DNA from: Frankiales bacterium
GTDB lineage: Bacteria > Actinomycetota > Actinomycetes > Mycobacteriales > Jatrophihabitantaceae
Length of the DNA: 64,000 bases
NCBI GenBank assembly: GCA_025966315.1
Contig: JAOPUZ010000048.1
Coordinates: 1 to 64,000, forward strand
Direction: 5' to 3'
Below are positions 1 through 64,000 of the stretch, one piece after another (positions within the stretch are counted from its first letter, which is position 1; every line of letters starts with the position of its first letter). A program made the position numbers and the translations under genes. The notes below the pieces were generated by a model. It was not told the origin of the DNA, made no database searches, and was given only the letters and a program-made list of their open reading frames with translations.

Positions 1-125
1 ACAGCTACCGACTCAAAGACCGAGACCTCGGACGCGTCCCCACCGCCGCGTCCGACGACAAATAGAACCGAAGATGGTCAGAGTTCGATTGCCGGAAACT
101 GGTCAGCTTTCGCTTGCCGTTGACA
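1..125 (+). mobile_element. Right end of an IS21-family insertion sequence
   Basis: The window opens inside the end of an istB-like gene. Downstream of its stop are two near-identical 20-nt direct repeats at 75-94 and 100-119 (17/20 matches, core TGGTCAG..TTCG.TTGCCG), and the element appears to end in TGACA at 121-125. Repeated transposase-binding sequences at the tips and a CA-3' terminus are typical of IS21 elements. The left end and target duplication lie outside the window, so intactness cannot be judged. The exact end base is an inference. Confidence 0.6.
3..65 (+). CDS. istB: IstB-like IS21 ATP-binding helper protein (C-terminal 20 codons, partial)
   Basis: Reading frame 3 is open from the window edge to TAG at 63-65 and encodes a tail beginning SYRLKDRDLGRV. 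The SYRLK motif close to the C-terminus matches the end of IstB-type AAA+ helpers, which load the IstA transposase onto DNA. Only 20 residues are visible, so the call rests on this motif and on the IS21-like terminal repeats just downstream. No other function is suggested by the fragment. Confidence 0.5.
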   Translation, partial: SYRLKDRDLGRVPTAASDDK

Positions 126-175
126 ACCCGTACTCGCCGACACCTTTTCGGTCAGTGTTTCGAGTAAGCGTGTTG

Positions 176-250
176 TGGTGGGCGCTACTGGATTCGAACC
201 AGTGACCGCTCGGGTGTAAACCGAGTGCTCTTCCGCTGAGCTAAGCGCCC
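176..250 (-). tRNA. tRNA-Val (anticodon UAC)
   Basis: The minus strand folds as a complete tRNA: acceptor GGGCGCT pairs with AGCGCCC, the anticodon stem CTCGG/CCGAG encloses loop TTTACAC, and the T arm is ACTGG-TTCGAAT-CCAGT. Anticodon TAC reads GUA (valine). A genomically encoded CCA follows (176-178 on the plus strand). The IS21 end lies about 50 bp downstream of its 3' end, a common place for mobile-element insertion. Confidence 0.96.
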
Positions 251-343
251 CGCTCGGCTGTCGGGCGGCATCCGCAGGTGCATTCTGCCGCCCGCGACAG
301 GGTACCCGGGGCCGCACCTAGTCGTTCGACGTACTGTCGTTGC

Positions 344-1156
344 GTGCTCGAAACCCTGCGCCAGCGCCGTTACCTCGGCCTGTTCGCAATCGTGCTCGTG
401 ATCGCGATCATCTGCGGTCTGGCTGGGACATGGCAGATTGCTCGGTTCAAAGAGAAGCACGACGCCAATCACGAGCTGCGGGCCAACAATCGGGACCAGA
501 CCGTCGACGTCGCGCAAGCGCTCGGCCCGGTCACCGCGCCGGTGATCGCGGGCGAGGCCGCTGAGTTCCGGCACGTTCGTGCGACCGGCACCTACCTGGC
601 CGGCGATGAGACGCTGGTGCGCGGCCAGACCGTGAACTCAGACGTCGGCTACCTCGTGCTGACTCCGCTGCAGACGGCCGAGGGCGTGCTGTTGGTCGTG
701 CGCGGCTTCGTCACCCAGACGGCCCAGGCCCTCGATACGCCGACCGTGCCGGCGGCGCCGGCCGGACAGGTCACCGTGATCGCCCGGGTAGAACCGACGA
801 CCACCAAGAACGACCGGTTCGGTCAGCTGCCCAAGAATCAGGTCGACACGATCAATCCGGCGTTGCAGGCCAGCCGATTGCACGCGCCGGTCTGGACGTC
901 CTACGCCGAACTGCTGCCTAACCAGCCGGGCGGCGCCGGGCTGACCGCGATCCCGTCGCCGGACTTGTCCAACCCCGCCGGTGGCGCCGTCGAGCCCCAG
1001 CACCTGGCCTACATCTTGCAGTGGTACCTGTTTGCCGGCCTCGCCCTGGCGGTGCCCTTCGTGCTCGCCGGTGCCGAACGCCGCCGGGACGCCGAGCCCG
1101 ACGAGGACCCGGATCGCAAGCCTTCGCTGGACGACCGCCTGGCCGGGTTGGGCTGA
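344..1156 (+). CDS. SURF1-family cytochrome c oxidase assembly protein
   Basis: A 270-residue membrane protein with the SURF1 layout: an N-terminal transmembrane helix (about residues 10-29) ending in the family GTWQ motif, a large extracytoplasmic domain, and a C-terminal helix (about 225-243) followed by a charged cytoplasmic tail. SURF1 proteins help insert heme a into subunit I of cytochrome c oxidase. GTG at 344 is preferred because it places the first helix close to the N-terminus; an in-frame ATG at 278 would add 22 low-complexity residues. It is convergent with the peroxiredoxin gene, with a strong hairpin between them. Confidence 0.88.
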   Translation: MLETLRQRRYLGLFAIVLVIAIICGLAGTWQIARFKEKHDANHELRANNRDQTVDVAQALGPVTAPVIAGEAAEFRHVRATGTYLAGDETLVRGQTVNSDVGYLVLTPLQTAEGVLLVVRGFVTQTAQALDTPTVPAAPAGQVTVIARVEPTTTKNDRFGQLPKNQVDTINPALQASRLHAPVWTSYAELLPNQPGGAGLTAIPSPDLSNPAGGAVEPQHLAYILQWYLFAGLALAVPFVLAGAERRRDAEPDEDPDRKPSLDDRLAGLG

Positions 1157-1192
1157 CGCGCGCAATCCTCACAAGGCCAGCCGATGCAGGCC

Positions 1193-1228
1193 GCAATGCC
1201 TGCTGACGCGGGCGACAGCAGGCATTGC
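1193..1228. terminator. Bidirectional hairpin terminator between surf1 and peroxiredoxin
   Basis: A perfect 13-bp inverted repeat (GCAATGCCTGCTG at 1193-1205 and its complement at 1216-1228) with a 10-nt loop lies in the 94-bp gap between two convergent genes. No poly-T tract follows, as is usual in high-GC actinobacteria. The 15-nt segment CCTGCTGACGCGGGC occurs in the loop side and again just downstream (from about 1230). Confidence 0.75.
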
Positions 1229-1250
1229 GCCTGCTGACGCGGGCAAGCCG

Positions 1251-1739
1251 CTAGTGCGGGTCCAGCGCGGCTATCGCGTCCAGCCACATTTGCGGATCGC
1301 GGCCCACGCCGATCTCGTTGGCCTCGCTGAACCGGATCACGCCGTCCGCGTCGACGAGAAACGTGCCCCGGTTGGCAGCGCCGGTGGCCGGGTTGAACAC
1401 GCCGTAAGCCTGCGCCACCGCGCCGTGCGGCCAGAAATCGGCCAGTAACGGAAATTCGAGATCGTCGCGCTGGGCGAAGATCTTGTGCGAATAAATTGAA
1501 TCGACGCTGATCGCGACGACTTGGACCCGATCGTTGCTGAACTCGTCGAGGTTCTCTCGCAGCCGGCCCAGCTCGCCGGTACAGATGTTGGTGAACGCAA
1601 ACGGGTAGAACACGATGAGCACCGCACGATCACCCTTGAAGTCTGAAAGCCGCACGACCTCGTTGTTCTGATCGTGAAGCTCGAAGTCGGGGGCGATCTC
1701 ACCGACCGCAAGCGGCGCCAGCCCGGTCGCCGCCGTCAC
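1251..1739 (-). CDS. ahpE: AhpE-type 1-Cys peroxiredoxin
   Basis: 162 residues of the AhpC/TSA thioredoxin fold. The peroxidatic motif PFAFTNIC places Thr50 and Cys53 in the P-x-x-x-T-x-x-C signature. No second cysteine exists in the protein, so it is a 1-Cys enzyme as in AhpE. It reduces organic hydroperoxides or peroxynitrite in the cytoplasm, probably recycled by mycothiol or mycoredoxin (family knowledge). GTG at 1739 overlaps the stop of the upstream DUF3052 gene by four bases (GTGA), implying translational coupling. Confidence 0.93.
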   Translation of the reverse strand: MTAATGLAPLAVGEIAPDFELHDQNNEVVRLSDFKGDRAVLIVFYPFAFTNICTGELGRLRENLDEFSNDRVQVVAISVDSIYSHKIFAQRDDLEFPLLADFWPHGAVAQAYGVFNPATGAANRGTFLVDADGVIRFSEANEIGVGRDPQMWLDAIAALDPH

Positions 1740-2206
1740 CGGTTGCGTCCCTTATCCGCTTTATCGGACTTGTCGGACGATCCTTTGGATCGACGCTGGG
1801 CCAGCCGTGCGCCGGTCCAGTCTGCTCCTAGCGGCAGCAGCGAGGTTTGCGACAGGCCAGCCGTCGGGGCCGCCTCGGAAATGTCGGACGGTTCGACGTA
1901 GCCCGCACGTCCCCGTTTCGGGGTCAGCAGCCAGATCACCCCGTTGTCAGCCAGCGGCGCGATCGCGTCGACCAGTACGTCGACCAGATCGTCATCGTCA
2001 GAGCGGTACCAGAGCACCACGACGTCGACGACCTCGTCTGAATCCTCATCGACCATCTCGTCGTTGAGACGGTCCTCGATTGCATCGCGCAGCTCGGCGT
2101 CGACGTCGTCGTCGTACCCGATTTCTTGCACGACCATTCCTTGCTCGATACCCAGCCGCTCAACCAGCGCGGCCAAGTTATCCCCGGTGCCGGGGGTGGT
2201 GCTCAC
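1736..2206 (-). CDS. DUF3052 domain protein
   Basis: 156 residues with a strongly acidic central region and a Lys/Arg-rich C-terminus. The DUF3052 core (GDNLAALVERLG near the N-terminus, WLLTPKRGRAGYVEPSDI later) is clear. The function is unknown; in actinobacteria this family recurrently sits between aceE and a peroxiredoxin gene, as here. The start is GTG at 2206, chosen because AGGAGG (complement of 2213-2218) sits six bases upstream; longer in-frame extensions lack a ribosome site. It is co-transcribed with ahpE through the GTGA overlap. Confidence 0.87.
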   Translation of the reverse strand: MSTTPGTGDNLAALVERLGIEQGMVVQEIGYDDDVDAELRDAIEDRLNDEMVDEDSDEVVDVVVLWYRSDDDDLVDVLVDAIAPLADNGVIWLLTPKRGRAGYVEPSDISEAAPTAGLSQTSLLPLGADWTGARLAQRRSKGSSDKSDKADKGRNR

Positions 2207-2383
2207 TGCCAGCCTCCTAATGTTGCGTCGAGTCGTGACGACCGCTAACCGGTAGTGGTCGAGGGTCTTCCGCGTAGATAACCACACTGCTCCCACGATG
2301 CAACCGTATGGGGCCAGAAGTTGGCTACCGGCCGGTAAACATCCTGTGACACATGCCTTGCGAGGGAGGAGGACAATGAACGC

Positions 2384-5134
2384 GTGACTAGTGATCGCTA
2401 CAGCATCATCACTGATGGACTACCCAGCCAGCTGCCCGATATTGATCCCGGCGAAACCCGCGAATGGATCGAATCTCTGGACGCAGCAATCGACCACGAC
2501 GGGCGGCAGCGAGCCCGCTACCTGATGTTGAGACTGTTGGAACGCGCGCGCGAACGACAGGTCGGCGTGCCTGCGCTGCGCAGCACGGACTACATAAACT
2601 CGATCCCGCCCGAACGTGAACCGTGGTTCCCCGGCGATGAAGACATCGAACGCCGGATCCGTGCCTACATCCGCTGGAACGCCGCCATCATGGTGAGCCG
2701 CGCCAACAAGCACCTCGGCGTCGGCGGCCACATTGCCACTTACGCTTCGGCGGCATCGCTGTACGAGGTCGGCTTCAACCACTTCTTCCGGGGCAAGGAT
2801 CTCGCCTCCGGCATGGGTGACCAGGTGTATTTCCAGGGCCACGCCGCGCCCGGTATCTACGCCCGCGCCTTCCTCGAAGGCCGGCTCACCGAGCGGCACC
2901 TGGACGGTTTCCGGCAGGAACAGTCGCGAGCCCCGTACGGCCTGTCGTCTTACCCGCACCCACGGTTGATGCCCGAGTTCTGGGAGTTCCCGACCGTGTC
3001 GATGGGCTTGGGCCCGATCGGTGCCATCTATCAGGCGCGGTTCAACCGCTACCTGAACGCCCGCGGCATCACCGACACCTCGCAGTCGCACGTCTGGGCG
3101 TTTCTCGGCGACGGCGAGATGGACGAGGTCGAGTCGCTCGGCGCCATAGGGGTGGCGGCCCGCGAAGAGCTGGACAACCTCACCTTCGTCATCAACTGCA
3201 ACCTGCAGCGGCTGGACGGGCCGGTGCGTGGCAACGGCAAGATCATCCAGGAACTCGAATCCAACTTCCGCGGGGCCGGCTGGAACGTCATCAAAGTCAT
3301 CTGGGGACGGGACTGGGATCCGCTACTGGCCCAGGACCGCGACGGGGTCCTCGTCAACAAGATGAACACCACGCCGGACGGGCAGTTCCAGACCTACAGC
3401 GTCGAGGAGGGGGCCTACATCCGCGAGAACTTCTTCGGCGGTGACCCGCGACTGCGCAAGATCGTCGAGGACCTCACCGACGACGACCTGCGCAAGCTCT
3501 CCCGGGGCGGGCACGATTACCGCAAGGTGTACGCCGCGTTCGCGTCGGCCCGAGCACACGTCGGGCAGCCCACGGTGATCCTGGCTCACACGATCAAGGG
3601 CTGGACGCTGGAGAGCTTCGAGGGCCGCAACGCGACCCACCAGATGAAGAAGCTGAACAAGAACGACCTCAAGGCCTTCCGGGACCGCCTGTACCTGCCG
3701 ATCACCGACGAGGCACTGGAGGCGGATCTGCCGCCGTACTTCCACCCGGGTGAGAAGTCGGACGAAATCTCTTACATGAAGGAACGACGCGAAGCCCTGG
3801 GCGGCTCGCTGCCGAAACGGGTCAATCGGGCCAAGCAGCTGGTGCTGCCCGCGTCGGACTCCTCGCCCTATGAGGACCTGCGCAAGGGATCGGGTAAGCA
3901 GGTCGTGGCGACCACCCAGGTCGTGGTCCGGCTGTTCAAGGACCTCATGCGGGACAAGCAGATCGGGCACCGTTTCGTGCCGATCATTCCGGACGAGGCT
4001 CGCACCTTCGGGCTGGACGCGATCTTCCCGACCGCCAAGATCTACTCTCCGCACGGTCAGGAATACGACGCCGTCGACCGCGACATGCTGTTGTCCTACA
4101 AGGAATCTCAACAGGGTCAGATCCTGCACGAAGGAATCAGCGAGGCCGGTTCGACCGCGTCGCTGATCGCCGCGGGCACGGCGTACTCCACGCACGGCGA
4201 GCCGATGATTCCGTTCTACATCTTCTATTCGATGTTCGGATTCCAGCGGACCGGCGACCAGTTCTGGCAGTTTGCCGACCAGCTGGGGCGCGGTTTCGTG
4301 CTCGGTGCCACAGCTGGGCGAACGACCCTCACCGGCGAAGGCTTGCAGCATGCCGACGGCCATTCGCTGCTGCTGGCCTCTACCAACCCGGCCTGCGTGG
4401 CCTACGACCCCGCCTACGCCTACGAGCTGACGCACATCGTTGAATCCGGCCTGAGTCGCATGTACGGCTCGTCGCAGCAGCATCCGCAGGGCGAGGACGT
4501 GTTCTTCTACCTGACCATCTACAACGAGCCGATCCCGCAGCCGGCGCAACCGGCCGACGTCGATGTGGAGGGCATCCTCCGGGGTATGCATCGGATATCC
4601 ACGGCGCTCGGCGAGCCGGGCCGGCCGCGGGCTCAAGTGCTGGCCTCGGGCGTTGCCGTTCCGTGGGCGCTCAAGGCCCAGCAACTGCTCGGTTCCGACT
4701 GGGGCGTGGATGCCGACGTGTGGTCGGTGACGTCCTGGAACGAGCTGCGGCGCGACGCCCTGGCCGCGGACGAGCACAACTTCCTCGACCCCGGGTCAGA
4801 GCCGGTCACGCCGTTCGTGACCAGCAAGCTGGCCGATGCGAACGGTCCGTTCATCGGGGTATCGGACTACATGCGGGCCGTACCGGACCAGATCTCGCAG
4901 TGGATCCCGGGCGACTGGAGCTCGCTGGGGGCCGACGGCTTCGGCTTCGCCGACACCCGGGGGGCGGCCCGGCGTTTCTTCCACATCGACGCCGAGTCGA
5001 TCGTGGTGAACGTACTGGCGCAATTGGCCAAGCGCGGCGAGGTCAACCCGGGCGCACCCAAGGAAGCATTCGACCGGTACCGGCTACTCGATGTTGCCGC
5101 GGCCGAGGCGGGATCCGCGGCGGGCGATTCCTAG
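2384..5134 (+). CDS. aceE: Pyruvate dehydrogenase E1 component, homodimeric type
   Basis: 916 residues, full length for the AceE-type E1. It decarboxylates pyruvate with thiamine diphosphate and acetylates the E2 lipoyl domain, feeding acetyl-CoA to the TCA cycle and to the fatty-acid operon downstream. The TPP/Mg motif runs from GDGEMDEVE to INCN (about residues 242-273). The start is GTG at 2384 behind a purine-rich GGGAGGAGG; an ATG eight bases upstream stops after three codons. E2/E3 genes are not nearby, as is normal for actinobacterial aceE. It is divergent from DUF3052-ahpE and ends before a strong hairpin. Confidence 0.97.
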
Positions 5135-5171
5135 CCCACTCCTAGCCCGGCGGTTATATCGCAACGTCCGA

Positions 5172-5208
5172 CGGCTCTCCGATGAGGCTAGGCCCCATCG
5201 GAGAGCCG
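5172..5208 (+). terminator. Terminator hairpin after aceE
   Basis: A perfect 13-bp inverted repeat (CGGCTCTCCGATG at 5172-5184, complement at 5196-5208) with an 11-nt loop begins 37 bp after the aceE stop. It can also serve the convergent small membrane-protein gene ending at 5241. Confidence 0.82.
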
Positions 5209-5240
5209 CTCACAGACCATGACGAGCGATGGATCGAGGC

Positions 5241-5513
5241 TTAGCTCGCTGGCCTCGCCGGATCCATCGTCGTCGTGACCGAAAATAAGCTGAAGTCAAT
5301 AATGACTGACACCACCAGGGCCAGTACAAAAATAATCAGCGGAGCCTGGTACCAACCCATGCCAGTCTTACGAAGCAGGGCATATGACAGCCCCGCCCCA
5401 GCGACAGCGAGCACTGGTGTCACTAGCGGCATCGCAAGTGACGACACCAACACAAGGGCAGCAACCAGGATCAGGCCAATCAAACCCAGTGATACCCGTG
5501 GCTTGGACTGCAA
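5241..5513 (-). CDS. Small membrane protein, unknown family
   Basis: 90 residues with hydrophobic segments at about residues 8-26, 28-46 and 56-76, consistent with two or three transmembrane helices and little else. No family is recognised. It lies downstream of, and on the same strand as, the ImmA/IrrE-like gene (43-bp gap). Codon use and base composition here look less GC-biased than in the neighbouring core genes, suggesting the pair arrived by transfer. The function is not inferable. Confidence 0.55.
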   Translation of the reverse strand: MQSKPRVSLGLIGLILVAALVLVSSLAMPLVTPVLAVAGAGLSYALLRKTGMGWYQAPLIIFVLALVVSVIIDFSLFSVTTTMDPARPAS

Positions 5514-5556
5514 GGCTCCGACGGGCCGTCGTTGATGCGGCTGAGCAGCAGCGTTA

Positions 5557-5880
5557 CTAACTCTCCGGCTCCGCCGCTGTCACCAGCTCGCCCGCAAACT
5601 GCGAAAACAGCACCCCTACATGCCCGAGCAGCATATGGCCGTACTCATGCCCGAGCGTCACCTCACGGTTCAAGGCTGAACGCGGCACCACCAACACGTC
5701 GGTATCTTCGGTTTCAATCCACTGCCCAAACGTGCCGATAGGCAAATCGAAATGCTGGATGGTCAGGGGCCGACCGCGCAACCGCGCCACCGCTGGAGCC
5801 AGCGCTTCCACGGAGGACAGCTCAGCCGACTTCGCCACGTCAAGCAAGCGGTTGACCGCTACATTTGGTCTGCCGTCCAT
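5557..5880 (-). CDS. ImmA/IrrE-like metallopeptidase domain protein (short)
   Basis: 107 residues with the zinc-protease motif HEYGH at 78-82, extended to HEYGHMLLGH as in ImmA/IrrE proteins. Such proteases typically cleave a partner repressor of the XRE type in phage, ICE or stress switches. At 107 residues it is shorter than usual, and the third zinc ligand region is not obvious. No XRE repressor gene is recognisable next to it. ATG at 5880 is preceded by AGGAG about eight bases upstream. It could be a diverged toxin-antitoxin component or a relic. Confidence 0.65.
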   Translation of the reverse strand: MDGRPNVAVNRLLDVAKSAELSSVEALAPAVARLRGRPLTIQHFDLPIGTFGQWIETEDTDVLVVPRSALNREVTLGHEYGHMLLGHVGVLFSQFAGELVTAAEPES

Positions 5881-6097
5881 CGGTCACTCCTGATCTCAAG
5901 TCGTGCGAACGATACATCAGGGAGAATCTTACGATGGCACAACATATAGCCAGTAACGGACATAGAGCTCGTCCGCTCATACCGGGTCCACCAGACCGCG
6001 GCCTCCTCTGCTCCTTCCACCGCCTTGGCGCAGAAGGGTGATCGCACTACCGCCCCACGATCCTCGCGGACGATGCCAACGCTCACAAACCGACTAT
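5881..6097. other. Gap without a convincing gene
   Basis: About 217 bp upstream of the ImmA/IrrE-like gene. A minus-strand frame is open across it but shows no family resemblance and no good ribosome site. It presumably contains the promoter for the 5880-5241 pair; no clear -10/-35 or operator was found. Confidence 0.4.
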
Positions 6098-6694
6098 CTA
6101 GTGTCCCTGCTGCGTCCTGGTCGGGTGGGCCGGCTCGGTTCCGGGCGGGCCGAGGTCCGTCCACGACACCGGTGTCGCGCCGACGTCGGGTAACTCGAGC
6201 GCGGGGTCGTCGCTCTGCAGCAGGCCGAGCAGCCGGACGCCGAATATCGCCGCGATCCGAGCCTGCTGGGCGATGATGTCGGTGAGGGCGTGGGCGGTCG
6301 ACGGTTCGCGGCGGACGAAGGCATCAAAGCGCAGCAGGACAAGCACGATGCCGATCTCAGACGCCGTCTCGCGGCGGCCGCTGGCGGCTGGGCCAGCTGT
6401 TGAGTCGGCGCCGACCGGCGGCGTGACCAGCGAGCCGAGGCCGTCGTTCAACGCGTCGAGATTGGCACCGTAGTAGTCCGGGAGTTCCAGCAAGGTGGCC
6501 AGATCCGCGTGCATGGCCGCGGAATCCGACCAGGACCCGGCGTCGGCGACCAGCACCCGGTAGCCATGCGCCCGCAGCCACCCGGTCGCCTCGTCGAGGA
6601 TCTGCATCCGGTGGAACAACGTCACGAACCCGCGCAGCGCTAGCCTCAGATCAAGCGCGTCCGACGGTTCCGAGGGAGCATTCCAGACCGCCAC
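6098..6694 (-). CDS. Barstar-family (barnase inhibitor-like) protein
   Basis: 198 residues. The barstar hallmark DYYGANLDALNDGLG occurs at about residues 75-89, between helix- and strand-forming segments. Barstar-type proteins inhibit secreted ribonucleases, but many actinobacterial members lie far from any barnase gene and have no tested role. No barnase-like gene is visible here. GTG at 6694 lies 44 bases inside the sirtuin gene; an internal ATG at 6607 would avoid the overlap but would trim a plausible first strand. Confidence 0.8.
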   Translation of the reverse strand: MAVWNAPSEPSDALDLRLALRGFVTLFHRMQILDEATGWLRAHGYRVLVADAGSWSDSAAMHADLATLLELPDYYGANLDALNDGLGSLVTPPVGADSTAGPAASGRRETASEIGIVLVLLRFDAFVRREPSTAHALTDIIAQQARIAAIFGVRLLGLLQSDDPALELPDVGATPVSWTDLGPPGTEPAHPTRTQQGH

Positions 6695-7592
6695 GTCCTG
6701 AGCCTAAGCGCTCGGCGTCGCCCGCATCGGCAAGCTCGGCCCCGGCCGCCTCGAGCAGCTGACCGAGCGGCAGCTCGATCTTGGTCGTCGCGTACGGGTC
6801 CCCGCGAGTGGGACCTTGGTTGGCGATCACGATCGGGATACCCCGGTCTGCCGCCCGACGTACGAACCTGAAGCCGGAGGCCACCGTCAACGAGGAACCG
6901 AGAACGACCAGCAGCTTCGACCGTTCGACCAGTGAGTAGCAGAACGACACCCGCTCGGGAGGCACATTCTCGCCGAAGAAGATCACGTCGGGCTTGAGCG
7001 GGCCGGAGCCGCAGGCGGCGCAGTCCACAACCTGAAACGAATCGATGACGCCATCATCGATATCGACATCGCCGTCCGGCTTGATCACGTCATCGGCCAC
7101 GCTGCCCGGGCTGATGTGCAGGTTCGCCGCCTGCAGCCTGCGGTCCAGTGCGTCCCGTGGTGAGACCGTGCGGCACGACATGCAGATCACCCGGTTCAGG
7201 CCGCCGTGCAATTCCTCGACGCGTTCGGCGCCGGCCTGCTGATGCAGTCCGTCGACGTTCTGGGTGATGACGTGATCGAGCCAACCGCCCCGTTCCAGCT
7301 GGGCGACGGCAAAGTGACCGCGGTTGGGTCGCGCGCTGGCGATGCGTCGCCATCCGATGAAGCTTCGAGCCCAATAACGCTGCCGGGCCTGGTCGCTGCC
7401 GAGAAAGTCCTGCACCGTCATCGGTGTCGCCGGGTTGGCCCGACCGGTCGGGCCGCGATAATCCGGGATTCCGGATTCGGTCGACATCCCCGCGCCGCCC
7501 AGCGCGACGGTGCGGCCGGGACCGGCTGCGGTCATCGCCTCGACGAGTCGGTTGACTCCGTCGTCGAGGTCGTCGATCACTTCGGTCACCAT
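6651..7592 (-). CDS. Sir2-family NAD-dependent protein deacylase (sirtuin)
   Basis: 313 residues. It has the NAD-binding motif GAGMSTESGIPDYRG (about 33-47), the catalytic TQNVDGLHQQAG segment with active-site His, and two Cys pairs (CMSC and CAAC) for the structural zinc. The STESG-type pocket resembles class II (SIRT4-like) sirtuins. It removes acyl groups from lysines, releasing nicotinamide and O-acyl-ADP-ribose. ATG at 7592. The 3' end overlaps the start of the barstar-like gene by 44 nt, so the two are probably co-transcribed. Confidence 0.95.
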   Translation of the reverse strand: MVTEVIDDLDDGVNRLVEAMTAAGPGRTVALGGAGMSTESGIPDYRGPTGRANPATPMTVQDFLGSDQARQRYWARSFIGWRRIASARPNRGHFAVAQLERGGWLDHVITQNVDGLHQQAGAERVEELHGGLNRVICMSCRTVSPRDALDRRLQAANLHISPGSVADDVIKPDGDVDIDDGVIDSFQVVDCAACGSGPLKPDVIFFGENVPPERVSFCYSLVERSKLLVVLGSSLTVASGFRFVRRAADRGIPIVIANQGPTRGDPYATTKIELPLGQLLEAAGAELADAGDAERLGSGRGGLECSLGTVGRA

Positions 7593-7634
7593 TCGAGAGT
7601 ACGACGCAGGCTCGAACGCTCGAGCCGTCCGCCG

Positions 7635-8384
7635 CTAACCCAGATCCGACGCCAGCTGCCAGACCAGGATCTCCGACGGCTCCGCGGCCGTGAACTCGAT
7701 CGGTGAGCCGGATCGGCCGGTCACCCGCAGGGCGTCCCCAGCGACCAGCCCGTATTCATCGCGCGGTTGATCGTCCGGACCAGCGCTCGCCAACCCTCGA
7801 CCGACGGCAAGGTAGCTGTGCACGAACTCCGCGGTCGGCAGCATCACCGACTCACCGGCGGCCAGCCGTCCAACCCAGAGCGTGGCCGATGGCTGGCGCA
7901 GGGTCAACGCACCATTCGCGATCTCGTCCGGTACGCCCGATGCCACCGAGACCAAGCCCCCCGCGGCCAATCTGGCCCGGCAATCCGCCTGCGCATAGTC
8001 CGCCGGGGCGCCCCGAGTCTCGGGGGCCAGCCACATCTGCAGGTACCGCACCGGATCGTCGCCGACGTTGCGTTCCGAATGCCGCACGCCGGAGCCGGCA
8101 CTCAGCCGCTGTACATCCCCCGGCCGCGACACCTCGCGATGTCCGGCCGAATCTCGATGCTCCAGCGAGCCCGCCAGCACCCAGGTGACGATCTCGATCT
8201 CGGCGTGTGGATGCAGGTCGAACCCGCTGCCCGGCGCCAGCACGTCATCGTTATGGGCGAGCAGCGGCCCGAAGTGGGTCTGGGACGGGTCGTAGTACTG
8301 ACCGAAGGAAAAGCTATGCCGCGATTCCAGCCAGTCGTTCTGCGTCATGCCGCGCGACGCGGCCGGCCGCTGAGAGATCAACAC
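7635..8384 (-). CDS. Pirin-family bicupin protein
   Basis: 249 residues with the pirin N-terminal cupin: the HPHAEIEIV and GSGVRHSE motifs carry the metal-binding His/Glu set, followed by a second, more degenerate cupin. Bacterial pirins of this type (YhhW-like) include quercetin 2,3-dioxygenases, although the in vivo substrate is usually unknown. The start is GTG at 8384 behind GGGGGA. It is transcribed divergently from fasR with only 36 bp between the start codons. Confidence 0.88.
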   Translation of the reverse strand: MLISQRPAASRGMTQNDWLESRHSFSFGQYYDPSQTHFGPLLAHNDDVLAPGSGFDLHPHAEIEIVTWVLAGSLEHRDSAGHREVSRPGDVQRLSAGSGVRHSERNVGDDPVRYLQMWLAPETRGAPADYAQADCRARLAAGGLVSVASGVPDEIANGALTLRQPSATLWVGRLAAGESVMLPTAEFVHSYLAVGRGLASAGPDDQPRDEYGLVAGDALRVTGRSGSPIEFTAAEPSEILVWQLASDLG

Positions 8385-8420
8385 TCCCCCAGTATCAGTG
8401 AGCCTGGTTATCGTTCAGTT

Positions 8421-9689
8421 GTGGCAACCACCTCGGCGATTCCGCCCGCGTCGGCCCACGCGGCCGGCGACGGTGCGGAGCAGCGCGTGGAAACGATGCC
8501 GACAGAAGCAACGATCCGGCGCATCGAGCAGTCCTCCGGTGCACTGGCCACCCGCAGCGTGGCTCGGATGGATGAGGAATTGATCTGGTTCCGACGGCTG
8601 CCGGCCGACCAGCGATCGTGGGTGACGCTGGTGGCGCAGGCCGGTATCGCCTCGTTCGTGGCCTGGCTGCGTGCGCCCGAGGACGCCACCCGGCTCACCG
8701 GCGACGTTTTCGGCACGGCGCCGCGTGAGCTGACCCGTCGCGTGTCACTTCGGCAGACCGTCGAGCTCGTCCGGCAGACGATCGCGGTCGTCGAGGAACA
8801 AGTGCCGGCTCTCGCCGTGTCCGGCGACGGGCAAGCCGTGGTCGACGCCGTGCTGCGGTTCTCCCGCGAGATCGCGTTCGCCGCCGCGCTCGTGTACGCC
8901 ACCGCCGCCGAAACCCGCGGAGCCTGGGACGCCCGGTTGGAGGCGCTGGTCATCGATGGCCTCGTGCGGGGCGAAAGCACGCTGACGTCCCAGCGGTCGC
9001 CGGCCAGCCAGCTCGCTGCGCTGGGGTGGCGCAACGAGGGCGCGGTAACCGCCGTCACCGGCAGCACCCGCCTCGACCGGGATCCGGCCGACGTGCTGGA
9101 CGGCGTGCACCGGGCCGCCCGCCGACGCGGGTACGACGTGCTCGCCGGCGTACACGGTGGGCGGCTGCTCGTCGTGCTCGGCGGCGTCGACAACGCGCTG
9201 GCCGCGGCCACCGCGATCATCGACGAGTTCGGCGCCGGCCCGGTCGTCTTCGGCGGGGCCGAACCGACCGCCGCCGGCGCGGTAGCCGTCACCGCGGTCG
9301 CGCTCAGCGGGCTGCGCGCGGCCGCGGCCTGGCCGGGCGCGCCCCGTCCGGTGTCGGCCGACGACCTGTTGCCCGAGCGAAGCCTGGTCGGGGACGCGAC
9401 GGCGCGGGCCCAGCTCATCAAGTCCGTCTACCGGCCGTTGGTGGCCAGCGGCGCGGTGTTGCTCGAAACCGTGGTCAGCTATCTGGACAGCGGTCGCGCC
9501 CTGGAATCGGCCGCGCGCCAGCTGTTCGTACACACCAACACCGTGCGCTATCGACTGCGCCGGGTCGCGGAGGTGTGCGGCCAGGCCCCCACCGAACCGC
9601 GCGGCGCGTTCACCATCCAGATCGCCATCGCACTGGGCCGGCTGGCCGACGCCGGGCCTGAACCGGTGACCGTCGACCCGGGTAGATAA
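8421..9689 (+). CDS. fasR: PucR-type regulator of fatty-acid synthesis (FasR-like)
   Basis: 422 residues. A long N-terminal sensor region precedes a C-terminal PucR helix-turn-helix (ESAARQLFVHTNTVRYRLRRV, about residues 370-390). Position and architecture match Streptomyces coelicolor FasR (SCO2386), which activates the fabD-fabH-acpP-fabF operon it immediately precedes. The frame is open far upstream, but GTG at 8421 is preferred: earlier starts would overlap most of the divergent pirin gene. GTG near 8487 is an alternative. The gene ends 150 bp before fabD, and that gap holds a 21-bp palindrome. Confidence 0.85.
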   Translation: MATTSAIPPASAHAAGDGAEQRVETMPTEATIRRIEQSSGALATRSVARMDEELIWFRRLPADQRSWVTLVAQAGIASFVAWLRAPEDATRLTGDVFGTAPRELTRRVSLRQTVELVRQTIAVVEEQVPALAVSGDGQAVVDAVLRFSREIAFAAALVYATAAETRGAWDARLEALVIDGLVRGESTLTSQRSPASQLAALGWRNEGAVTAVTGSTRLDRDPADVLDGVHRAARRRGYDVLAGVHGGRLLVVLGGVDNALAAATAIIDEFGAGPVVFGGAEPTAAGAVAVTAVALSGLRAAAAWPGAPRPVSADDLLPERSLVGDATARAQLIKSVYRPLVASGAVLLETVVSYLDSGRALESAARQLFVHTNTVRYRLRRVAEVCGQAPTEPRGAFTIQIAIALGRLADAGPEPVTVDPGR

Positions 9690-9751
9690 CTTGCCGCCAA
9701 TATGGAATCTCTCATACAAAAATCGCTTACAATTCCGTATTGTTCGGATAC

Positions 9752-9772
9752 GCTTGTAGGTAACCTACAAGC
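9752..9772. promoter_or_regulatory. 21-bp perfect palindrome in the fabD promoter (candidate operator)
   Basis: Two 10-nt arms, GCTTGTAGGT (9752-9761) and ACCTACAAGC (9763-9772), flank a single central A. It lies about 70 bp upstream of the fabD start in an unusually AT-rich stretch (9700-9775). FasR is the obvious candidate binder, but that assignment is inference. Confidence 0.7.
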
Positions 9773-9839
9773 AAACGCGCAGAACACTGTGCGTGCCGTG
9801 CTCGCCCAATACCTCACCGACAAGGCACCGTCAGTAGCT

Positions 9840-11003
9840 GTGATCGCTCTCCTCGCTCCCGGACAGGGATCCCAGACTCCGGGGATGCTGTCCCCCTGGC
9901 TCGAACTCGCCGGCACCGCTGAGACCGTGGCGGCGTTCTCCGACATCACCGGCCTGGACCTGCTCCGGCTGGGTACGACGGCGGATGCCGACGAGATTCG
10001 GGACACCGCCGTCACACAACCCCTCATCGTCGCCGTCGGCCTGATCGTCGCCGCGCAGCTCGAACTCGGCGAGGTGGTGACCGCCGGGCACAGCATCGGC
10101 GAGGTGACCGCCGCCGCGGTCGCCGGCGCGCTGAGCCCCACCGAGGCGGTCGGTTTCGCCGCGCGCCGTGGAGCCGAGATGGCCGCCGCCTGTGCGGCCA
10201 CCCCGACCTCGATGGCGGCCGTGCTGGGCGGTGACCCGGATGAGATCGTCGCCGCCATCGTCCGGCTCGGCCTGACGCCGGCCAACCGGAACGGCGCCGG
10301 CCAGATCGTCGCGGCCGGTTCGGCCGACCTCATCGCCGACCTCATCGCCAACCCGCCGGCGGGGGCGCGGGTCCGCCCGCTGCAGGTCGCGGGTGCATTC
10401 CACACCAGCTATATGGCCCCGGCCGAACAGCACCTTCGTGCCATTGCCGCCGAGCTCACCCCCATCGATCCCAAGCACATCCTGCTGTCCAACGCCGACG
10501 GAACCGCAGTCTCCGACGGCCGTACCGTGCTGGCCCGCCTCGTCGCCCAGGTGACGCGGCCGGTGCGCTGGGACCTCTGTCTCAGCACGCTCCGATCGCT
10601 GCAGGTGAACGCCGTCATCGAACTACCGCCGGCCGGCACCCTGACCGGCATCGCCAAGCGCGAACTGCCCGGCGTGCAGTTGTTGGCAATCAAGGGCCCG
10701 GACGACCTGGCCGCCGCCCAGACCATGATCGACAGCCGGCCGCAGCACGGGCAGGGTGAGCACACGCCGGACATGCGGGTCGTGATCACGCCGACCAAAG
10801 GGATCTTCACCCGCGCGCAGGGCCTGGACGAAGGCGAAGCGATCGTCGGCGGGGCCCGGATCGGCACCATCCGCACCAACCGCGACGAGTTCGCCGTGGT
10901 CGCACCCGCTTCTGGCGTACTCGCCGAGTGGTTGAAGTGGGACGGCGACATCGTCGGGGCCGGCCTGCCCGTCGCTCGGTTGTCCACCGGAACGGAAGGC
11001 TAA
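9840..11003 (+). CDS. fabD: Malonyl-CoA:ACP transacylase with C-terminal lipoyl-like domain
   Basis: 387 residues. It transfers malonyl from CoA to ACP for fatty-acid elongation. Catalytic Ser85 lies in GHSIGE, and GAFHTSYMAP carries the catalytic His. The usual FabD domain ends near residue 295. Residues 312-387 form an extra domain resembling a biotinyl/lipoyl hammerhead (first half ITPTKGIFTRAQ, second half VAPASGVLAEWLKWDGDIV), but the position of the modifiable Lys appears to be Arg (TNRDEF). GTG at 9840 is chosen because it puts the LLAPGQGSQ motif at the N-terminus; the upstream in-frame extension is not FabD-like. First gene of the fab operon. Confidence 0.92.
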   Translation: MIALLAPGQGSQTPGMLSPWLELAGTAETVAAFSDITGLDLLRLGTTADADEIRDTAVTQPLIVAVGLIVAAQLELGEVVTAGHSIGEVTAAAVAGALSPTEAVGFAARRGAEMAAACAATPTSMAAVLGGDPDEIVAAIVRLGLTPANRNGAGQIVAAGSADLIADLIANPPAGARVRPLQVAGAFHTSYMAPAEQHLRAIAAELTPIDPKHILLSNADGTAVSDGRTVLARLVAQVTRPVRWDLCLSTLRSLQVNAVIELPPAGTLTGIAKRELPGVQLLAIKGPDDLAAAQTMIDSRPQHGQGEHTPDMRVVITPTKGIFTRAQGLDEGEAIVGGARIGTIRTNRDEFAVVAPASGVLAEWLKWDGDIVGAGLPVARLSTGTEG

Positions 11004-11007
11004 CCAG

Positions 11008-11991
11008 ATGCCATCCCCCAGCCTGCAGATGCCCGCGCGGCCGACCGGCGCACGAATAGTGGCGATGGGGCACTACCAGCCCGACCAGGTCGTCACCAAC
11101 GACGACCTGGTGGCTCGCGGCGTGGACTCCAACGACGAATGGATCCAGAGTCGCGTCGGTATCGCCGAGCGTCGGTTCGCGACGACGGAGTCGGTGGTCG
11201 ACATGGCCGAGGGCGCCGCCAGCAAGGCGATCGCCAATTCCGGCATCTCGGTCGGTGAGTTCGACCTGGTCATCCTGGCGACCTGCACGATGCTCTATCC
11301 GGTGCCCGGTGGCGCCGCCGAGCTGGCCAGTCGACTCGGCATCAACGCCCCCGGCGCGTACGACCTGAACGCGGCCTGCGCCGGCTTCGCCTACGCCGTC
11401 AACGCGGCCTCGAACGCCATCCTCACCGGGCAGGCCCACACGGTGTTGGTGGTCGGTGCCGAGAAGCTGTCGGACTGGATCGACTACAACGACCGGACCG
11501 CCTGCATCATCTTCGCCGACGGGGCGGGCGCGGCCGTCATCACCGCCAGCGACGAGATGGCGATCGGTCCGGTGGTGTGGGGGTCCAGCGGCGAGAATTA
11601 CGGCGCCATCACCACCAACCCCGACACGCACGCGCTGATCCAAGACGGCCAGGCGGTCTACCGGTGGGCGACCTCGACCATCGCCGACGTCGGACGGCAA
11701 GCCTGCGAGGCTGCCGGGGTCAAGCCCACCGACTTAGCCGCGTTCGTGCCGCACCAGGCCAACCTGCGGATCATCGAGCTGGTGGCGAAGAAGCTTGGCA
11801 TCACCGGCGAGGGCAGCAAGACGGCCATCGCTCGCGACATCGTCACCGCTGGCAACACGTCGTCGGCCTCCATTCCGTTGGCCCTGTCGAAGATGCTGGA
11901 ACGAGGCGAGATCCCGAGCGGTGAACCCGTGCTGATGATCGGTTTCGGCGCCGGTCTGACCTACGCCGGACAGGTAATCCTGGCGCCCTGA
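11008..11991 (+). CDS. fabH: Beta-ketoacyl-ACP synthase III
   Basis: 327 residues. It condenses an acyl-CoA primer with malonyl-ACP to start fatty-acid synthesis. The catalytic triad is visible: Cys124 in NAACAGF, His in PHQANLRI and Asn in AGNTSSAS. ATG at 11008 is only four bases after the fabD stop, so it is coupled to fabD. It lies in the order fabD-fabH-acpP-fabF typical of Streptomyces-type operons. In actinobacteria FabH often prefers branched primers, which is not readable from the motifs. Confidence 0.97.
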   Translation: MPSPSLQMPARPTGARIVAMGHYQPDQVVTNDDLVARGVDSNDEWIQSRVGIAERRFATTESVVDMAEGAASKAIANSGISVGEFDLVILATCTMLYPVPGGAAELASRLGINAPGAYDLNAACAGFAYAVNAASNAILTGQAHTVLVVGAEKLSDWIDYNDRTACIIFADGAGAAVITASDEMAIGPVVWGSSGENYGAITTNPDTHALIQDGQAVYRWATSTIADVGRQACEAAGVKPTDLAAFVPHQANLRIIELVAKKLGITGEGSKTAIARDIVTAGNTSSASIPLALSKMLERGEIPSGEPVLMIGFGAGLTYAGQVILAP

Positions 11992-12126
11992 TCGGCGTCC
12001 GGCTCAGCGCCGCCGACCGCGGTCCACGCCGTGGCGGCGACATTCCGGCCCCATCGTTAGATCCGTTCCGACCGGGACGGCCCACCCACCGGACGAGACC
12101 GTCCGATGCAGAGAGGTAGAGATTCC

Positions 12127-12375
12127 GTGGCAACAACCGAAGAGATCCTGGCCGGCATGGCGGAGATCCTCAATGAGGTCGCCGACGTCGCCCCCGAGGA
12201 CGTCACCGTCGACAAGTCGTTCACCGATGACCTCGACGTCGACTCGCTGTCGATGGTCGAGGTTGCGATGGCCGCCGAGGACAAGTTCGGCGTCAAGATC
12301 CCGGACGAGGAACTGCCCAAGCTCAAGACCGTCGGCGACGCGGTGTCCTACATCGAATCCCACCCGGCCGCCTGA
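12127..12375 (+). CDS. acpP: Acyl carrier protein
   Basis: 82 residues, strongly acidic, with the DSL phosphopantetheine site at Ser40 (DVDSLSMVEV). It carries growing acyl chains as thioesters. GTG at 12127 is preceded by AGAGGTAGAG. It sits between fabH and fabF with 135-bp and 56-bp spacers, so it may also have its own translation signals for high expression. Confidence 0.97.
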   Translation: MATTEEILAGMAEILNEVADVAPEDVTVDKSFTDDLDVDSLSMVEVAMAAEDKFGVKIPDEELPKLKTVGDAVSYIESHPAA

Positions 12376-12431
12376 CCGCTCCGCCTGAAGACCAGCCGTC
12401 GACGCCCCCGAAACGAGAAGGAAGCAGCATC

Positions 12432-13685
12432 ATGACCGAGCAGCACGTAAACACCCACGACCCTGTGGTGGTGACCGGGCTCGGCGCGACCACTCCGCTC
12501 GGGGGCGACGTCGCCACTTTCTGGCGCAACCTGCTGGCCGGCAAGTCCGGGATCTCCGCGCTCACCGAATCGTGGGCACCCGACATTGCCGTCCGCATCG
12601 CCGGTCGGATGGCGGTCGATCCCACCGAGACGATCCCCCGGGTGCAGGCTCGGCGCCTCGACCGGGCCCAGCAAGCGGCCCTGGTCGCGGCTGACGAAGC
12701 CTGGGAGGATGCCGGCTTCAAAGGCACCAGCGAAGAGAACGGCCTTGATCCACAACGGGTCGCGGTCGTTGTCGGCACCGGAATCGGTGGCGTCACCAGC
12801 CTGATGGACCAGCACGACATAATGCACGCCAAGGGCGCCAGCCGGGTGTCGCCACTGCTGATCCCGATGGACATGCCGAACGGGCCGGCCGCCTACATCG
12901 GGCTGAAGGTCGGTGCCCGGGCCGGCGTACACACCCCGGTCAGCGCCTGTGCATCAGGGGCCGAGGCAATCTCCTACGGTCTGGATCTGATCGAGCTCGG
13001 CCGCGCGGACGTCGTCGTGGTGGGCGGCACCGAATCCTGCATCCACCCGCTCACCATTTCCGGCTTCGCCCAGATGCGGGCGATGTCGACTCGTAACGAC
13101 GAGCCGACCCGCGCGTCCCGACCGTACGACAAGGGACGTGACGGTTTCGTACTCGGTGAGGGCTCCGGAATCCTGGTGCTGGAACGGCTTTCCTCGGCCC
13201 GTGCGCGTGGCCGCGAACCGTATGCGGTGCTCGGCGGCGCCGGCGTCACCGCCGATTCCTACGACATCGTGCAGCCCGATCCGGCCGGCAGCGGCCAGGC
13301 CCGGGCCGCCCGGATCGCCATCGAACGTTCCGGGATCGCCTTCGACGACGTGGTGCACGTCAACGCGCACGCCACCTCGACGCCGGTCGGCGATATGGCT
13401 GAGGCGATCTGGCTGGCCAAGCTGCTCGGCGAGGACACCGTGGTCTCGGCCACAAAGTCGATGACCGGACATCTGCTCGGAGCGGCCGGCGCGATCGAGG
13501 CGATCGCCACCGTGCTGGCCATCAAGAACGACATCGTGCCGCCGACCATCAACCTTGATGATCCCGACGACGCGCTCACGGTCGACGTGCCCCGCGAGGC
13601 CCGGTCGATGACCGTTACGGCAGCACTGAACAACTCGTTCGGTTTCGGCGGCCACAATGCCGCACTGCTGTTCCACAAACTGTAG
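12432..13685 (+). CDS. fabF: Beta-ketoacyl-ACP synthase II
   Basis: 417 residues. It elongates acyl-ACP by Claisen condensation with malonyl-ACP. Active-site Cys173 lies in VSACASG, with the two histidines in VNAHATSTPVGD and TKSMTGHLLGAAG, and the GFGGHNA tail. ATG at 12432 follows GAAGGAAG. Fourth gene of the fab operon; only one fabF is present, unlike the kasA-kasB pair of mycobacteria. Confidence 0.97.
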   Translation: MTEQHVNTHDPVVVTGLGATTPLGGDVATFWRNLLAGKSGISALTESWAPDIAVRIAGRMAVDPTETIPRVQARRLDRAQQAALVAADEAWEDAGFKGTSEENGLDPQRVAVVVGTGIGGVTSLMDQHDIMHAKGASRVSPLLIPMDMPNGPAAYIGLKVGARAGVHTPVSACASGAEAISYGLDLIELGRADVVVVGGTESCIHPLTISGFAQMRAMSTRNDEPTRASRPYDKGRDGFVLGEGSGILVLERLSSARARGREPYAVLGGAGVTADSYDIVQPDPAGSGQARAARIAIERSGIAFDDVVHVNAHATSTPVGDMAEAIWLAKLLGEDTVVSATKSMTGHLLGAAGAIEAIATVLAIKNDIVPPTINLDDPDDALTVDVPREARSMTVTAALNNSFGFGGHNAALLFHKL

Positions 13686-13694
13686 GAGGTTGGC

Positions 13695-15116
13695 GTGACG
13701 GCAGTAACCGACAAGCCCGGCACGGGCGTCGCCGACGTTGACCCGCGTGACGTCGAATTCCGACTCGGGCAATTGCTCGACGCCGGCAGCATGGAGGCGA
13801 TTGCGCCCCGCGACGATTCCGGTGTCTACGCGGTGCGCGGCACCATTCACGGCTCTCCGGTCACCGCATTCTGCACCGACGCCATGATCATGGGTGGCGC
13901 CATGGGCGCGGCCGGCTGCCGGCACATCGTCGATGCGATCGACACCGCCCTGCGCGAGCGCATCCCGGTCATCGGCCTGTGGCATTGCGGTGGCGCCCGG
14001 TTGGCAGACGGGGTCGAGGCGCTGGACGCTGTCGGCCTGGTGTTCCAGGCGATGATCCGTGCGTCGGGTCGGGTGCCGCAGATCTCAGTGGTGCTCGGGC
14101 CGGCCGCCGGCGGCGCTGCGTACGGACCCGCGCTCACCGACCTGGTCATCATGTCCGCGGCGGGACGCGTTTTCGTCACCGGGCCGGACGTCGTGCGCAG
14201 CGTCACCGGCGAGAACGTCGACATGGAATCCCTGGGCGGGCCGGACACGCACGGCCGCCGTAGCGGCGTGGTGCACGTGATCACCGAGGACGACGCCAGC
14301 GCGCTGAGCGAGGCGCGGCGGCTGACCGATCTGCTCGCCGTCCAAGGCCGTTTCGATCTGAGCACGCTCGGGCCGGACCCGGACCTCGGGGCGCTCCTTC
14401 CGGAGAACCGGAAGCGGGCCTATGACGTGCACCCGCTGGTGAACGGGTTGCTCGACGCGGACAGCTTCTTCGAGCTGCACGCGAAGTGGGCGCCCAACAT
14501 CGTGACCGGGCTGGGCCGGCTGGCCGGTCGTACGGTCGGCGTGATCGCCAACAATCCGCTGCGACTCGGCGGTTGCCTGGATTCACCGTCCGCAGAAAAG
14601 GCCGCACGGTTCGTCCGGATGTGCGATGCATTCGGTGTGCCGCTGGTCGTGCTGGTGGACGTGCCGGGTTACCTGCCCGGTGTCGGCCAGGAATGGGACG
14701 GCGTCGTGCGCCGCGGCGCGAAGCTGCTGCACGCCTTCGGTGAGGCGGTCGTCCCGCGGCTGACGCTGGTGACCCGCAAGGCCTACGGCGGCGCGTACAT
14801 CGCGATGAACGCCCGCTCACTCGGGTCCAACGTGGTCTGGGCCTGGCCCGGAGCAGAGGTTGCCGTCATGGGCGCGACCGCCGCGGTCGGGATCCTGCAC
14901 CGCAAGAAGCTGGCCGCAGCCCCGGACGGTGAGCGCGAGGCCTTGCACGCTCAACTGGCCGCGGAGCACGAACGGATTGCCGGCGGCGTGGCTCGCGCCC
15001 GCGAAATCGGTGTGGTGGACGATGTGGTCGGGCCGGAAGAGACCCGCTCGCGGATCGCAACGGCGCTGGCCGATCTGCCGCAAGCCCGGGGCGCGCACGG
15101 CAACATCCCGCTGTAG
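13695..15116 (+). CDS. accD: Acyl-CoA carboxylase carboxyltransferase (beta) subunit, AccD6-like
   Basis: 473 residues containing both carboxyltransferase halves (N-terminal acyl-CoA-binding part with GLWHCGGARL and GPAAGGAAYGPAL; C-terminal part with DVPGYLPG and RKAYGGAYIAMN). It transfers CO2 from biotin to acetyl- or propionyl-CoA to make malonyl- or methylmalonyl-CoA for the adjacent fab genes. The biotinylated alpha subunit must be encoded elsewhere. GTG at 13695 lies behind GTAGGAGG, nine bases after the fabF stop. Its place mirrors accD6 in the mycobacterial kas operon. Confidence 0.94.
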   Translation: MTAVTDKPGTGVADVDPRDVEFRLGQLLDAGSMEAIAPRDDSGVYAVRGTIHGSPVTAFCTDAMIMGGAMGAAGCRHIVDAIDTALRERIPVIGLWHCGGARLADGVEALDAVGLVFQAMIRASGRVPQISVVLGPAAGGAAYGPALTDLVIMSAAGRVFVTGPDVVRSVTGENVDMESLGGPDTHGRRSGVVHVITEDDASALSEARRLTDLLAVQGRFDLSTLGPDPDLGALLPENRKRAYDVHPLVNGLLDADSFFELHAKWAPNIVTGLGRLAGRTVGVIANNPLRLGGCLDSPSAEKAARFVRMCDAFGVPLVVLVDVPGYLPGVGQEWDGVVRRGAKLLHAFGEAVVPRLTLVTRKAYGGAYIAMNARSLGSNVVWAWPGAEVAVMGATAAVGILHRKKLAAAPDGEREALHAQLAAEHERIAGGVARAREIGVVDDVVGPEETRSRIATALADLPQARGAHGNIPL

Positions 15117-15178
15117 TCGCTGGTCGGCCGCTACCCGACCGCTTGTCGCCTGGTCGGCCGCGAGTCGCTGGCCGGCGG
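15117..15178. repeat. Short repeat-rich spacer after accD
   Basis: The 62-bp gap between the convergent accD and DUF3145 genes has three imperfect copies of CGCTGGTCGGCCGC-like sequence. It may form terminator structures, although no single dominant hairpin stands out. Confidence 0.4.
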
Positions 15179-15700
15179 CTAAACGACTTTGTGCAGCATG
15201 GTGACCGGCGATCCGTCGCCGGCGTTGCGATAGGGCTCCAGTTCCGCGTCCCACGATGAGCCAAGGAGTTCGTGCAGCCCATGCGCGAACTCGTCGGCCG
15301 ACCGGGCCCGCTCCAACAGGGCGCGTAGCCGTTCCTCGCCGACGACCAGGTCGCCGTTGGCCGAGACCATGCTGCGGTGAAAGCCCCGCCCGGGTACATA
15401 GGCAAGCCGTTCGCCATCGGTGCCGGCCGTGCCGTCCTCGGTGATTTCGAACCGCAGCATCGGCCAGGCGCGCAGCGCGGCGGACATCTTGGCGGCCATC
15501 CCGGTGGGGCCGACCCAACTCGCTTCGGCCCGCAACTGCCCGGGCGATGCCGGCTGAGCCGTCCAGCTGAGCTTGCAAGGGTGCGCTAATACGCCGGCCA
15601 GCGCCCACTCCACATGGGGAGCGATGGCGGCTGGGCAGCAATGAATGAACACCACACCCCGGGTGTTCCGAGGAGCAAGTGCATTCTGAGCACCAGACAT
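15179..15700 (-). CDS. DUF3145 domain protein
   Basis: 173 residues. The family pattern is visible (TRGVVFIHCCPAAIAPHVEWAL at the N-terminus; YVPGRGFHRSMVSANGD in the middle). The function is unknown, but DUF3145 genes are found next to fatty-acid synthase loci in Streptomyces and relatives, as here, convergent with accD. ATG at 15700 (MSGAQNAL) is preferred over ATG 15 bases upstream because the latter adds only a Cys/Arg leader. Confidence 0.86.
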   Translation of the reverse strand: MSGAQNALAPRNTRGVVFIHCCPAAIAPHVEWALAGVLAHPCKLSWTAQPASPGQLRAEASWVGPTGMAAKMSAALRAWPMLRFEITEDGTAGTDGERLAYVPGRGFHRSMVSANGDLVVGEERLRALLERARSADEFAHGLHELLGSSWDAELEPYRNAGDGSPVTMLHKVV

Positions 15701-15861
15701 CGCGCACCTCCGCAACTCGACGGCAACGTCTTCCCCAAGCCCTGCCGTGTGCGTGCGCGGTACGTGTTTTGCGTGATACCTGTGGGCGCTGTGATGCCCA
15801 CGTGAACATTGTTACCTATGTGACCCCGATTGCGCCAGCGACGGCCCGCATCCAGCGGCCG

Positions 15862-16131
15862 TCAGCCCCCGCTCTTGCGCCGGAACTGACGCTTGGCTGC
15901 CGCCCGGGAATGCTCGCCGTGGATTTTGGTCGCGTCCGGACCGGCACCCGCGTGGGTGTCGCCCTGCTGGCCGCGTTTACGTTCCAGAGCGGCCCGGAAC
16001 TGGGCTTTGACGTCCGCCGCCTCGGACGGCGCCGCGGTGGACGGCGCGCTCTGCGCGGTCGCCGCTTCGTCGGCCGCTGCATCGGGCTGGCCGGCGCCGG
16101 TGGCCGCCTGGGTTGATTTCTCGGTACTCAT
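15862..16131 (-). CDS. DUF5302 domain protein (small)
   Basis: 89 residues. The N-terminal 40 are Ala/Ser/Thr-rich and disordered; the C-terminal half (VKAQFRAALERKRG then RAAAKRQFRRKSGG) is the conserved basic DUF5302 segment. The function is unknown. ATG at 16131. It is transcribed away from the symporter gene; the 177-bp gap between them must hold both promoters. Confidence 0.8.
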   Translation of the reverse strand: MSTEKSTQAATGAGQPDAAADEAATAQSAPSTAAPSEAADVKAQFRAALERKRGQQGDTHAGAGPDATKIHGEHSRAAAKRQFRRKSGG

Positions 16132-16308
16132 GCCCACACGATCCCACGACGACCGGCCGGCAGCCAGCACCGGCCAGCCGATTGTGGGACGCTCGGGCCA
16201 TTCTCGGTATATCGCTCGTCCGTCTCCTGCGCTACGTTGCTCGGCAGTACTTTCGGCGCCCAAGAACTGCGTCGTCACGTGCGGCTTGGCGACCGCGGAG
16301 GTGCACTC

Positions 16309-17988
16309 GTGCTTCGGCTCGATGTCAATGTGTTCGACTACGTCATCCTGGCCATCTACTTCATCCTGGTCGTCGGCATCGGGGTGATGGCTCGACGCGC
16401 GATCGCCACCAGCGAGGATTTCCTGCTCTCCGGGCGTTCCCTGCCGGCCTGGGTTACCGGCTTGGCCTTCATCTCGGCGAATCTCGGTGCGATCGAGATC
16501 CTGGGGATGGCAGCCAACGGCGCCCAATACGGTTTGTCCACGGTGCACTTCTATTGGATCGGCGCCGTGCCGGCCATGATCTTCCTCGGCGTCGTGATGA
16601 TGCCGTTCTACTACGGTTCACGGGTACGCAGTGTGCCGGAGTTCCTGCTCCGCCGATTCAATCGCGAAACGCATTTGTTCAACGCTTTATCGTTCGCGCT
16701 GGCCGCCGTCCTGACCGCGGGCGTGAATCTCTACGCGCTGGCCCTGGTCATCAACGCCCTCATCGGCTGGCCCATCTGGGTTTCGGTGCTCTTGTCCGCC
16801 CTATTCGTGCTCGCCTACATTCTGCTCGGCGGCCTGTCGGGCGCGATCTACAACGAGGTTCTGCAATTTTTCGTCATCATCGCGGGACTGATTCCGTTGG
16901 TGATCATCGGACTTCACGAAGTCGGCGGTTACAGCGGACTGAAAGAGAAGGTGTCGCATACGGCCCTCGGCCCCAACTCGTTCGACACCTGGGGTGGTAC
17001 GAACGTCGGGCATTGGACGAACCCGCTGGGTGACTGGATCGGGATCGTCATGGGGCTCGGGTTCGTGCTGTCCTTCGGTTACTGGACGACCAACTTCGCC
17101 GAGGTGCAGCGTGCATTGTCGGCCAAAGACCTTTCCGCAGCTCAGCGAACTCCGCTGATCGGTTCGTTCCCGAAGATCTTCATCCCGGTCCTGACGATCA
17201 TTCCCGGGCTCATCGCGTTGGTCCTGATCCCGAACCTGGGCAAGGACAAGAACGTCACGTACAACGACGCCATCCCGCTGCTCATGAATCGGTTCCTGCC
17301 CAACGGCGCACTAGGCATTGCGCTGGCCGGACTGCTGGCCGCCTTCATGGCCGGCATGGCCGCCAACGTCAGTTCGTTCAACACCGTGTTCACCTATGAC
17401 ATCTGGCAGACATACATCGTCAAGGGACGACGCGACGGTTACTACCTGAAGGTCGGGCGGGTCGTCACGGTAGTGGGAATCGTCATCGGCATCGGCACGG
17501 CGTTCATCGCGTCGGGTTACAGCAACATCATGAATTACATCCAACTGCTGTTCTCATTCTTCAACGCACCATTGTTCGCGACCTTCATCATCGCGATGTT
17601 CTGGCGCCGCTCCACGCCTTGGGCCGGCCTGTACGGCTTGATCGCCGGGACCCTCGGCGCGGGTGTGATGCACTTTGCCGGCTATCACATCGCATACTTC
17701 TATCCCGGCGGGGTGTTCGACCCGACCCACGGCAAGATCAATGCGCAGATGCTCAATTTCTACGGTGCGATAACCGCCTTCGTGGCCGATGTCGTGGTCA
17801 CCGTAGTGGTCAGTCTGGTGACCAAGCCCAAACCGGTATCGGAGTTGGGCGGCCTCGTCTGGGGCATTCCGGATCCCAAGGCCCCCGATCCGCACACCGT
17901 CGCCAAGCCGGCCTGGTGGAACTCCCCCAAGCTGCTGGGTGGTACCTCGCTTGGCATCGTCATCGTGCTCTCGCTCATCTTCAACTGA
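16309..17988 (+). CDS. Sodium:solute symporter (SSS/SLC5 family)
   Basis: 559 residues with about 13-14 transmembrane helices of the LeuT-type SSS fold. The N-terminal SGRSLPAWVTGLAFISANLGA segment and LLAAFMAGMAANVSSFNTVFTYD are characteristic SSS motifs. Substrate is not predictable; the sugar/SGLT-like branch seems closest. GTG at 16309 has CGGAGG seven bases upstream; longer in-frame starts lack one. Followed 23 bp later by a small membrane protein and then a UspA gene, forming a three-gene operon. Confidence 0.92.
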   Translation: MLRLDVNVFDYVILAIYFILVVGIGVMARRAIATSEDFLLSGRSLPAWVTGLAFISANLGAIEILGMAANGAQYGLSTVHFYWIGAVPAMIFLGVVMMPFYYGSRVRSVPEFLLRRFNRETHLFNALSFALAAVLTAGVNLYALALVINALIGWPIWVSVLLSALFVLAYILLGGLSGAIYNEVLQFFVIIAGLIPLVIIGLHEVGGYSGLKEKVSHTALGPNSFDTWGGTNVGHWTNPLGDWIGIVMGLGFVLSFGYWTTNFAEVQRALSAKDLSAAQRTPLIGSFPKIFIPVLTIIPGLIALVLIPNLGKDKNVTYNDAIPLLMNRFLPNGALGIALAGLLAAFMAGMAANVSSFNTVFTYDIWQTYIVKGRRDGYYLKVGRVVTVVGIVIGIGTAFIASGYSNIMNYIQLLFSFFNAPLFATFIIAMFWRRSTPWAGLYGLIAGTLGAGVMHFAGYHIAYFYPGGVFDPTHGKINAQMLNFYGAITAFVADVVVTVVVSLVTKPKPVSELGGLVWGIPDPKAPDPHTVAKPAWWNSPKLLGGTSLGIVIVLSLIFN

Positions 17989-18011
17989 TTCCATTTGCAC
18001 GGGAGGTACTC

Positions 18012-18308
18012 GTGACCAACGTTTCCCCGAACCCAGCGGACGAGCCGAAATCGGCCGCGGCCAGGCTGTTCGACATCCGGCTACTCATCGGGGCCCTGTT
18101 CACCTTGTACGGGGTAATGCTCACGGTGGCCGGCTTCTTCACCAGCGACGCGCAACGAGCCAAGGCCAGCAACATCAATATCAACCTGTGGCTGGGCATC
18201 GGCATGTTGATCCTGGGATTGCTTTTCCTGTTGTGGCAGCGACTGAATCCGCTCCGCATCGAGCCGAGCGCCGACGACGCCAGGCCGCCGAACCCGGGGG
18301 GCCACTGA
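18012..18308 (+). CDS. Small two-helix membrane protein (symporter-associated)
   Basis: 98 residues with two transmembrane helices (about residues 22-42 and 58-78) between polar ends. The family is not named, but small membrane proteins of this kind recur after SSS transporter genes in actinobacteria, so an accessory subunit role is plausible (inference). GTG at 18012 lies behind GGGAGGTAC. Its stop overlaps the start of the following uspA-like gene by one base (TGATG). Confidence 0.7.
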   Translation: MTNVSPNPADEPKSAAARLFDIRLLIGALFTLYGVMLTVAGFFTSDAQRAKASNININLWLGIGMLILGLLFLLWQRLNPLRIEPSADDARPPNPGGH

Positions 18309-18751
18309 TGTCCGCAGCCGATCCGCCGGTCATCGTGGTCGGGGTCGACGGTTCGGATTCCAGCCGAGGTGCCATGCGCTGGGCCGCCCATCAGGCGAAA
18401 TTGACCGGCTCACAGTTGCGCGCGGTGGCCAGCTGGCGTTGGCCGAACTACATCACCCGGATACCGCCCGGCGTCGACCTGCAAGCCGAGACCGAACGCA
18501 TGCTGGGCGAGGTGGTGACGTCCGAGTTGACCGGCTACCCGACGGTGCCGGTCAGCCAGGTCGTCATCGACGGACCAGCCGGCCCGGCGCTGCTCGCGCA
18601 TGCCGGCGACGCCAGCCTGCTGGTCGTCGGCGCCCAGGGCCGAGCCGCGTATCCGGGAATGCTGATCGGATCGGTGGCTGAATACTGCGTGCGATTCGGG
18701 CATTGCCCGGTCGTGGTGGTTCGCGATCCCGCCAAGTTGGGCGTGAGCTGA
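18308..18751 (+). CDS. Universal stress protein (UspA family)
   Basis: 147 residues with the Usp fold. It starts IVVGVDGSDSS and has the ATP-binding signature G-x2-G-x9-G-S (GAQGRAAYPGMLIGS), so it is probably the ATP-binding class. ATG at 18308 overlaps the preceding stop. Coupling to a symporter and its small partner suggests regulation of that transporter or a shared stress response. Confidence 0.92.
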   Translation: MSAADPPVIVVGVDGSDSSRGAMRWAAHQAKLTGSQLRAVASWRWPNYITRIPPGVDLQAETERMLGEVVTSELTGYPTVPVSQVVIDGPAGPALLAHAGDASLLVVGAQGRAAYPGMLIGSVAEYCVRFGHCPVVVVRDPAKLGVS

Positions 18752-19161
18752 GGTTGTTGCCCATTGGCAGCGACAACGCGTACGTTCGAAAGCGAAGCAC
18801 CGCAACAGGCTCAGACCAGTAGCCAACGATCGATGTGATCGGAGGCTTCATGGTTTCGGCATTGGCGTTGAACGCACACTCAAGGCCGCGTCCGATGACT
18901 CGCGCACCGCGGTCCTGGCCCAGCAGATCCTCGATGAACTCGGCTGCTACCGACAATGCGGACGGCGCCCATCACATCAGCGGCGTGCTGTGCCAGACCC
19001 CTACCTGCATTGCCGGCGCCACCAGGTTGCCGGCACTAGCCGGACGGTCGCCACGAATGCGGCGTCCATGGCCGGCGTGCTGAAGAACCAGCCGTATCCC
19101 GCGGGCTGACCAACCGGATCAGCCTTTGTCAATGCACAACCTTATTTCGAAGGAGAAAGTC
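18752..19161 (+). other. 410-bp gap with possible gene remnant
   Basis: No convincing intact gene. One plus-strand frame around 18855-18945 has coding-like composition (LKAASDDSRTAVLAQQILDELG) and another coding-like stretch ends at a stop near 19108, but no start or ribosome site joins them and no family is recognised. It may be a decayed small gene upstream of csbD. The csbD promoter should lie in its 3' part. Confidence 0.35.
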
Positions 19162-19335
19162 ATGGGACTCGACGACAAGATCGACAACAAGGCGGACGAC
19201 GTGGCCGGCAAGCTCAAGGAACACGCCGGCAAGGCGACCGGCGATGAGAAGCTGGAAAACGAAGGCAAGGCCGACCAGATCAAGTCGGACGTGAAGCAGG
19301 CCGGCGAGAAGGTGAAGGACGCCTTCAAGCACTGA
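19162..19335 (+). CDS. CsbD-family small stress protein
   Basis: 57 residues, highly charged, with the CsbD pattern GLDDKIDNKADDVAGKLKEH followed by K/E/D-rich amphipathic helix. CsbD-like proteins are induced by general stress and are of unknown mechanism. ATG at 19162 follows GAAGGAG at ideal spacing. Confidence 0.9.
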   Translation: MGLDDKIDNKADDVAGKLKEHAGKATGDEKLENEGKADQIKSDVKQAGEKVKDAFKH

Positions 19336-19418
19336 GTCCGCAGATGGTTCGGCGACTGGGTCAAAAGCCGCGCTGAAGCGTCATGACCTTGCTCGAACCG
19401 AGTACCCGTACCAGCCGA

Positions 19419-20198
19419 TCAGACCAGCTCGATGGCATCAGCGATGGAATCGAGCACCCGATTCGGCCGGTACGGGTACTTTTCTATGTCAGCTCGACGG
19501 GTGGAGCCGGTGAGCACCAGGATCGTCTCGAGTCCGGCCTCGATGCCGGCGACGACGTCGGTGTCCATCCGATCGCCGATCATCATGGTGGATTCGGAGT
19601 GTGCCTCGATGCGATTGAGCGCGCTGCGGAACATCATCGGGTTGGGCTTGCCGACGAAGTAGGGCACCCGGCCGGTCGCCCGGGTGATCAGCGCGGCGAC
19701 CGATCCGGTGGCCGGCAGCGGGCCGTCGGCCGATGGACCGGTGGCGTCGGGATTGGTGGCGATGAACCGGGCGCCGGCCTCGATCAGCCGGATAGCAGCC
19801 GTGATGGCCTCGAAGGAATAGGTGCGGGTCTCCCCCAACACCACGTAATCCGGATTGCGATCCGTGAGGATATAACCCACCTCGTGCAGGGCGGTCGTCA
19901 GGCCGGCTTCGCCGATGACGTAGGCCGACCCGTTGGGTAATTGGCTCTTGAGGAAGTCTGCCGTCGCCAAGGCCGACGTCCAGATCGCCTCTTCCGGCAC
20001 AATCAATCCTGATTGGGCCAACCGCGCGGCCAGATCTCGCGGCGTGTAGATCGAATTGTTGGTCAGTACCAGGAACCGGCGTTCTCGATCGACGAGGCGT
20101 TGCAGAAATTCCGCGGCGCCCGGCAGAGCCTCGTCCTCGTGCACCAGGACCCCGTCCATGTCGGTCAACCAGCAAGCTGCCGGCTGGCGATCGGTCAC
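19419..20198 (-). CDS. HAD-IIA family sugar-phosphatase-like hydrolase (NagD-like)
   Basis: 259 residues. HAD motifs are present: DMDGVLVHE (I), LTNNS (II), the Lys of GKPNP (III) and GDRMDTD (IV), with the C2 cap between II and III as in NagD/PGP phosphatases. It dephosphorylates small phosphometabolites; the substrate is not predictable. GTG at 20198 overlaps the stop of the upstream CDF transporter gene by four bases (GTGA), so the two are coupled. Confidence 0.9.
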
Positions 20199-21283
20199 GA
20201 CGGCACGTCGCCTTTCGGGGACGCGCTGGTTCGGGTACGCGACCCGTCCTCCGGTTCGTCGGCCAATACCCGTCCGTAGCGGCGAAGGACCCGGTCGCGC
20301 ATTGCCGGATCCGATCGTGGCACAGGCTGGATGAAGATCTCGGACAGCAGCGGGAATTGTTCGGACAGTTCGATGTCCATTCGTGCGCAGGCTTTTTCCA
20401 ATTCGGCCGCCGTGTACGAATCGACGAAGTCCACCCGCGCGCAGAGCAGCACCTGATCGGTGCCGACCATCATGGTCAGCACGTCGACCACATCGGTTAC
20501 TTCCGGCTGTGTTTCCAGCCAACTGGACAAGGTTCGCAGAAAGCGCGGGTCAGCCTGCTTGCCGATTAACAGCGACTTGCAGGTTTGAGCCAGCAGGAAC
20601 GCCGCCACGACCAACAGCAGGCCGATACACAGTGACGCCCCGCCGTCCCATACCGAGGAACCCGTCAGCTGATGCAAACCGACCCCGAGAGCGGCGATGA
20701 CCAAGCCAATGAGTGCGGCCGAGTCCTCGAGGAACACGCTCTTGACGGTGGGATCGTCCGGATCGCGCAAGTAGGAACGCACCGAACGCCGACCCCGGCG
20801 GGCTGCTCGGGTGGCCTGTTTCGTCGCCTGCCGGAACGAAGCGCCTTCCAACACCAGGCCAATGGCCAGCACCGGGTAATTGATCCAGATCAGGCGGCTG
20901 GACTCATGACCGGAGACGATCGTGTGCACGCCCTGATAGATCGAAAAGGCCGCGCCGGAAACGAGAATCGTGACCGCGGCCAGCAGCGACCAGAAGTACC
21001 GCTCCTTGCCGTAGCCGAACGGGTGGATGCGGTCGGCGGGCCGATCCGATCGCCGCAGCGCGGTCAGCAACAGCAGCTCGGTCGAGGCGTCACCGACCGA
21101 GTGCGCGGCTTCGGACAGCAGCGCGGCGGAGCCGGTTATCAGGCCGGCGGCCAGCTTGAGAACGCCGATCCCCACGTTGGCCGCGAGCGCGACCAGGACC
21201 GTCGTGGTGCTTTCGTCCGCGCCGGATTCCGCCGCGCCTGGTGAGCGGTCCGGCTGCGCGTCCTCGGATGCGGTGGCGGTCAT
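20195..21283 (-). CDS. Cation diffusion facilitator (CDF) transporter
   Basis: 362 residues with six transmembrane helices and a C-terminal cytoplasmic domain. TM2 carries the metal motif H-x-x-x-D ([13 protein letters not shown]). In TM5 the usual H-x-x-x-D is replaced by EDSAALIG, as in the SLC30A9-like branch, so a classical zinc-efflux role is less certain. ATG at 21283 is used; GTG at 21292 is equally possible. It is divergent from zur with a Zur box in between. Confidence 0.88.
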
Positions 21284-21400
21284 CGGCTCCACGGTACGGG
21301 CTGGCGACCGACCGGTGGCGCAGCAGTTGAGGTGTTGTCTCGAACATGCGTCCGAACGCGCCGATGCGTACCTGGGAGTGACCGCGCCGGGGATCTATAC

Positions 21401-21415
21401 TGGTAATCATTATCA
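21401..21415. promoter_or_regulatory. Zur box
   Basis: TGGTAATCATTATCA is a near-perfect 7-1-7 palindrome matching the actinobacterial Zur operator pattern (TGA.AATGATT.TCA type). It lies 52 bp upstream of the zur ATG and 118 bp from the CDF start, so it could autoregulate zur and possibly control the CDF gene. Confidence 0.8.
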
Positions 21416-21466
21416 GTCACGCCGGTCGGCGGGGACGGGCAACGACAGCGAAGGGAAGCAACCCCG

Positions 21467-21883
21467 ATGGACGCGGTCCGGAACGGCAAGAAGCGGCTGC
21501 GAAGCACCCGGCAGGGCGGCCTGGTCCGGGATCAACTGGCGCTGGGCGAGGCGTTTCGCAGTGCCCAGACGGTATTTTCCGAGTTACGCGCGCAAGGCGA
21601 GGTGATCGGACTTTCCACGGTGTACCGACACCTGCAGTCCCTGGTCGACGCCGGCGAGGCGGACACGTTGCAGACCGTCGATGGCGAGGCGCTGTACCGG
21701 CTCTGCGGCCAGACGGCACGCCACCACCACCATCTGGTCTGCCGCCAGTGCGGCCGGACCGAAGAGATCGAAGGACGCGGCGTCGAGCGCTGGGCCGAAC
21801 AGATGGCCGCGTTGCACGGCTTCACCGACGTCGACCACACGGTCGAGCTTATGGGGCGTTGTGCGGAGTGCATCGCCCGTTAG
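21467..21883 (+). CDS. zur: Fur-family zinc uptake regulator Zur
   Basis: 138 residues. It has the Fur winged helix (STVYRHLQSLVDAGEADTL), the metal-site run HHHHLVCRQCG, and the structural C-x2-C pair at the C-terminus (CAEC). The EIEGRGVERWAEQMAALHGF segment closely resembles Streptomyces Zur. Zn-loaded Zur represses zinc uptake genes. ATG at 21467. The stop overlaps that of the convergent DoxX-like gene by a few bases. Confidence 0.93.
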   Translation: MDAVRNGKKRLRSTRQGGLVRDQLALGEAFRSAQTVFSELRAQGEVIGLSTVYRHLQSLVDAGEADTLQTVDGEALYRLCGQTARHHHHLVCRQCGRTEEIEGRGVERWAEQMAALHGFTDVDHTVELMGRCAECIAR

Positions 21884-22362
21884 ACCTTCTTGGCGCGTGC
21901 TTTCTTAGCCTTCCTGGCCGCCTTCTTGTGCTTGCGGTGGCCGTCCGGGCTGAGCACGCCGTCGATGAGCAGTCCGGCGCCGATCGCGAACATCCAGACG
22001 TCCTTCGAAATGGCGATACCGGCCTGCGTCGGGCGCGGGTCGCCCGGCTTGTGCATGGCCGGCGTCCGCCAGTACATCCCAAGCAGCGAGCCCGAGAATC
22101 CGAGTAGACCGGCGGCGGCGACCTTCGGCCCCACCACGGGAGCCAGCAACGCGCCGCCCAGGCCGACTTCACTGATAGCGACCGCCTTGAGGAAGGTCTT
22201 GGGCCCGATCCGATCCAGGACCGGGTACGCCCCGGCCGCGAGGCCGTGTACGCCTTTCGCCGTCGCCTCGTCACCGGACAACTTTGCGATTCCGGAATTG
22301 AGGATGTAGGCGCCGGACGCGATCCGCCCTGGTGCTCGGCGCAGTTTCTTCGACATTCCCAT
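21880..22362 (-). CDS. DoxX-like membrane protein
   Basis: 160 residues with about four hydrophobic segments (GRIASGAYILNSGIAKL start) typical of the DoxX/terminal quinol-oxidase-subunit-like superfamily, and an exceptionally Lys/Ala-rich C-terminus. The function is unknown. ATG at 22362 has GGAGGTGG seven bases upstream; in-frame starts further upstream lack one. Convergent and overlapping with zur. Confidence 0.78.
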   Translation of the reverse strand: MGMSKKLRRAPGRIASGAYILNSGIAKLSGDEATAKGVHGLAAGAYPVLDRIGPKTFLKAVAISEVGLGGALLAPVVGPKVAAAGLLGFSGSLLGMYWRTPAMHKPGDPRPTQAGIAISKDVWMFAIGAGLLIDGVLSPDGHRKHKKAARKAKKARAKKV

Positions 22363-22601
22363 CTGAGGCCACCTCCGCGTGTCCGCGTGCATTGTCGAGC
22401 CTGACGCTAGTCCCTCGGTACCAAACCCGGTCAAGAAGTCGAAAGCGCCCCACGTTTATCGTCGCGGCGGCTCGCGCGAGGGACAATTTGCCCCCCGAAT
22501 GTTGCCTTTTTATCCCTCACCAGCACGCGCCCTGGTCGCTATATTGATGTCAGTTGCCATGGTCGGCAACGGCGGTGTGGGCGGAAGGACGTTTTGAGGG
22601 C

Positions 22602-23045
22602 ATGTCTACCGGAACAGTGTTGCGTTTCGATGTCGAACGAGGCTACGGCTTCATCGCGCCTGACGATGGCGGCGACGACGTGTTCGTGCACGCGCGCGAA
22701 CTGGGTGAACGCAAGGACATCACGTGCGGCACTCGCGTCAGCTTTACGTCTACGGACGGGGCCAAGGGCCCGAAGGCATTCTCGGTCGAGGTTCTCGGGG
22801 GTCCGCTGCGCAGTCTCAGCAGTCCCAGCCGTCCCGCCGAAGTGACCCGCCCGCGCAGCCCAGAAGACCGTGCGGTCAGTCCGGACGACGGCGAACTGTG
22901 CGAAGTCCTCACCGAAGAGGAGTACTCGCGCGAAATCACCGACGTGCTGTTGTCGGTAATTCCGGAATGCACCGCGGCGCAAATCGTCGAAGTCCGGACC
23001 CGACTCACTCGCCTCGCTCGTCCTCGCGGCTGGCTCGACGCCTGA
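22602..23045 (+). CDS. Cold-shock-domain protein with C-terminal extension
   Basis: 147 residues. Residues 1-66 are a cold-shock domain with both RNA-binding motifs (YGFIAP, RNP1-like; DVFVH, RNP2-like). An 80-residue tail follows, with a Ser/Pro-rich linker and an acidic helical end. Canonical CspA is only about 67 residues, and such a protein lies at 37.3 kb. Actinobacteria commonly carry a longer CSD protein of this type. ATG at 22602 follows GAGGGC. Confidence 0.9.
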   Translation: MSTGTVLRFDVERGYGFIAPDDGGDDVFVHARELGERKDITCGTRVSFTSTDGAKGPKAFSVEVLGGPLRSLSSPSRPAEVTRPRSPEDRAVSPDDGELCEVLTEEEYSREITDVLLSVIPECTAAQIVEVRTRLTRLARPRGWLDA

Positions 23046-23076
23046 GTCCGGGCCGGCCAATTCGGCCGTCGAATAG

Positions 23077-24633
23077 TTAGTCGAACGTCAGCGTCGCCGT
23101 CCGTCTCGGAATCAGCCAGACCGCGACGAACATTGCGATGGTGAGCAGCAACAGGCCCCAGAAAACCTCGTGCGTGGCCAGGTACAGACTGTGCCTGATG
23201 TATTCGGATACTTCCGAATGTCGGTCACTGCTTCGCCGCAGCACCAAGGTCGTGCCATCCGCGGACGCCGGAAGCTGGCTACGCAGGTTGCTCGGCGGAT
23301 GGGCGAACCGACGGCCCAGCTCCGCGTTGGCGATCGCCCCGAAGAGTGCCGCACCAAGCGCACTGCCACCGGCACGGAAGAACATATTGGCCCCGGTTAC
23401 CACGCCGCGGCGCTCCCAGCCGACCACCGACTGAACCGCGATGAGCGTCGGGCTGGCCACGAACCCCATGCCCAGGCCGATGACGAAACAGCACCCGGCG
23501 ACCTGATAGAGGTGACTGCGTTCCGGCACCATCACCCATAGCCAAGCACCGAGAACAGCCACCGCGGTACCGATCAAGGCAGTGTTACGGAACCCGATAC
23601 GGGTGTACACGCGGCCGGCGAAACTTGCCGTCAAGGGCCACGCGATCGTCAATGACGCGAGCGAGAAGCCGGCCACCAGGGGGCCGGTGCCGAGCACTCC
23701 CTGCGCCAGGGTAGGGACGTAGGAACTCAATCCGATCGTGATCGCGCCGACGCCCAGCGACACCAGGCTGCCGCCGATCAGGACGCGGCGCTGGAAGACC
23801 CACAACGGCAGGATCGGCTCGACGGCTTTGCGTTCGGCGAGCACGAAGGCCACGATCGCGACCGCGCCGACGGCGAAGATGAGCACGCTGGTGGGCGACC
23901 CCCAACCCCAGGTCACCCCGCCCTGCAACAACCCGACGATGAGCAGCGAACAGCCGGTGGTGAGCGTGACCGCGCCGAGGTAGTCGATGCGATGCGGCCG
24001 ATGGCTCACCTGCTCACGGAACTTGCGGATCAACGTCCACGCCGCGAAGGCGCCCAGCGGCAGGTTGATGAAGAAGATCCAGCGCCAGCTGACGTACTGG
24101 GAGAACAAGCCGCCCAGCGCCGGCCCGAGCACCGATGCGGCTGCCCAGACACCCGCGATGTAGCCCTGTACCTTGGCCCGTTCCTCGACGGTGTAGAGAT
24201 CGCCGACCATGGTCAGGCTGATCGGCTGCACCGCGCCGGCGCCCAGCCCCTGCAGACCCCGGAACAGGATCAGGCTGAGCATGTTCCAGGCCACCCCGCA
24301 GAGCACCGAGCCGAGCAGGAACAGCCCGATGCCGAACAGCATCACCGGCTTGCGGCCGATCATGTCGGAGAACTTTCCGTACAGCGGGACGCTGACCGCC
24401 TGGGTCAGCAGATAGATCGAGAAGAGCCAGGGGAACTGCGAGAAGCCGCCGAGGTCCGACACCACCGAGGGCACCGCCGTGGCGATGATGGTGGAATCCA
24501 ACGCGACCAAACCCACCGAAAGCATGATGGCGAGCAGGATCGGGCCGCGTTCGGAGCGCAGCCCGATTCCTTTGTAGGTGCGAACCGCACCGGCGGATCC
24601 CGATGGTTGCGCGCGGCCGACGGCCTTGGTCAA
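23077..24633 (-). CDS. MFS drug-export transporter, DHA2 (14-TMS) type
   Basis: 518 residues. Starts LVALDSTIIATAVPSV, with motif A (GKFSDMIGRKPV) and motif C-like GPALGGLF, as in EmrB/QacA antiporters. Likely a proton-coupled exporter of lipophilic compounds. Only a TTG at 24633 gives the full first helix without an upstream stop, so the start is uncertain. No regulator gene is adjacent. Confidence 0.9.
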   Translation of the reverse strand: MTKAVGRAQPSGSAGAVRTYKGIGLRSERGPILLAIMLSVGLVALDSTIIATAVPSVVSDLGGFSQFPWLFSIYLLTQAVSVPLYGKFSDMIGRKPVMLFGIGLFLLGSVLCGVAWNMLSLILFRGLQGLGAGAVQPISLTMVGDLYTVEERAKVQGYIAGVWAAASVLGPALGGLFSQYVSWRWIFFINLPLGAFAAWTLIRKFREQVSHRPHRIDYLGAVTLTTGCSLLIVGLLQGGVTWGWGSPTSVLIFAVGAVAIVAFVLAERKAVEPILPLWVFQRRVLIGGSLVSLGVGAITIGLSSYVPTLAQGVLGTGPLVAGFSLASLTIAWPLTASFAGRVYTRIGFRNTALIGTAVAVLGAWLWVMVPERSHLYQVAGCCFVIGLGMGFVASPTLIAVQSVVGWERRGVVTGANMFFRAGGSALGAALFGAIANAELGRRFAHPPSNLRSQLPASADGTTLVLRRSSDRHSEVSEYIRHSLYLATHEVFWGLLLLTIAMFVAVWLIPRRTATLTFD

Positions 24634-24799
24634 GACGTCACGACCGGACTATCGCCAGGATCGTCATGGCAATATTCAATCAGCTGGACCCCCGCCCAGG
24701 CGCTGCTCAGCCGGGTGACTGTGACCACTACTGTCGGAGCTACCGCCACCTGCAGGATCACACCGGCCATGGCCACACCGATTGATCGAAGGAGCATCC

Positions 24800-25300
24800 A
24801 TGACCTCCGCTCAAGTACTCCTCGACGGTTATGACCGCGTCCAGCAGGTCGTCCACAAGGCGGTGCAAGGACTGACCATCGACCAGCTCACCGCCCAGCT
24901 CGGGCCGGACGCCAACACCATCGCCTGGTTGACCTGGCACCTCACGCGGGTGCAGGACGATCATCTGGCCGAGGCCCGCGGGATCGAACAGGTCTGGACT
25001 GCGGCCGATTGGGCCGATCGGTTCCAGTTACCGTTCTTTGACTCGGCCACCGGCTACGGCCAGACCTCGGCCGAGGTCGCGGCGGTGCGGGTCAGCGCGG
25101 ACTTACTGCTCGGCTATTACGACGCCACCCACGACTCCAGCGTCGAGTATCTGCGCACGCTCACCGATGACGACCTGGCCGTCGTCATCGACACGGCGTG
25201 GGATCCGCCGGTGACCCTAGGCGTCCGGCTGATATCGGTGCTGTCCGACGACCTGCAGCACGCCGGCCAGGCCGCCTTCATCCGCGGGTTGGTGCTGTAG
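24800..25300 (+). CDS. DinB-like / mycothiol-dependent transferase family protein
   Basis: 166 residues, four-helix-bundle DinB/DUF664 type. The metal-binding histidines are recognisable in WLTWHLTRVQDDH and DDLQHAGQAAFIRG. Actinobacterial members are mycothiol S-transferases or maleylpyruvate-isomerase-like enzymes. ATG at 24800 has GAAGGAG eight bases upstream. A 21-bp segment spanning the 3' end (25278-25298) is duplicated at 25307-25327. Confidence 0.85.
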   Translation: MTSAQVLLDGYDRVQQVVHKAVQGLTIDQLTAQLGPDANTIAWLTWHLTRVQDDHLAEARGIEQVWTAADWADRFQLPFFDSATGYGQTSAEVAAVRVSADLLLGYYDATHDSSVEYLRTLTDDDLAVVIDTAWDPPVTLGVRLISVLSDDLQHAGQAAFIRGLVL

Positions 25301-25327
25301 CGGCCGTCATCCGCGGGTTGGTGCTGT
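25278..25327. repeat. 21-bp direct repeat at the end of the DinB-like gene
   Basis: The sequence starting TCATCCGCGGGTTGG is present at 25278-25298 (the gene's last codons) and again at 25307-25327. It looks like a recent short tandem duplication and leaves the reading frame intact because the first copy holds the stop. Confidence 0.85.
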
Positions 25328-25339
25328 GACGACGGTCGC

Positions 25340-25870
25340 TCAGGTGGTCACAGGTGCCGTGGCCAGGGCCGCGTTCTCGGCCCGGATGCGCACCGTCAAC
25401 AGCGCCGCGTTCGCCACCGTGAACACGATTGCGGTGATCCAGGCCGTCCCGACCAGCGGGAGCGCCAGCCCTTCGGCGACCACGGCCACGTAGTTCGGGT
25501 GCCGAAGCCCGCGGTAGGGGCCGCCACTCACCAGCGCAACGTCGGGCAGCACGACGATCTTGGTGTTCCACCGATTACCCAAAGTGGCGATGCACCACCA
25601 GCGCAAGGCCTGCGCGAGAAATACGATCACCAGCATCGGCCAACCCAGAACCGGCACGAAACTGCGATCGGCCAACCAGACCTCGAGCAGGCAGCCGGCC
25701 AGCAACCCGCTGTGCAGCAACACCATCACCGGGTAATGCCCCGAGCCGTACTCGATGCCGCCACGTTCGCGACTCCACGCCAGGTTGCGTTTGGACACCC
25801 GCAGCTCGGCCAACCGCTCCACGCCCACCGCGAGAATGAGCAGGGTGAACCAGTAGTGCATGGCACTCAC
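25340..25870 (-). CDS. ICMT-family methyltransferase (SrsB-like)
   Basis: 176 residues, integral membrane protein of the isoprenylcysteine carboxyl methyltransferase family, with the SAM-binding PYRGLRHPNYVAV motif near residue 120. In Streptomyces griseus the ICMT-like SrsB methylates alkylresorcinols made by the neighbouring type III PKS SrsA. The same PKS-then-ICMT order here, 16 bp apart, suggests methylation of a phenolic lipid. GTG at 25870. Confidence 0.86.
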   Translation of the reverse strand: MSAMHYWFTLLILAVGVERLAELRVSKRNLAWSRERGGIEYGSGHYPVMVLLHSGLLAGCLLEVWLADRSFVPVLGWPMLVIVFLAQALRWWCIATLGNRWNTKIVVLPDVALVSGGPYRGLRHPNYVAVVAEGLALPLVGTAWITAIVFTVANAALLTVRIRAENAALATAPVTT

Positions 25871-25886
25871 CGTAGCGGCGCAAACG

Positions 25887-26957
25887 TCACCATTGCAGCA
25901 GTACGAGCTCCGAGCAGAACCCCGGGCCCATGGCCAGCAGCACGCCGGGCGAACCGGGCTCGAATGTCCGTTTCTGTAGCGTGTCCTGCAGCACGTGCAA
26001 CACCGAGGACGACGATAGGTTGCCCACCTCGGCCAGTGAGCGCCAGGTGATCTCCAGGGCCTCCGGTGGCAGGTCGAGGCTGCTTTCGATGGCTTCGATC
26101 ACCTTCGGCCCACCGGGATGCGACACCCAGCCCGCAACGTCGGAGATCGCGAGGTCGTGGGCGCCCAGCAGCGCCTGCACATCGCCGGGCAGGTAATGCC
26201 GGGCGAGCGCTGGGACGTTCGCGTCGAGCACGATCCGCAGCCCGGATGCGCCGATATCCCAGCCCATCGTTCGCACCGTGTCGGGGTAAAGGTGCGAGCG
26301 CGAGTCGAGCACCGTCGGGGTGGGCCCGGCCACCCGGAGATCGGCCGCGCGCTCCGTGCCGACCGCCACCACCGCCGCGGCACCGTCACCGAAGAGACCG
26401 CTCGCGACCAGGTTCGCCACCGATGAATCATCACGCTGCAGCGTGAGTGAACAGAGTTCCACCGAGACCAGTACGGCGACGTCGGCGGGATGACCGATCA
26501 GGTAGTCGTGTAGCCGCGCTATGCCCGAGGCTCCGGCAACGCAGCCCAGGCCGAACACGGGAACCCGCTTGACGTCGGTTCGCAAGCCGAGTTCGGTGGC
26601 AATCCTGGCGTCGATGGACGGCGCGGCCATACCGGTGACCGACGTGAAGATGATCAGGTCGACGTCACTCGGCTGCAGACCGGCATCGTCGAGCGCCGCC
26701 TTCAGCGCCGCGGACCCGAGCCGGACGCCGGCTTCGATGAAGATGTCGTTGGCCGCACCGAAGCCCTGCACAGCCTGATAGTCCGCCAGCCGCAGGACGA
26801 GGTGTCGGTTGTCGACCTTCGCGCTGGCGTGCAGTCGGCGCAACAACGCCCGCTGCCGTTCATCGCTGACACACCACTGCGCAAACGCCTCGGTTATCTC
26901 ATCTTGGGGATACCGGTGATCCGGCAGCACCCCGTGCACCGCGGCGATGGTGGTCAT
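25887..26957 (-). CDS. Type III polyketide synthase
   Basis: 356 residues, chalcone/stilbene-synthase fold. The catalytic triad is visible: Cys139 in [10 protein letters not shown], His in SHPGGPKV and Asn in VGNLSSSS. It extends an acyl-CoA starter with malonyl-CoA and cyclises the product to resorcinols, pyrones or naphthols. Pairing with an ICMT-like methyltransferase points to alkylresorcinol-type phenolic lipids (SrsA-like). Divergent from a membrane protein and nitroreductase pair at 27 kb. Confidence 0.93.
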
Positions 26958-27042
26958 CGTCTTAGCTTAGGAGCCTCGCGGAGAATCCGCCGCGGGCAGA
27001 AACGCTCGAAGCCACAGCAACAACCGGACGGGAGGGAGCAGC

Positions 27043-27372
27043 GTGTCCGTGCTGAGCAGCTTGATGCTCGTGGCGATCGTCACCTATCTGGTGAACTGTG
27101 CGCTCGGCCTCGGCGTCACGTTCCGGCTGGTGGACACCAGCGCGATCCACTGGATCCACCACGCCTTGTTCTTCGTGGTCGCGGCCAGTGCGGCGGCTGC
27201 CGCGATCGCGGCCATTGTGACCGGGCATCGAACCGGATGGTGGCTGGCGGTCGTATTCATTCCGTACGCAGTCCTACCCTTCGTCCGAGCACCATCCGCG
27301 CGACACGTACAGCTGGCGCTGTCGGCCGCACCGTTCTATCTGATCAGCGCGCTATTCATCTGGAGGACGTGA
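27043..27372 (+). CDS. Small four-helix membrane protein
   Basis: 109 residues with about four transmembrane segments and almost no loops; no family is recognised. GTG at 27043 lies behind GGGAGGGAG. The stop is one base before the GTG of the nitroreductase gene, so the two are coupled. Divergent from the type III PKS genes; a role in the same pathway is possible but unsupported. Confidence 0.65.
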
Positions 27373-27373
27373 C

Positions 27374-28174
27374 GTGGACTTCTTCGACGTGATCCGAAAC
27401 CGACGGACCACCAACGGCCCGTTCCGGCCCGATCCGGTGACGGCCGAACATCAGCGGCTGCTGGTCACGGTGGCAGGCATGGCCCCGTCGCATTTCAACA
27501 GTCAGCCGTGGCGGTTCGTCCTCATCGACGCACCGGAGACGATCTCGGCGGTGGCCGACATCAGCCGCGACAGCATGCGGACGTTGCTCGAAGAGGGGAC
27601 GTTCTGGCAGCGGTACCGTCCGTACTTCCGCTTCTCGGCCGAAGAGATGGAAACGCGCCGAGACGGCATCTATTTCGACCAGTTACCGGCGCTGCTCAAG
27701 CCCTTCACCAAACATATTTTCACCGGCACCGGCCAAGCCATCATGAATCGGTTCAACGTCCCCCGCACGCTGGCCGAGGACAACCGCAAGCTGGTAGCGG
27801 AGTCCCCGTTGCTGCTCGCGGTCATGCTCGACAAGAAGGAATACCGACCGGGTGAGCTGTCCGGCTTCTATTCGGTGTTCGGGCTCGGAGCAGCCGTCGA
27901 GAACATCTGGCTGGCCACGGTCGCCCTCGGCATGGGGATCCAGTTCGTCTCGACGCCGATGGAGATTCCGGCCAACTGGCAGAAGATCCACTCCTTGCTG
28001 CACGTGCCCGAGGAGTTCGAGCTGATGGCCATCTACCGGCTCGGCTACTTGCCCGAAAGTACCAAGCGTCCGACCATCGATTGGTCCAGCCGACAGCGCA
28101 AGACGATCCCCCAGTACGTGTTCCGCAACGACTGCCGGACACCGGAACCGGATGGAGCTTTACCCGCAATCTGA
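27374..28174 (+). CDS. Nitroreductase-family flavoprotein
   Basis: 266 residues. The N-terminal [14 protein letters not shown] and [12 protein letters not shown] segments are the FMN-phosphate and nitroreductase signatures. The C-terminal part ([25 protein letters not shown]) completes the fold. It reduces quinones, nitro groups or similar with NAD(P)H. GTG at 27374. Its pairing with a small membrane protein and location next to a phenolic-lipid PKS make a quinone-type substrate plausible. Confidence 0.88.
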
Positions 28175-28405
28175 GGTCCACGAGCCCTTGCCTGCCGATT
28201 GAATTCAATATGCAGGTCGGACTTCAGGATGATCATGCCGGCGGCGGCCGTCATCGCCCCGGTTACCGCTCCGGCGCCCTGCCGGGTGGCAGCTTTGAAA
28301 CGCTGCCAAGAGGCAGTAATCTCATCCGACGGTCAGGCGCGCCCACTCGCGAGGACCGTCCGAAACGCCGTCAGAGCACGCCCCGCGAGAGGTAGATTGG
28401 TAGCC
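28175..28405. other. 231-bp leader before the GntR gene
   Basis: The GntR frame is open through most of this gap (to an ATG near 28199), but the upstream segment codes for low-complexity sequence unlike any regulator. I read it as promoter and 5' leader. AT-rich GAATTCAATATGCAG around 28200 is the best candidate promoter area. Confidence 0.45.
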
Positions 28406-29503
28406 ATGCCCCCCAAAAAGGGTCGTAATCTCAGTACCGACCAGCAGTTTTCCGTCGTGGTCGATCAGCTCGCGGGCGGGTACAAGACCATTGGCGAAAT
28501 GGTCTATGCCGTTCTGCGCGAAGCCATCCTCAGCGGCGCCTTTGCACCAGGCGAGTGGCTACGTCAGGAGTCCCTGGCCGACGCCATCGGGGTATCCCGG
28601 ATCCCGGTCCGCACTGCATTGTTGCGACTCGAATCCGAAGGCCTGATCAACTTCCATCCCCATCGCGGCGCGCGGGTCCGGACGCTGACCCCCACTCAGG
28701 TCAACGAGATCTACCGGCTGCGGACCCTGCTCGAGACGCACGCGCTGCGACTATCGGCCGAAACGATGACGCCGGAGCGACTCAGCGCGCTGGAGACGCT
28801 GGCCCGGCAACTGGACCGCCAACCCGAGGGAAGCGAATTCCTCGACGTGCGCGTGCGGTTCTACCAACAGCTCTACGACGCCGAGAGCAACGCGCTGCTC
28901 GTGCAGATGATCGATGACCTGCGCAGCCACGTCGGCCGGTACCTGCTGAGCCTGAAGTTCGAGCGCAATCACCACCACCAGCACACCGATCTGGTCGAGA
29001 AGATCAGTCGCGGCGACCTGGACGCCGCCGAGTCCTGGCTGGTTGATCACCTCGAAGAGATCCGGGAGGCCATCGCCGGGCTCACGGCCGAAGATCCCGA
29101 CGATGCGGAGCCACCGCGGACGGTGCAGCGACCGCAGTTGTCCGGCGCCGCCACTCCGAAAACGACGATCACGGAGCGCGGTCCGGCCCGCGCCGATGGA
29201 CGCGACGCCCAGCGAACGCCGACCAACGGCAAGGTCAGCGGCAGCAAGGTGACGGGCACGAAGGCGAGCGGCACGAAGGCGAGCGGCACGAAGATCAGCG
29301 CCGGCAAGGTTGCGGCGAGCAAAGTCCCCGTGAGCAAGGTGCCAGCGAACAAGGTGCCAGCGAACAAGGTGCCGGCGAAGAAAGCCCCGGCGAGCACGGT
29401 TCCGGCGAACGGAGTCATCGCGAACGGAGTCACCGGCACCAAGGTCTCGGCCGCGAAGGCGAAACCCGCCGTCAAGCGCAAGCCGGCAGCGGTCAAGGCA
29501 TAG
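28406..29503 (+). CDS. GntR/FadR-family regulator with pentapeptide-repeat basic tail
   Basis: 365 residues. A GntR winged helix occupies about 28-92 (ESLADAIGVSRIPVRTALLRLESEGL) and an FCD effector domain about 98-225. An added tail of about 140 residues follows. From residue 276 to the end it is built of 18 five-residue units such as KVSGS, KASGT, KVPAN and KVPAK, giving a very basic, disordered, histone-H1-like arm. GntR regulators normally end near residue 230-250. ATG at 28406 with AGAGGTAG upstream; the long upstream open frame is not regulator-like. Confidence 0.88.
   Translation: MPPKKGRNLSTDQQFSVVVDQLAGGYKTIGEMVYAVLREAILSGAFAPGEWLRQESLADAIGVSRIPVRTALLRLESEGLINFHPHRGARVRTLTPTQVNEIYRLRTLLETHALRLSAETMTPERLSALETLARQLDRQPEGSEFLDVRVRFYQQLYDAESNALLVQMIDDLRSHVGRYLLSLKFERNHHHQHTDLVEKISRGDLDAAESWLVDHLEEIREAIAGLTAEDPDDAEPPRTVQRPQLSGAATPKTTITERGPARADGRDAQRTPTNGKVSGSKVTGTKASGTKASGTKISAGKVAASKVPVSKVPANKVPANKVPAKKAPASTVPANGVIANGVTGTKVSAAKAKPAVKRKPAAVKA
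29231..29500 (+). repeat. 15-bp coding tandem repeats (pentapeptide array)
   Basis: Eighteen in-frame 15-bp units encode K-x-x-x-x pentapeptides in the GntR tail. Neighbouring units are near-identical (for example two GGCACGAAGGCGAGC and two AACAAGGTGCCAGCG copies), indicating expansion by slippage or unequal exchange. Unit number is expected to vary between strains. Confidence 0.9.
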
Positions 29504-29563
29504 CCGGTCACGGCCTTGGCCGCCGTACGGCCGCCGCGCAAGCCCCACGGGACAGCCGTCACC

Positions 29564-29607
29564 GCCGAGCGGTTCACGGCCGAGCGGTTCACGGCCGAGC
29601 GGTTACG
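29564..29607. repeat. Triple 15-bp tandem repeat after the GntR gene
   Basis: GCCGAGCGGTTCACG occurs at 29564-29578 and 29579-29593, with a third partial copy at 29594-29607. It sits in the gap between the GntR stop and the convergent MFS gene and runs a few bases into the MFS stop region. It has the same period as the coding repeats upstream but a different unit. Confidence 0.85.
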
Positions 29608-30946
29608 GCGTAGCGGGCAGCACGACCGCGTCACGCCGGAGCAAGCGCGGCAGCACCCACACGATCGGCAGTACCGAGAGCAGCCCGGCCGCGACGAAGG
29701 CAACACGGACGCCGGCGAACTCGCAAATTGCGCCGGCGATCGGTGCGCCGATCGGTGTGCTGCCGAGGAACACCACGCTGTAGATCGCCATCACGCGGCC
29801 GATCATCTGCGCGTCACTGCCAACTTGCAGCAGCGTCCGGGAAAACGTATTGATGACGACGTTCGCCGAGCCCATGAGAACCAGCGAGCCGAAGGCCAAC
29901 AACAGGGTCGGCGACCCGGCGGCGCAGAGATTGGCGACGGCAAACAGCAGGCAGGCCAGCGCCAGAGCACGCGCGGTCGCATGAGGAAAGCCCGCGGTGA
30001 GCATGGCTCCGATGATGGCGCCCAAGCCGAGCATGGCCGTCAGCCAACCGTACGTCTGGGCGTTGCCGTGAAAGGTGTCGGTCGCCAGTAACGGCAGCAA
30101 GACTCGAAAGTTCTGCCCGAAGATGCTCACGCAGATGACGACGAGCATCACGGCTCGCAACTGCCGGTTGTGCCAGACGTAGCGCAGCCCCTCCACGGCC
30201 TGACCGCGTGCCTTCGGAATCGGGATTCGTCTGTGTAGCTCGGACTGATTGATCAGCGCCAGTTGCACCAGCACCGCAATGAAGGACAGCGCGTTCACCC
30301 CGAAGGTGATCGATACGCCCAGCGCGGAGATTGCCACCCCAGCGATGGCCGGCCCGACCAGCCGACCAACGTTGTTCACCGTGCTGTTCAGGGTCAGCGC
30401 ATTGACGATGTCGTCCGGTCCAACCAGTTCGTTGACGAACGTCTGGCGCGCCGGGGTGTCGAACACCGTGACCAGTCCAAGTGCAACGCACAAGATGTAG
30501 ACGGCCGCCAAGGGGTGGAACCCGATGACGCTGACGAGCGCAAGCAGGCCGGCTAGGACGGCTTGCAGAGACTGGGTAATGATCAGCAGCTTGCGGGTGT
30601 CGACTCGATCGATGATCACGCCGCCCCACACCCCGAGGACCAGAATCGGCAGGAACTGCAGGGTCTGCGTCAGGCTGAGCGCTACCGCGCTGTGGGTGAG
30701 CTTCAGGACCAGCCAATCCTGGCCGACTCGTTGCATCCAGCTACCGATGACCGAAACCGTGGTGCCGATGAAGTAACGACGGTAGTTCGGCACCCGGACG
30801 GAACGAAAGGTGCGCCCGAATGCTGCGGACGCACGCGCTTGCACCTTTGACCACCGATCCGACGCATCGACCGTTGAGCCCCACCGAACCCGACACGCCG
30901 CCGGCTCGACTGCGAAGTTACTCCGCGCGGGATCCCAAAACATCAC
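29603..30946 (-). CDS. MFS exporter, DHA3 (EntS-like) type
   Basis: 447 residues with 12 predicted helices. The N-terminal YRRYFIGTTVSVIGSWMQRV and the DTPARQTFVNELV segment are typical of the enterobactin-exporter-like DHA3 group. Probably exports a small metabolite; no siderophore genes are nearby. ATG at 30946 is the first of tandem ATGs; a GTG about 34 codons in is a possible alternative, as the first 50 residues are not MFS-like. Confidence 0.88.
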   Translation of the reverse strand: MMFWDPARSNFAVEPAACRVRWGSTVDASDRWSKVQARASAAFGRTFRSVRVPNYRRYFIGTTVSVIGSWMQRVGQDWLVLKLTHSAVALSLTQTLQFLPILVLGVWGGVIIDRVDTRKLLIITQSLQAVLAGLLALVSVIGFHPLAAVYILCVALGLVTVFDTPARQTFVNELVGPDDIVNALTLNSTVNNVGRLVGPAIAGVAISALGVSITFGVNALSFIAVLVQLALINQSELHRRIPIPKARGQAVEGLRYVWHNRQLRAVMLVVICVSIFGQNFRVLLPLLATDTFHGNAQTYGWLTAMLGLGAIIGAMLTAGFPHATARALALACLLFAVANLCAAGSPTLLLAFGSLVLMGSANVVINTFSRTLLQVGSDAQMIGRVMAIYSVVFLGSTPIGAPIAGAICEFAGVRVAFVAAGLLSVLPIVWVLPRLLRRDAVVLPATP

Positions 30947-31069
30947 CCGTTCTGCGTTTCTTGGTCACATAGATGCTACCGGGCCTTAATGGCCGGTGCG
31001 CTAGGAAGGAACGACCACCACCGCTTCGAGGAGTCCGCCCGCTCTCGACGACCTGATTGGGACTGCGCA

Positions 31070-32239
31070 ATGCCTTCCAAGAACATCAACGTTGCCCGCC
31101 GCGCCGCCGGTCTGCTCACCCTCGGGCTGGCCGCCGCGACCATCGCCGGCTTCACCGGCACCGCCGCCGCCTCACCAACCCTCGCGCCGCATCAGTCGTC
31201 GAGCGGTGCCGATGCCTGTTCGCCGACGGTCACCGCCCTGGGCTTCAGCGACGCGCTGGACAAGCTCGACGTCGACGGCGTCACGCTGGGCGGGCTGTCC
31301 GACGTGGCCTGGGATCGTCGTAGCGGCGCGTACGTATCCAGCGTCGACAATCACGGCACCGATCCGGCGCGCCTCTGGTTCTATCGAAGTCTGGCGTCGC
31401 CGCGGGTCGTCGGCGCCCCGCTGGTGCTCCGCGCACCCAACGGCGTGCCCTATGACGGCACCACCTCCGACAACGAAGGCCTGGCCGTATTGCCGAACGG
31501 CGACTTCCTGGTCAGCTCGGAAACCGAACCCTCGATCCGGATATTCGGGCGTGACGGGGTACAGAAATCGCAGCTGACGGTCCCGGCGCGCTTTGCCGTC
31601 GCCGCCGCGGGTCAAGCTGGTCAGGCCACCGCGAACGCCACCCTGGAAGGTCTGACCGTGTCCCCCGACGGACGCGAAATCGTGGCCGCGATGGAAGGCG
31701 TGCTTTCCGGCGACGAGGCCAGCATCGACACCGCGGCCACGGCAACGCTTCGCCGCTTCCTCATCTACCGACCGGACCGCCGCGGTCACTGGTCACTCGT
31801 CAAGCAGGTCGGCTACCGGGTTGATGCCGGTAACCGAATCTCGGAGGTTCAGCTCTACGGCAACGATCACCTGCTCGTCATGGAGGCCGCGTTCAGCACA
31901 ACGCTGGGCAACACCATCCAGCTCTACGCCGTGCCCAGTTTGGACGGGGGACGTGACGTGAGCAAGGTCGGCAATCTGTCCACCCACGCGAGCCTGGTGC
32001 TGAAGAAGCGGCTGGTTGCCGACGTGACCAAGTGCCCTTCCCTGGGCGCGGTCGCCAAGGAATTTCAGAGCAATCCCCTCATGGACAATTACGAGGGGCT
32101 GATCGTGCAACCAGCGACCGGGCGGCACAGCAAGTCCCACCGCAAGCCCGCCGCGTACGACGTCAGCTTGATCAGCGACGACAACTTCAGCGCGACCCAA
32201 ACGACCCGAGTGCTACGGCTGGCGGCGTTCTTACCGTAA
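31070..32239 (+). CDS. Secreted esterase-like phytase-family protein
   Basis: 389 residues. An N-terminal signal peptide (about 1-35, AAATIAGFTGTAAAS) leads to a beta-propeller-like domain of the 'esterase-like activity of phytase' family, with GGLSDVAWD and YDGTTSDNEGLAVLPNGDFLVSSE. It is exported and probably acts on phosphate or carboxyl esters outside the cell; the substrate is unknown. ATG at 31070. Convergent with the LuxR genes. Confidence 0.85.
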   Translation: MPSKNINVARRAAGLLTLGLAAATIAGFTGTAAASPTLAPHQSSSGADACSPTVTALGFSDALDKLDVDGVTLGGLSDVAWDRRSGAYVSSVDNHGTDPARLWFYRSLASPRVVGAPLVLRAPNGVPYDGTTSDNEGLAVLPNGDFLVSSETEPSIRIFGRDGVQKSQLTVPARFAVAAAGQAGQATANATLEGLTVSPDGREIVAAMEGVLSGDEASIDTAATATLRRFLIYRPDRRGHWSLVKQVGYRVDAGNRISEVQLYGNDHLLVMEAAFSTTLGNTIQLYAVPSLDGGRDVSKVGNLSTHASLVLKKRLVADVTKCPSLGAVAKEFQSNPLMDNYEGLIVQPATGRHSKSHRKPAAYDVSLISDDNFSATQTTRVLRLAAFLP

Positions 32240-32254
32240 GCGGCGCGCCTGGCT

Positions 32255-33190
32255 TCACACGGCTGACAGCCACAACACGATGGCTTGGGCACGCGTATCC
32301 ACCTGTAGTTTGGCGAAGATCCGGTTGATGTGGTTCTTGACCGTCTTCTCACTCAACCAGAGCGCTTGTGCGATGTCCGCGTTGCGATAGCCGCGCGCCA
32401 TGAAGCTCATCACGTCGCGTTCCCGCGCTGACAGCGAGGACAGCGCGGCCTGCGACACCGCGGCGTCGTTGCTGGTGGCGCCGGCCCACCGTCGCCGATT
32501 GTCGATCACGTCCAGTGAAGCGGGCGGCGGGCTGTTCGTCGCCGCCCGGCTGGCCGGGGCGGGCGTCGGCGTCCGAACCTGTGCTCTTGGAACAGTGGCC
32601 AGCGGCGCACGCACCGAAGTCGAGGGTCGAAGGGGGACCACCGATCGCGGCGTAGGGGGATCCGCCGGTGGTGGCACGGCGCCGACGATGCCGCACGCAT
32701 CGCGAACGGCCTGAATGAAGTCGTCACTCGAGAACTGACCGTGCACCAGAACCGTCGGCGCACCGATCAAATCGCCCAGCCCGAGCTCGGTGATGCCGGC
32801 CTCATCGGCCATCAATACGACTGGAATCGTTCGGTCCGGCCCGAACACGCAATCGAACCGATGCCGCAGCCAGGACCGGGCTTTCGCCGATTCCGCGGAG
32901 TGGATCGAATCGGTGTCGTCGATGGAATCCTCGGACGTCACATCCGAGGCGGCCGAGGCGGATGCCAGCGTAGAGAAGTCCACCACCAGCAGGTCCGCGT
33001 CCGAACTCGTCATCAGGTCGAGCAGCCCGACGCCGGTGTCGACCATGCCGACCATGCTCGCGCCGAATTGCTCGGCGAGAACGGAGCGAATGCCGTGCCT
33101 CAGAAAGGTGTTCGTGGCCGCGACCACTACTCTTGGCCGCGCTGCCGCCGGCAGCAGGTCTGCTGCCAGTGCCGCTCGAAGTGCCGTCAT
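32255..33190 (-). CDS. LuxR-type regulator with atypical receiver domain
   Basis: 311 residues. The N-terminal part ([20 protein letters not shown]) resembles a response-regulator receiver but lacks the N-terminal acidic pair; an Asp is kept in LLVVDFS. A Pro/Ala-rich linker (about 165-235) leads to a LuxR helix-turn-helix ([32 protein letters not shown]). Probably not controlled by ordinary phosphorylation. It follows a second LuxR gene by nine bases and no histidine kinase is adjacent. Confidence 0.85.
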
Positions 33191-33199
33191 GATGTCTCC

Positions 33200-33841
33200 T
33201 CAGATCAGGCCGGCGCGGAGAGCGCAAGCCACAGCGTGGGAACGGTTACGGGCCTGCAGCCTGGTCAAGATCGCGTACAGCAGGTTCTTGACCGTGCGCT
33301 CGGAGTACGCGATGCGCTCGGCGATCTCGCTCGTGCCGTGGCCTTCGGCCAGCAGCCGGAGCACGTCCAACTCGCGCGAATCGAAGATTGCCTCCGACCG
33401 GGCTCCGTTCTGTGCGAGCAGGTCTCGCAGCCGGGCGTCGAGTGAGGCCCGGGCGCGCTCGCTGCCGGGTGAGGATTCGGCGTTGGTGGCGCGATCCCGG
33501 TAGGCGTGCACGACCTCGTCCGGCAGTCGCTGTGGGGTCACCTCGTGCCGACCCAGCACGGTCACGACCCGGCAGGCCGCAGCGGCCGAAATGTGTTCCT
33601 CAGCCATGTGATCGGTGACCAGAATGGTGCGTAACCGGCGGCTCGCGGCCGCGTCGCGGAGCTTGATCAGCGTGGCTGGATCAACGATATCGACGCACAT
33701 CACCAGAACGTCGGCCACGGACAGTTCCGACTGCGGCAGAATCTGCAGCTCCGGGCTGAAGCGCAGGTGGTCAGCGAGGCCGGCCGCGGTCAACGGGTCG
33801 GACGCTTCGACGACTACTCGTACCCGAGAAATGTTGAACAC
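33200..33841 (-). CDS. LuxR-type regulator with atypical receiver domain (second of pair)
   Basis: 213 residues. A receiver-like domain (VRVVVEASDPLTAAGLADHL, Asp in VMCVDIVD) precedes a LuxR helix-turn-helix (DSRELDVLRLLAEGHGTSE, SERTVKNLLYAILTRL). GTG at 33841 is preferred to TTG at 33847. Upstream member of a two-gene operon with the 32255-33190 regulator; the two may work as a heterodimer or cascade (inference). Targets are not evident from neighbours. Confidence 0.82.
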   Translation of the reverse strand: MFNISRVRVVVEASDPLTAAGLADHLRFSPELQILPQSELSVADVLVMCVDIVDPATLIKLRDAAASRRLRTILVTDHMAEEHISAAAACRVVTVLGRHEVTPQRLPDEVVHAYRDRATNAESSPGSERARASLDARLRDLLAQNGARSEAIFDSRELDVLRLLAEGHGTSEIAERIAYSERTVKNLLYAILTRLQARNRSHAVACALRAGLI

Positions 33842-34081
33842 CCCCAAATTTGAGCTTGATGGGAGGAGTCTGCGGGGGCGTTCTCTATGAAGTCTTCATC
33901 CTTTCTGCACAGAGTCCTACGGCCCGTCTGCACAGGGCTCTGCGGCCCGTCTACACGGAGTTTGGTGCGGTCTGCAGCGAGCCCGGCAACTCGTTCACAG
34001 TCGGAGTTCGCGCTTACCGCCGGAGCTCCGCGGCCCGATCTGCCGAGCCGCGTCGAGGCGCGTGCAGACGGGACGGGACGG
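33842..34081. repeat. 240-bp spacer with imperfect 19-bp repeats
   Basis: Between the LuxR pair and the nucleoside-kinase-like gene. Copies of CGGCCCGTCT(G/A)CACAGGG-like sequence around 33908-33960 lie within it. The LuxR promoter should be in the part next to 33842. No gene is seen. Confidence 0.45.
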
Positions 34082-34720
34082 TCACGGACTTGCGACGCGG
34101 ACGATCACGTCGGCCGCCGAGCGGGCCGCGCGGATGACGCGCGCGTTCGCCTCGTCGGTTCCGACGGCCCAGTCGTGCGCTGCCTGAGCCGACCGCCCGA
34201 ATCGGATGTGACGCGCGATGAGCCGTTGCCGGCGGGTCTCGTCGTCCAGCTCCAAATACCACGCCTCGTCCAGCAGATCTCGCGCCGTGCGCAGGTCCGG
34301 CTGCTCGAGCAACAGGTAATTGCCTTCCACGATGATCACGCGCACGGATCGGTCGACGGCGATTCCGGCCGCGACCGGTTCCTCGATCTCACGACGGAAG
34401 ACCGGCGCGTACACAACGTCGTCCTCGTTGGCGCGCAACCGTTGCACCAGATCTCGGTAACCGGCCAGGTCAAAGGTGTCAGGCGCGCCTTTGCGGCTGC
34501 CTCGCCCGAGGTCTCGCAACACCTGGTTCGACAGGTGGAAACCGTCGAACGGTACAACCATCGCGCCTTCGTACTGCTCAGCCAAGGACGCCGCGACGGT
34601 GGACTTGCCGACGCCCGGCGGCCCGGCGATGCCGACGATGACCCGGTCCGCGGCAGCCCCGGCCAGCAACCCCAACCGGTCCGGCAGCGCGGACAAAGCC
34701 AATGTCACGGGCTGCGCCAT
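34082..34720 (-). CDS. P-loop nucleoside/nucleotide kinase-family protein
   Basis: 212 residues. Walker A is GIAGPPGVGKST (about 30-41), with the PFDGFHLSNQVL substrate segment and an IIVEGNYLLL strand as in uridine-kinase/phosphoribulokinase-like proteins. Likely phosphorylates a nucleoside or sugar. ATG at 34720; the frame continues upstream but that part overlaps the divergent DUF4328 gene and is not kinase-like. Confidence 0.88.
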   Translation of the reverse strand: MAQPVTLALSALPDRLGLLAGAAADRVIVGIAGPPGVGKSTVAASLAEQYEGAMVVPFDGFHLSNQVLRDLGRGSRKGAPDTFDLAGYRDLVQRLRANEDDVVYAPVFRREIEEPVAAGIAVDRSVRVIIVEGNYLLLEQPDLRTARDLLDEAWYLELDDETRRQRLIARHIRFGRSAQAAHDWAVGTDEANARVIRAARSAADVIVRVASP

Positions 34721-34822
34721 GGCCGAATCGTATGCGGTGTCCGGCAGCGAGCGGCCTGCCGACGATAGGCTCGGCCCACGCGCGCTGACCGCTCGCCAGG
34801 TCGACCTGAGGAGTTCTCGTTG

Positions 34823-35746
34823 ATGCCCCCCGCTTGGTACCCGGATCCCGCGGTTCCCGGGCTGTTGCGCTGGTGGGACGGGCAGGCTTGGACGGAGCAC
34901 ACCCAGCCGGCGCAACCAGCCGCTCCGTTCGGCACGCCCAATCAACTCGGGGACCCGTTCACGGCGCCCGGCCAGTTCGGCGATCCGGGTCAGTTCGGCC
35001 AATTCGGCCAGTTCGGGGGTCAAGGACAGCCCGGTCAGCCTCACCAGCAAGGACAGCCGGGACAGCCGGGTCAGCCGGGTCAGCCGGGTCAGCCCGCGGT
35101 CTATCCACCGGCCGGTCCGAGCCCGGTTGAAGACGTGGCCGCGGAAGCACGCAGCGGCCGCATCGCTCGAGTCGCGATGTACGTCGGGGCAGCGGCTTAC
35201 CTCGTTCAATATGTCGTCGCAGCGCTGATCGTGCCTGACGCCATCGACGTGTTCCGCGAAGTTTTTCGAGCCGCCGACCGGGGCGAGACCATCGATCCTG
35301 CGGCTTATGACTTCGATACCGGATTGCGGGCGCTGTCCAACGCGGCCGAGCTCGCGGTGCTGATCGTGGGCATCCTGTTCATGATCTGGTTCTTCCGTGC
35401 GGCCACGGTCGGCCGACGGGCCGGGCTGCCCGCCGCGCGCAGCCCGATCTGGGCCGTGCTGGGCTTCATCGTGCCGATCGTCAACTTCTGGTTTCCGTAC
35501 CAGGTCGCTCGCGACCTGTTCCCGCCCGGCCACCCGGGCCGCAAGCTCGCCGCCCACTGGTGGACGTGCTATCTGTGCGGCACCCTGCTGGCCACCGTCG
35601 CATTCGTGCTGGCGTTCGCGTCCACAGTGCTGAGTTCAGTACTCTTCGTGATTCTCGCGGCGGTCATGATGTACGCCGCTTCCCTGATGCGCCAGCTCAT
35701 CCTCGAGGTCAATCGCACCCACGAATCGTTGGTCCTGCATCGCTGA
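34823..35746 (+). CDS. DUF2510-DUF4328 membrane protein with Gly/Gln/Pro repeats
   Basis: 307 residues. An N-terminal DUF2510 module (WYPDPAVPGLLRWWDGQAWT) is followed by a G-Q-F then G-Q-P repeat linker (about 50-92) and a four-helix DUF4328 domain (about 105-300, WAVLGFIVPIVNFWFPYQV). The function is unknown; such proteins are common in actinobacterial envelopes. ATG at 34823, directly after a TTG codon that could also start. Confidence 0.85.
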   Translation: MPPAWYPDPAVPGLLRWWDGQAWTEHTQPAQPAAPFGTPNQLGDPFTAPGQFGDPGQFGQFGQFGGQGQPGQPHQQGQPGQPGQPGQPGQPAVYPPAGPSPVEDVAAEARSGRIARVAMYVGAAAYLVQYVVAALIVPDAIDVFREVFRAADRGETIDPAAYDFDTGLRALSNAAELAVLIVGILFMIWFFRAATVGRRAGLPAARSPIWAVLGFIVPIVNFWFPYQVARDLFPPGHPGRKLAAHWWTCYLCGTLLATVAFVLAFASTVLSSVLFVILAAVMMYAASLMRQLILEVNRTHESLVLHR

Positions 35747-35780
35747 TCCGGGCGGTTGACCAGGCTCGTGGACGACGGCC

Positions 35781-36242
35781 TCAGGCGGCGATGATCCGGA
35801 ACACCGGGTACCCGGGCGCGATCTGGGTCAGTTGCTCGTCCGAAGCATCGGGCCCGACACCCTCGAAGAATGCACCGATCTCGAACTTCCAGCGGCGCAG
35901 GTAGTCGCGCAGGATGCCGGCCTTGTCCTCGTCGGCCAGTTCCTCGAACCGGAACGTCTCTACGCGGCGACCGACCCGGAGCTCGCCCGAACCGGCGACC
36001 CGCAGGTTCCGGACCCACTGGGCGGTGCCGCGCGGCGCGACCAGGTAACGGTCCGCACCCACCGTCAGCAGGTTCACCGGCGTAGCCCGCCATTGCCCGC
36101 TCTTTCGGCCCTTGACCCGCAGCTCCCGCGAACCCCACACGCTGATGCCGGCGCGGGCCAGGCCGGCGATGGTCGGATTGAGCAGCCGGCGGGTGATCCA
36201 CCCGGGAGCGAGGTAACGCGGGGATCGTGACTCATCGGTCAT
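35781..36242 (-). CDS. Deazaflavin (F420)-dependent nitroreductase-family protein (Ddn/DUF385)
   Basis: 153 residues with the Ddn fold: KGRKSGQWRATPVNLL and RYLVAPRGTAQWVRNLRVAG are family signatures for F420 binding. Members reduce quinones or nitro compounds with F420H2. ATG at 36242, divergent from a TetR gene, whose product probably controls it. Confidence 0.9.
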   Translation of the reverse strand: MTDESRSPRYLAPGWITRRLLNPTIAGLARAGISVWGSRELRVKGRKSGQWRATPVNLLTVGADRYLVAPRGTAQWVRNLRVAGSGELRVGRRVETFRFEELADEDKAGILRDYLRRWKFEIGAFFEGVGPDASDEQLTQIAPGYPVFRIIAA

Positions 36243-36323
36243 GATGCACTCCTTAAGTCCTAGCTAGTGTGATCACTGCTCTCGTTGCAGATCAATGATG
36301 CGCGGACACTCTGCAGCCTGTCA

Positions 36324-36336
36324 AGAGCAGTGCTCT
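36324..36336. promoter_or_regulatory. Candidate TetR operator in the Ddn/TetR divergent region
   Basis: A perfect palindrome AGAGCAGTGCTCT (6-1-6) lies 42 bp before the TetR start. TGCTCTC also occurs at 36277-36283, next to palindrome GTGATCAC (36269-36276). Together these are plausible operators for the adjacent TetR protein. Confidence 0.55.
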
Positions 36337-36377
36337 CATTTATGGTCAGTGATCTCAATTCGTGGCAGACTCACGGT

Positions 36378-37127
36378 ATGACCGACCGTCCCGCACCCAG
36401 GAACGCGCGCGCGCGAGTCCGGGCCGAGCTCACTCGCGAGATCTCTGATGCGGCCCGCCGGCAGCTGGCCGACACCGGTTCCGACGGGCTGTCGCTGCGT
36501 GCCGTCGCCCGCGAGCTGGGAATGGCCTCGTCCGCGGTCTATCGATACTTCCCGAGTCGTGACGAACTGCTGACCGCGCTGATCATCGACGCCTATACGG
36601 CGGTCGGTGACGCGGCCACGGCCGCCGAAGCGGCCATCCCCCGGGCGGACCTCGCCGGACGCTGGTTGGCCGTGTGCCGGGCCACCCGCGCTTGGGCGCT
36701 CGACCATCCCCACGAATACGCGTTGATCTTCGGCAGCCCGGTGCCGGGCTATCGGGCACCGACCGACACCATCGACCCGGCCGCCAAGATTCCCCTGCTG
36801 ATGCTGGCGATTCTCGCTGAGGCCCCGCCGGCCGCACAGTCGCGATCCGCCGCCCGAGCAGCACCCGCGGTTTCGATGCCCCGTTCGGTACAGGCGGATC
36901 TACACACACTGCGCGCGGCGATGTTCGGACCAGGAACGGGATCGACCGATTCGAACGAAGATGGCGCGGACGACCAGCGACTGGGCCGAGCGGTGATGGC
37001 GTGGACTCAGTTGATCGGCAGCATCAGTTTCGAGCTCTTCGGTCATCTCAACAATGTGATCAGCGATTACGCCGAATACTTCGATTTTCAAATGCGCGTC
37101 ATCATCCGAGATCTGGACATTATTTGA
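36378..37127 (+). CDS. TetR-family regulator (WHG-type C-terminal domain)
   Basis: 249 residues. The N-terminal helix-turn-helix is clear (LSLRAVARELGMASSAVYRYF, about 41-61). The ligand domain contains WALDHPHEYALIFGSPVPGY, typical of the WHG subgroup. ATG at 36378 is used; an upstream in-frame ATG would cover the operator region. Divergent from the Ddn-type gene. Confidence 0.92.
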   Translation: MTDRPAPRNARARVRAELTREISDAARRQLADTGSDGLSLRAVARELGMASSAVYRYFPSRDELLTALIIDAYTAVGDAATAAEAAIPRADLAGRWLAVCRATRAWALDHPHEYALIFGSPVPGYRAPTDTIDPAAKIPLLMLAILAEAPPAAQSRSAARAAPAVSMPRSVQADLHTLRAAMFGPGTGSTDSNEDGADDQRLGRAVMAWTQLIGSISFELFGHLNNVISDYAEYFDFQMRVIIRDLDII

Positions 37128-37182
37128 ACCGGCCCGGAGCACGGCCGAACCAACCTGAAGCGGCCGGGCCGGTGAACGTAAA

Positions 37183-37234
37183 ATGCGGCCCGTACGGCCC
37201 TCATTATCAAAACTGAGGGCGGTACGAACCGCAT
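37183..37234. terminator. Hairpin between TetR and csp genes
   Basis: Two 21-nt arms (37183-37203 and 37214-37234) pair at 18 of 21 positions around a 10-nt AT-rich loop. It lies between convergent genes and can terminate transcription from both sides. Confidence 0.8.
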
Positions 37235-37296
37235 CGTGCGTCTTGGCGCCGGTTAAGGAGCGGACGCGTCGTGCAAGCTAGGACGTACTAGCGAGG

Positions 37297-37500
37297 TCAG
37301 ACTGCGCGGACGTTTTCCGCCTGCTTGCCTTTTTGACCCTGCGTGATGTCGAACTCCACGCGCTGGTTGTCATCGAGGCTCTTGTAGCCGTCGCTGGCGA
37401 TAGCTGAGAAGTGGACGAAAACGTCGTCGCCGCCACCATCAGGGGCAATGAATCCGAAGCCCTTTTCGCCGTTGAACCATTTCACGGTGCCTTGCGTCAT
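37297..37500 (-). CDS. CspA-family cold-shock protein
   Basis: 67 residues, standard CspA length, beginning [20 protein letters not shown] with RNP motifs GFGFIAP and DVFVHF. Binds single-stranded RNA/DNA as a chaperone. ATG at 37500 is preceded by AGGGAG. The long upstream region probably gives a long 5' leader as in other csp mRNAs. Confidence 0.96.
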
Positions 37501-37861
37501 GTCGTGCTCCCTACTGCAATGCTGATTCGAGACAGCGAACCATTCGGTGCCCCGGGTCGGTGCTTGGCGATGACTCGCACCCAGGAAGGGAGAGACAACT
37601 ACGTACACACGGCAAAGATCCCACGCTGCGTTGCGCCGAAGGAAGATTTGCTAACAACCACTACCAAGGTAACACGCTATGACCGCCGGCAGATCCAGTC
37701 GTGACCTGGACGTTGCTGTCCCTGGGGGCGCCGACGTGTCACACTGGCCATGTCGGGACTGCTGTTCTGCACGGGTTGTCCGTGCACCAATTCCGGTGAT
37801 CACCACCAGCGCACCGGTCGTCGAACTTACGTCGAGCCGGTGTAGCGGACAGGCCGAGATC
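37501..37861. other. 361-bp gap: csp leader/promoter region
   Basis: No convincing gene. The minus-strand side should hold the csp promoter and 5' leader; an AT-rich patch at about 37640-37680 (TTTGCTAACAACC area) is the likeliest promoter. The plus-strand frame of the next gene is open from 37679, but its N-terminal part is not protein-like. Confidence 0.45.
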
Positions 37862-38098
37862 ATGCCACGGGAACTCTCCGACGAAATTCTGAGCGTACTG
37901 AAAGCAACGCCGTCTGACCGTGGACCGGTGAGCTTGGCTCATCTCTCCCGGCTGTTCGGCGTCAGTTCGAAGATCGTGTCCTCCTGCGCCACCGAGATGG
38001 TCGGTCGCGGGTTGGCCGAGCCATCGATGATCATGGCGCAGGGAACGCAGCGTATTCACGGCTTGCTCCCACAGGCAGCGGTCAAGGTCACTACGTAA
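37862..38098 (+). CDS. Small putative winged-helix protein
   Basis: 78 residues from ATG 37862. The pattern VSLAHLSRLFGVSSKIVSSCATEMVGRGLAE resembles a winged-helix DNA-binding fold. No family is recognised and the ribosome site is weak. A start further upstream adds a Cys-rich, non-conserved-looking stretch. Could regulate the neighbouring small genes, but this is speculation. Confidence 0.5.
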   Translation: MPRELSDEILSVLKATPSDRGPVSLAHLSRLFGVSSKIVSSCATEMVGRGLAEPSMIMAQGTQRIHGLLPQAAVKVTT

Positions 38099-38200
38099 CC
38101 GGCGGCGAGTTCGCGCGCAGCCAGTCGCCTTCAGGCGTTCCAGCTTCAAGGCGTACCGCTCAGGGCATGACTGCCCGCCGCGCGGGTTTGCTCCTCAATG

Positions 38201-38236
38201 TCTGCTCTGCAGGCTGAATATCTGCTCTGCAGGCTG
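38201..38236. repeat. Tandem repeat, 20-bp period
   Basis: The 16-mer TCTGCTCTGCAGGCTG occurs at 38201-38216 and 38221-38236, each copy containing the palindrome CTGCAG. It lies 50-90 bp upstream of the small Lys-rich gene and could be a paired regulator site. Confidence 0.7.
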
Positions 38237-38288
38237 CATCCCGCCGGCCGCTCGGCCCGGGCGGGGACAAAACAACTTTGGAGAGCAC

Positions 38289-38405
38289 ATGGCAGGCAAG
38301 AACAAGGGCGGCCGCGAGGTCCGCAAACCCAAGGTGGCCAAGAAGGCCAAAGATGATTCGACGTCCATCGTGACCAAGATGGACAGCCCCAAGAAGGCGA
38401 AATAG
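38289..38405 (+). CDS. Lys-rich 38-residue protein
   Basis: ATG at 38289 to TAG at 38403-38405 encodes MAGKNKGGREVRKPKVAKKA and a further 18 residues ending SPKKAK. The KGGREVRKPK core resembles tiny conserved basic proteins seen in several bacterial phyla, of unknown role. TTTGGAGAGC is a good ribosome site eight bases upstream. It precedes the DUF5994 gene by 17 bp and probably forms an operon with it. Easily missed because of its size. Confidence 0.72.
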   Translation: MAGKNKGGREVRKPKVAKKAKDDSTSIVTKMDSPKKAK

Positions 38406-38422
38406 CGACCGGGCCAACTGAC

Positions 38423-38896
38423 GTGCCCGGGCCAGGCAATTCCCAGGTGGTCGCGGATTCCGCGAGACCGCTCTTGCCGGCGTCGACCGCCCGGGTCAGT
38501 TTTCGGCAACCGGTATCCGTCAGCGGCTTCGTCGACGGGGGCTGGTGGCCGCGAAGTCGCGACCTGACCGCCGAGCTACCCAGCCTGCTCGACGTGCTGT
38601 GGACGGCTTCGCGCGAAATCAGCCGGGTCTCGTACAACCTCGACTTCTGGGTGCCAGCACCTCGGCAGCTAATGGTCGAAGGCCGACTGGTTCGCCTCGG
38701 CGGCTATCGCCAGCAAAGTCCGCTGCTGCTGGGCTTGGTTGACCTCTGGGGTCGCGAGCGGATCGATCTGCTTGTCGTACCGCCCGAGACAGCCGCCGAA
38801 GTCGCGGAGCCACTGTTGCTGGCGGCCAGTGCCACCGGCGGCCTCGACCGGCCCGAAGCACTGATGGCTCACGCGTTGCCCGCCACGGCGGCCTGA
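38423..38896 (+). CDS. DUF5994 family protein
   Basis: 157 residues. The actinobacterial DUF5994 pattern is clear: VSGFVDGGWWPRSRDLTAELP and later RERIDLLVVPPET. The function is unknown. GTG at 38423. Follows the Lys-rich mini-gene and is convergent with the TetR gene. Confidence 0.82.
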   Translation: MPGPGNSQVVADSARPLLPASTARVSFRQPVSVSGFVDGGWWPRSRDLTAELPSLLDVLWTASREISRVSYNLDFWVPAPRQLMVEGRLVRLGGYRQQSPLLLGLVDLWGRERIDLLVVPPETAAEVAEPLLLAASATGGLDRPEALMAHALPATAA

Positions 38897-38926
38897 CAGA
38901 CCTTCCTGCCGTCCTGGGTACACGCG

Positions 38927-39520
38927 TCAGCGAACGCTAGCCCGCAGGTGCGCGATGCCGACGTCCAGTGCGGCCTCCAGATGGGTGAGTCGTCCAGTCG
39001 ACAGCATCACCAGCACACCACCCTGGATCCCGGCGAGCATGGCCGCGGAGGTCTGCTCGACGTCGACGGTAGCGGCCACCTTGCCCTGCCGTTGCATATT
39101 GAGGATGCCGCTGGCCAATTCCGCTTGCCAGCGCGCAAGCAGCTCCGACGTCACGGCCTGGGCGCCGGGCGTATTGCGACCCAACTGCGATACCAGCACG
39201 TTCAACGGGCATTGCTGGCCCTGACTGCGGTATCGCTCGACGACGGCGTCGCGCCACGATCGCCAGGCACGCCAGGACTTCAGGCTGCCCAGGTAGGGCT
39301 GCTGATCGGACAGCACCCGTTCGGCTTCGTGCTGAGCGACCGCCAGTAGCAATTGCTCCTTACCGTCGGGAAAGTAATGAAACAGCTGACTCTTACTGGT
39401 TCCGCTGCGCCGCCGGACGTCATCCAAGGTGGTTTCGGCCACGCCGTGCTCGCGAATCTCCGCCGCGGCGCCAGCGACGATGCGGTGCCGGGTCGCCAGT
39501 CCCTTGGTGGTTATCGCCAT
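38927..39520 (-). CDS. TetR-family repressor of the SDR gene
   Basis: 197 residues. The helix-turn-helix is TTLDDVRRRSGTSKSQLFHYF (about 29-49), and the C-terminal domain resembles the AcrR/LfrR-like group. ATG at 39520. Divergent from an SDR gene; the 92-bp spacer holds two related palindromes, strongly suggesting autoregulation plus SDR repression. Confidence 0.92.
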   Translation of the reverse strand: MAITTKGLATRHRIVAGAAAEIREHGVAETTLDDVRRRSGTSKSQLFHYFPDGKEQLLLAVAQHEAERVLSDQQPYLGSLKSWRAWRSWRDAVVERYRSQGQQCPLNVLVSQLGRNTPGAQAVTSELLARWQAELASGILNMQRQGKVAATVDVEQTSAAMLAGIQGGVLVMLSTGRLTHLEAALDVGIAHLRASVR

Positions 39521-39539
39521 GGTTCCCCCGGCCGGTTTC

Positions 39540-39591
39540 TGGACTTGTGGGTCCATTTTTTTGCTGGCAGTTTATGGACTTGTCAGTCCAT
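39540..39591. promoter_or_regulatory. Twin TetR operators between tetR and SDR
   Basis: Two copies of a TGGACTTGT..GTCCA element: 39540-39555 (arms TGGAC/GTCCA) and 39574-39591 (arms ATGGACT/AGTCCAT around TGTC). Centres are about 35 bp apart. They flank the likely promoters for both genes. Confidence 0.85.
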
Positions 39592-39612
39592 ATCCTAGCT
39601 GGAGGCCACACA

Positions 39613-40371
39613 ATGGGGAACCGACTCAGCCATCACAACGCGCTCGTCACCGGATCGACCGGTGGGATCGGCGAAGCAATCGCGCACGCGCTCGCCGACG
39701 AGGGAGCGCGCGTCATCGTCAGCGGCCGATCAACGGATCGAGGCCAGCGCGTGGTCGCCGATATTCACGCTGCCGGCGGGCAGGCCGTATTCGTCGCCGC
39801 CGACCTCACGAGCGGCTCGTCCGCAATCCGCCCGCTCGCCGAGGCTGCTACCGACATCGCCGGTGGCCCGCTTGACGTCCTGGTGAACAACGCCGCACTG
39901 CTGATCAACCCGTCCCCGTCGGCCGAGGTGAGCGAGGACCTCATCGACGAAGCGCTCGCCGTGAACGTGAAGGCCGCCTTCCTGCTGACCGGATTGATCG
40001 CTCCGGCCATGGCGACCCGAGGCAGCGGATCGGTCATCAACATCGGCTCGATCAACGGCCTGATCGGCATGTCCGGTTCGGCGTTGTACAGCGCAACCAA
40101 AGCCACCATCCATTCGCTGACCCGTTCCTGGGCCGCCGAGTTCGGCCCGTCCGGCGTGCGCGTCAACACCGTTGCGCCCGGCCCGACCACCACCGAGCGG
40201 GTAAGCGCCACGATGCTCGATCGGCTGGCCCCGATGATCGCGACCATTCCGTCGCGTCGGGCCGGCACCCCGGCGGAAGTCGCCGCCGCGGTCGTGTTCC
40301 TGGCCTCGGACGACGCCCGCAACATCCACGGTGCGTTGCTGTCGGTGGACGGTGGCCTGGCGGCCGTGTGA
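39613..40371 (+). CDS. Short-chain dehydrogenase/reductase
   Basis: 252 residues, classical SDR. It has the cofactor motif TGSTGGIG, NNAA, the catalytic Ser/Tyr/Lys (SINGL..., YSATK) and PGPTTTE. ATG at 39613 with CTGGAGG upstream. Oxidises or reduces an unidentified alcohol/ketone; likely derepressed when the TetR ligand is present. Confidence 0.94.
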   Translation: MGNRLSHHNALVTGSTGGIGEAIAHALADEGARVIVSGRSTDRGQRVVADIHAAGGQAVFVAADLTSGSSAIRPLAEAATDIAGGPLDVLVNNAALLINPSPSAEVSEDLIDEALAVNVKAAFLLTGLIAPAMATRGSGSVINIGSINGLIGMSGSALYSATKATIHSLTRSWAAEFGPSGVRVNTVAPGPTTTERVSATMLDRLAPMIATIPSRRAGTPAEVAAAVVFLASDDARNIHGALLSVDGGLAAV

Positions 40372-40386
40372 GCTGCAGGACCGCGG

Positions 40387-40791
40387 TCAGTCGTCCAGCG
40401 TGACGACCACGACCAGGTCGCCGTAGGGGAACAACCCCTGCTTGAGATGACCGACCTTGTTGAAGAAGCGGGAAATCGGCACCATCGCCCCGTACTTGGC
40501 CCGCACCTTGGACTGGACGGCGTCGAAGTCCGTCCCGCTGCTGACCAGCACCGCCGAACCCGACACGACGTGCGCGCCGGGTTGCACCTTGCCCCGGGAG
40601 TTGCTCGGCTGCATGGTCAGGGCCGGGTTCTTGCGAAGCCGTTTCACCTTGCCACTGCGTGAGGACGTCCAGAATCCGACGCGGCCACCGTCCAGCGGCA
40701 CGATCCAGGTGGGCGACGACAGCGGCTCGCCGTTGCGGCGAAAGGTCGTCGTCAGAACAATCTTCTCGTCACTGATCTCACTGCCGGCCAT
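40387..40791 (-). CDS. PPOX-class F420-dependent oxidoreductase-like protein
   Basis: 134 residues, split-barrel flavin/F420-binding fold (TTTFRRNGEPLSSPTWIVPLDG then GFWTSSRSGKVKRLRKNP). Members use F420 or FMN. ATG at 40791; longer frames run into the divergent LLM gene. Divergent from the frameshifted LLM-type F420 oxidoreductase gene with about 34 bp between starts. Confidence 0.85.
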   Translation of the reverse strand: MAGSEISDEKIVLTTTFRRNGEPLSSPTWIVPLDGGRVGFWTSSRSGKVKRLRKNPALTMQPSNSRGKVQPGAHVVSGSAVLVSSGTDFDAVQSKVRAKYGAMVPISRFFNKVGHLKQGLFPYGDLVVVVTLDD

Positions 40792-40824
40792 GGCCGGAAT
40801 TGTAAGCCCGTTAGGGTGGCAATC

Positions 40825-41654
40825 ATGGACTTCGGTGTGGCGTATTTTCCGACTCACAACGCGATGGCGCCGGACGCGGTGGCTCGACTGGTAGAGGACC
40901 GCGGATTCGACTCCCTGTTCTTCGCCGAGCACACGCACATTCCGGCCAGCCGGCTATCCCCGTACGGTGACGGCAGCAAGGAATTGCCGACCAAATACCT
41001 GCACACCTACGACCTGTTCGTCGCCCTCACCGCCGCCGCGCTGGCCACCACCCGGCTGCGGGTGGGCAGCGGTATCTGCCTGGTCATCGAGCGCGATCCC
41101 ATCATCACCGCCAAGAGGTCGCCAGCATCGACGTCCTCAGCGGTGGGCGGCTCGAGTTCGGCGTCGGCGCGGGCTGGAACCGCGAAGAGATGGAAAACCA
41201 CGGCACCGACCCGCGCGTCCGGATGGCTGTGATGCGCGAGCGGGTCGAGGCAATGAAGCAGATCTGGACCCAGGACGAGGCCTCCTACGCCGGTGAGCAC
41301 GTGTCCTTCGACCGGATCTGGTCGTGGCCCAAGCCGGCGCAACGGCCGCACCCGCCCGTCCTGGTCGGCGGCACCGGGCCGGGCGTGCTGGATCGGGTGC
41401 TGGCCTATGGGGACGGCTGGATTCCTAACCACGGCGCGGACGTGCTGGCCCGCGGGGACGAGCTCACGGCTCGGGCCGACCGGCCGATCAGCAAGATGGT
41501 GATGAGCGTGCCGCCCGATCCGAAGCTGTTCGAGAGTTACGCCCAGGCCGGCTTCACCCGGGTGATTCCGTGGATTGAATCCACTCAGCGCGGACCGATC
41601 GAGAAGGCTCTGGACAGCTACGAATCGGCAATCGCCGAGTTCACCGGCCAGTAA
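40825..41654 (+). pseudogene. LLM-class F420-dependent oxidoreductase, frameshifted
   Basis: The N-terminal part (MDFGVAYFPTHNAM to RDPIITAK) is in one frame and the rest (DVLSGGRLEFGVGAGW onward, ending at 41654) in another. At about 41115 one base seems lost: AAG-AGG-TCG appears where AAG-GAG-GTC would restore the conserved ITAKEVASIDVLSGGR. Otherwise the gene looks intact and well conserved, so this is either a very recent pseudogene or a sequencing error. It would be a luciferase-like enzyme using F420 or FMN. Confidence 0.9.
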
Positions 41655-41682
41655 CGCCATTTCCGACCCGGATCCACGGCCG

Positions 41683-42123
41683 ATGGATATCAGGACCACC
41701 GCCGGTGCGCGGGCTGTCTTCGCCACCGCACGGGTCGCTCGGCTGGCCACCGTGGACGCCGACGCCCGGCCACACCTGGTACCGATCGTGTTCGCGTTAG
41801 GTACCGGTGCGCACGGCGACACCATCTACAGCGCGGTGGACGCCAAGCCGAAACGGACGAATGCCCTGCGCCGGCTGGCCAATGTCCGCGCCAACCCGCA
41901 GGTGAGCCTGCTGGCCGACTACTACGTCGACGCCGACTGGGATGCCCTGTGGTGGGTGCGGGCCGATGGCATCGGGCGGGTGTTGGAGCCCGGCGAGGAC
42001 GAGGCGCGCCAAGCCGTGCAACTGTTGGTCAACCGGTATCCGCAGCACCGGCTGCAACCTCCGGCCGGCCCGGTGCTGGCCGTCGACGTGCACCGCTGGT
42101 CGGGCTGGTCGGCGGAACTTTAA
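41683..42123 (+). CDS. TIGR03668-type PPOX-class F420-dependent oxidoreductase
   Basis: 146 residues. The pattern [19 protein letters not shown] and [19 protein letters not shown] matches this F420-associated split-barrel subfamily. Substrate unknown. ATG at 41683, 28 bp after the LLM pseudogene, probably one operon. Together with the 40.4-kb and 35.8-kb proteins it shows the host uses coenzyme F420. Confidence 0.86.
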
Positions 42124-42148
42124 GGCACCCTCGCGACGTTCTCTTGAC

Positions 42149-43000
42149 ATGCACGGTACTTCTAACGGCCTCAAGACGGCCGCCCTTCTTGGCTTGTTGT
42201 CCGCGGTTCTGATCGTGGGCGGCGGCGCGTTCTTCGGCAGCCGCGGCGTCATCATCGGCTTCCTGCTGGCGCTGGGCATGAACGGCTACAGCTATTTCTT
42301 CTCCGACAAGCTCGCCTTGCGCTCGATGCAGGCGCAACCGGTGAGCGAAGCCCAAGCTCCGGAAATTTACGCGATCGTACGCGAACTCTCGACGGCCGCG
42401 CAGCAGCCCATGCCGCGCTTGTACATCTCGCCGACCGGTTCGCCGAACGCCTTTGCCACCGGACGAAACCCGCAGCACGCCGCGGTCTGCTGCACTGAGG
42501 GCATCCTGCAGATCCTGGACCGTCGCGAGCTGCGCGCGGTCCTCGGGCACGAACTAAGCCACGTCTACAACCGCGACATCCTGATCTCTTCGGTGGCCGG
42601 CACACTGGCGTCGGCGGTGACCGCGATTGCGCAGTTCGCGCTGTTCTTCGGCGGCGGCAACGACCGGGACCGCAACCCGTTCGGGGCCTTGCTGATGATC
42701 TTCCTCGGCCCGCTCGCGGCCACGGTCATCCGGCTGGCCATCAGCCGGTCACGTGAATTCCAGGCCGATCAGTCCGGGGCCGAGTTGTCCCATGACCCGC
42801 TGGCACTGGCCAGTGCGCTGCGCAAGCTGCAGTTGGGCACTGCCGCCGCACCGTTGCCCCAGACGCCGGCCCTGGCCAACACCAGCCACATGATGATCGC
42901 CAACCCGTTCCGCGGCCAGGGTATGGGCAAGTTGTTCGCCACCCACCCGCCGATGGCGGAGCGCATCGCCCGCCTCGAGCAGATGGCCCGCCGCGCCTGA
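42149..43000 (+). CDS. htpX: HtpX-family membrane zinc protease
   Basis: 283 residues. Four transmembrane helices flank the catalytic HELSH (about residue 132-136) with the third ligand Glu in SREFQAD. Degrades misfolded membrane proteins under stress. ATG at 42149, chosen to start just before the first helix. The 3' flank repeats TGATCCCGCC three times. Confidence 0.93.
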
Positions 43001-43048
43001 TCCCGCCTGATCCCGCCTGATCCCGCCGACAGTCCTACCGGCACGTCG

Positions 43049-44371
43049 CTATGACGCCGTGACGGTAGGACTTTCCGGCAGGATGTCAACTACGCGAACC
43101 CCGAAGCGCCGCAGGCCCACCGCGTCGGCCGGCTCGTCGGCCAGCAAGCGCACCGACCTGATCCCGAGACTGTCCAGGACCTGGGCGGCCGTGTCGAAGT
43201 CGCCGTCGGCGTGCACCCATTCCGGACGCTCGGCCAGCCGACCGGCATCCTGCTGCTCGTAGGCCATCAACTTTGCCAGCAAGCCGGCGCCGGCCGCGTC
43301 GCGACGCTCGCGACCTCGTAGGTACACCACGACCCCTCGTCCGGCAGCGGCGACGGCAGCAAGCGAATCGGTCAGGCGCTGCGCGCACCGGCATCGTTGT
43401 GAGCCGAAGACATCTCCGAGCAGGCACTCGGTATGTACGCGCACGAGCACCTTCTCGGCACCGTCGAGTTCACCCATCGTGAAGGCCACATGCTCACGAC
43501 CATCGCGCGGCGCGGCGTACCCGACCGCTTCAAACGGCCCGTAGGGCAACGGCACCCGCGCGCGAACCAGCGGCTCGACGACGCCCGCCGCGGCCCGGCG
43601 ATGACGGACCAGTTCGGTGATGGTCGTCAACGAGAGGCCGAACTCGTCGGCGAAATCTCGCAGCTCGGCCCCCTGGGCCATGGCCAGCGGCTGCTCGCGG
43701 CTGACCAGTTCGGCCAGCACACCGGCCGGCGAGAGGCCGGCCAGTATCGCCAGGTCCATCGCGGCCTCGGTATGGCCGAACCGGTCGAGCAGGCCATTGC
43801 TCTGGGCCCGGACCGGCAGCACGTGCCCAGGCCGCGACAGATCATCACGTTGGGTGGCGGGATCAGCGAGCAACCGGATCGTGTAAGCCCGGTCCGCGGC
43901 CGAGATGCCGGTACTGATGCCGTGCGCGGCATCCACGGTCACCGTGAAAGCGGCCGCTTCGGCCCGAGCACCGTGCGAGGGCATGGCCGGCAGCGCCAGC
44001 CGGTCGGCCACCGCCCCGGGCACGGCCACACAGAGATAGCCCGACGTGTGACGCACCGCGAACGACACCAGGTCGGCGTCGGCCAGCGCCGCGGCGAAGA
44101 TCAACTCTCCCGCGCTGGTGGCCGAATCGTCGTCCAGCACGATCACGGCGCGACCGGCCGCGACGTCGGCGATGACGGCCTCGACCGGGTCCAGCCGGAC
44201 GGCCTCGACCGGCTCCAGCGGGGCGGCCTCGGCGGCCTCGTTCGAAGCGGTCGCTCCATCCCCCACCAATGGTCCGGGGCTGGCGGAAAGCGCGCTCAAA
44301 ACGCTCCGCTTTGCTTGAGGATCCGGCGTGCGGTCGGCAGCCATTCGGCCAGCGTAGGCGACGTCTCCCAT
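43049..44371 (-). CDS. RibBA-like protein with degenerate active sites
   Basis: 440 residues with DHBP-synthase (about 60-265) and GTP-cyclohydrolase-II (about 275-435) domains. In the first, the acidic loop DDEDRENEGD is DDDSATSAGE, losing key Glu residues, though RPGHVLPVRA and GHTEAAMD remain. In the second, the zinc Cys set ECLLGDVFGSQRCRC is kept, but the catalytic QEGRGIG segment is GRERRDAAG and the nucleophilic Arg (DERD in E. coli) is lost. It is last in the sulfonate-type operon, overlapping the FMN reductase gene by 76 nt, or 49 nt if it starts at 44344. A regulatory or FMN-supply role is inferred. Confidence 0.82.
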   Translation of the reverse strand: MGDVAYAGRMAADRTPDPQAKRSVLSALSASPGPLVGDGATASNEAAEAAPLEPVEAVRLDPVEAVIADVAAGRAVIVLDDDSATSAGELIFAAALADADLVSFAVRHTSGYLCVAVPGAVADRLALPAMPSHGARAEAAAFTVTVDAAHGISTGISAADRAYTIRLLADPATQRDDLSRPGHVLPVRAQSNGLLDRFGHTEAAMDLAILAGLSPAGVLAELVSREQPLAMAQGAELRDFADEFGLSLTTITELVRHRRAAAGVVEPLVRARVPLPYGPFEAVGYAAPRDGREHVAFTMGELDGAEKVLVRVHTECLLGDVFGSQRCRCAQRLTDSLAAVAAAGRGVVVYLRGRERRDAAGAGLLAKLMAYEQQDAGRLAERPEWVHADGDFDTAAQVLDSLGIRSVRLLADEPADAVGLRRFGVRVVDILPESPTVTAS

Positions 44372-44787
44372 TCGGTGTCGACGAGATACAACGCCCGGGT
44401 CGGCGTCGAGCAGCCGATCTCGACCAGCACCGGCTTGAGCGACAGCTCCGGGGCCAACGCGTGCCCCGGCCCGGCACCCAGCATCAGCGGGACCGCGACG
44501 ACCCCATCCAGGCTGCCGCCGCCGAATTGATCCAGGAACAACTTCAGCAGCCCGGTGTAGGTGGCCTTGTACGTCGGGCTGGCCACAATGAGCAAGTCCA
44601 GTCCCTTGACCGCCTCGACCGCGGCAGCGACCGCGGCGTCACCCCAGCCGAGCAGTCCCGGTCCCAGCTCCACCACGTCGATGGCCAGGTCCGGCTCGGA
44701 GCCGGTTAGTTCGACGGCGACGTGCCGGGCCGCCGCGAACGTCCGCGAGTTGGGCTTCGGGTTGCCGACCACGATGCCGACGGTCAT
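44296..44787 (-). CDS. NAD(P)H-dependent FMN reductase (MsuE/SsuE-like)
   Basis: 163 residues, flavodoxin-like fold with GNPKPNSRTF (FMN phosphate loop) and ASPTYKATYTGLLKLFLDQ. Supplies FMNH2 to the two LLM monooxygenases encoded just upstream. ATG at 44787 behind AAGAGG. Confidence 0.9.
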   Translation of the reverse strand: MTVGIVVGNPKPNSRTFAAARHVAVELTGSEPDLAIDVVELGPGLLGWGDAAVAAAVEAVKGLDLLIVASPTYKATYTGLLKLFLDQFGGGSLDGVVAVPLMLGAGPGHALAPELSLKPVLVEIGCSTPTRALYLVDTEWETSPTLAEWLPTARRILKQSGAF

Positions 44788-44836
44788 GAACGAACCTCTT
44801 CCTGCGGGTGGGTACCTCGAGCGTGCCTTCGTGCGA

Positions 44837-45976
44837 TCAGACGGCGAGCGAAACCTCACGGGCCGAGTCGATCGCCCGTCCGGTCGAACGTTCCCGCGAC
44901 GCTACGCCCTCCCGGAGGCGAGGAATCAGCTCCCGACCGTAGTCGATTGCGTCTTCGTACGGGTCATACCCGCGGATCAGGATCGTGCTGACGCCCAGAT
45001 CGACGTAGTCGAGCAAGGCTTCGGCGACGGTTTCGGCTGTCCCGACCAATGCGGTGGAATTTCCGGCCGCTCCGGTGGCCGCGGCCAGCGGGGTCCACAG
45101 CGCGCGATCGTGTCGCTCGCCGCGCTCGGCCGCTTCCAATTGCCGTTGCGATCCCACCGACCGCAGCGCGTTCGGCGCCGGCCGCCATTCCTTCGACGGT
45201 GTCGCCGAGGCGATCCGGGCCTTGGTCTGTTCCAGGATGTCGTGCGCGCGCTGCCAGGCCAGATCCTCGGTCGCTCCCAAGATCGGACGGAAGGACACGC
45301 TGATCCGCGGCGGCTCGGCCCGGCCGGCGGCCGCGGCGGCGGCGTGCACCAGCGCGATCTCTTCCGCCGTCTGGGCCAGCGGATTGGCGAAGAGCGCGTA
45401 CACGTCCGCCTCGGCGGCGCCGATCCGGTAGGCCTCGGGGGACGACCCACCGAAGTACAACGGGATGCGTGGCTTCTGGTAGGGCCGGACGCCGCTGATG
45501 AAGTCCTCGAACTTGTAGAATTTGCCGTCGAAATCGAACGGGACCTCCGACGTCCAGGCCTGCTTCAGCACCCGCAGGAATTCACCGCTGCGCTCATACC
45601 GCTCGCTCTTGGACAGGTAGTCCCCGTCCCGGTGCTGCTCGGCGTCGGCGGCACCGCTGATCGTGTGCAGCGCGATCCGGCCCTGCGTGAACTGGTCGAG
45701 GGTCGCGAACGTCCGGGCCGCTACCGTCGGGAATACGAAGCCGGGACGGTGCGCGATGAGAAACTTCAGCCGCTCGGTCACCGAAGCCGCGTACGCCGCG
45801 ACCTGCGTCCCGTCCGGCGATCCGGACGAGTAACCGATGAGCACCCGGTCGAAGTCGGAGTTCTCGTGCGCCCGGGCGAACTTCGACACGTAGACCGGGT
45901 CGATGATCGGTCCGTGGGACGGCCGGATTTCGGACTGCTCGTGGGTGCTGATCAGTCCGATGAGTTCGACAGACAT
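44837..45976 (-). CDS. SsuD-like FMNH2-dependent monooxygenase (paralog 1)
   Basis: 379 residues of the luciferase-like/alkanesulfonate monooxygenase family (FATLDQFTQGRIALHTISG; RIPLYFGGSSPEAYRI; VGSQRQLEAA). Uses FMNH2 and O2 to cleave C-S bonds in sulfonates or sulfones. Clearly related over its full length to the 45979-47142 protein; the two genes are two bases apart. Substrates may differ, giving a broader range. Confidence 0.92.
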   Translation of the reverse strand: MSVELIGLISTHEQSEIRPSHGPIIDPVYVSKFARAHENSDFDRVLIGYSSGSPDGTQVAAYAASVTERLKFLIAHRPGFVFPTVAARTFATLDQFTQGRIALHTISGAADAEQHRDGDYLSKSERYERSGEFLRVLKQAWTSEVPFDFDGKFYKFEDFISGVRPYQKPRIPLYFGGSSPEAYRIGAAEADVYALFANPLAQTAEEIALVHAAAAAAGRAEPPRISVSFRPILGATEDLAWQRAHDILEQTKARIASATPSKEWRPAPNALRSVGSQRQLEAAERGERHDRALWTPLAAATGAAGNSTALVGTAETVAEALLDYVDLGVSTILIRGYDPYEDAIDYGRELIPRLREGVASRERSTGRAIDSAREVSLAV

Positions 45977-45978
45977 CG

Positions 45979-47142
45979 CTACACCAGCGCCGCGACGGAC
46001 TCGTTCGCCGCGGTGCTCGGACGTGCGGCCGAGCCGTTCTCGGCCTCACGACGGGCGACCTCGGCCCGGACCAGCGGCAGCAGCTCCCGGCCGTAATCGG
46101 TGGCGTCCTCCAGTGGGTCGTAGCCACGGATGAGCAGGGTCGTCACGCCCAGGTCGATGTAGTCGAGCATCGCCTGCGCGACGGTCTCCGGAGTCCCGAC
46201 CAGGGCAGTTGAGTTGCCGCCGCCACCGACCGCCTGGCTGACCGGCGTCCACAGCGCGCGATCGTGCAGTTCGCCCTTGGCCGCGGCCGCCAACAGCCGC
46301 TGCGACCCGACGTTCTGTGGCTCAGCCCCGCCGAGCACCGCGGCCCGCTTGCGGTTGGACGCCCAGGCGCCACTGGCCTTGCTGGTGTTGATGTCGTCGA
46401 GGATGCGGTGCGCCCGCTCCCAGGCCAATTCCTCGGTCGCGCCGAGAATGGGACGGAAGGACACGCTGATGCCGGGCATCTGAGTCCGGCCGGCGGCCCG
46501 CGCCGACGCGTACACGGACGCGATCTGCTCCGCGGTCTCGGCTAGCGGCTCACCCCACAGGGCGTAGGTGTCGGCGTGCTTGCCGCCCACCCGATACGCC
46601 GCGGCCGACGATCCACCGAAGTAGATCGGGATACGCGGGTCCTGGGCCGGCTTGACGGCGGAGAAGAAATCCTCGAGCTTGTAGTAGGTCCCCTCGTAGT
46701 CGAACGGCTCGTTCGACGTCCACGCCTGCTTGACGATGTCGAGGTACTCGTCGGTACGGGCATAGCGCTCGTCCTTGGTCAGGTAGTCACCGTCGCGGCG
46801 CTGCTCGGCGTCATTGCCACCGGTGATGATGTGGATCGCGACGCGGCCTTCGGAGAACTGATCCAGGGTGGCGAACGTCCGAGCCGCGACCGTCGGAAAC
46901 AGGAAGCCAGGCCGGTGCGCGATCAGCAGTTTCAACGTGCTGGTCTTGCTGGCGGCGTAGGCCGCGACCTGGTTCGGGTCTGCGCTGGACGAACCGAGGG
47001 CGACCAGGATGCGGTCGAAGCCGGCGTCCTCGTGGGCCTGGGCGAACCGGCGCGTGTAGTCGGCGTTGAGGGCGGGTCCGGAGCCGGGGCGGGACTCGGA
47101 CTCCTCGCGGGTTCCGATCATTCCTACGAATTCGATAGGCAT
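45979..47142 (-). CDS. SsuD-like FMNH2-dependent monooxygenase (paralog 2)
   Basis: 387 residues with the same LLM/SsuD signatures (FATLDQFSEGRVAIHIITGG; RIPIYFGGSSAAAYRV). ATG at 47142 follows the ABC ATPase gene by 17 bp. The C-terminus carries an extra Ala/Ser/Arg-rich tail. Likely product of a tandem duplication with paralog 1. Confidence 0.92.
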   Translation of the reverse strand: MPIEFVGMIGTREESESRPGSGPALNADYTRRFAQAHEDAGFDRILVALGSSSADPNQVAAYAASKTSTLKLLIAHRPGFLFPTVAARTFATLDQFSEGRVAIHIITGGNDAEQRRDGDYLTKDERYARTDEYLDIVKQAWTSNEPFDYEGTYYKLEDFFSAVKPAQDPRIPIYFGGSSAAAYRVGGKHADTYALWGEPLAETAEQIASVYASARAAGRTQMPGISVSFRPILGATEELAWERAHRILDDINTSKASGAWASNRKRAAVLGGAEPQNVGSQRLLAAAAKGELHDRALWTPVSQAVGGGGNSTALVGTPETVAQAMLDYIDLGVTTLLIRGYDPLEDATDYGRELLPLVRAEVARREAENGSAARPSTAANESVAALV

Positions 47143-47159
47143 TGAGGCGTTACCTTTCT

Positions 47160-48272
47160 TCAGTGAGGCAGTGGTTCGGGGCGTGCGGGTACGCGGGGTC
47201 GGTCGGCGTCTTCTAGTTCGGCTCGCCAGGTGCTGTGGTGATGGCAGCTGACCCGCCAGCCGCCGCCGTGGGCGGTGGGTACGTCCTGTGCGGCCGGGAC
47301 GGTGCCGCAGACGTCGGTGGCGAACCGGCAACGGGCCCGGAAGACACAACCGGCTTCGAGGTCGTTCGACACCGTTGCTGTGTCCGCATCCACCAATCGG
47401 AGTTGGCGGACGTGCAACGGGCGATGTTGCTCCGATGACGGCTCCGGACGCTGGTCGGCCAGTTGATCCGACAGCGCGGGAGCGGAGGCGATGAGCAGCG
47501 CCGTATACGGATGCCGGGGCCGGGCGAAGACCTCGGAGATCGGGCCGTCCTCGACCACCCGCCCGCGGTAGAGCACCAGCACCCGGTCCGCGATGCCGGC
47601 CAGCGAGCTGAGATCGTGCGAGATGATGATCACGGAGAGCCCGCGGCTGGTGCGCAGTTCGTCCAGCAGCCGCAGGATGTTATTGCGGTTGGAGGAGTCC
47701 AGGGCGCTCACCGGCTCGTCGCAGATCAGCAGCTGAGGGCGCAGCACCAGAGCCCGGGCGATTGACACCCGCTGGCGTTGGCCGCCGGAGATCTGGGCCG
47801 GATGCTTGCTCAGCAGCGATTCGTCCAGGCCGACCCAGCCGAGCGCTTCACGCACCCGAGTGGCGATCTCGTGCGAGCTCGCCTGCCCCTGGGTGACCAG
47901 TCCCTCGGCCACCAGCTGCTCGACGGTGAGATCCGGGTCGAGGGACCGCAGCGGGTCCTGGAACACGAACTGCACCGACCCACCGCGCCGGAGATCCCGT
48001 CGGGCCGAGCCCCGCAGCGACGAGATCACCTTGTCCTGCAGGCGAATCTCACCCTGTGACGGATCGGCGAGTCCCATCACGGTGCGGGCCAAGGTCGTCT
48101 TGCCGGACCCCGTCTCGCCGATGACGCCGAGGATCTCCCCCGGGCGCACGGTCAGATCAACCTGCGACAAGATGTGCGCGGCCCGGCGTCCCCGACCCAG
48201 GTGGACGTCGACCGACTCCACCGACAGCAGCGGCAGGTCGACCGAACGACCTGACTCGACCGTTGCCGTCAT
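47160..48272 (-). CDS. Opp/Dpp-type ABC importer ATPase (DppF-like)
   Basis: 370 residues: Walker A GETGSGKTTL, signature SGGQRQRVSIARA, Walker B LLICDEPVSALD, and the Opp/Dpp C-terminal extension with a Cys cluster (CVFRARCRFATDVCGTVP). Second of two ATPases powering the importer. ATG at 48272 overlaps the previous stop by four bases (ATGA). Confidence 0.94.
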   Translation of the reverse strand: MTATVESGRSVDLPLLSVESVDVHLGRGRRAAHILSQVDLTVRPGEILGVIGETGSGKTTLARTVMGLADPSQGEIRLQDKVISSLRGSARRDLRRGGSVQFVFQDPLRSLDPDLTVEQLVAEGLVTQGQASSHEIATRVREALGWVGLDESLLSKHPAQISGGQRQRVSIARALVLRPQLLICDEPVSALDSSNRNNILRLLDELRTSRGLSVIIISHDLSSLAGIADRVLVLYRGRVVEDGPISEVFARPRHPYTALLIASAPALSDQLADQRPEPSSEQHRPLHVRQLRLVDADTATVSNDLEAGCVFRARCRFATDVCGTVPAAQDVPTAHGGGWRVSCHHHSTWRAELEDADRPRVPARPEPLPH

Positions 48273-49327
48273 GACGCCAGCCGCGTCAGGCTCAGCTCGT
48301 CGGACCGCAGGCAGCGCACCTCGTGGCCGCCCCCCGACGAGATCGCCACCGGCGTCGTCCGGCACTGCTCGGTCGCGAAGCCACACCGGTCGGCGAACCG
48401 GCAGCCCGGCAGTTGGGCCCCGACCGAGGGCGGCTGACCTTCGATCACGTCCAGGGTCCGGCGGGTGTAGTCGCCCAACGAGGCCACCCGCAGCATGGCC
48501 TGGGTGTACGGATGCCGCGGCCGGAGCAGGATCTCCTCCGTCGGGCCGGCCTCGACGATCTCGCCGGCGTAAAAGACAACCACTCGGTCACACAGCTCGG
48601 AGATGACGGCCAGATCGTGCGAGACGAACAGCACGCCCAGACCTCGTTCGTCCCGCAACCGCAGGATCAGCTCGATGATCTCGGCCTGGATTGTGACGTC
48701 GAGGGCGGTCGTCGCCTCATCGGCCACCAGGAGTTCCGGATCACCCGAGACAGCGATGGCGATCATCACGCGCTGCAACATCCCGCCCGACAGCTCGCCC
48801 GGAATCTGGCGGTACACCGACTCGGCGTCGCGGAGACCGACCAGCCGCAACAGTTCGAGCGCCCGCTGCTTAGCTTGTTTGCGCGAACAACCCTGTACCG
48901 AGCGCAGCGCTTCGGCCAGCTGCCGGCCCACCGGGACGGACGGGTTCAGGTACGAGCCGGGATCCTGGAAGACCGCGCCGACCCGGCTGCCGCGGACAGC
49001 CCGCCAGGCCTTGTTGCTGAACTCGGCGGTGTCCTGGCCACCGAAGGACACCGAGCCCTCGGCGACGTGGCAGCCCGGGGCGAGGATGCCGAGCGCCGCC
49101 CGGCAGGTCAGCGTCTTACCGCTACCCGACTCACCGACCAGGCCGACGACCTCACCGCGGCGGACCGCCAGCGAGACGCCGCGCACCGCCTCCAGCGCGC
49201 CGTTGTGCACGGTCACCGTCAGGTCGTCGATGACCAGGACGTCCTGGCCCGGGCTGCGCTGACCGGCGACCCCGGTTCGCAGCGCGTCGCTGGTCTCAGG
49301 CTCACGCAGCTGAGTGTCGGTTGACAT
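48269..49327 (-). CDS. Opp/Dpp-type ABC importer ATPase (DppD-like)
   Basis: 352 residues: Walker A GESGSGKTLTC, signature LSGGMLQRVMIAIAV, Walker B LLVADEATTALD, and the Cys-bearing tail CRFADRCGFATEQC. ATG at 49327 behind a strong GGAGG; the start lies 26 nt inside the permease gene. Confidence 0.94.
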   Translation of the reverse strand: MSTDTQLREPETSDALRTGVAGQRSPGQDVLVIDDLTVTVHNGALEAVRGVSLAVRRGEVVGLVGESGSGKTLTCRAALGILAPGCHVAEGSVSFGGQDTAEFSNKAWRAVRGSRVGAVFQDPGSYLNPSVPVGRQLAEALRSVQGCSRKQAKQRALELLRLVGLRDAESVYRQIPGELSGGMLQRVMIAIAVSGDPELLVADEATTALDVTIQAEIIELILRLRDERGLGVLFVSHDLAVISELCDRVVVFYAGEIVEAGPTEEILLRPRHPYTQAMLRVASLGDYTRRTLDVIEGQPPSVGAQLPGCRFADRCGFATEQCRTTPVAISSGGGHEVRCLRSDELSLTRLAS

Positions 49328-50288
49328 CGGCGGCCTCCTCATCGATCTTGTCGATCACCGGGTTTGCACTGTTGGCGCCGAGGAAAGCCGGGTCGGCGTC
49401 ATCCCCCGGTTGAGTCAATTCCGTTGCCGCGGCCTCTTCGGTGGCGGCTTTGCTGCTCGCGGCCGAGAGCAGGCTGACGTGCACGCCAGAGGCATCGCGG
49501 ATGGCGTCGGCCAACGCGTTCAGTGCGCCGGCCGTGAGCATGATCAGCACCGCCGGCACGATAGGTGCCCACGGTGCCTGGTTCAGGTAGCTGAGATCGC
49601 TGGCCAATACACCACCCCAGGTCGGCGCCGGCGGGACCACACCGATGCCGAGGAAGGTCAAGGACGAGACGATCAGCAGGGCGGCCGAGGCCGACATCGC
49701 CGCCGCGACGGCGATGGTCGGGATCACCTTGTTGAGGACGTGCACCCGCACGATGCGGAACCGGGATGCTCCGAACAACTCGGCCGATTCGACGTACTGG
49801 GCGCGGACGAACTCCAGCGCGGCGGCGCGGGTCACCCGGAAGAACAGCGGTGAGGACAGGAACCCGATCGCCAGCATGGCCGGGGTGAGGCTGTTACCGA
49901 GCACCGCGGTGCAGCCGATCGCGAACACGATCGTCGGCAGGGTCATGATCGCATCGGTGATCCGGTTGGCGATGAAGTCGAACCAGGTTCCGAGAAACGC
50001 CGACAGCAGCCCGGGAATCGCGCCGAACACCAGTCCCACCAAGGTGGCCTCGGCTGCGGTGGTGACCGAGGTGCGGGTGCCGGCCAGCAGGCGGCTCAGC
50101 ACGTCGCGGCCCAGATAGTCGGTGCCGAGCCAGTGCCGGCTGCTCGGCCCTTGCAGGAAGTCCTTGACGCTCTGGTGCAGCGGGTCCTGCGGGGCCAGCG
50201 CCGAGCCGAAGATGGCCAGCAGCAGCACGGCCAGCAGGATCGCGACCGAGATCTGTGCCGAACGGAAACGCAGGGTCTTCTTCAGCAT
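49302..50288 (-). CDS. Opp/Dpp-type ABC permease (DppC-like)
   Basis: 328 residues with an N-terminal helix, five permease helices and the cytoplasmic EAA loop (EFVRAQYVESAELFGASRFRI). The last 60 residues form an Ala/Glu/Asp-rich tail unusual for DppC. ATG at 50288, two bases after the DppB stop. Confidence 0.93.
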   Translation of the reverse strand: MLKKTLRFRSAQISVAILLAVLLLAIFGSALAPQDPLHQSVKDFLQGPSSRHWLGTDYLGRDVLSRLLAGTRTSVTTAAEATLVGLVFGAIPGLLSAFLGTWFDFIANRITDAIMTLPTIVFAIGCTAVLGNSLTPAMLAIGFLSSPLFFRVTRAAALEFVRAQYVESAELFGASRFRIVRVHVLNKVIPTIAVAAAMSASAALLIVSSLTFLGIGVVPPAPTWGGVLASDLSYLNQAPWAPIVPAVLIMLTAGALNALADAIRDASGVHVSLLSAASSKAATEEAAATELTQPGDDADPAFLGANSANPVIDKIDEEAADVNRHSAA

Positions 50289-50290
50289 GG

Positions 50291-51313
50291 CTACCGCCCA
50301 CCCGACGGGCGCAGCCAGCCGAGCGCTGCCTTGACGACGAGGTTCGACACGATGACCAGCGCGCTGGTGACCAGCAGAACCCCTTGTACGACCGGCACAT
50401 CCCGCTGGGCGGCGCTGGACAACGCCAGCTGGCCCAGACCCGGGAGGGCGAACACCGTCTCGGTCACGACCGCGCCGCCGATCAGCAAGGGGACGCCGGC
50501 ACCGAGGACGGTGAGGGCCGGCCCGGCGGCGTTACGCAGGGCGTGCACGATCAAGATCCGGCTGGGCCGTAGGCCTCGTACGACCGCGCCGGTGACGTAG
50601 TTCTTGCGTAGCTCCTCGACCAGCGAGGTGCGCAGCTGGCGAGCGATGCCCACGCCCAGTTCCAGACTCAACGCCAGACTCGGCAACAGGATCCGCTCGA
50701 ACCATTGCCCGGTGTTCACCGTGAAGCCGGTGTATCCGGCCGAGGGCAACACCTTCAGCGTGGTGGAGAAAATCACCACCAGACCGATGCCGACTACGAA
50801 GGCGGGCAGTGTAGCCAGCAGCGTGCTGGCCAGCGTGATACCGCGGTCGATCCAGGACCCCTGCTTGACGGCGGCCAACGTACCGGCCAGCCCACCGAAG
50901 ATCACCGCGAACAGTGCCGCCACGATCGCGAGCGAGAGATCGACCGGCAGCCGCTGGCTGATGCTCTGGCTGACCGGGATCTGGGTGAAGTAGGACGAGC
51001 CGAGATTGCCCTGCAGCGCGTTGCCCAACCAGTGCACGTACTGGCTGAAGAACGGCCGGTCCAGCCCGAACTGGTGATTGATCCGCGCGATGTCGGCCGG
51101 GGTGGCGGTGTCCCCGAGTACCGACGCGGCCGGATTGGCGTTGGAGAGCGCCCCCAGGCCGTAGACCAGGAAGGTGCTGACCAGGATCACCGGCACGAAG
51201 ATGCCGAGCCAGCGCCCGGCCCGCCGGCCGGCCCCGCGGGTGGCGCGACCGAGACCGGACGGCGACCGTCCGATACTCGGCGCGCCGATCCGCGTGGTGG
51301 TGATCGCGCTCAT
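50291..51313 (-). CDS. Opp/Dpp-type ABC permease (DppB-like)
   Basis: 340 residues. A first helix and periplasmic segment (LGDTATPADIARINHQFGLD) precede the inner-membrane permease domain with the EAA loop (LRTSLVEELRKNYVTGAVVRGLRPS). ATG at 51313. Separated from the binding-protein gene by 127 bp of repeat-rich sequence. Confidence 0.93.
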   Translation of the reverse strand: MSAITTTRIGAPSIGRSPSGLGRATRGAGRRAGRWLGIFVPVILVSTFLVYGLGALSNANPAASVLGDTATPADIARINHQFGLDRPFFSQYVHWLGNALQGNLGSSYFTQIPVSQSISQRLPVDLSLAIVAALFAVIFGGLAGTLAAVKQGSWIDRGITLASTLLATLPAFVVGIGLVVIFSTTLKVLPSAGYTGFTVNTGQWFERILLPSLALSLELGVGIARQLRTSLVEELRKNYVTGAVVRGLRPSRILIVHALRNAAGPALTVLGAGVPLLIGGAVVTETVFALPGLGQLALSSAAQRDVPVVQGVLLVTSALVIVSNLVVKAALGWLRPSGGR

Positions 51314-51440
51314 CCCCGGCTCCGCCTGCCGGCGCCGTCGGTGTTCCGGTCACTCATGGAGGTCACCGGCTCTTCGCGCGAGCGCTCATCGCTGGCATTC
51401 GCTCCGCTCCTCACTCGCTGGCGCTCGTTGCGATGCTCGC
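51314..51440. other. 127-bp intercistronic spacer with CGCT/GCTCG repeats
   Basis: Dense short repeats such as GAGCGCTCATCGCTGGC, CGCTCCTCACTCGCTGGCG and GATGCTCGCTC can form several small hairpins. In binding-protein operons such a spacer often allows higher expression of the binding protein than of the permeases. No gene is seen. Confidence 0.55.
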
Positions 51441-52991
51441 TCACGACGCGACCCGGACGCCTTCGAACCGTTGCGTGATCAGGGTGAAGGGCAGGCCGGT
51501 CACCTTCGGGCTGGTGGCCAGGATCCGGGGCGTCGTGTACAGCCAGATGTGCTGCGAGCCCGGCGAGGTGACGGCGGCCTTGACCGTGGCCTGCAAGGTG
51601 CTGGCGTAGTCGGGCGAGTCCAGCGGGACGGTGCGCAGCTTGTCGAACACGGTCTGCACGTTGCTGGGGATCTTGGCCGACAGGTTCATCAGACCCTTGC
51701 TGTCGTAGAGCACCTCGAGCATCTGCAGCGGCGATTCACGACCGGCCGTCCCGTCGAGGGCGAGCCCCGGCTGCTTCTGGATGTAGACGATATTGGTGAA
51801 TTGCGCGGCCGGGATGACGTTGATCTTGGCCGTGATACCGGCTTCCTTGAGCTGGCTCTGGAGCTGCTCGACCGCGCCGGTGGCGATGCTGGTGGTCAGC
51901 GGGATGGTCAGCCCGTTCGGGTAACCGGCCTGGGCCAGCAGCTGCTTGGCCTTGTTCACGTCATGCGGGTACAAGTTGGCCAGCGACGGGTCGTAGCCGA
52001 CCGTGTAGTTCTTCGGGAAGGGCTGGAAGGACGGCGACCCGTGCCCGAACTGCTGGGTGTCGACCAGCGCCTGCCGGTCGATGGCGTAGTTGATCGCCTG
52101 CACGACCAGCGGGTTGCTGAACGGGGCCTTGCTGGTGTTCACGTCCAGGGTGGTGACCACCTGGGACGGCACCTCGTTGATCGTGAAGCCGGCGGCCTTG
52201 GCGGCGCTTACCGAACTGCCGGCGATGTAGGCGACGTTGACGTCCCCGGACTGCAGGGCAGCCAAGATCTGCTGCTGGTCGGTGATGGCCTTGACTGACA
52301 GCTTGGCCAAGTGGATATCGCTGGCGTCGAACCAGTTCGGGTTGCGGACGAAGTCGGCGTGCGATCCCGGCACGTAGTTGGTCAGGGTGAACGGCCCGTC
52401 GCCGACCGGCTTGGTGGCCAGGCCGGCCGCGTTGGCCTTGATGGCGGTCGGGCTGACGATCATGCCGGTCTTGCCGGCCAGCAGGTTCGGGACCTGGTAG
52501 TCGACCTTGGACAGCTTGATGGTGAACTCGGTCGGGCTGGTCACCGTCACGTCCGTGACCTCGGCCAGCTGCGAGGCGATCCGGGAATCCGGCGTGTCGC
52601 GGCCACGCAGGATATTGGTCTTCACGGCATCGGCGTCGAGCGCCGTCCCGTCGCTGAACTTGAGATTCGGCTGCAGCGTGAAGGCGATGCTCTTGCCGTC
52701 CGGGGCGTACTTCCAGGACTTGGCCAGGCCGCCGACCGCGTTACCGTTCTTGTCCAGCGCGGTGATCGCACTGTAAGCGAGACCGAGCACGTGGGCGTCC
52801 CAACCGGCGCTGGACGTCACCGGGTCGAACGAGGTGGGCAGGTCCCATTCCCAGTTCAGCGTGCCGTTGTCACCGGCCGGGCCGCTGGCCTTCTCGGCCC
52901 CGCCTCCGGAGTTGCAGGCGGACAGCACCGTGGCAAGCACGGTTACGGCAGCGGCGGTCAGGACGCGTTTATGGCGCGGGCGGCGGATCAT
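51441..52991 (-). CDS. ABC solute-binding lipoprotein (SBP family 5)
   Basis: 516 residues. A lipoprotein signal (RRPRHKRV then LATVLSACNSG, lipobox LSAC, acylated Cys about 26) precedes an SBP_bac_5 domain with SFDPVTSSAGWDAHVLGLAYSAI. Captures the substrate for the DppBCDF-like transporter; despite the peptide name, family members bind many compounds. ATG at 52991 with GAAGG upstream; first gene of the operon ending in the RibBA-like gene. Confidence 0.93.
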   Translation of the reverse strand: MIRRPRHKRVLTAAAVTVLATVLSACNSGGGAEKASGPAGDNGTLNWEWDLPTSFDPVTSSAGWDAHVLGLAYSAITALDKNGNAVGGLAKSWKYAPDGKSIAFTLQPNLKFSDGTALDADAVKTNILRGRDTPDSRIASQLAEVTDVTVTSPTEFTIKLSKVDYQVPNLLAGKTGMIVSPTAIKANAAGLATKPVGDGPFTLTNYVPGSHADFVRNPNWFDASDIHLAKLSVKAITDQQQILAALQSGDVNVAYIAGSSVSAAKAAGFTINEVPSQVVTTLDVNTSKAPFSNPLVVQAINYAIDRQALVDTQQFGHGSPSFQPFPKNYTVGYDPSLANLYPHDVNKAKQLLAQAGYPNGLTIPLTTSIATGAVEQLQSQLKEAGITAKINVIPAAQFTNIVYIQKQPGLALDGTAGRESPLQMLEVLYDSKGLMNLSAKIPSNVQTVFDKLRTVPLDSPDYASTLQATVKAAVTSPGSQHIWLYTTPRILATSPKVTGLPFTLITQRFEGVRVAS

Positions 52992-53497
52992 GATGTGGTC
53001 TTTTCCTTCGTTGGGCATCAGCAGGGAAGGCATAAGGTGGCCTGAAAATGTGCGCGGGCGGGACCAGCCACACGTTGTGAGGCCGCACAAATGCATCAGC
53101 AAGCGAGGCATCGGGCGGTGCGGCAGGTGGGACGGGCTCGCTCTACGGCCGATGAAAACGGGCCGGAGCAGGGTCGGGCTGGTGCGGGGCCTTTAACAGA
53201 CCGCGCTGGAGGTGCGCACGTAGTCAACCCAACGGCACGCGACGAAGCGCGCGGCCTGGCTGGCTGAAGACGGCACCGGCGGTTGCATAGGCGAAACTCT
53301 GGCACACCCCGAGCGCATCCGTCAATTTCCTATAGGGTTGATATGGAATGGCTCACAGAGGCCACACTGACGGCATCTCCGCGCGCCGGAAGATGTTTGA
53401 CAACCTGATTTGTCTGCGGGCAGCGTTGGCGACAGGCCGGTGGACGAAGCCGCCAAGCAGGTATGCCCAGCCACCACCATCGTTTCCGGAGAACCCA
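52992..53497. other. 506-bp divergent control region
   Basis: Separates the binding-protein operon (minus) from the cupin/hydrolase operon (plus). No reliable gene. It holds the palindrome CCTATAGG (53329-53336) next to a TTGACG -35-like hexamer on the minus strand. The region 53060-53250 is GC-rich and could be a long 5' leader of the ABC operon; no known riboswitch was recognised. Confidence 0.6.
53302..53336 (-). promoter_or_regulatory. Candidate promoter and operator of the ABC/monooxygenase operon
   Basis: On the minus strand, CCTATAGG (53329-53336) is followed by TTGACG (complement of 53320-53325) and, 18 bp later, a CAGAGT hexamer as a weak -10. The palindrome beside the -35 is a plausible regulator site. 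The start of transcription would lie about 300 bp before the binding-protein gene. Confidence 0.45.
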
Positions 53498-53965
53498 GTG
53501 ACCGCCCAGCCCGCCCACGACGACTTTCACCAACCGCTGCGCCATATCCGCGCGGCCGAGATCGATAGCGAGACCGCACAGACTTCCGGCATGCAGCGCT
53601 ACGCGGCGATCAGTGCCGGCAAGGTTGGATCGGAACGGTTGTGGATGGGTGAGACGCACGTCAAACCGAGCATGAAGTCAGCCGACCACCACCATGGCGA
53701 GGCCGAAACCGCGATCTTCGTCGTCTCCGGCACCCCCGAATTCGTGTTCGCCGACAACGAGACGGGCGCCGAGATTCGGATCGCGGCCGCCCCGGGCGAC
53801 TACATATTCGTCCCGCCGTACACGCCCCATCGGGAAGAGAACAACGATCCCGACGTTGAAGCAGTCGTAGTCATCGCTCGCAGCACTCAGGAGGCAATCG
53901 TGGTCAACCTGCCGTCGCTCAATGTCGAGATCGCCACCGTCGCGTCGACCGAGGCCTCGTCGTGA
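53498..53965 (+). CDS. Cupin-domain protein
   Basis: 155 residues, single cupin with metal ligands in HHHGEAETAIFV and PPYTPHREEN. GTG at 53498 with CCGGAGAA upstream. The stop overlaps the hydrolase start (GTGA). Divergent from the ABC operon, so it may process the imported compound or act as a dioxygenase; the substrate is unknown. Confidence 0.82.
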   Translation: MTAQPAHDDFHQPLRHIRAAEIDSETAQTSGMQRYAAISAGKVGSERLWMGETHVKPSMKSADHHHGEAETAIFVVSGTPEFVFADNETGAEIRIAAAPGDYIFVPPYTPHREENNDPDVEAVVVIARSTQEAIVVNLPSLNVEIATVASTEASS

Positions 53966-54696
53966 CGACGCGACGCTGGGATCCGCCCGCGCCGCTCAAC
54001 CCACGCGGCACGCTGGTGGTGCTCCCCGGACGGGGTGAGCATGCCGGCGTCTACGAGCGTTTCGGGCTGCGGCTGGCCAATGACGGCTATATCGTCGTGG
54101 CCCTGGACGCGGCGGCCATGTCACCTCAAGCAGCCGCCAAGCAGGTCTCCGAAACCGTCACCGCCGAACTCGTACATCCACTGGTTCTCGTCGGCTCCGA
54201 CGTGGGCGCGTTGAACGCGTTGTTGCTGGCCGCCGACCCGTCCGATCTCGAGACCGGGCCGGACGCGGTCATCGCCGTCGGCACGCCGCTGGCGGTGTCC
54301 GCCGCCGGTCCCGGCGAGGACGACTGGGATCACGAACTCGACGCCCGCAGCGCCTGCCCGACCCACCGGGCCAAGCTGGATGCCGACGACAAGCTCGGCC
54401 GCGGTCAGCTGTTCACCGAACCGATCATGCCGGGACTGGCCGAAGAGGCCAGCCGGGCCCGCCCAGCGGTTCCGGTGCTGTTCGTGCACGGGGCCGCGGA
54501 CTCGATCGCCGATCCCGCCGCCGTGGCCGAACTGGCGCGCCAGTTACCGCACGCGGTGCTGGCCACCGTCCGCGACGGCAAGCACGATTCGCTCAACGAC
54601 ATCACGCATCGATCCGCAGCCGCTCAGGTTGTGCAGTTCCTTGAGGACGTCCGGTCCAGCTCGGATGCGGGCCCCATCATCACGGTCACCGGCTGA
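53962..54696 (+). CDS. Alpha/beta-hydrolase with Asp at the nucleophile position
   Basis: 244 residues, alpha/beta-hydrolase fold with LVVLPGRGEHAGVY (oxyanion region), the nucleophile elbow VGSDVGALNA, HGAADSIADP (acid) and DGKHDSLND (His). The elbow has Asp where most esterases have Ser, as in haloalkane dehalogenases and epoxide hydrolases. Coupled to the cupin gene by a four-base overlap. Confidence 0.82.
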   Translation: MTTRRWDPPAPLNPRGTLVVLPGRGEHAGVYERFGLRLANDGYIVVALDAAAMSPQAAAKQVSETVTAELVHPLVLVGSDVGALNALLLAADPSDLETGPDAVIAVGTPLAVSAAGPGEDDWDHELDARSACPTHRAKLDADDKLGRGQLFTEPIMPGLAEEASRARPAVPVLFVHGAADSIADPAAVAELARQLPHAVLATVRDGKHDSLNDITHRSAAAQVVQFLEDVRSSSDAGPIITVTG

Positions 54697-54741
54697 CGGC
54701 CGGACCTGCCTTCGCGCCCGCGGCTCCGAGGGTGCAGAGTG

Positions 54742-54774
54742 GGCGGCGAAGACAGTTTATGGGTCTTCGCCGCC
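54742..54774 (+). terminator. Hairpin upstream of gnd
   Basis: A perfect 12-bp stem GGCGGCGAAGAC (54742-54753) with its complement (54763-54774) and a 9-nt loop. It lies 45 bp after the hydrolase stop and 29 bp before gnd, so it separates two same-strand transcription units or acts as an attenuator. Confidence 0.8.
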
Positions 54775-54802
54775 TTGGTGACCGTACGAGTAGGAGCGCG
54801 CT

Positions 54803-55873
54803 ATGCAGCTTGGGATGATCGGCCTCGGACGAATGGGGGCCAACATCGTTCGCCGCCTGATGCGAGGTGGACACGACTGCGTCGTGTTCGACGTGAGCGC
54901 CGACAGCGTGCACGCCCTGCAGGGTGAGGGCGCCAGCGGTGCGACCACACTCGAGGAGTTCATCAGCAAGCTCAGCTCCCCCCGAGTGGTGTGGGTGATG
55001 ATCCCGGCCGGGCTGACCGGCAAGACCGTCGAGCAACTGGCCGACCTGATGGAACCCGGCGACATCATCATCGACGGCGGCAACTCCAACTACCGCGACG
55101 ACGTGCGGCGGGCCAAGTGGCTCAAGGACCGTGGCCTGCATTACATCGACATCGGCACCAGTGGCGGGGTGTTCGGGCTCGAACGCGGGTACTGCCTCAT
55201 GATCGGTGGCGATGACGAGGCCGTCGGCCATATCGATCCACTGCTCAAGACCATCGCGCCCGGCCCCGGTGAGATCGCCCGGACGGCCAGCCGCGAGGGT
55301 GAGCTGGGCGATGAGGAACAGGGTTACCTGCACTGCGGCCCGTCCGGCGCCGGCCATTACGTGAAGATGGTCCACAACGGCATCGAGTACGGCATCATGG
55401 CCGCCTACGCCGAGGGTCTGAACATCCTGCACAACGCTGACGCGGGGATTCGCCAGGCGGAGCATTCGGCCGAGATCGCTCCTCTGGAAGAGCCGGAGTA
55501 CTACCAATTCGACATCGACACGGCGAAGGTAGCCGAGGTGTGGCGTCGGGGCAGCGTCATCTCGTCCTGGCTGCTCGACCTCACCGCCGCCGCACTGGCC
55601 CAGAATCCGAATCTGGACGGCCTGGCCGGACGGGTGTCGGACTCCGGCGAAGGTCGTTGGACGGTGAAGGCGGCGATCGACACCGGGGTTCCGGTCCCGG
55701 TGCTGTCGGCGGCCCTGTTCGAACGGTTCAGCTCCCGCGACGAGGACCACTTCGCCAACCAGCTGCTGTCGGCCATGCGCCAGCAGTTCGGTGGGCACAA
55801 CGAGCTGCCGGCCGGCGACTCGCTCGAGGCCGGGGCCGAAAAGGCCGATCAGGGCAGAAGATCAAACAAGTGA
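54803..55873 (+). CDS. gnd: 6-phosphogluconate dehydrogenase, short (homotetrameric) type
   Basis: 356 residues. N-terminal Rossmann motif GMIGLGRMGANIVRRLM, substrate loop DGGNSNYRDD, GTSGG, and VKMVHNGIEYG with the catalytic Lys. Oxidatively decarboxylates 6-phosphogluconate to ribulose-5-phosphate. It is shorter than the 470-residue dimeric form and resembles the NAD-preferring type. ATG at 54803 behind TAGGAG. Confidence 0.95.
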   Translation: MQLGMIGLGRMGANIVRRLMRGGHDCVVFDVSADSVHALQGEGASGATTLEEFISKLSSPRVVWVMIPAGLTGKTVEQLADLMEPGDIIIDGGNSNYRDDVRRAKWLKDRGLHYIDIGTSGGVFGLERGYCLMIGGDDEAVGHIDPLLKTIAPGPGEIARTASREGELGDEEQGYLHCGPSGAGHYVKMVHNGIEYGIMAAYAEGLNILHNADAGIRQAEHSAEIAPLEEPEYYQFDIDTAKVAEVWRRGSVISSWLLDLTAAALAQNPNLDGLAGRVSDSGEGRWTVKAAIDTGVPVPVLSAALFERFSSRDEDHFANQLLSAMRQQFGGHNELPAGDSLEAGAEKADQGRRSNK

Positions 55874-55907
55874 GCGGCCGCGCCGCCGCAATATGTGAGC
55901 CGCTGTC

Positions 55908-57533
55908 GTGACGGCCGACCCAACAGCCACCCGAGCCGGAGTGGTCGCCGACGAACCAGCGTTCACCCACCGGCAGATCCTGGTCATCATGTCGGGCTTG
56001 ATGCTCGGCATGTTCCTGGCCTCGCTTGACCAGACCATCGTCTCGACCGCGCTGCCGACCATCGTCGGCGACTTTCACCGCAGCGACCTGCTGTCCTGGG
56101 TGATCACCGCGTACCTGTTGGCCAGCACCGCCTCGACCCCACTCTGGGGCAAGGCCGGTGATCTGTACGGCCGCAAGCGGGTCTTCCAGCTCGCCATCGT
56201 GGTGTTCCTGATCGGCAGCGCGCTGTGCGGGGCGTCGCAGAACATGTACGAGCTGATCGCATTCCGGGGCATGCAGGGCATCGGCGGCGGTGGCCTGATC
56301 TCGCTGGTCTTCGCGATCGTCGGCGACGTCATCCCGCCCCGGGAACGAGGCCGTTACCAGGGCTACTTCGGCGCCACCTTCGGCCTGTCCAGCGTGATCG
56401 GACCGCTGGCCGGCGGGTTCGCGGTAGACAGCCTGTCCTGGCGCTACATCTTCTACATCAACCTGCCGCTCGGCATCATCGCGCTGATCGTCACCAACCG
56501 CGTGCTGCAACTGCCGATCCGCAAGCGCGAGGTGAAGATCGACTGGTGGGGTGCCCTGCTGCTCGTCGCCGGCGTCTCCTCGATCCTGCTCGCCACCCAG
56601 TCCGGCGGGACCGACTACCCCTGGTCGTCCTGGCAGATCATCGGCCTGTTCCTGCTCGGCGGCCTGCTGCTGGTCAGCTTCGCGGTCCGCGAGCGGATGG
56701 CACCCGAGCCGATCCTGCCGCTGGGCCTGTTCCGGATGCAGATCTTCACCGTCGCGAACATCGTGTCGTTCGTATCCGGTATCGCCATGTTCGGTGCGCT
56801 GGCCTTCCTGCCGCAGTACCTGCAGCTGGTGCACGGCGTCTCGGCCACGGCGTCCGGGCTGTTGCTGCTGCCGTTGCTGGTCGGGCTGCTCGTGATGAGT
56901 ATCGGGTCGGGCCGTTACATCTCCCGGACCGGCAACTACCGCTGGTTCCCGCTCGCCGGGACCGTGCTCGTCACACTCGGGCTGATCTTGTTGACCCGGC
57001 TGGGGGCACACACCTCCCTTGTGGTGGTGGGCCTCTACGTGTTGGTCTTCGGCGCCGGCCTCGGCCTGTTCATGCAGGTGCTCACCCTCGTGGTGCAGAA
57101 CTCGGTACCGATGCGCGAGATGGGCGTGGCCACGTCCGCGGTGACCTTCTTCCGGTCGATGGGCGGCGCCATCGGGGCCTCCGCGCTCGGCGCGGTCCTG
57201 ACGGCGCGTATCGCCTACGAATTCCCGCGGTTCCTGCCTGCGTCCGCGCTGGCCGGCGGCAAGGACAAGGTCGCCCAGCTGGTGCAGAGTCCCGACTCGC
57301 TGCGGGCGTTGAAGATCAGCAACCCCGCCCTGCACGAGGGCATCATCCAGGCCTATTCGCACGCCATAGATCGGATGTTCATCGTGGCCGTACCGGTAGG
57401 CGTGCTGTCGATCATCGCGTCGCTGTTCATCAAGCAGGTTCGGCTGCGCGGAGCGGGCGATCCGTCGTCCGGCTCGGCCCCGGCGGCGGGCGCCACCGAA
57501 TCGGCCCCGCTCGCTCCGGGAGGGATGCACTGA
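55908..57533 (+). CDS. MFS drug-export transporter, DHA2 (14-TMS) type
   Basis: 541 residues with 14 helices: [18 protein letters not shown], motif A ([12 protein letters not shown]) and motif C-like GPLAGGF. GTG at 55908, 34 bp after gnd. The stop overlaps the next start by one base, so it is coupled to a cytidylate-kinase-like gene, an unusual partner for an exporter. Confidence 0.92.
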
Positions 57534-58174
57534 TGCCCGCCGTGACGATCTCGGCCGGCTACGGCGCCGGTGGCAGCGTGGTCGCGCCGGAGGTGGCCAG
57601 TCGACTTGGACTGCCACTGCTGGACCGTGCGATCAATTCACAGGTGGCCGCTCAGCTACAGGTATCGGTGGACGAGGTACAGGACGGTGAGCTCAAGCGT
57701 TCGCTGGGCGGGCGCTTTCTGGAACTGCTCGCGCCGCTGGCCGGCGGTGTGCTCGGGGCCGGCACCGACGCCGCGCCACCAGACGCCTTCCCCGCGCAGG
57801 GTGACGCGGACGTGTTCCGCCAACAGGCCGAGCTGATCATGCGCAAGGCCCTGCCGGAAGGCGCGGTCATCCTGGGCCGAGCAGGCGCCGCCGCACTCCG
57901 CGACGAGCCGAACGTGTTGCGGGTTCGGCTGTTCGGCCCGGCCCAAGCCCGCGCCGCGCAGGCCGCCCGGATCGAGGACATCGATCTCGAGACTTCCGGC
58001 AAACGCCTGCACGAGGTGGATCGAGCCCGCGCGCATTACGTGCGGCGGCTGTACGGCGTCGACATGGACGACCCGGCGCTGTTCCACCTGCAGCTGGACA
58101 GCACCGTGCTGTCGCTGCCGGCCTGCGCCGAACTCATTGTCGAGGCCTACCGGCTGCTGCTGGCCGCCGGCTGA
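57533..58174 (+). CDS. Cytidylate kinase-like family protein
   Basis: 213 residues. The P-loop position reads ISAGYGAGGSVV (G-x4-G-G-S instead of GxxGxGKS), typical of the cytidylate-kinase-like family, with GRAGAAALRDEPNVLRVRLF later. Probably binds a nucleotide, but kinase activity is unproven because the Walker Lys is absent. ATG at 57533 (TGATG overlap with the MFS stop). Confidence 0.85.
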   Translation: MPAVTISAGYGAGGSVVAPEVASRLGLPLLDRAINSQVAAQLQVSVDEVQDGELKRSLGGRFLELLAPLAGGVLGAGTDAAPPDAFPAQGDADVFRQQAELIMRKALPEGAVILGRAGAAALRDEPNVLRVRLFGPAQARAAQAARIEDIDLETSGKRLHEVDRARAHYVRRLYGVDMDDPALFHLQLDSTVLSLPACAELIVEAYRLLLAAG

Positions 58175-58206
58175 CTCTGGCGCTGGGCCGCGTGCAGACT
58201 CCGGCG

Positions 58207-58554
58207 CTAAGCCGCGTGCACCACGCACCACTCGTTGCCTTCGGGATCCAGCAGCACCTGAAACGATCCGGCCGAGTCGTGCTGGATGTTGCCGACTTTG
58301 GTCGCACCCAGGTCCAGGGCCCGCATGGTCGCCTCGGTCAGCTCTGACACTTCGATGTCGATGTGCAGCCGATTCTTGCCCTGTTTGGCTTCCGGGACCT
58401 TCTGAAACGCGACTCTGGTCCAGCCGGGTGGATCGATGAAGGCCCAGTTGTCGCTGCGCACGGTCACCGCACCGCCCAGCACCTGCGCCCAGAACCCGGC
58501 CAGCGCGGCCGGGTCGGCGCAGTCGAACACCACTTCGTCAATCCGTCCGATCAT
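58207..58554 (-). CDS. VOC-family (glyoxalase-like) protein
   Basis: 115 residues with the VOC beta-alpha-beta-beta-beta pattern (DEVVFDCADPAALAGFWAQVLGG; DPEGNEWCVV). Metal-dependent lyase, dioxygenase or resistance folds are possible; the substrate is unknown. ATG at 58554. Confidence 0.86.
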   Translation of the reverse strand: MIGRIDEVVFDCADPAALAGFWAQVLGGAVTVRSDNWAFIDPPGWTRVAFQKVPEAKQGKNRLHIDIEVSELTEATMRALDLGATKVGNIQHDSAGSFQVLLDPEGNEWCVVHAA

Positions 58555-58582
58555 CTGGGCAGACTAACTCCGCCACGCCCAA

Positions 58583-58629
58583 GATCGTGCAACATCTGGC
58601 ATCGCACAGATGCCAGATGTTGCACGATC
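58583..58629 (-). terminator. 21-bp perfect hairpin after mmpL
   Basis: Arms 58583-58603 and 58609-58629 are perfect complements around a 5-nt loop (GCACA). It lies 11 bp beyond the mmpL stop on the minus strand and 28 bp before the VOC gene start, so it most likely terminates the tetR-mmpL transcript. The palindrome is longer than a usual terminator. Confidence 0.75.
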
Positions 58630-58639
58630 GGTCGATGCC

Positions 58640-60850
58640 TTAGTGCACCGGCATCAGTTCATCCTGCGGCTCCGGGTCGGACAGCTCCGACAGCAACTTG
58701 CTGCCTTCGACGTCGACGTTGGGCAGCACCCGGTCTAGCCAGCGCGGCAACCACCAGGCGGCGTCGCCGACCAGCCCGAGGACGGCCGGCACGATGGTCA
58801 TCCGGACCACGAAGGCATCCACCAGGACCCCGAACCCGAGCGCGAACCCGATCGAGGAAATGATGTCGTCGCTGCTCAGGATGAAGCCCGAGAACACTGC
58901 CGTCATGATGATCGCCGCGGCCGTCACCACTCGGGCACCATGCCGGAAACCGGTGGCTACCGCTTGCTCGGCATCGGCGCCGTGGCTGTACTCCTCACGC
59001 ATCCGCGACACCAGGAAGACCTGGTAGTCCATGGCCAGGCCGAACAGGATGGCAATGACGATGATCGGCAGGAAGGCCACGATCGGGGCCGGTTGGCTCA
59101 CCCCGAAGATGAAGGACAGCCAGCCCCACTGGTACACCGCGACCAGCGCACCGAAGGTGGACCCAATGGTCAGCAGGAAGCCGAGCGCCGCCTTGATGGG
59201 CACCAGGATCGAGCGGAACACCAGCAGCAACAGGACGAACGCCAGCCCGATCACGACCACAAGATAGACGGGCAGCGCCGAGGAGAGCTTGCTGGAGACG
59301 TCGATCTGAACGGCCGTCTGCCCGGTGACGTACAACTGCACCTTGTCGTCGGCGGCCAGCGGATCCTGCAACTTGCGGATGCTGCCCACCAGCGTCTTGG
59401 TTGCTTCGCTGCTCGGCCCGCTCTTCGGAATGACCGGCAGGATCATGGTATCCCCGGCCTTGTTGGGTGTAGCCGGGCTGACCGCGAGCACGTCGGGTAG
59501 CGCGGCAATCCGCTTGGACACGTCCGGCGAGGTGGCCTTGAGTTGCTCGGGCGTCCCGGTAAGGACCACCGTGAGCGGCCCGTTCACACCCGGGCCGAAG
59601 CCCTTCGCGATCAGGTCGTAGGCGACGCGCGCGGGCGAACCGGGAGCCGCCGTCCCGTTGTCCGGCAGGGCGGTCCGCAATGCGGTCAGCGGGATCGCGA
59701 TCACGGCCAGCACCACCACGCCGGCGATGACGGCCGGCCAGCGGTGCCGCAGCACCAGACCGACCCAGCGGCGTCCGACGGACGGACGGGCGGCAGGCGA
59801 CTCGTCGTCGTAATCCGGGCGCCGAACCAGCGGGACCCGGGCGCCGATCACCTTGCGGCCGGAGAAGCCGAGCAGGGCCGGCAACAGGGTGAGCGCGATC
59901 AGCACGGCCATCGCGACGGTGCCGGCCGCGGCCAGCCCCATGACGGTCAGGAACGGGATGCCGACCACGGACAGGCCGGCCAACGCAATGAGGACGGTGA
60001 GTCCGGCGAAGACCACGGCCGACCCGGCGGTACCGGCGGCCCGCCCGATGGCGTCTTCCGGATCGCGGCCGGCAATCAGCTCATGCCGATATCGGGAAAT
60101 GATGAACAGCGCGTAGTCGATGCCGACGGCCAAGCCCAGCATCAAGGCAAGTACCGGTGCCGTGGACGAGAGTTGTACCCAGTGGCTGAGCGTGAACAGC
60201 CCGGCCAAGCCGACTCCGACGCCGATGAGGGCGGTGAGCAACGGCAGCCCGGCGGCAACCAGGGACCCGAAGGTGATGGCCAGCACGATCGCGCCGACCG
60301 CGACCCCGATCACTTCACCGGAGGCACCACCCGCGCCGCCCGCCGCGATCGCGTCGCCGCCGACGGTCACGCTCAGGCCGGCACTGCGGGCGGCGTCTGG
60401 GGCTGCGTTGAGCGCATCGAGTTCGGCCGGTTTCAGTTCACTGGCCTGCACCGTGTACGTGACCGTTGCCAGCGCGATGGTCTTGTCGTCCGATACCGCC
60501 TTGGCCGCGAACGGATCGCTGACCGAGCTCACGGACGGCAGGGTGCCCAGCTTGGTGACCGCCGCGGCAATGGCGGTCCGGTCGGCCGGCGTGTCGAGGA
60601 TCTGCCCGCTCGGCGCCTGGAAGACCACCAGGGCCTGGGCGCCGTCGGCGGACACGGTCGGAAACTTCTGGCCCAGCAAGTCGATCGCCTTCTGCGCCTC
60701 GATGCCCGGGATGCTGAACTTGTCGCTGGAGGGTTTGCTGAGCGTGGACGCACCGAGCCCGAGCAGGATCAGCGCGAGCAGCCACACCGCGAGGACCAGC
60801 CGACGATGCCGAAATGAGCCCCGGGCAAGCCGGTACAGGTAGCGGGCCAT
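58640..60850 (-). CDS. MmpL-family RND transporter
   Basis: 736 residues, two repeats of the MMPL domain with 12 helices and large outside loops. The first core (GLAVGIDYALFIISRYRHEL) and second (FGLAMDYQVFLVSRMREEY) carry the Asp-Tyr proton-relay pair. Exports lipids or drugs across the membrane. ATG at 60850, 16 bp after the TetR gene, so the two form one operon. Confidence 0.94.
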   Translation of the reverse strand: MARYLYRLARGSFRHRRLVLAVWLLALILLGLGASTLSKPSSDKFSIPGIEAQKAIDLLGQKFPTVSADGAQALVVFQAPSGQILDTPADRTAIAAAVTKLGTLPSVSSVSDPFAAKAVSDDKTIALATVTYTVQASELKPAELDALNAAPDAARSAGLSVTVGGDAIAAGGAGGASGEVIGVAVGAIVLAITFGSLVAAGLPLLTALIGVGVGLAGLFTLSHWVQLSSTAPVLALMLGLAVGIDYALFIISRYRHELIAGRDPEDAIGRAAGTAGSAVVFAGLTVLIALAGLSVVGIPFLTVMGLAAAGTVAMAVLIALTLLPALLGFSGRKVIGARVPLVRRPDYDDESPAARPSVGRRWVGLVLRHRWPAVIAGVVVLAVIAIPLTALRTALPDNGTAAPGSPARVAYDLIAKGFGPGVNGPLTVVLTGTPEQLKATSPDVSKRIAALPDVLAVSPATPNKAGDTMILPVIPKSGPSSEATKTLVGSIRKLQDPLAADDKVQLYVTGQTAVQIDVSSKLSSALPVYLVVVIGLAFVLLLLVFRSILVPIKAALGFLLTIGSTFGALVAVYQWGWLSFIFGVSQPAPIVAFLPIIVIAILFGLAMDYQVFLVSRMREEYSHGADAEQAVATGFRHGARVVTAAAIIMTAVFSGFILSSDDIISSIGFALGFGVLVDAFVVRMTIVPAVLGLVGDAAWWLPRWLDRVLPNVDVEGSKLLSELSDPEPQDELMPVH

Positions 60851-60866
60851 GGCAGTCTCCGTCAGA

Positions 60867-61481
60867 TCAGTGAGCAGGTTGGTGAGCTGTGGAAGGCAGA
60901 TAGGTGAGGGCGGGCTTGATCACCAGGTTGATGTGTTCACGCGTCGAGGTCGGCAGCGCGAGCGGGCCCGCGAGCAAACCGCCGAACAGATGATGGGAGA
61001 CCAGTGAGATGGCCAGTTGCCGGAAGACGGCCGGCTGATCGGCGATCTCGCCGCGCTCGACGGCCCGCTCGAAGATGGCACTCAAGCCGACGATGGCCGG
61101 CTCGATCAGTAGCGTCCGAACCGTGTCGCCGAATTCGCGGTCGGTGGCCGCCGCATGCATCAGGCCGTACGTGATGGCGGCATCGCGTTTGTCCCAACCG
61201 TTGGCGTGCCGGGCAAACTGGTCGAGGTCGCCGTCCAGGGTGCCGGTCGGCGCCGGGGGCGCTTTCTTGGGGCGGAAATTCTGCAGGGCCGCGACCACCA
61301 GGCCCGGTTTGCCCTGCCATTGCCGGTACAAAGTTGCCTTGCTGGTTCGGCCGCGGGCCGCGACTGCGTCCAGGGTGAGGCTTTCGTATCCGACTTCGCG
61401 GATCAGGTCGATGACCACGGTGTACAGCTCGCTCTGTCGCTCAGGCGAGAGTCGCGAACGGGACGCTAAGTCAGCGGACAT
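60867..61481 (-). CDS. TetR-family repressor of mmpL
   Basis: 204 residues. Helix-turn-helix LTLDAVAARGRTSKATLYRQW (about 36-56). ATG at 61481, as upstream in-frame sequence is not TetR-like. A 17-bp palindrome lies 12 bp upstream, consistent with autoregulation of the tetR-mmpL operon. Confidence 0.92.
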   Translation of the reverse strand: MSADLASRSRLSPERQSELYTVVIDLIREVGYESLTLDAVAARGRTSKATLYRQWQGKPGLVVAALQNFRPKKAPPAPTGTLDGDLDQFARHANGWDKRDAAITYGLMHAAATDREFGDTVRTLLIEPAIVGLSAIFERAVERGEIADQPAVFRQLAISLVSHHLFGGLLAGPLALPTSTREHINLVIKPALTYLPSTAHQPAH

Positions 61482-61492
61482 AGCCGCCACTA

Positions 61493-61509
61493 TACGAAAC
61501 GGTTTCGTA
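61493..61509. promoter_or_regulatory. TetR operator upstream of tetR-mmpL
   Basis: TACGAAACGGTTTCGTA is a perfect 8-1-8 palindrome starting 12 bp before the TetR ATG. TACGAAAC arms are typical of many actinobacterial TetR operators. Confidence 0.85.
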
Positions 61510-61574
61510 CACATCCCCGTAAAATGGCCCGGAAACCGCTTGGGTGGGGCGCAACTCACACCAAGAGTCCAGGT

Positions 61575-62062
61575 GTGAGCCGAGCACCCACGCCGATATT
61601 CGCGCCCAAGCTGACCCGAGGCGACCAGGTTCGGGTGATCGCCCCGTCCCGAAGTCGAGCCCTGGTGCTCGAGCATGATCATCGGTCGATCATCAACGGA
61701 CGCGTCGCCCAACTAGGACTCTCCCTCAGCTACGGCTCACACGTGGACGAGCGGGATGCGTTCGAGTCGGCGTGCATCGCGTCCCGGGTGGCCGACCTGC
61801 ACGAGGCGTTCGCCGATCTGTGGTTCCTCGATCAGGACCATCGCGCGCACACGAGGACGATTCGCTCAGCGACCTGCCGAGCTTCACCCGGGACCTGACC
61901 TCGCGGCTGCAACTGCCGGAGGCGGCCGCGATCCGGGGCCTGGCGATCGGCACCGTAGGGCTGACCGTGGGAGAACGATCGAGCGTGCTGCTGGCCGGGC
62001 TGAAGCTCCGGCCGGGCCGGGAGCGGGCCGGCTACTCCTGGAGGCCGGCGTCCGGCGGGTGA
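61575..62062 (+). pseudogene. S66-family LD-carboxypeptidase remnant (MccF-like)
   Basis: The first part from GTG 61575 (KLTRGDQVRVIAPSRSRAL, then RVADLHEAFADLWFLD) matches the N-terminus of S66 peptidases. It then shifts frame and jumps to a segment (FTRDLTSRLQLPEAAAIRGL, AIGTVGLTVG) that matches the C-terminal part. The catalytic-Ser region and most of the middle, of an enzyme normally 300-350 residues, are missing. It is a deletion-plus-frameshift pseudogene. The intact enzyme cleaves LD-peptide bonds or microcin C-like compounds. Confidence 0.72.
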
Positions 62063-62691
62063 TCCTCGAACTCCGACGCCCAACCCGGATGTTCCGTGCG
62101 CGCCCAGTAGGCCGAAACCGAGCCGGTTCGCATACCCTCGCGCGCGTCCGGGTCCTTGACGGCGCGGACGATGTGGCCGATCACCAGCAGGCCGAGCGCC
62201 AAGGCGAACCAGTCGTGGACGAAGGTCGCTCCGGTTCGCCAGGCCAGCGGGGTGAGCCCGACGAAGTACATGACGACTCCGCTGATCAGCAACACCAGAA
62301 TCGAGCCGCTGGACAACCAGGAGTTGATCTTCTGCCCGGCGTTGAACTTGCCCACCCGATCCTCCGGGCGGCGCCGACCGGGGCGCAACCAACGCCAGTC
62401 CGCCTCGGTGAACCGGTTCAGCCGGCGAAGGTCAAGCCGGTACGCCAACGAGACCAGGCCCAGAATCATCGGTACCGGAAGGGCAAACCCGCAGTAGACG
62501 TGGATTAGTTCAACCTGACGGCGGTGGCCCACCGCCAGCGACAGGCTGCCGTTGTACAGGATGGCCGCGGTGCCGATGCACACCAGCATCAGCACCGCGG
62601 TGAGCCGGTGCACCCATCGCTCAGCCCGCGAGAAGCGCGTGAATTGCGGGCGCGGTCTGATCGCGGAACCCGCCCGCCCGACCGGAGTCAT
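62032..62691 (-). CDS. Cytochrome b561-type membrane protein (FDH-gamma-like)
   Basis: 219 residues with four transmembrane helices and His residues placed for two b hemes (RAERWVHRLTAVLML; ELIHVYCGFALPV; FVHDWFALALGL; IGHIVRAVKD). Carries electrons between quinone and the molybdopterin subunit encoded upstream. The stop overlaps the S66 remnant. ATG at 62691. Confidence 0.86.
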   Translation of the reverse strand: MTPVGRAGSAIRPRPQFTRFSRAERWVHRLTAVLMLVCIGTAAILYNGSLSLAVGHRRQVELIHVYCGFALPVPMILGLVSLAYRLDLRRLNRFTEADWRWLRPGRRRPEDRVGKFNAGQKINSWLSSGSILVLLISGVVMYFVGLTPLAWRTGATFVHDWFALALGLLVIGHIVRAVKDPDAREGMRTGSVSAYWARTEHPGWASEFEDHPPDAGLQE

Positions 62692-62759
62692 GTGGTCACC
62701 GGAGTCATGTGGTCACCGTGGTCATGCCGTCACCGTGGTCATGCCGTCACCGTGGTCAT
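62692..62759 (-). repeat. 17-bp tandem repeats between the molybdopterin and cytochrome b genes
   Basis: The unit GTCACCGTGGTCATGCC is repeated about three times at 62711-62759, preceded by related CCGGAGTCATGTGGTCA copies. On the minus strand this forms the spacer immediately before the cytochrome b start and adds extra ATGs. It may vary between strains. Confidence 0.8.
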
Positions 62760-63517
62760 CCGTCGATCCAGCCGTCGACGGCGTAGCCGCGCTGTTCCCA
62801 ATAGCCGGTCTGCACGCCGGCGGTCAGCTCTATGCCCGACAGCCACTTCGTGCTCTTGTAGCCGAACATCGGAGCGACATACATCCGCACCGGGCCGCCG
62901 TGATCATGAGTGACCGGTTTGCCCTGCATCTGCAGGGCTACCAGCACGTCGGACCGGCGCGCCTGTTCGAGCGTCAGGCTCTCGCTGTACAGACCGTCGA
63001 AGGAACTGAACCGGACGGCCGTGGCCGCGGACGTGGGACCGGCGGCGTCGATCAGGTCCTTCAGCAGGACCCCGCTCCACGGAACCTGCAGCACCTGCCA
63101 GCCGGTGACACAGCGGAAGTCCTTGGTCAGCGAGGTCTGGGGCAGCGCGCGCAAATCGTCCAGGGACAGGCTGAGCGGGTGGCCGACCAGCCCGGTAACG
63201 CCGAGCCGATAGGTCACCGGGTCGGCTTTAGGCACCGGCCCGGTGACTGTGTAGTAGCGAAAGGTTGCGCCGGCCGGCAACAGCGAGACCAGCCCAGTGG
63301 GATCGCGTAGCTCGACCGGTGCGACGACCCGATCGAGCGCGGACTCCACCACCCGGCCGCCGACGATGCCCGCCACACCGAGCGCGAGCAGACCGAGGAC
63401 AGCTCGCCGCCCGACCGGTGCGCCGTCGGGTGGCGGGCCCTGGGGATCTGCTGGGAGCACCACGCCTCGATCATGCTCCGACAGCGCTCGACATTGGTCC
63501 TTGCCGGCCTGGCTCAA
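62756..63517 (-). CDS. Molybdopterin-dependent oxidoreductase (sulfite oxidase/MsrP-like)
   Basis: 253 residues. An N-terminal basic-hydrophobic segment (GRRAVLGLLALGVAGIVGG) looks like a signal or anchor. The sulfite-oxidase fold follows, with the molybdenum Cys in DFRCVTGW and YVAPMFGYKSTKWL. Paired with a cytochrome b membrane protein as in MsrPQ-like systems; the natural substrate may be an oxidised sulfur compound. ATG at 63517. Confidence 0.9.
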   Translation of the reverse strand: MSQAGKDQCRALSEHDRGVVLPADPQGPPPDGAPVGRRAVLGLLALGVAGIVGGRVVESALDRVVAPVELRDPTGLVSLLPAGATFRYYTVTGPVPKADPVTYRLGVTGLVGHPLSLSLDDLRALPQTSLTKDFRCVTGWQVLQVPWSGVLLKDLIDAAGPTSAATAVRFSSFDGLYSESLTLEQARRSDVLVALQMQGKPVTHDHGGPVRMYVAPMFGYKSTKWLSGIELTAGVQTGYWEQRGYAVDGWIDG

Positions 63518-63574
63518 GCCAGATGTTCCAGGATCTTAAGGACTCTGTGCGAGCTGCGCACGGATGATGAGACG

Positions 63575-64000
63575 GTGACGTCTGCCCCTCGCCGGTTCGC
63601 TCTTGGTGCCCTGCTCGGTCTGCTCAGCGCCGGGGTGGCCATCGGCGTCGGCGAGGTCATTGCGGCGTTCGTCCGACCGGCCGCCTCGCCCATCATCGTG
63701 GTCGGAAACCGGATGATCGTGCTGACCCCCGAACCGGTCAAGCGCTGGGCCATTCACGAGTTCGGGACGCACGACAAGTCGGTGTTGTTGACCGGGATCT
63801 ACCTAGTCATCGCGCTACTGGCCGTGCTGGTCGGCTTGCTCGCGTTGCGGCGCCGCACCTTCGGCCTGGTCGGTATCGCGCTGTTCGGAGCCTTCGGCGG
63901 TTACTGCGCGGTGACGGCCAACGCGCACCGCGGCTCGGACGTAGTGCCCACGCTGCTCGGGACGGTCGCCGGCTTGGTCACGCTGTACCAGCTGTTCGGC
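63575..64000 (+). CDS. Membrane-anchored molybdopterin oxidoreductase (N-terminal part, partial)
   Basis: Open from GTG 63575 to the window end (142 codons, still in frame). It has four hydrophobic segments ([39 protein letters not shown] and two more) and the sequence VGNRMIVLTPEPVKRWAIHE, characteristic of the transmembrane N-terminus of actinobacterial membrane-bound sulfite-oxidase-type enzymes. The catalytic domain lies beyond the window. Divergent from the 62756-63517 gene. Confidence 0.82.
   Translation, partial: MTSAPRRFALGALLGLLSAGVAIGVGEVIAAFVRPAASPIIVVGNRMIVLTPEPVKRWAIHEFGTHDKSVLLTGIYLVIALLAVLVGLLALRRRTFGLVGIALFGAFGGYCAVTANAHRGSDVVPTLLGTVAGLVTLYQLFG

Follow-up and report, generated by a model that had tools for sequence, protein, structure and literature searches.

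Sulfonate operons of the ssuEADCB/MsuD type combine an LLM monooxygenase with an SsuE-like FMN reductase and an ABC importer. The same elements occur in the operon described here, where the FMN-contact residues are largely retained, but it differs in having a Dpp-type importer, twin LLMs, a hydrolase, a cupin and a degenerate RibBA, and its LLMs have neither of the two sulfonate-binding arginines nor the RGGA loop. A peptide/nickel-family importer beside an LLM monooxygenase is also seen in the Klebsiella genes KPN_01854-KPN_01858 (TIGR04028/TIGR04027), which we take to be neighbours, and in a Ketogulonicigenium plasmid locus. However, the binding protein of the present operon scores just 42 bits against TIGR04028 (cut-off 468 bits), and the Ketogulonicigenium locus differs in its LLM of 439 residues and its single ATPase gene.

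The ytm/Cmo operon of Bacillus subtilis presumably brings together an importer, LLM enzymes and a flavin-related gene, as here. Its importer is from another family than the Dpp type, RibR of B. subtilis is a flavokinase-type protein and not a RibBA, and we take LLMs of the CmoJ type to belong to the NtaA/DmoA family. CmoJ is given as a homologue of YxeK and DszA in the available part of the source (PMC10863075), whereas the LLMs of this operon score best as SsuD-like, so that ytm, cited as a precedent in an earlier sequence-only reading of this DNA, stands as a functional parallel at most, with LLMs of a different type. In Variovorax, the catabolism of 3,3'-thiodipropionate and 3-mercaptopropionate involves thiol dioxygenase, CoA-transferase and enoyl-CoA hydratase classes, as far as the accessible text goes (PMC6370202). 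A thiol-dioxygenase-like gene, a class III CoA-transferase and an enoyl-CoA hydratase occur together in seven of 24 related loci with a Dpp-type importer (an acyl-CoA dehydrogenase lies alongside the dioxygenase and transferase in just one), but they are absent from the operon itself, among whose genes no 3-mercaptopropionate-type thiol dioxygenase, class III CoA-transferase or desulfinase was found. An open-access literature search found no paper joining alkanesulfonate monooxygenase, dipeptide ABC transporter and sulfur source in an operon.

Gene content and organization

The window (the whole stretch of DNA analysed, 64,000 nt) carries nine minus-strand genes at 43049-52991. Five of them specify the binding lipoprotein and its DppBCDF-type importer, two the SsuD-like monooxygenases, and the other two the FMN reductase and the degenerate RibBA. 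The cupin and hydrolase genes are transcribed divergently from these nine:

43049-44371, minus strand: degenerate RibBA with DHBP synthase and GTP cyclohydrolase II domains (PF00926 208 bits, PF00925 143 bits; start uncertain)
44296-44787, minus strand: FMN reductase, SsuE-like (PF03358 73 bits; TIGR03567 76 bits, cut-off 164)
44837-45976, minus strand: LLM1, SsuD-like FMNH2-dependent monooxygenase (PF00296 223 bits; TIGR03565 195 bits, cut-off 518)
45979-47142, minus strand: LLM2, SsuD-like FMNH2-dependent monooxygenase (PF00296 246 bits; TIGR03565 230 bits, cut-off 518)
47160-48275, minus strand: DppF-type ABC importer ATPase (NCBIfam Opp/Dpp-type ATPase matches, every one below cut-off)
48269-49342, minus strand: DppD-type ABC importer ATPase (NCBIfam Opp/Dpp-type ATPase matches, every one below cut-off)
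49302-50288, minus strand: DppC-type permease (NF045474 Opp2C 215 bits, cut-off 300)
50291-51313, minus strand: DppB-type permease (NF045470 Opp2B 241 bits, cut-off 350)
51441-52991, minus strand: family-5 substrate-binding lipoprotein (PF00496 222 bits; AlphaFold model with fold matches; GRES at the DppA/OppA amine-binding region)
53323-53342, plus strand: candidate regulatory site CAATN{1,2}CCTATNGN{3}TGAT in the divergent promoter region (three exact host-genome sites; post hoc pattern)
53348-53965, plus strand: cupin protein (PF07883 36 bits; true start probably downstream)
53962-54696, plus strand: alpha/beta hydrolase (PF12146 53 bits)

Profile searches confirmed the gene set named in the sequence-only reading (importer, twin LLMs two bases apart, FMN reductase, RibBA-like protein, divergent cupin and hydrolase), and its view that the importer differs from that of sulfonate operons also held, the type being Dpp and not SsuABC. 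Since adjacent genes of the nine overlap or are at most 50 bp apart, the one exception being the 127 bp that follow the binding-protein gene, they are likely to form one transcript. The flanking genes, labelled from a reading of their translations and not by family search, are an HtpX-like protease on the RibBA side (up to 43000) and, on the hydrolase side from 54803 on, a gene resembling 6-phosphogluconate dehydrogenase. An Rfam scan of the window at gathering scores returned one tRNA as the only known RNA element, and a scan of the divergent region, which covered the sigma-70 type only, found no promoter of this type and no terminator.

The three exact sites of the candidate motif in the host genome each lie upstream of sulfur-type genes, namely in the divergent region of the operon, at an SsuD gene, and at a cysteine-dioxygenase (PF05995)/rhodanese pair elsewhere in the genome. 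The pattern was built post hoc, and its loose forms are meaningless because the first by-eye version, with up to three mismatches, gave 38 matches against 42 for a reversed control; another looser form gave 11 against 7. Across 24 family genomes, the sole further match sits within a predicted CDS. CCTATAGG, sought as a motif common to the relatives, was found in none of the 24 Dpp-type loci, and this rules it out as a general operator.

Importer and binding lipoprotein

Profile matches identify a full family-5 importer set, with an SBP_bac_5 protein, two permeases and two ATPases. The aspartates that bind the amino group of the peptide are taken here to be D408 in DppA and D419 in OppA. The binding lipoprotein lacks this residue and has Gly followed by Arg instead, and G-R-[ED] is invariant at the amine-binding region in all 22 aligned LLM-linked binding proteins, an alignment that leaves out those of eight of the 24 Dpp-type loci owing to incomplete or missed gene calls. 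Peptides do not appear to be favoured as ligand, and the amino-acid-like substrate that had been deduced from the peptide-type importer is unsupported because the aspartate is missing and G-R-[ED] is in its place. The AlphaFold model of the lipoprotein matched known family-5-type binding proteins with Z up to 40, and the fold search returned binders of peptides, nickel, opines and glutathione, without discriminating the ligand; glutathione binders are among its sequence neighbours as well. Matches at E<=1e-70 were found in four of 396 genomes, the host included.

LLM monooxygenases

LLM1 and LLM2 share 60% identity with each other and 32-34% with SsuD; among homologues of solved structure, MsuD (7jv3) and SsuD (1m41) come nearest in sequence. 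Each scores less than half of the cut-off of TIGR03565, the SsuD equivalog, and their TIGR03860 (NtaA/DmoA) scores are 80 and 94 bits (cut-off 280), so that SsuD-like is the best-scoring assignment. An LLM2 match at E<=1e-90 was absent from seven of eight same-genus relatives. In a 94-row alignment of the family, which contains a few duplicates of one protein (e.g., L111 and L040), the FMN-site Arg and Tyr (MsuD R126, Y127) are conserved in every row and the FMN-site Trp in 85, but the equivalents of SsuD Arg226 and Arg297 (MsuD R225, R296) are missing, and the RGGA loop is replaced, in all 94. These arginines and the loop motif are as defined for MsuD/SsuD in the available part of PMC8234197, where the R225A and R296A variants of MsuD had activity below measurement. 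Judged by these residues, simple sulfonates would not be favoured as the substrate of LLM1 and LLM2. Outside the operon, the host genome has an SsuD-type gene whose product shares 52% identity with SsuD of E. coli.

Degenerate RibBA and FMN reductase

The operon protein shares with RibBA both domains, the GTP cyclohydrolase II zinc cysteines (ECLLGDVFGSQRCRC) and the HTEA motif, but the catalytic motifs of both domains are lost. RENEGD has become ATSAGE, the HEGRGIG loop is altered and carries a 3-residue insert, the PADARDY arginine is gone, NNP is changed to DEP and the C terminus is shortened. With both active sites altered, its earlier description as a relic was apt, and it is unlikely to produce riboflavin precursors. 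The host has its own RibBA, to which the operon protein is 52% identical. The operon protein groups with degenerate paralogues in one clade, of whose 12 members nine adjoin a flavin or FMN reductase. Purifying selection is seen in one pair of relatives. A search at E<=1e-120 across 296 genomes returned only the protein itself. RibBA matches also occur on plasmids. Sulfur-type markers were found in four of 34 RibB-paralogue loci, and the pairing of RibBA with flavin reductase was largely without papers in an open-access literature search.

RibBA is present in just one of the 24 Dpp-type loci and is not conserved as a member of the operon; the FMN reductase is present in two. Our guess is that the protein most likely has an accessory role in flavin supply. 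Such RibB(A) proteins could be pseudoenzymes without either synthetic activity that selection maintains as flavin-reductase partners, binding, sensing or handing flavin to two-component monooxygenases, and here serving a carboxylated-thioether desulfurisation system without a described member, but we regard this as rather doubtful.

Recurrence and sulfur context in relatives

Importer and LLM monooxygenase occur together in 24 of the 80 named loci that carry the LLM (L091, where the contig ends within the importer, is excluded, and the gene content of the unannotated L033 is from our own search), and relatives of the operon occur in several other actinobacterial genera; culturable carriers include Kitasatospora indigofera, Nocardioides hwasunensis and Streptomyces sp. 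NBC_01558. As this core recurs in 24 of 80 loci and a binding-protein homologue in none of 40 random stretches, the gene arrangement is not chance. Hydrolase homologues are found in 17/24 Dpp-type loci, 32/80 LLM loci and 0/40 random stretches, and those of the cupin in 7/24, 34/80 and 0/40. The neighbourhood conservation looked for in the sequence-only reading is seen for the core, frequently together with the hydrolase and more rarely with the cupin.

At least one of nine sulfur-type markers was present in 21/24 Dpp-type loci, 57/80 LLM loci and 2/40 random stretches, where the random set was drawn from Mycobacteriales only and most named loci come from elsewhere, the loci are mutually related, and markers and thresholds were picked after some loci had been viewed. 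Rrf2 regulators were found in 6/24 against 0/40, SfnB-like acyl-CoA dehydrogenase in 11/24 and BisC-type S/N-oxide reductase in 5/24. The O-acetyl sulfhydrylase marker was found in 0/24 Dpp-type loci and 1/40 random stretches, and rhodanese in no locus set scored. The locus of Streptomyces sp. NBC_01558 encodes a cupin, Rrf2, DsbA, binding protein, two permeases, two ATPases, an NtaA/DmoA LLM, a further LLM, hydrolase, SsuE and O-acetylhomoserine/serine sulfhydrylase. Genes for thiol dioxygenase and rhodanese lie in three proteobacterial loci with LLM homologues. In L115, the thiol-dioxygenase-like protein had no Pfam or NCBIfam match.

Proposed function and alternatives

Taken as a whole, we consider it probable that the locus is a sulfur-scavenging operon. 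Organosulfur scavenging is its likely role, in which the peptide-family transporter probably imports a sulfur-containing organic acid and two flavin enzymes excise the sulfur; our guess at the substrate is a carboxylated thioether or a sulfoxide/S-oxide, with simple alkanesulfonates and peptides less likely. The operon would be active under sulfur limitation, with the lipoprotein capturing an anionic organosulfur compound that the DppBCDF-type importer would carry inward. The FMN reductase would supply FMNH2 to LLM1 and LLM2, which, going by their family, may carry out one or two oxidations of the compound and cleave a C-S bond. Freed sulfur could pass to thiol dioxygenase/rhodanese-type steps, for which the PF05995/rhodanese pair with the same upstream motif is a candidate, and the carbon part would probably be processed by the cupin and hydrolase.

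If the operon were instead a sulfonate operon with a swapped importer, LLM1 and LLM2 would be ordinary alkanesulfonate monooxygenases supplied by the Dpp-type transporter. MsuD and SsuD as nearest solved homologues, the retained FMN-site residues and the SsuE-like reductase agree with this, but it is improbable given the loss of both arginines and the RGGA loop across the family, the inactivity of the corresponding MsuD variants (PMC8234197, available part), scores below half the SsuD cut-off, and the host's separate SsuD-type gene. Equally improbable is the salvage of S-alkylcysteine or S-alkyl-peptide conjugates as in ytm/Cmo. Two monooxygenases with a reductase and hydrolase recall the two-flavoenzyme logic of CmoO/CmoJ (PMC10863075, in the part available), and glutathione binders are neighbours of the binding protein, but the amine-binding aspartate is replaced by the invariant G-R-[ED], the LLMs fall far short of the NtaA/DmoA cut-off, and no acetyltransferase is present among the operon genes.

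Catabolism of a sulfur-free compound for carbon or nitrogen would make the nearby sulfur genes a coincidence. LLM enzymes also take non-sulfur substrates, a luciferase-like monooxygenase degrades the sulfur-free poly(acrylic acid) according to the accessible part of PMC11354265, and some relatives have CoA-transferase and enoyl-CoA hydratase; the enrichment of sulfur markers and Rrf2 regulators, and the motif common to the operon and two other sulfur loci, make this explanation very unlikely.

Several actinobacterial genera share this module, which has alkanesulfonate-like monooxygenases without the sulfonate-binding residues. Few importers have been assigned to organosulfur compounds in soil, which make up a large sulfur pool. 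The degenerate RibB(A) proteins form a set found repeatedly beside flavin reductases, and their function would be new.

Gene content of the operon

The sequence-only reading had proposed a Dpp-type importer, twin SsuD-like monooxygenases, an FMN reductase, a RibBA-like protein and divergent cupin and hydrolase genes, and all of these were found. Nine closely spaced genes lie on the minus strand in the order binding lipoprotein (SBP), permeases DppB and DppC, ATPases DppD and DppF, monooxygenases LLM2 and LLM1, FMN reductase and RibBA-like protein, while genes for a cupin and an alpha/beta hydrolase are divergent from them. The outermost genes are:

51441-52991, minus strand, binding lipoprotein, first gene of the operon
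43049-44371, minus strand, RibBA-like gene, last gene of the operon

Nearby, a luciferase-like gene (40816-41654) is split over overlapping ORFs (40816-41232 and 41190-41654), each aligning to a different portion of PF00296, which points either to a frameshift in the gene or to an error in the sequencing.

Conservation of the neighbourhood

A scan of named genomes using an alignment of 14 LLM proteins as query gave at least 80 loci. Under a fixed criterion (two or more of SBP, DppB and DppC at ≥40% identity over ≥150 residues), a Dpp-type importer is present at 24 of the 80 among the matches listed, and these come from Streptomyces, Kitasatospora, Actinacidiphila, Dactylosporangium, Nocardioides, Nocardia, Patulibacter and a Solirubrobacterales MAG; an Embleya plasmid and genome G330 also carry both LLM and importer. 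Among the matches listed, the RibBA-like gene occurs in one of the 24 loci and the window-type FMN reductase in two, with a different flavin reductase (PF01613 type) in 11. The same listed matches include homologues of the hydrolase (17/24) and cupin (7/24), and at least two LLMs of the LLM1/LLM2 family (9/24). In 40 random 20-kb stretches, SBP, cupin, hydrolase, FMN reductase and RibBA were each matched in none, and permeases, ATPases and LLM2 each in 1 to 6. An SsuA-type binding protein is found at 28 of the 80 LLM loci and at none of the 24 (among the matches listed), so the choice of importer varies among LLM relatives.

The system is patchy among close relatives of the host, and seven of eight same-genus relatives have no LLM2 match at E ≤ 1e-90. 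The LLM2-LLM1 tandem is kept (74% and 79% identity) in G416, a genome of the same family, on a contig that stops within LLM2, so that any importer would lie beyond its end. Published studies describe LLM enzymes as increased in Rhodococcus and Gordonia under sulfur limitation or with dibenzothiophene, and importers of the Ssu/Tau type are among those Rhodococcus proteins (PMC8557817, PMC11852219, PMC7661421). In the open-access papers searched we found no report of the Dpp-type variant and no description of a degenerate RibBA with flavin reductases, which does not prove their absence.

Monooxygenases and binding protein

LLM1 and LLM2 share 34% and 32% identity with SsuD, and their SsuD-model scores are less than half of the cut-off. 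The equivalents of SsuD Arg226, His228 and Arg297 are substituted in all 94 family rows, and a Trp is retained in 85/94. For MsuD, the R225A, R296A and W195A variants each yielded no measurable sulfite, and sulfonate binding is assigned to an RGGA loop (PMC8234197). Compared with SsuD and MsuD, the family lacks the sulfonate-binding arginines but keeps the FMN-site Arg and Tyr (94/94 rows), and on these residues LLM1 and LLM2 differ from standard sulfonate monooxygenases. The SsuD-like enzyme of the Kitasatospora indigofera locus retains the sulfonate arginines (438 bits, cut-off 518).

In DppA and OppA, an Asp grips the amino group of the peptide. In 22/22 aligned LLM-linked SBPs the corresponding position holds Gly, with an invariant Arg directly after it, a pattern not seen in DppA, OppA, GsiB or a family-5 protein without an LLM annotated within 9 kb. 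The SBP of the operon is not a typical peptide binder. An AlphaFold model of it (12-sequence alignment, mean pLDDT 80) matches binders of opines, nickel, glutathione and peptides to a similar degree.

The RibBA-like protein and its paralogues

RENEGD is the metal/catalytic loop of RibBA, and HEGRGIG, PADARDY and NNP likewise have recognised roles. The window protein still has its two domains and its zinc cysteines, whereas the RENEGD loop, HEGRGIG, the PADARDY arginine and NNP are lost; all four are intact in a separate host RibBA on another contig. Across the order, many genomes hold more than one match to the window RibBA (RibA-only proteins counted), and from matches in 20 genomes 34 paralogue loci were selected and their surroundings read. 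A RibB-domain tree (39 rows) unites the window relic with eleven other degenerate proteins in a single clade (support 99/92), a grouping that long branches may inflate; three more proteins labelled degenerate sit outside it. A flavin/FMN reductase adjoins nine of the twelve members (window, L039, L147, L162, L164, L165, L167, L169 and L171, but not L170, L172 or L173), and also several motif-intact paralogues. In the host's family, the FMN reductases of L162, L164 and L167 are 67-68% identical to that of the window, and the stretches read at these loci have no LLM match.

The dN/dS of the degenerate RibBA between L162 and L164 is 0.142 (0.120-0.145 for three neighbours), which suggests constraint as for a working protein, as measured in these relatives, no close orthologue of the window copy having been found. 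Our guess is that the degenerate RibBA might handle flavin for the monooxygenases. In a Solirubrobacterales MAG, a RibB domain is fused to a flavin reductase domain (L119, 7710-9125), two genes after an LLM of the Dpp-type operon, with the HTEA histidine and one catalytic-loop glutamate altered. Two further RibBA paralogues (L160 and L163) have an intact DHBP synthase motif and a degenerate GTP cyclohydrolase II domain that retains its cysteines.

A motif with three occurrences in the host genome

A sequence noticed by eye in the divergent region was compared with a second site, giving CCTATAGNNNTGAT and then CAATN{1,2}CCTATNGN{3}TGA, which has exactly three matches in the 4.56-Mb host genome (77 contigs) and none for the reversed control:

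53323, divergent region of the window
next to an SsuD-type gene, roughly 72 bp from its called start, the gene being divergent from further LLM genes
host contig C59 (L254), upstream by 232 bp of a gene of the PF05995 cysteine-dioxygenase type that is followed by a rhodanese gene (the pair at 1501-2704 of L254)

The first two sites supplied the core of the pattern, whereas the third emerged from a set of nine sites with one mismatch, its CAAT being spotted later; by-eye reading of the remaining eight revealed no recognised sulfur gene. Looser versions hit roughly as often as their controls did (38 vs 42, and 11 vs 7), and in 24 family genomes the sole other match falls within a predicted gene. 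The motif, a pattern built post hoc, is suggestive of a site common to host sulfur loci. The SsuD-type gene (52% identity to E. coli SsuD) belongs to a second sulfur-type island (contig C55:9001-28000), together with a family-3 SBP importer, the divergent LLM genes, a gene resembling flavin reductases and a sulfate permease-carbonic anhydrase fusion.

Sulfur genes and possible substrate

Nine marker types were searched by tblastn at author-chosen thresholds, their choice following sight of some loci: SsuD with RGG[AS], SsuE, SsuA, SsuC, thiol dioxygenase, rhodanese, SfnB-like acyl-CoA dehydrogenase, O-acetyl sulfhydrylase and NtaA/DmoA LLM. Among the matches listed, at least one marker occurs at 21/24 Dpp-type loci, compared with 2/40 random stretches (Fisher p ~1e-11; the loci are mutually related and the stretches solely Mycobacteriales), and at 57/80 LLM loci; the figure for RibB-paralogue loci is 4/34. 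Rhodanese was above threshold in no locus of any set compared by tblastn, and O-acetyl sulfhydrylase was found at 0/24 Dpp-type loci (among the matches listed) versus 1/40 random stretches.

The sulfur context is clearest in a single plasmid locus of Streptomyces sp. NBC_01558, located via its 38% identical binding protein, which holds genes for a cupin, Rrf2 regulator, DsbA, SBP, two permeases, two ATPases, NtaA/DmoA monooxygenase, LLM, hydrolase, SsuE and O-acetylhomoserine/serine sulfhydrylase. The cysteine regulator CymR is a member of Rrf2; the Rrf2-type protein of locus L063 scores 68 bits against the CymR model, below the cut-off of 195. Thiol dioxygenase and rhodanese genes lie at three proteobacterial loci of LLM homologues, where the importer is of another kind; a fourth has serine acetyltransferase, and a fifth has none of these three but carries cupin and acyl-CoA dehydrogenase genes. 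An alphaproteobacterial parallel occurs on a Ketogulonicigenium plasmid (L141, 7594-14148), where LLM, family-5 SBP, permeases and ATPase lie next to a LysR gene.

Two layouts recur among the matches listed for the 24 Dpp-type loci. One has an SfnB-like acyl-CoA dehydrogenase (11/24), accompanied at 5/24 by a BisC-type S/N-oxide reductase (915 bits against TIGR00509 in K. indigofera, cut-off 1018). The other (7/24; Nocardioides and Nocardia) has a class III CoA-transferase, enoyl-CoA hydratase and thiol-dioxygenase-like gene, at 31-38% identity to known-type queries; the thiol-dioxygenase-like protein of L115 has no match in Pfam or NCBIfam. Variovorax converts 3-mercaptopropionate to propionyl-CoA and sulfite via a dioxygenase, a CoA-transferase and an acyl-CoA-dehydrogenase-like desulfinase (PMC6370202). 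The second layout shares the dioxygenase and CoA-transferase classes with that pathway as described there, whereas the full trio is found at only one of the 24 loci (L112, among the matches listed). Because the relatives' gene layouts parallel the enzyme classes of 3-mercaptopropionate degradation, we lean towards a carboxylated thioether as the substrate of the operon.
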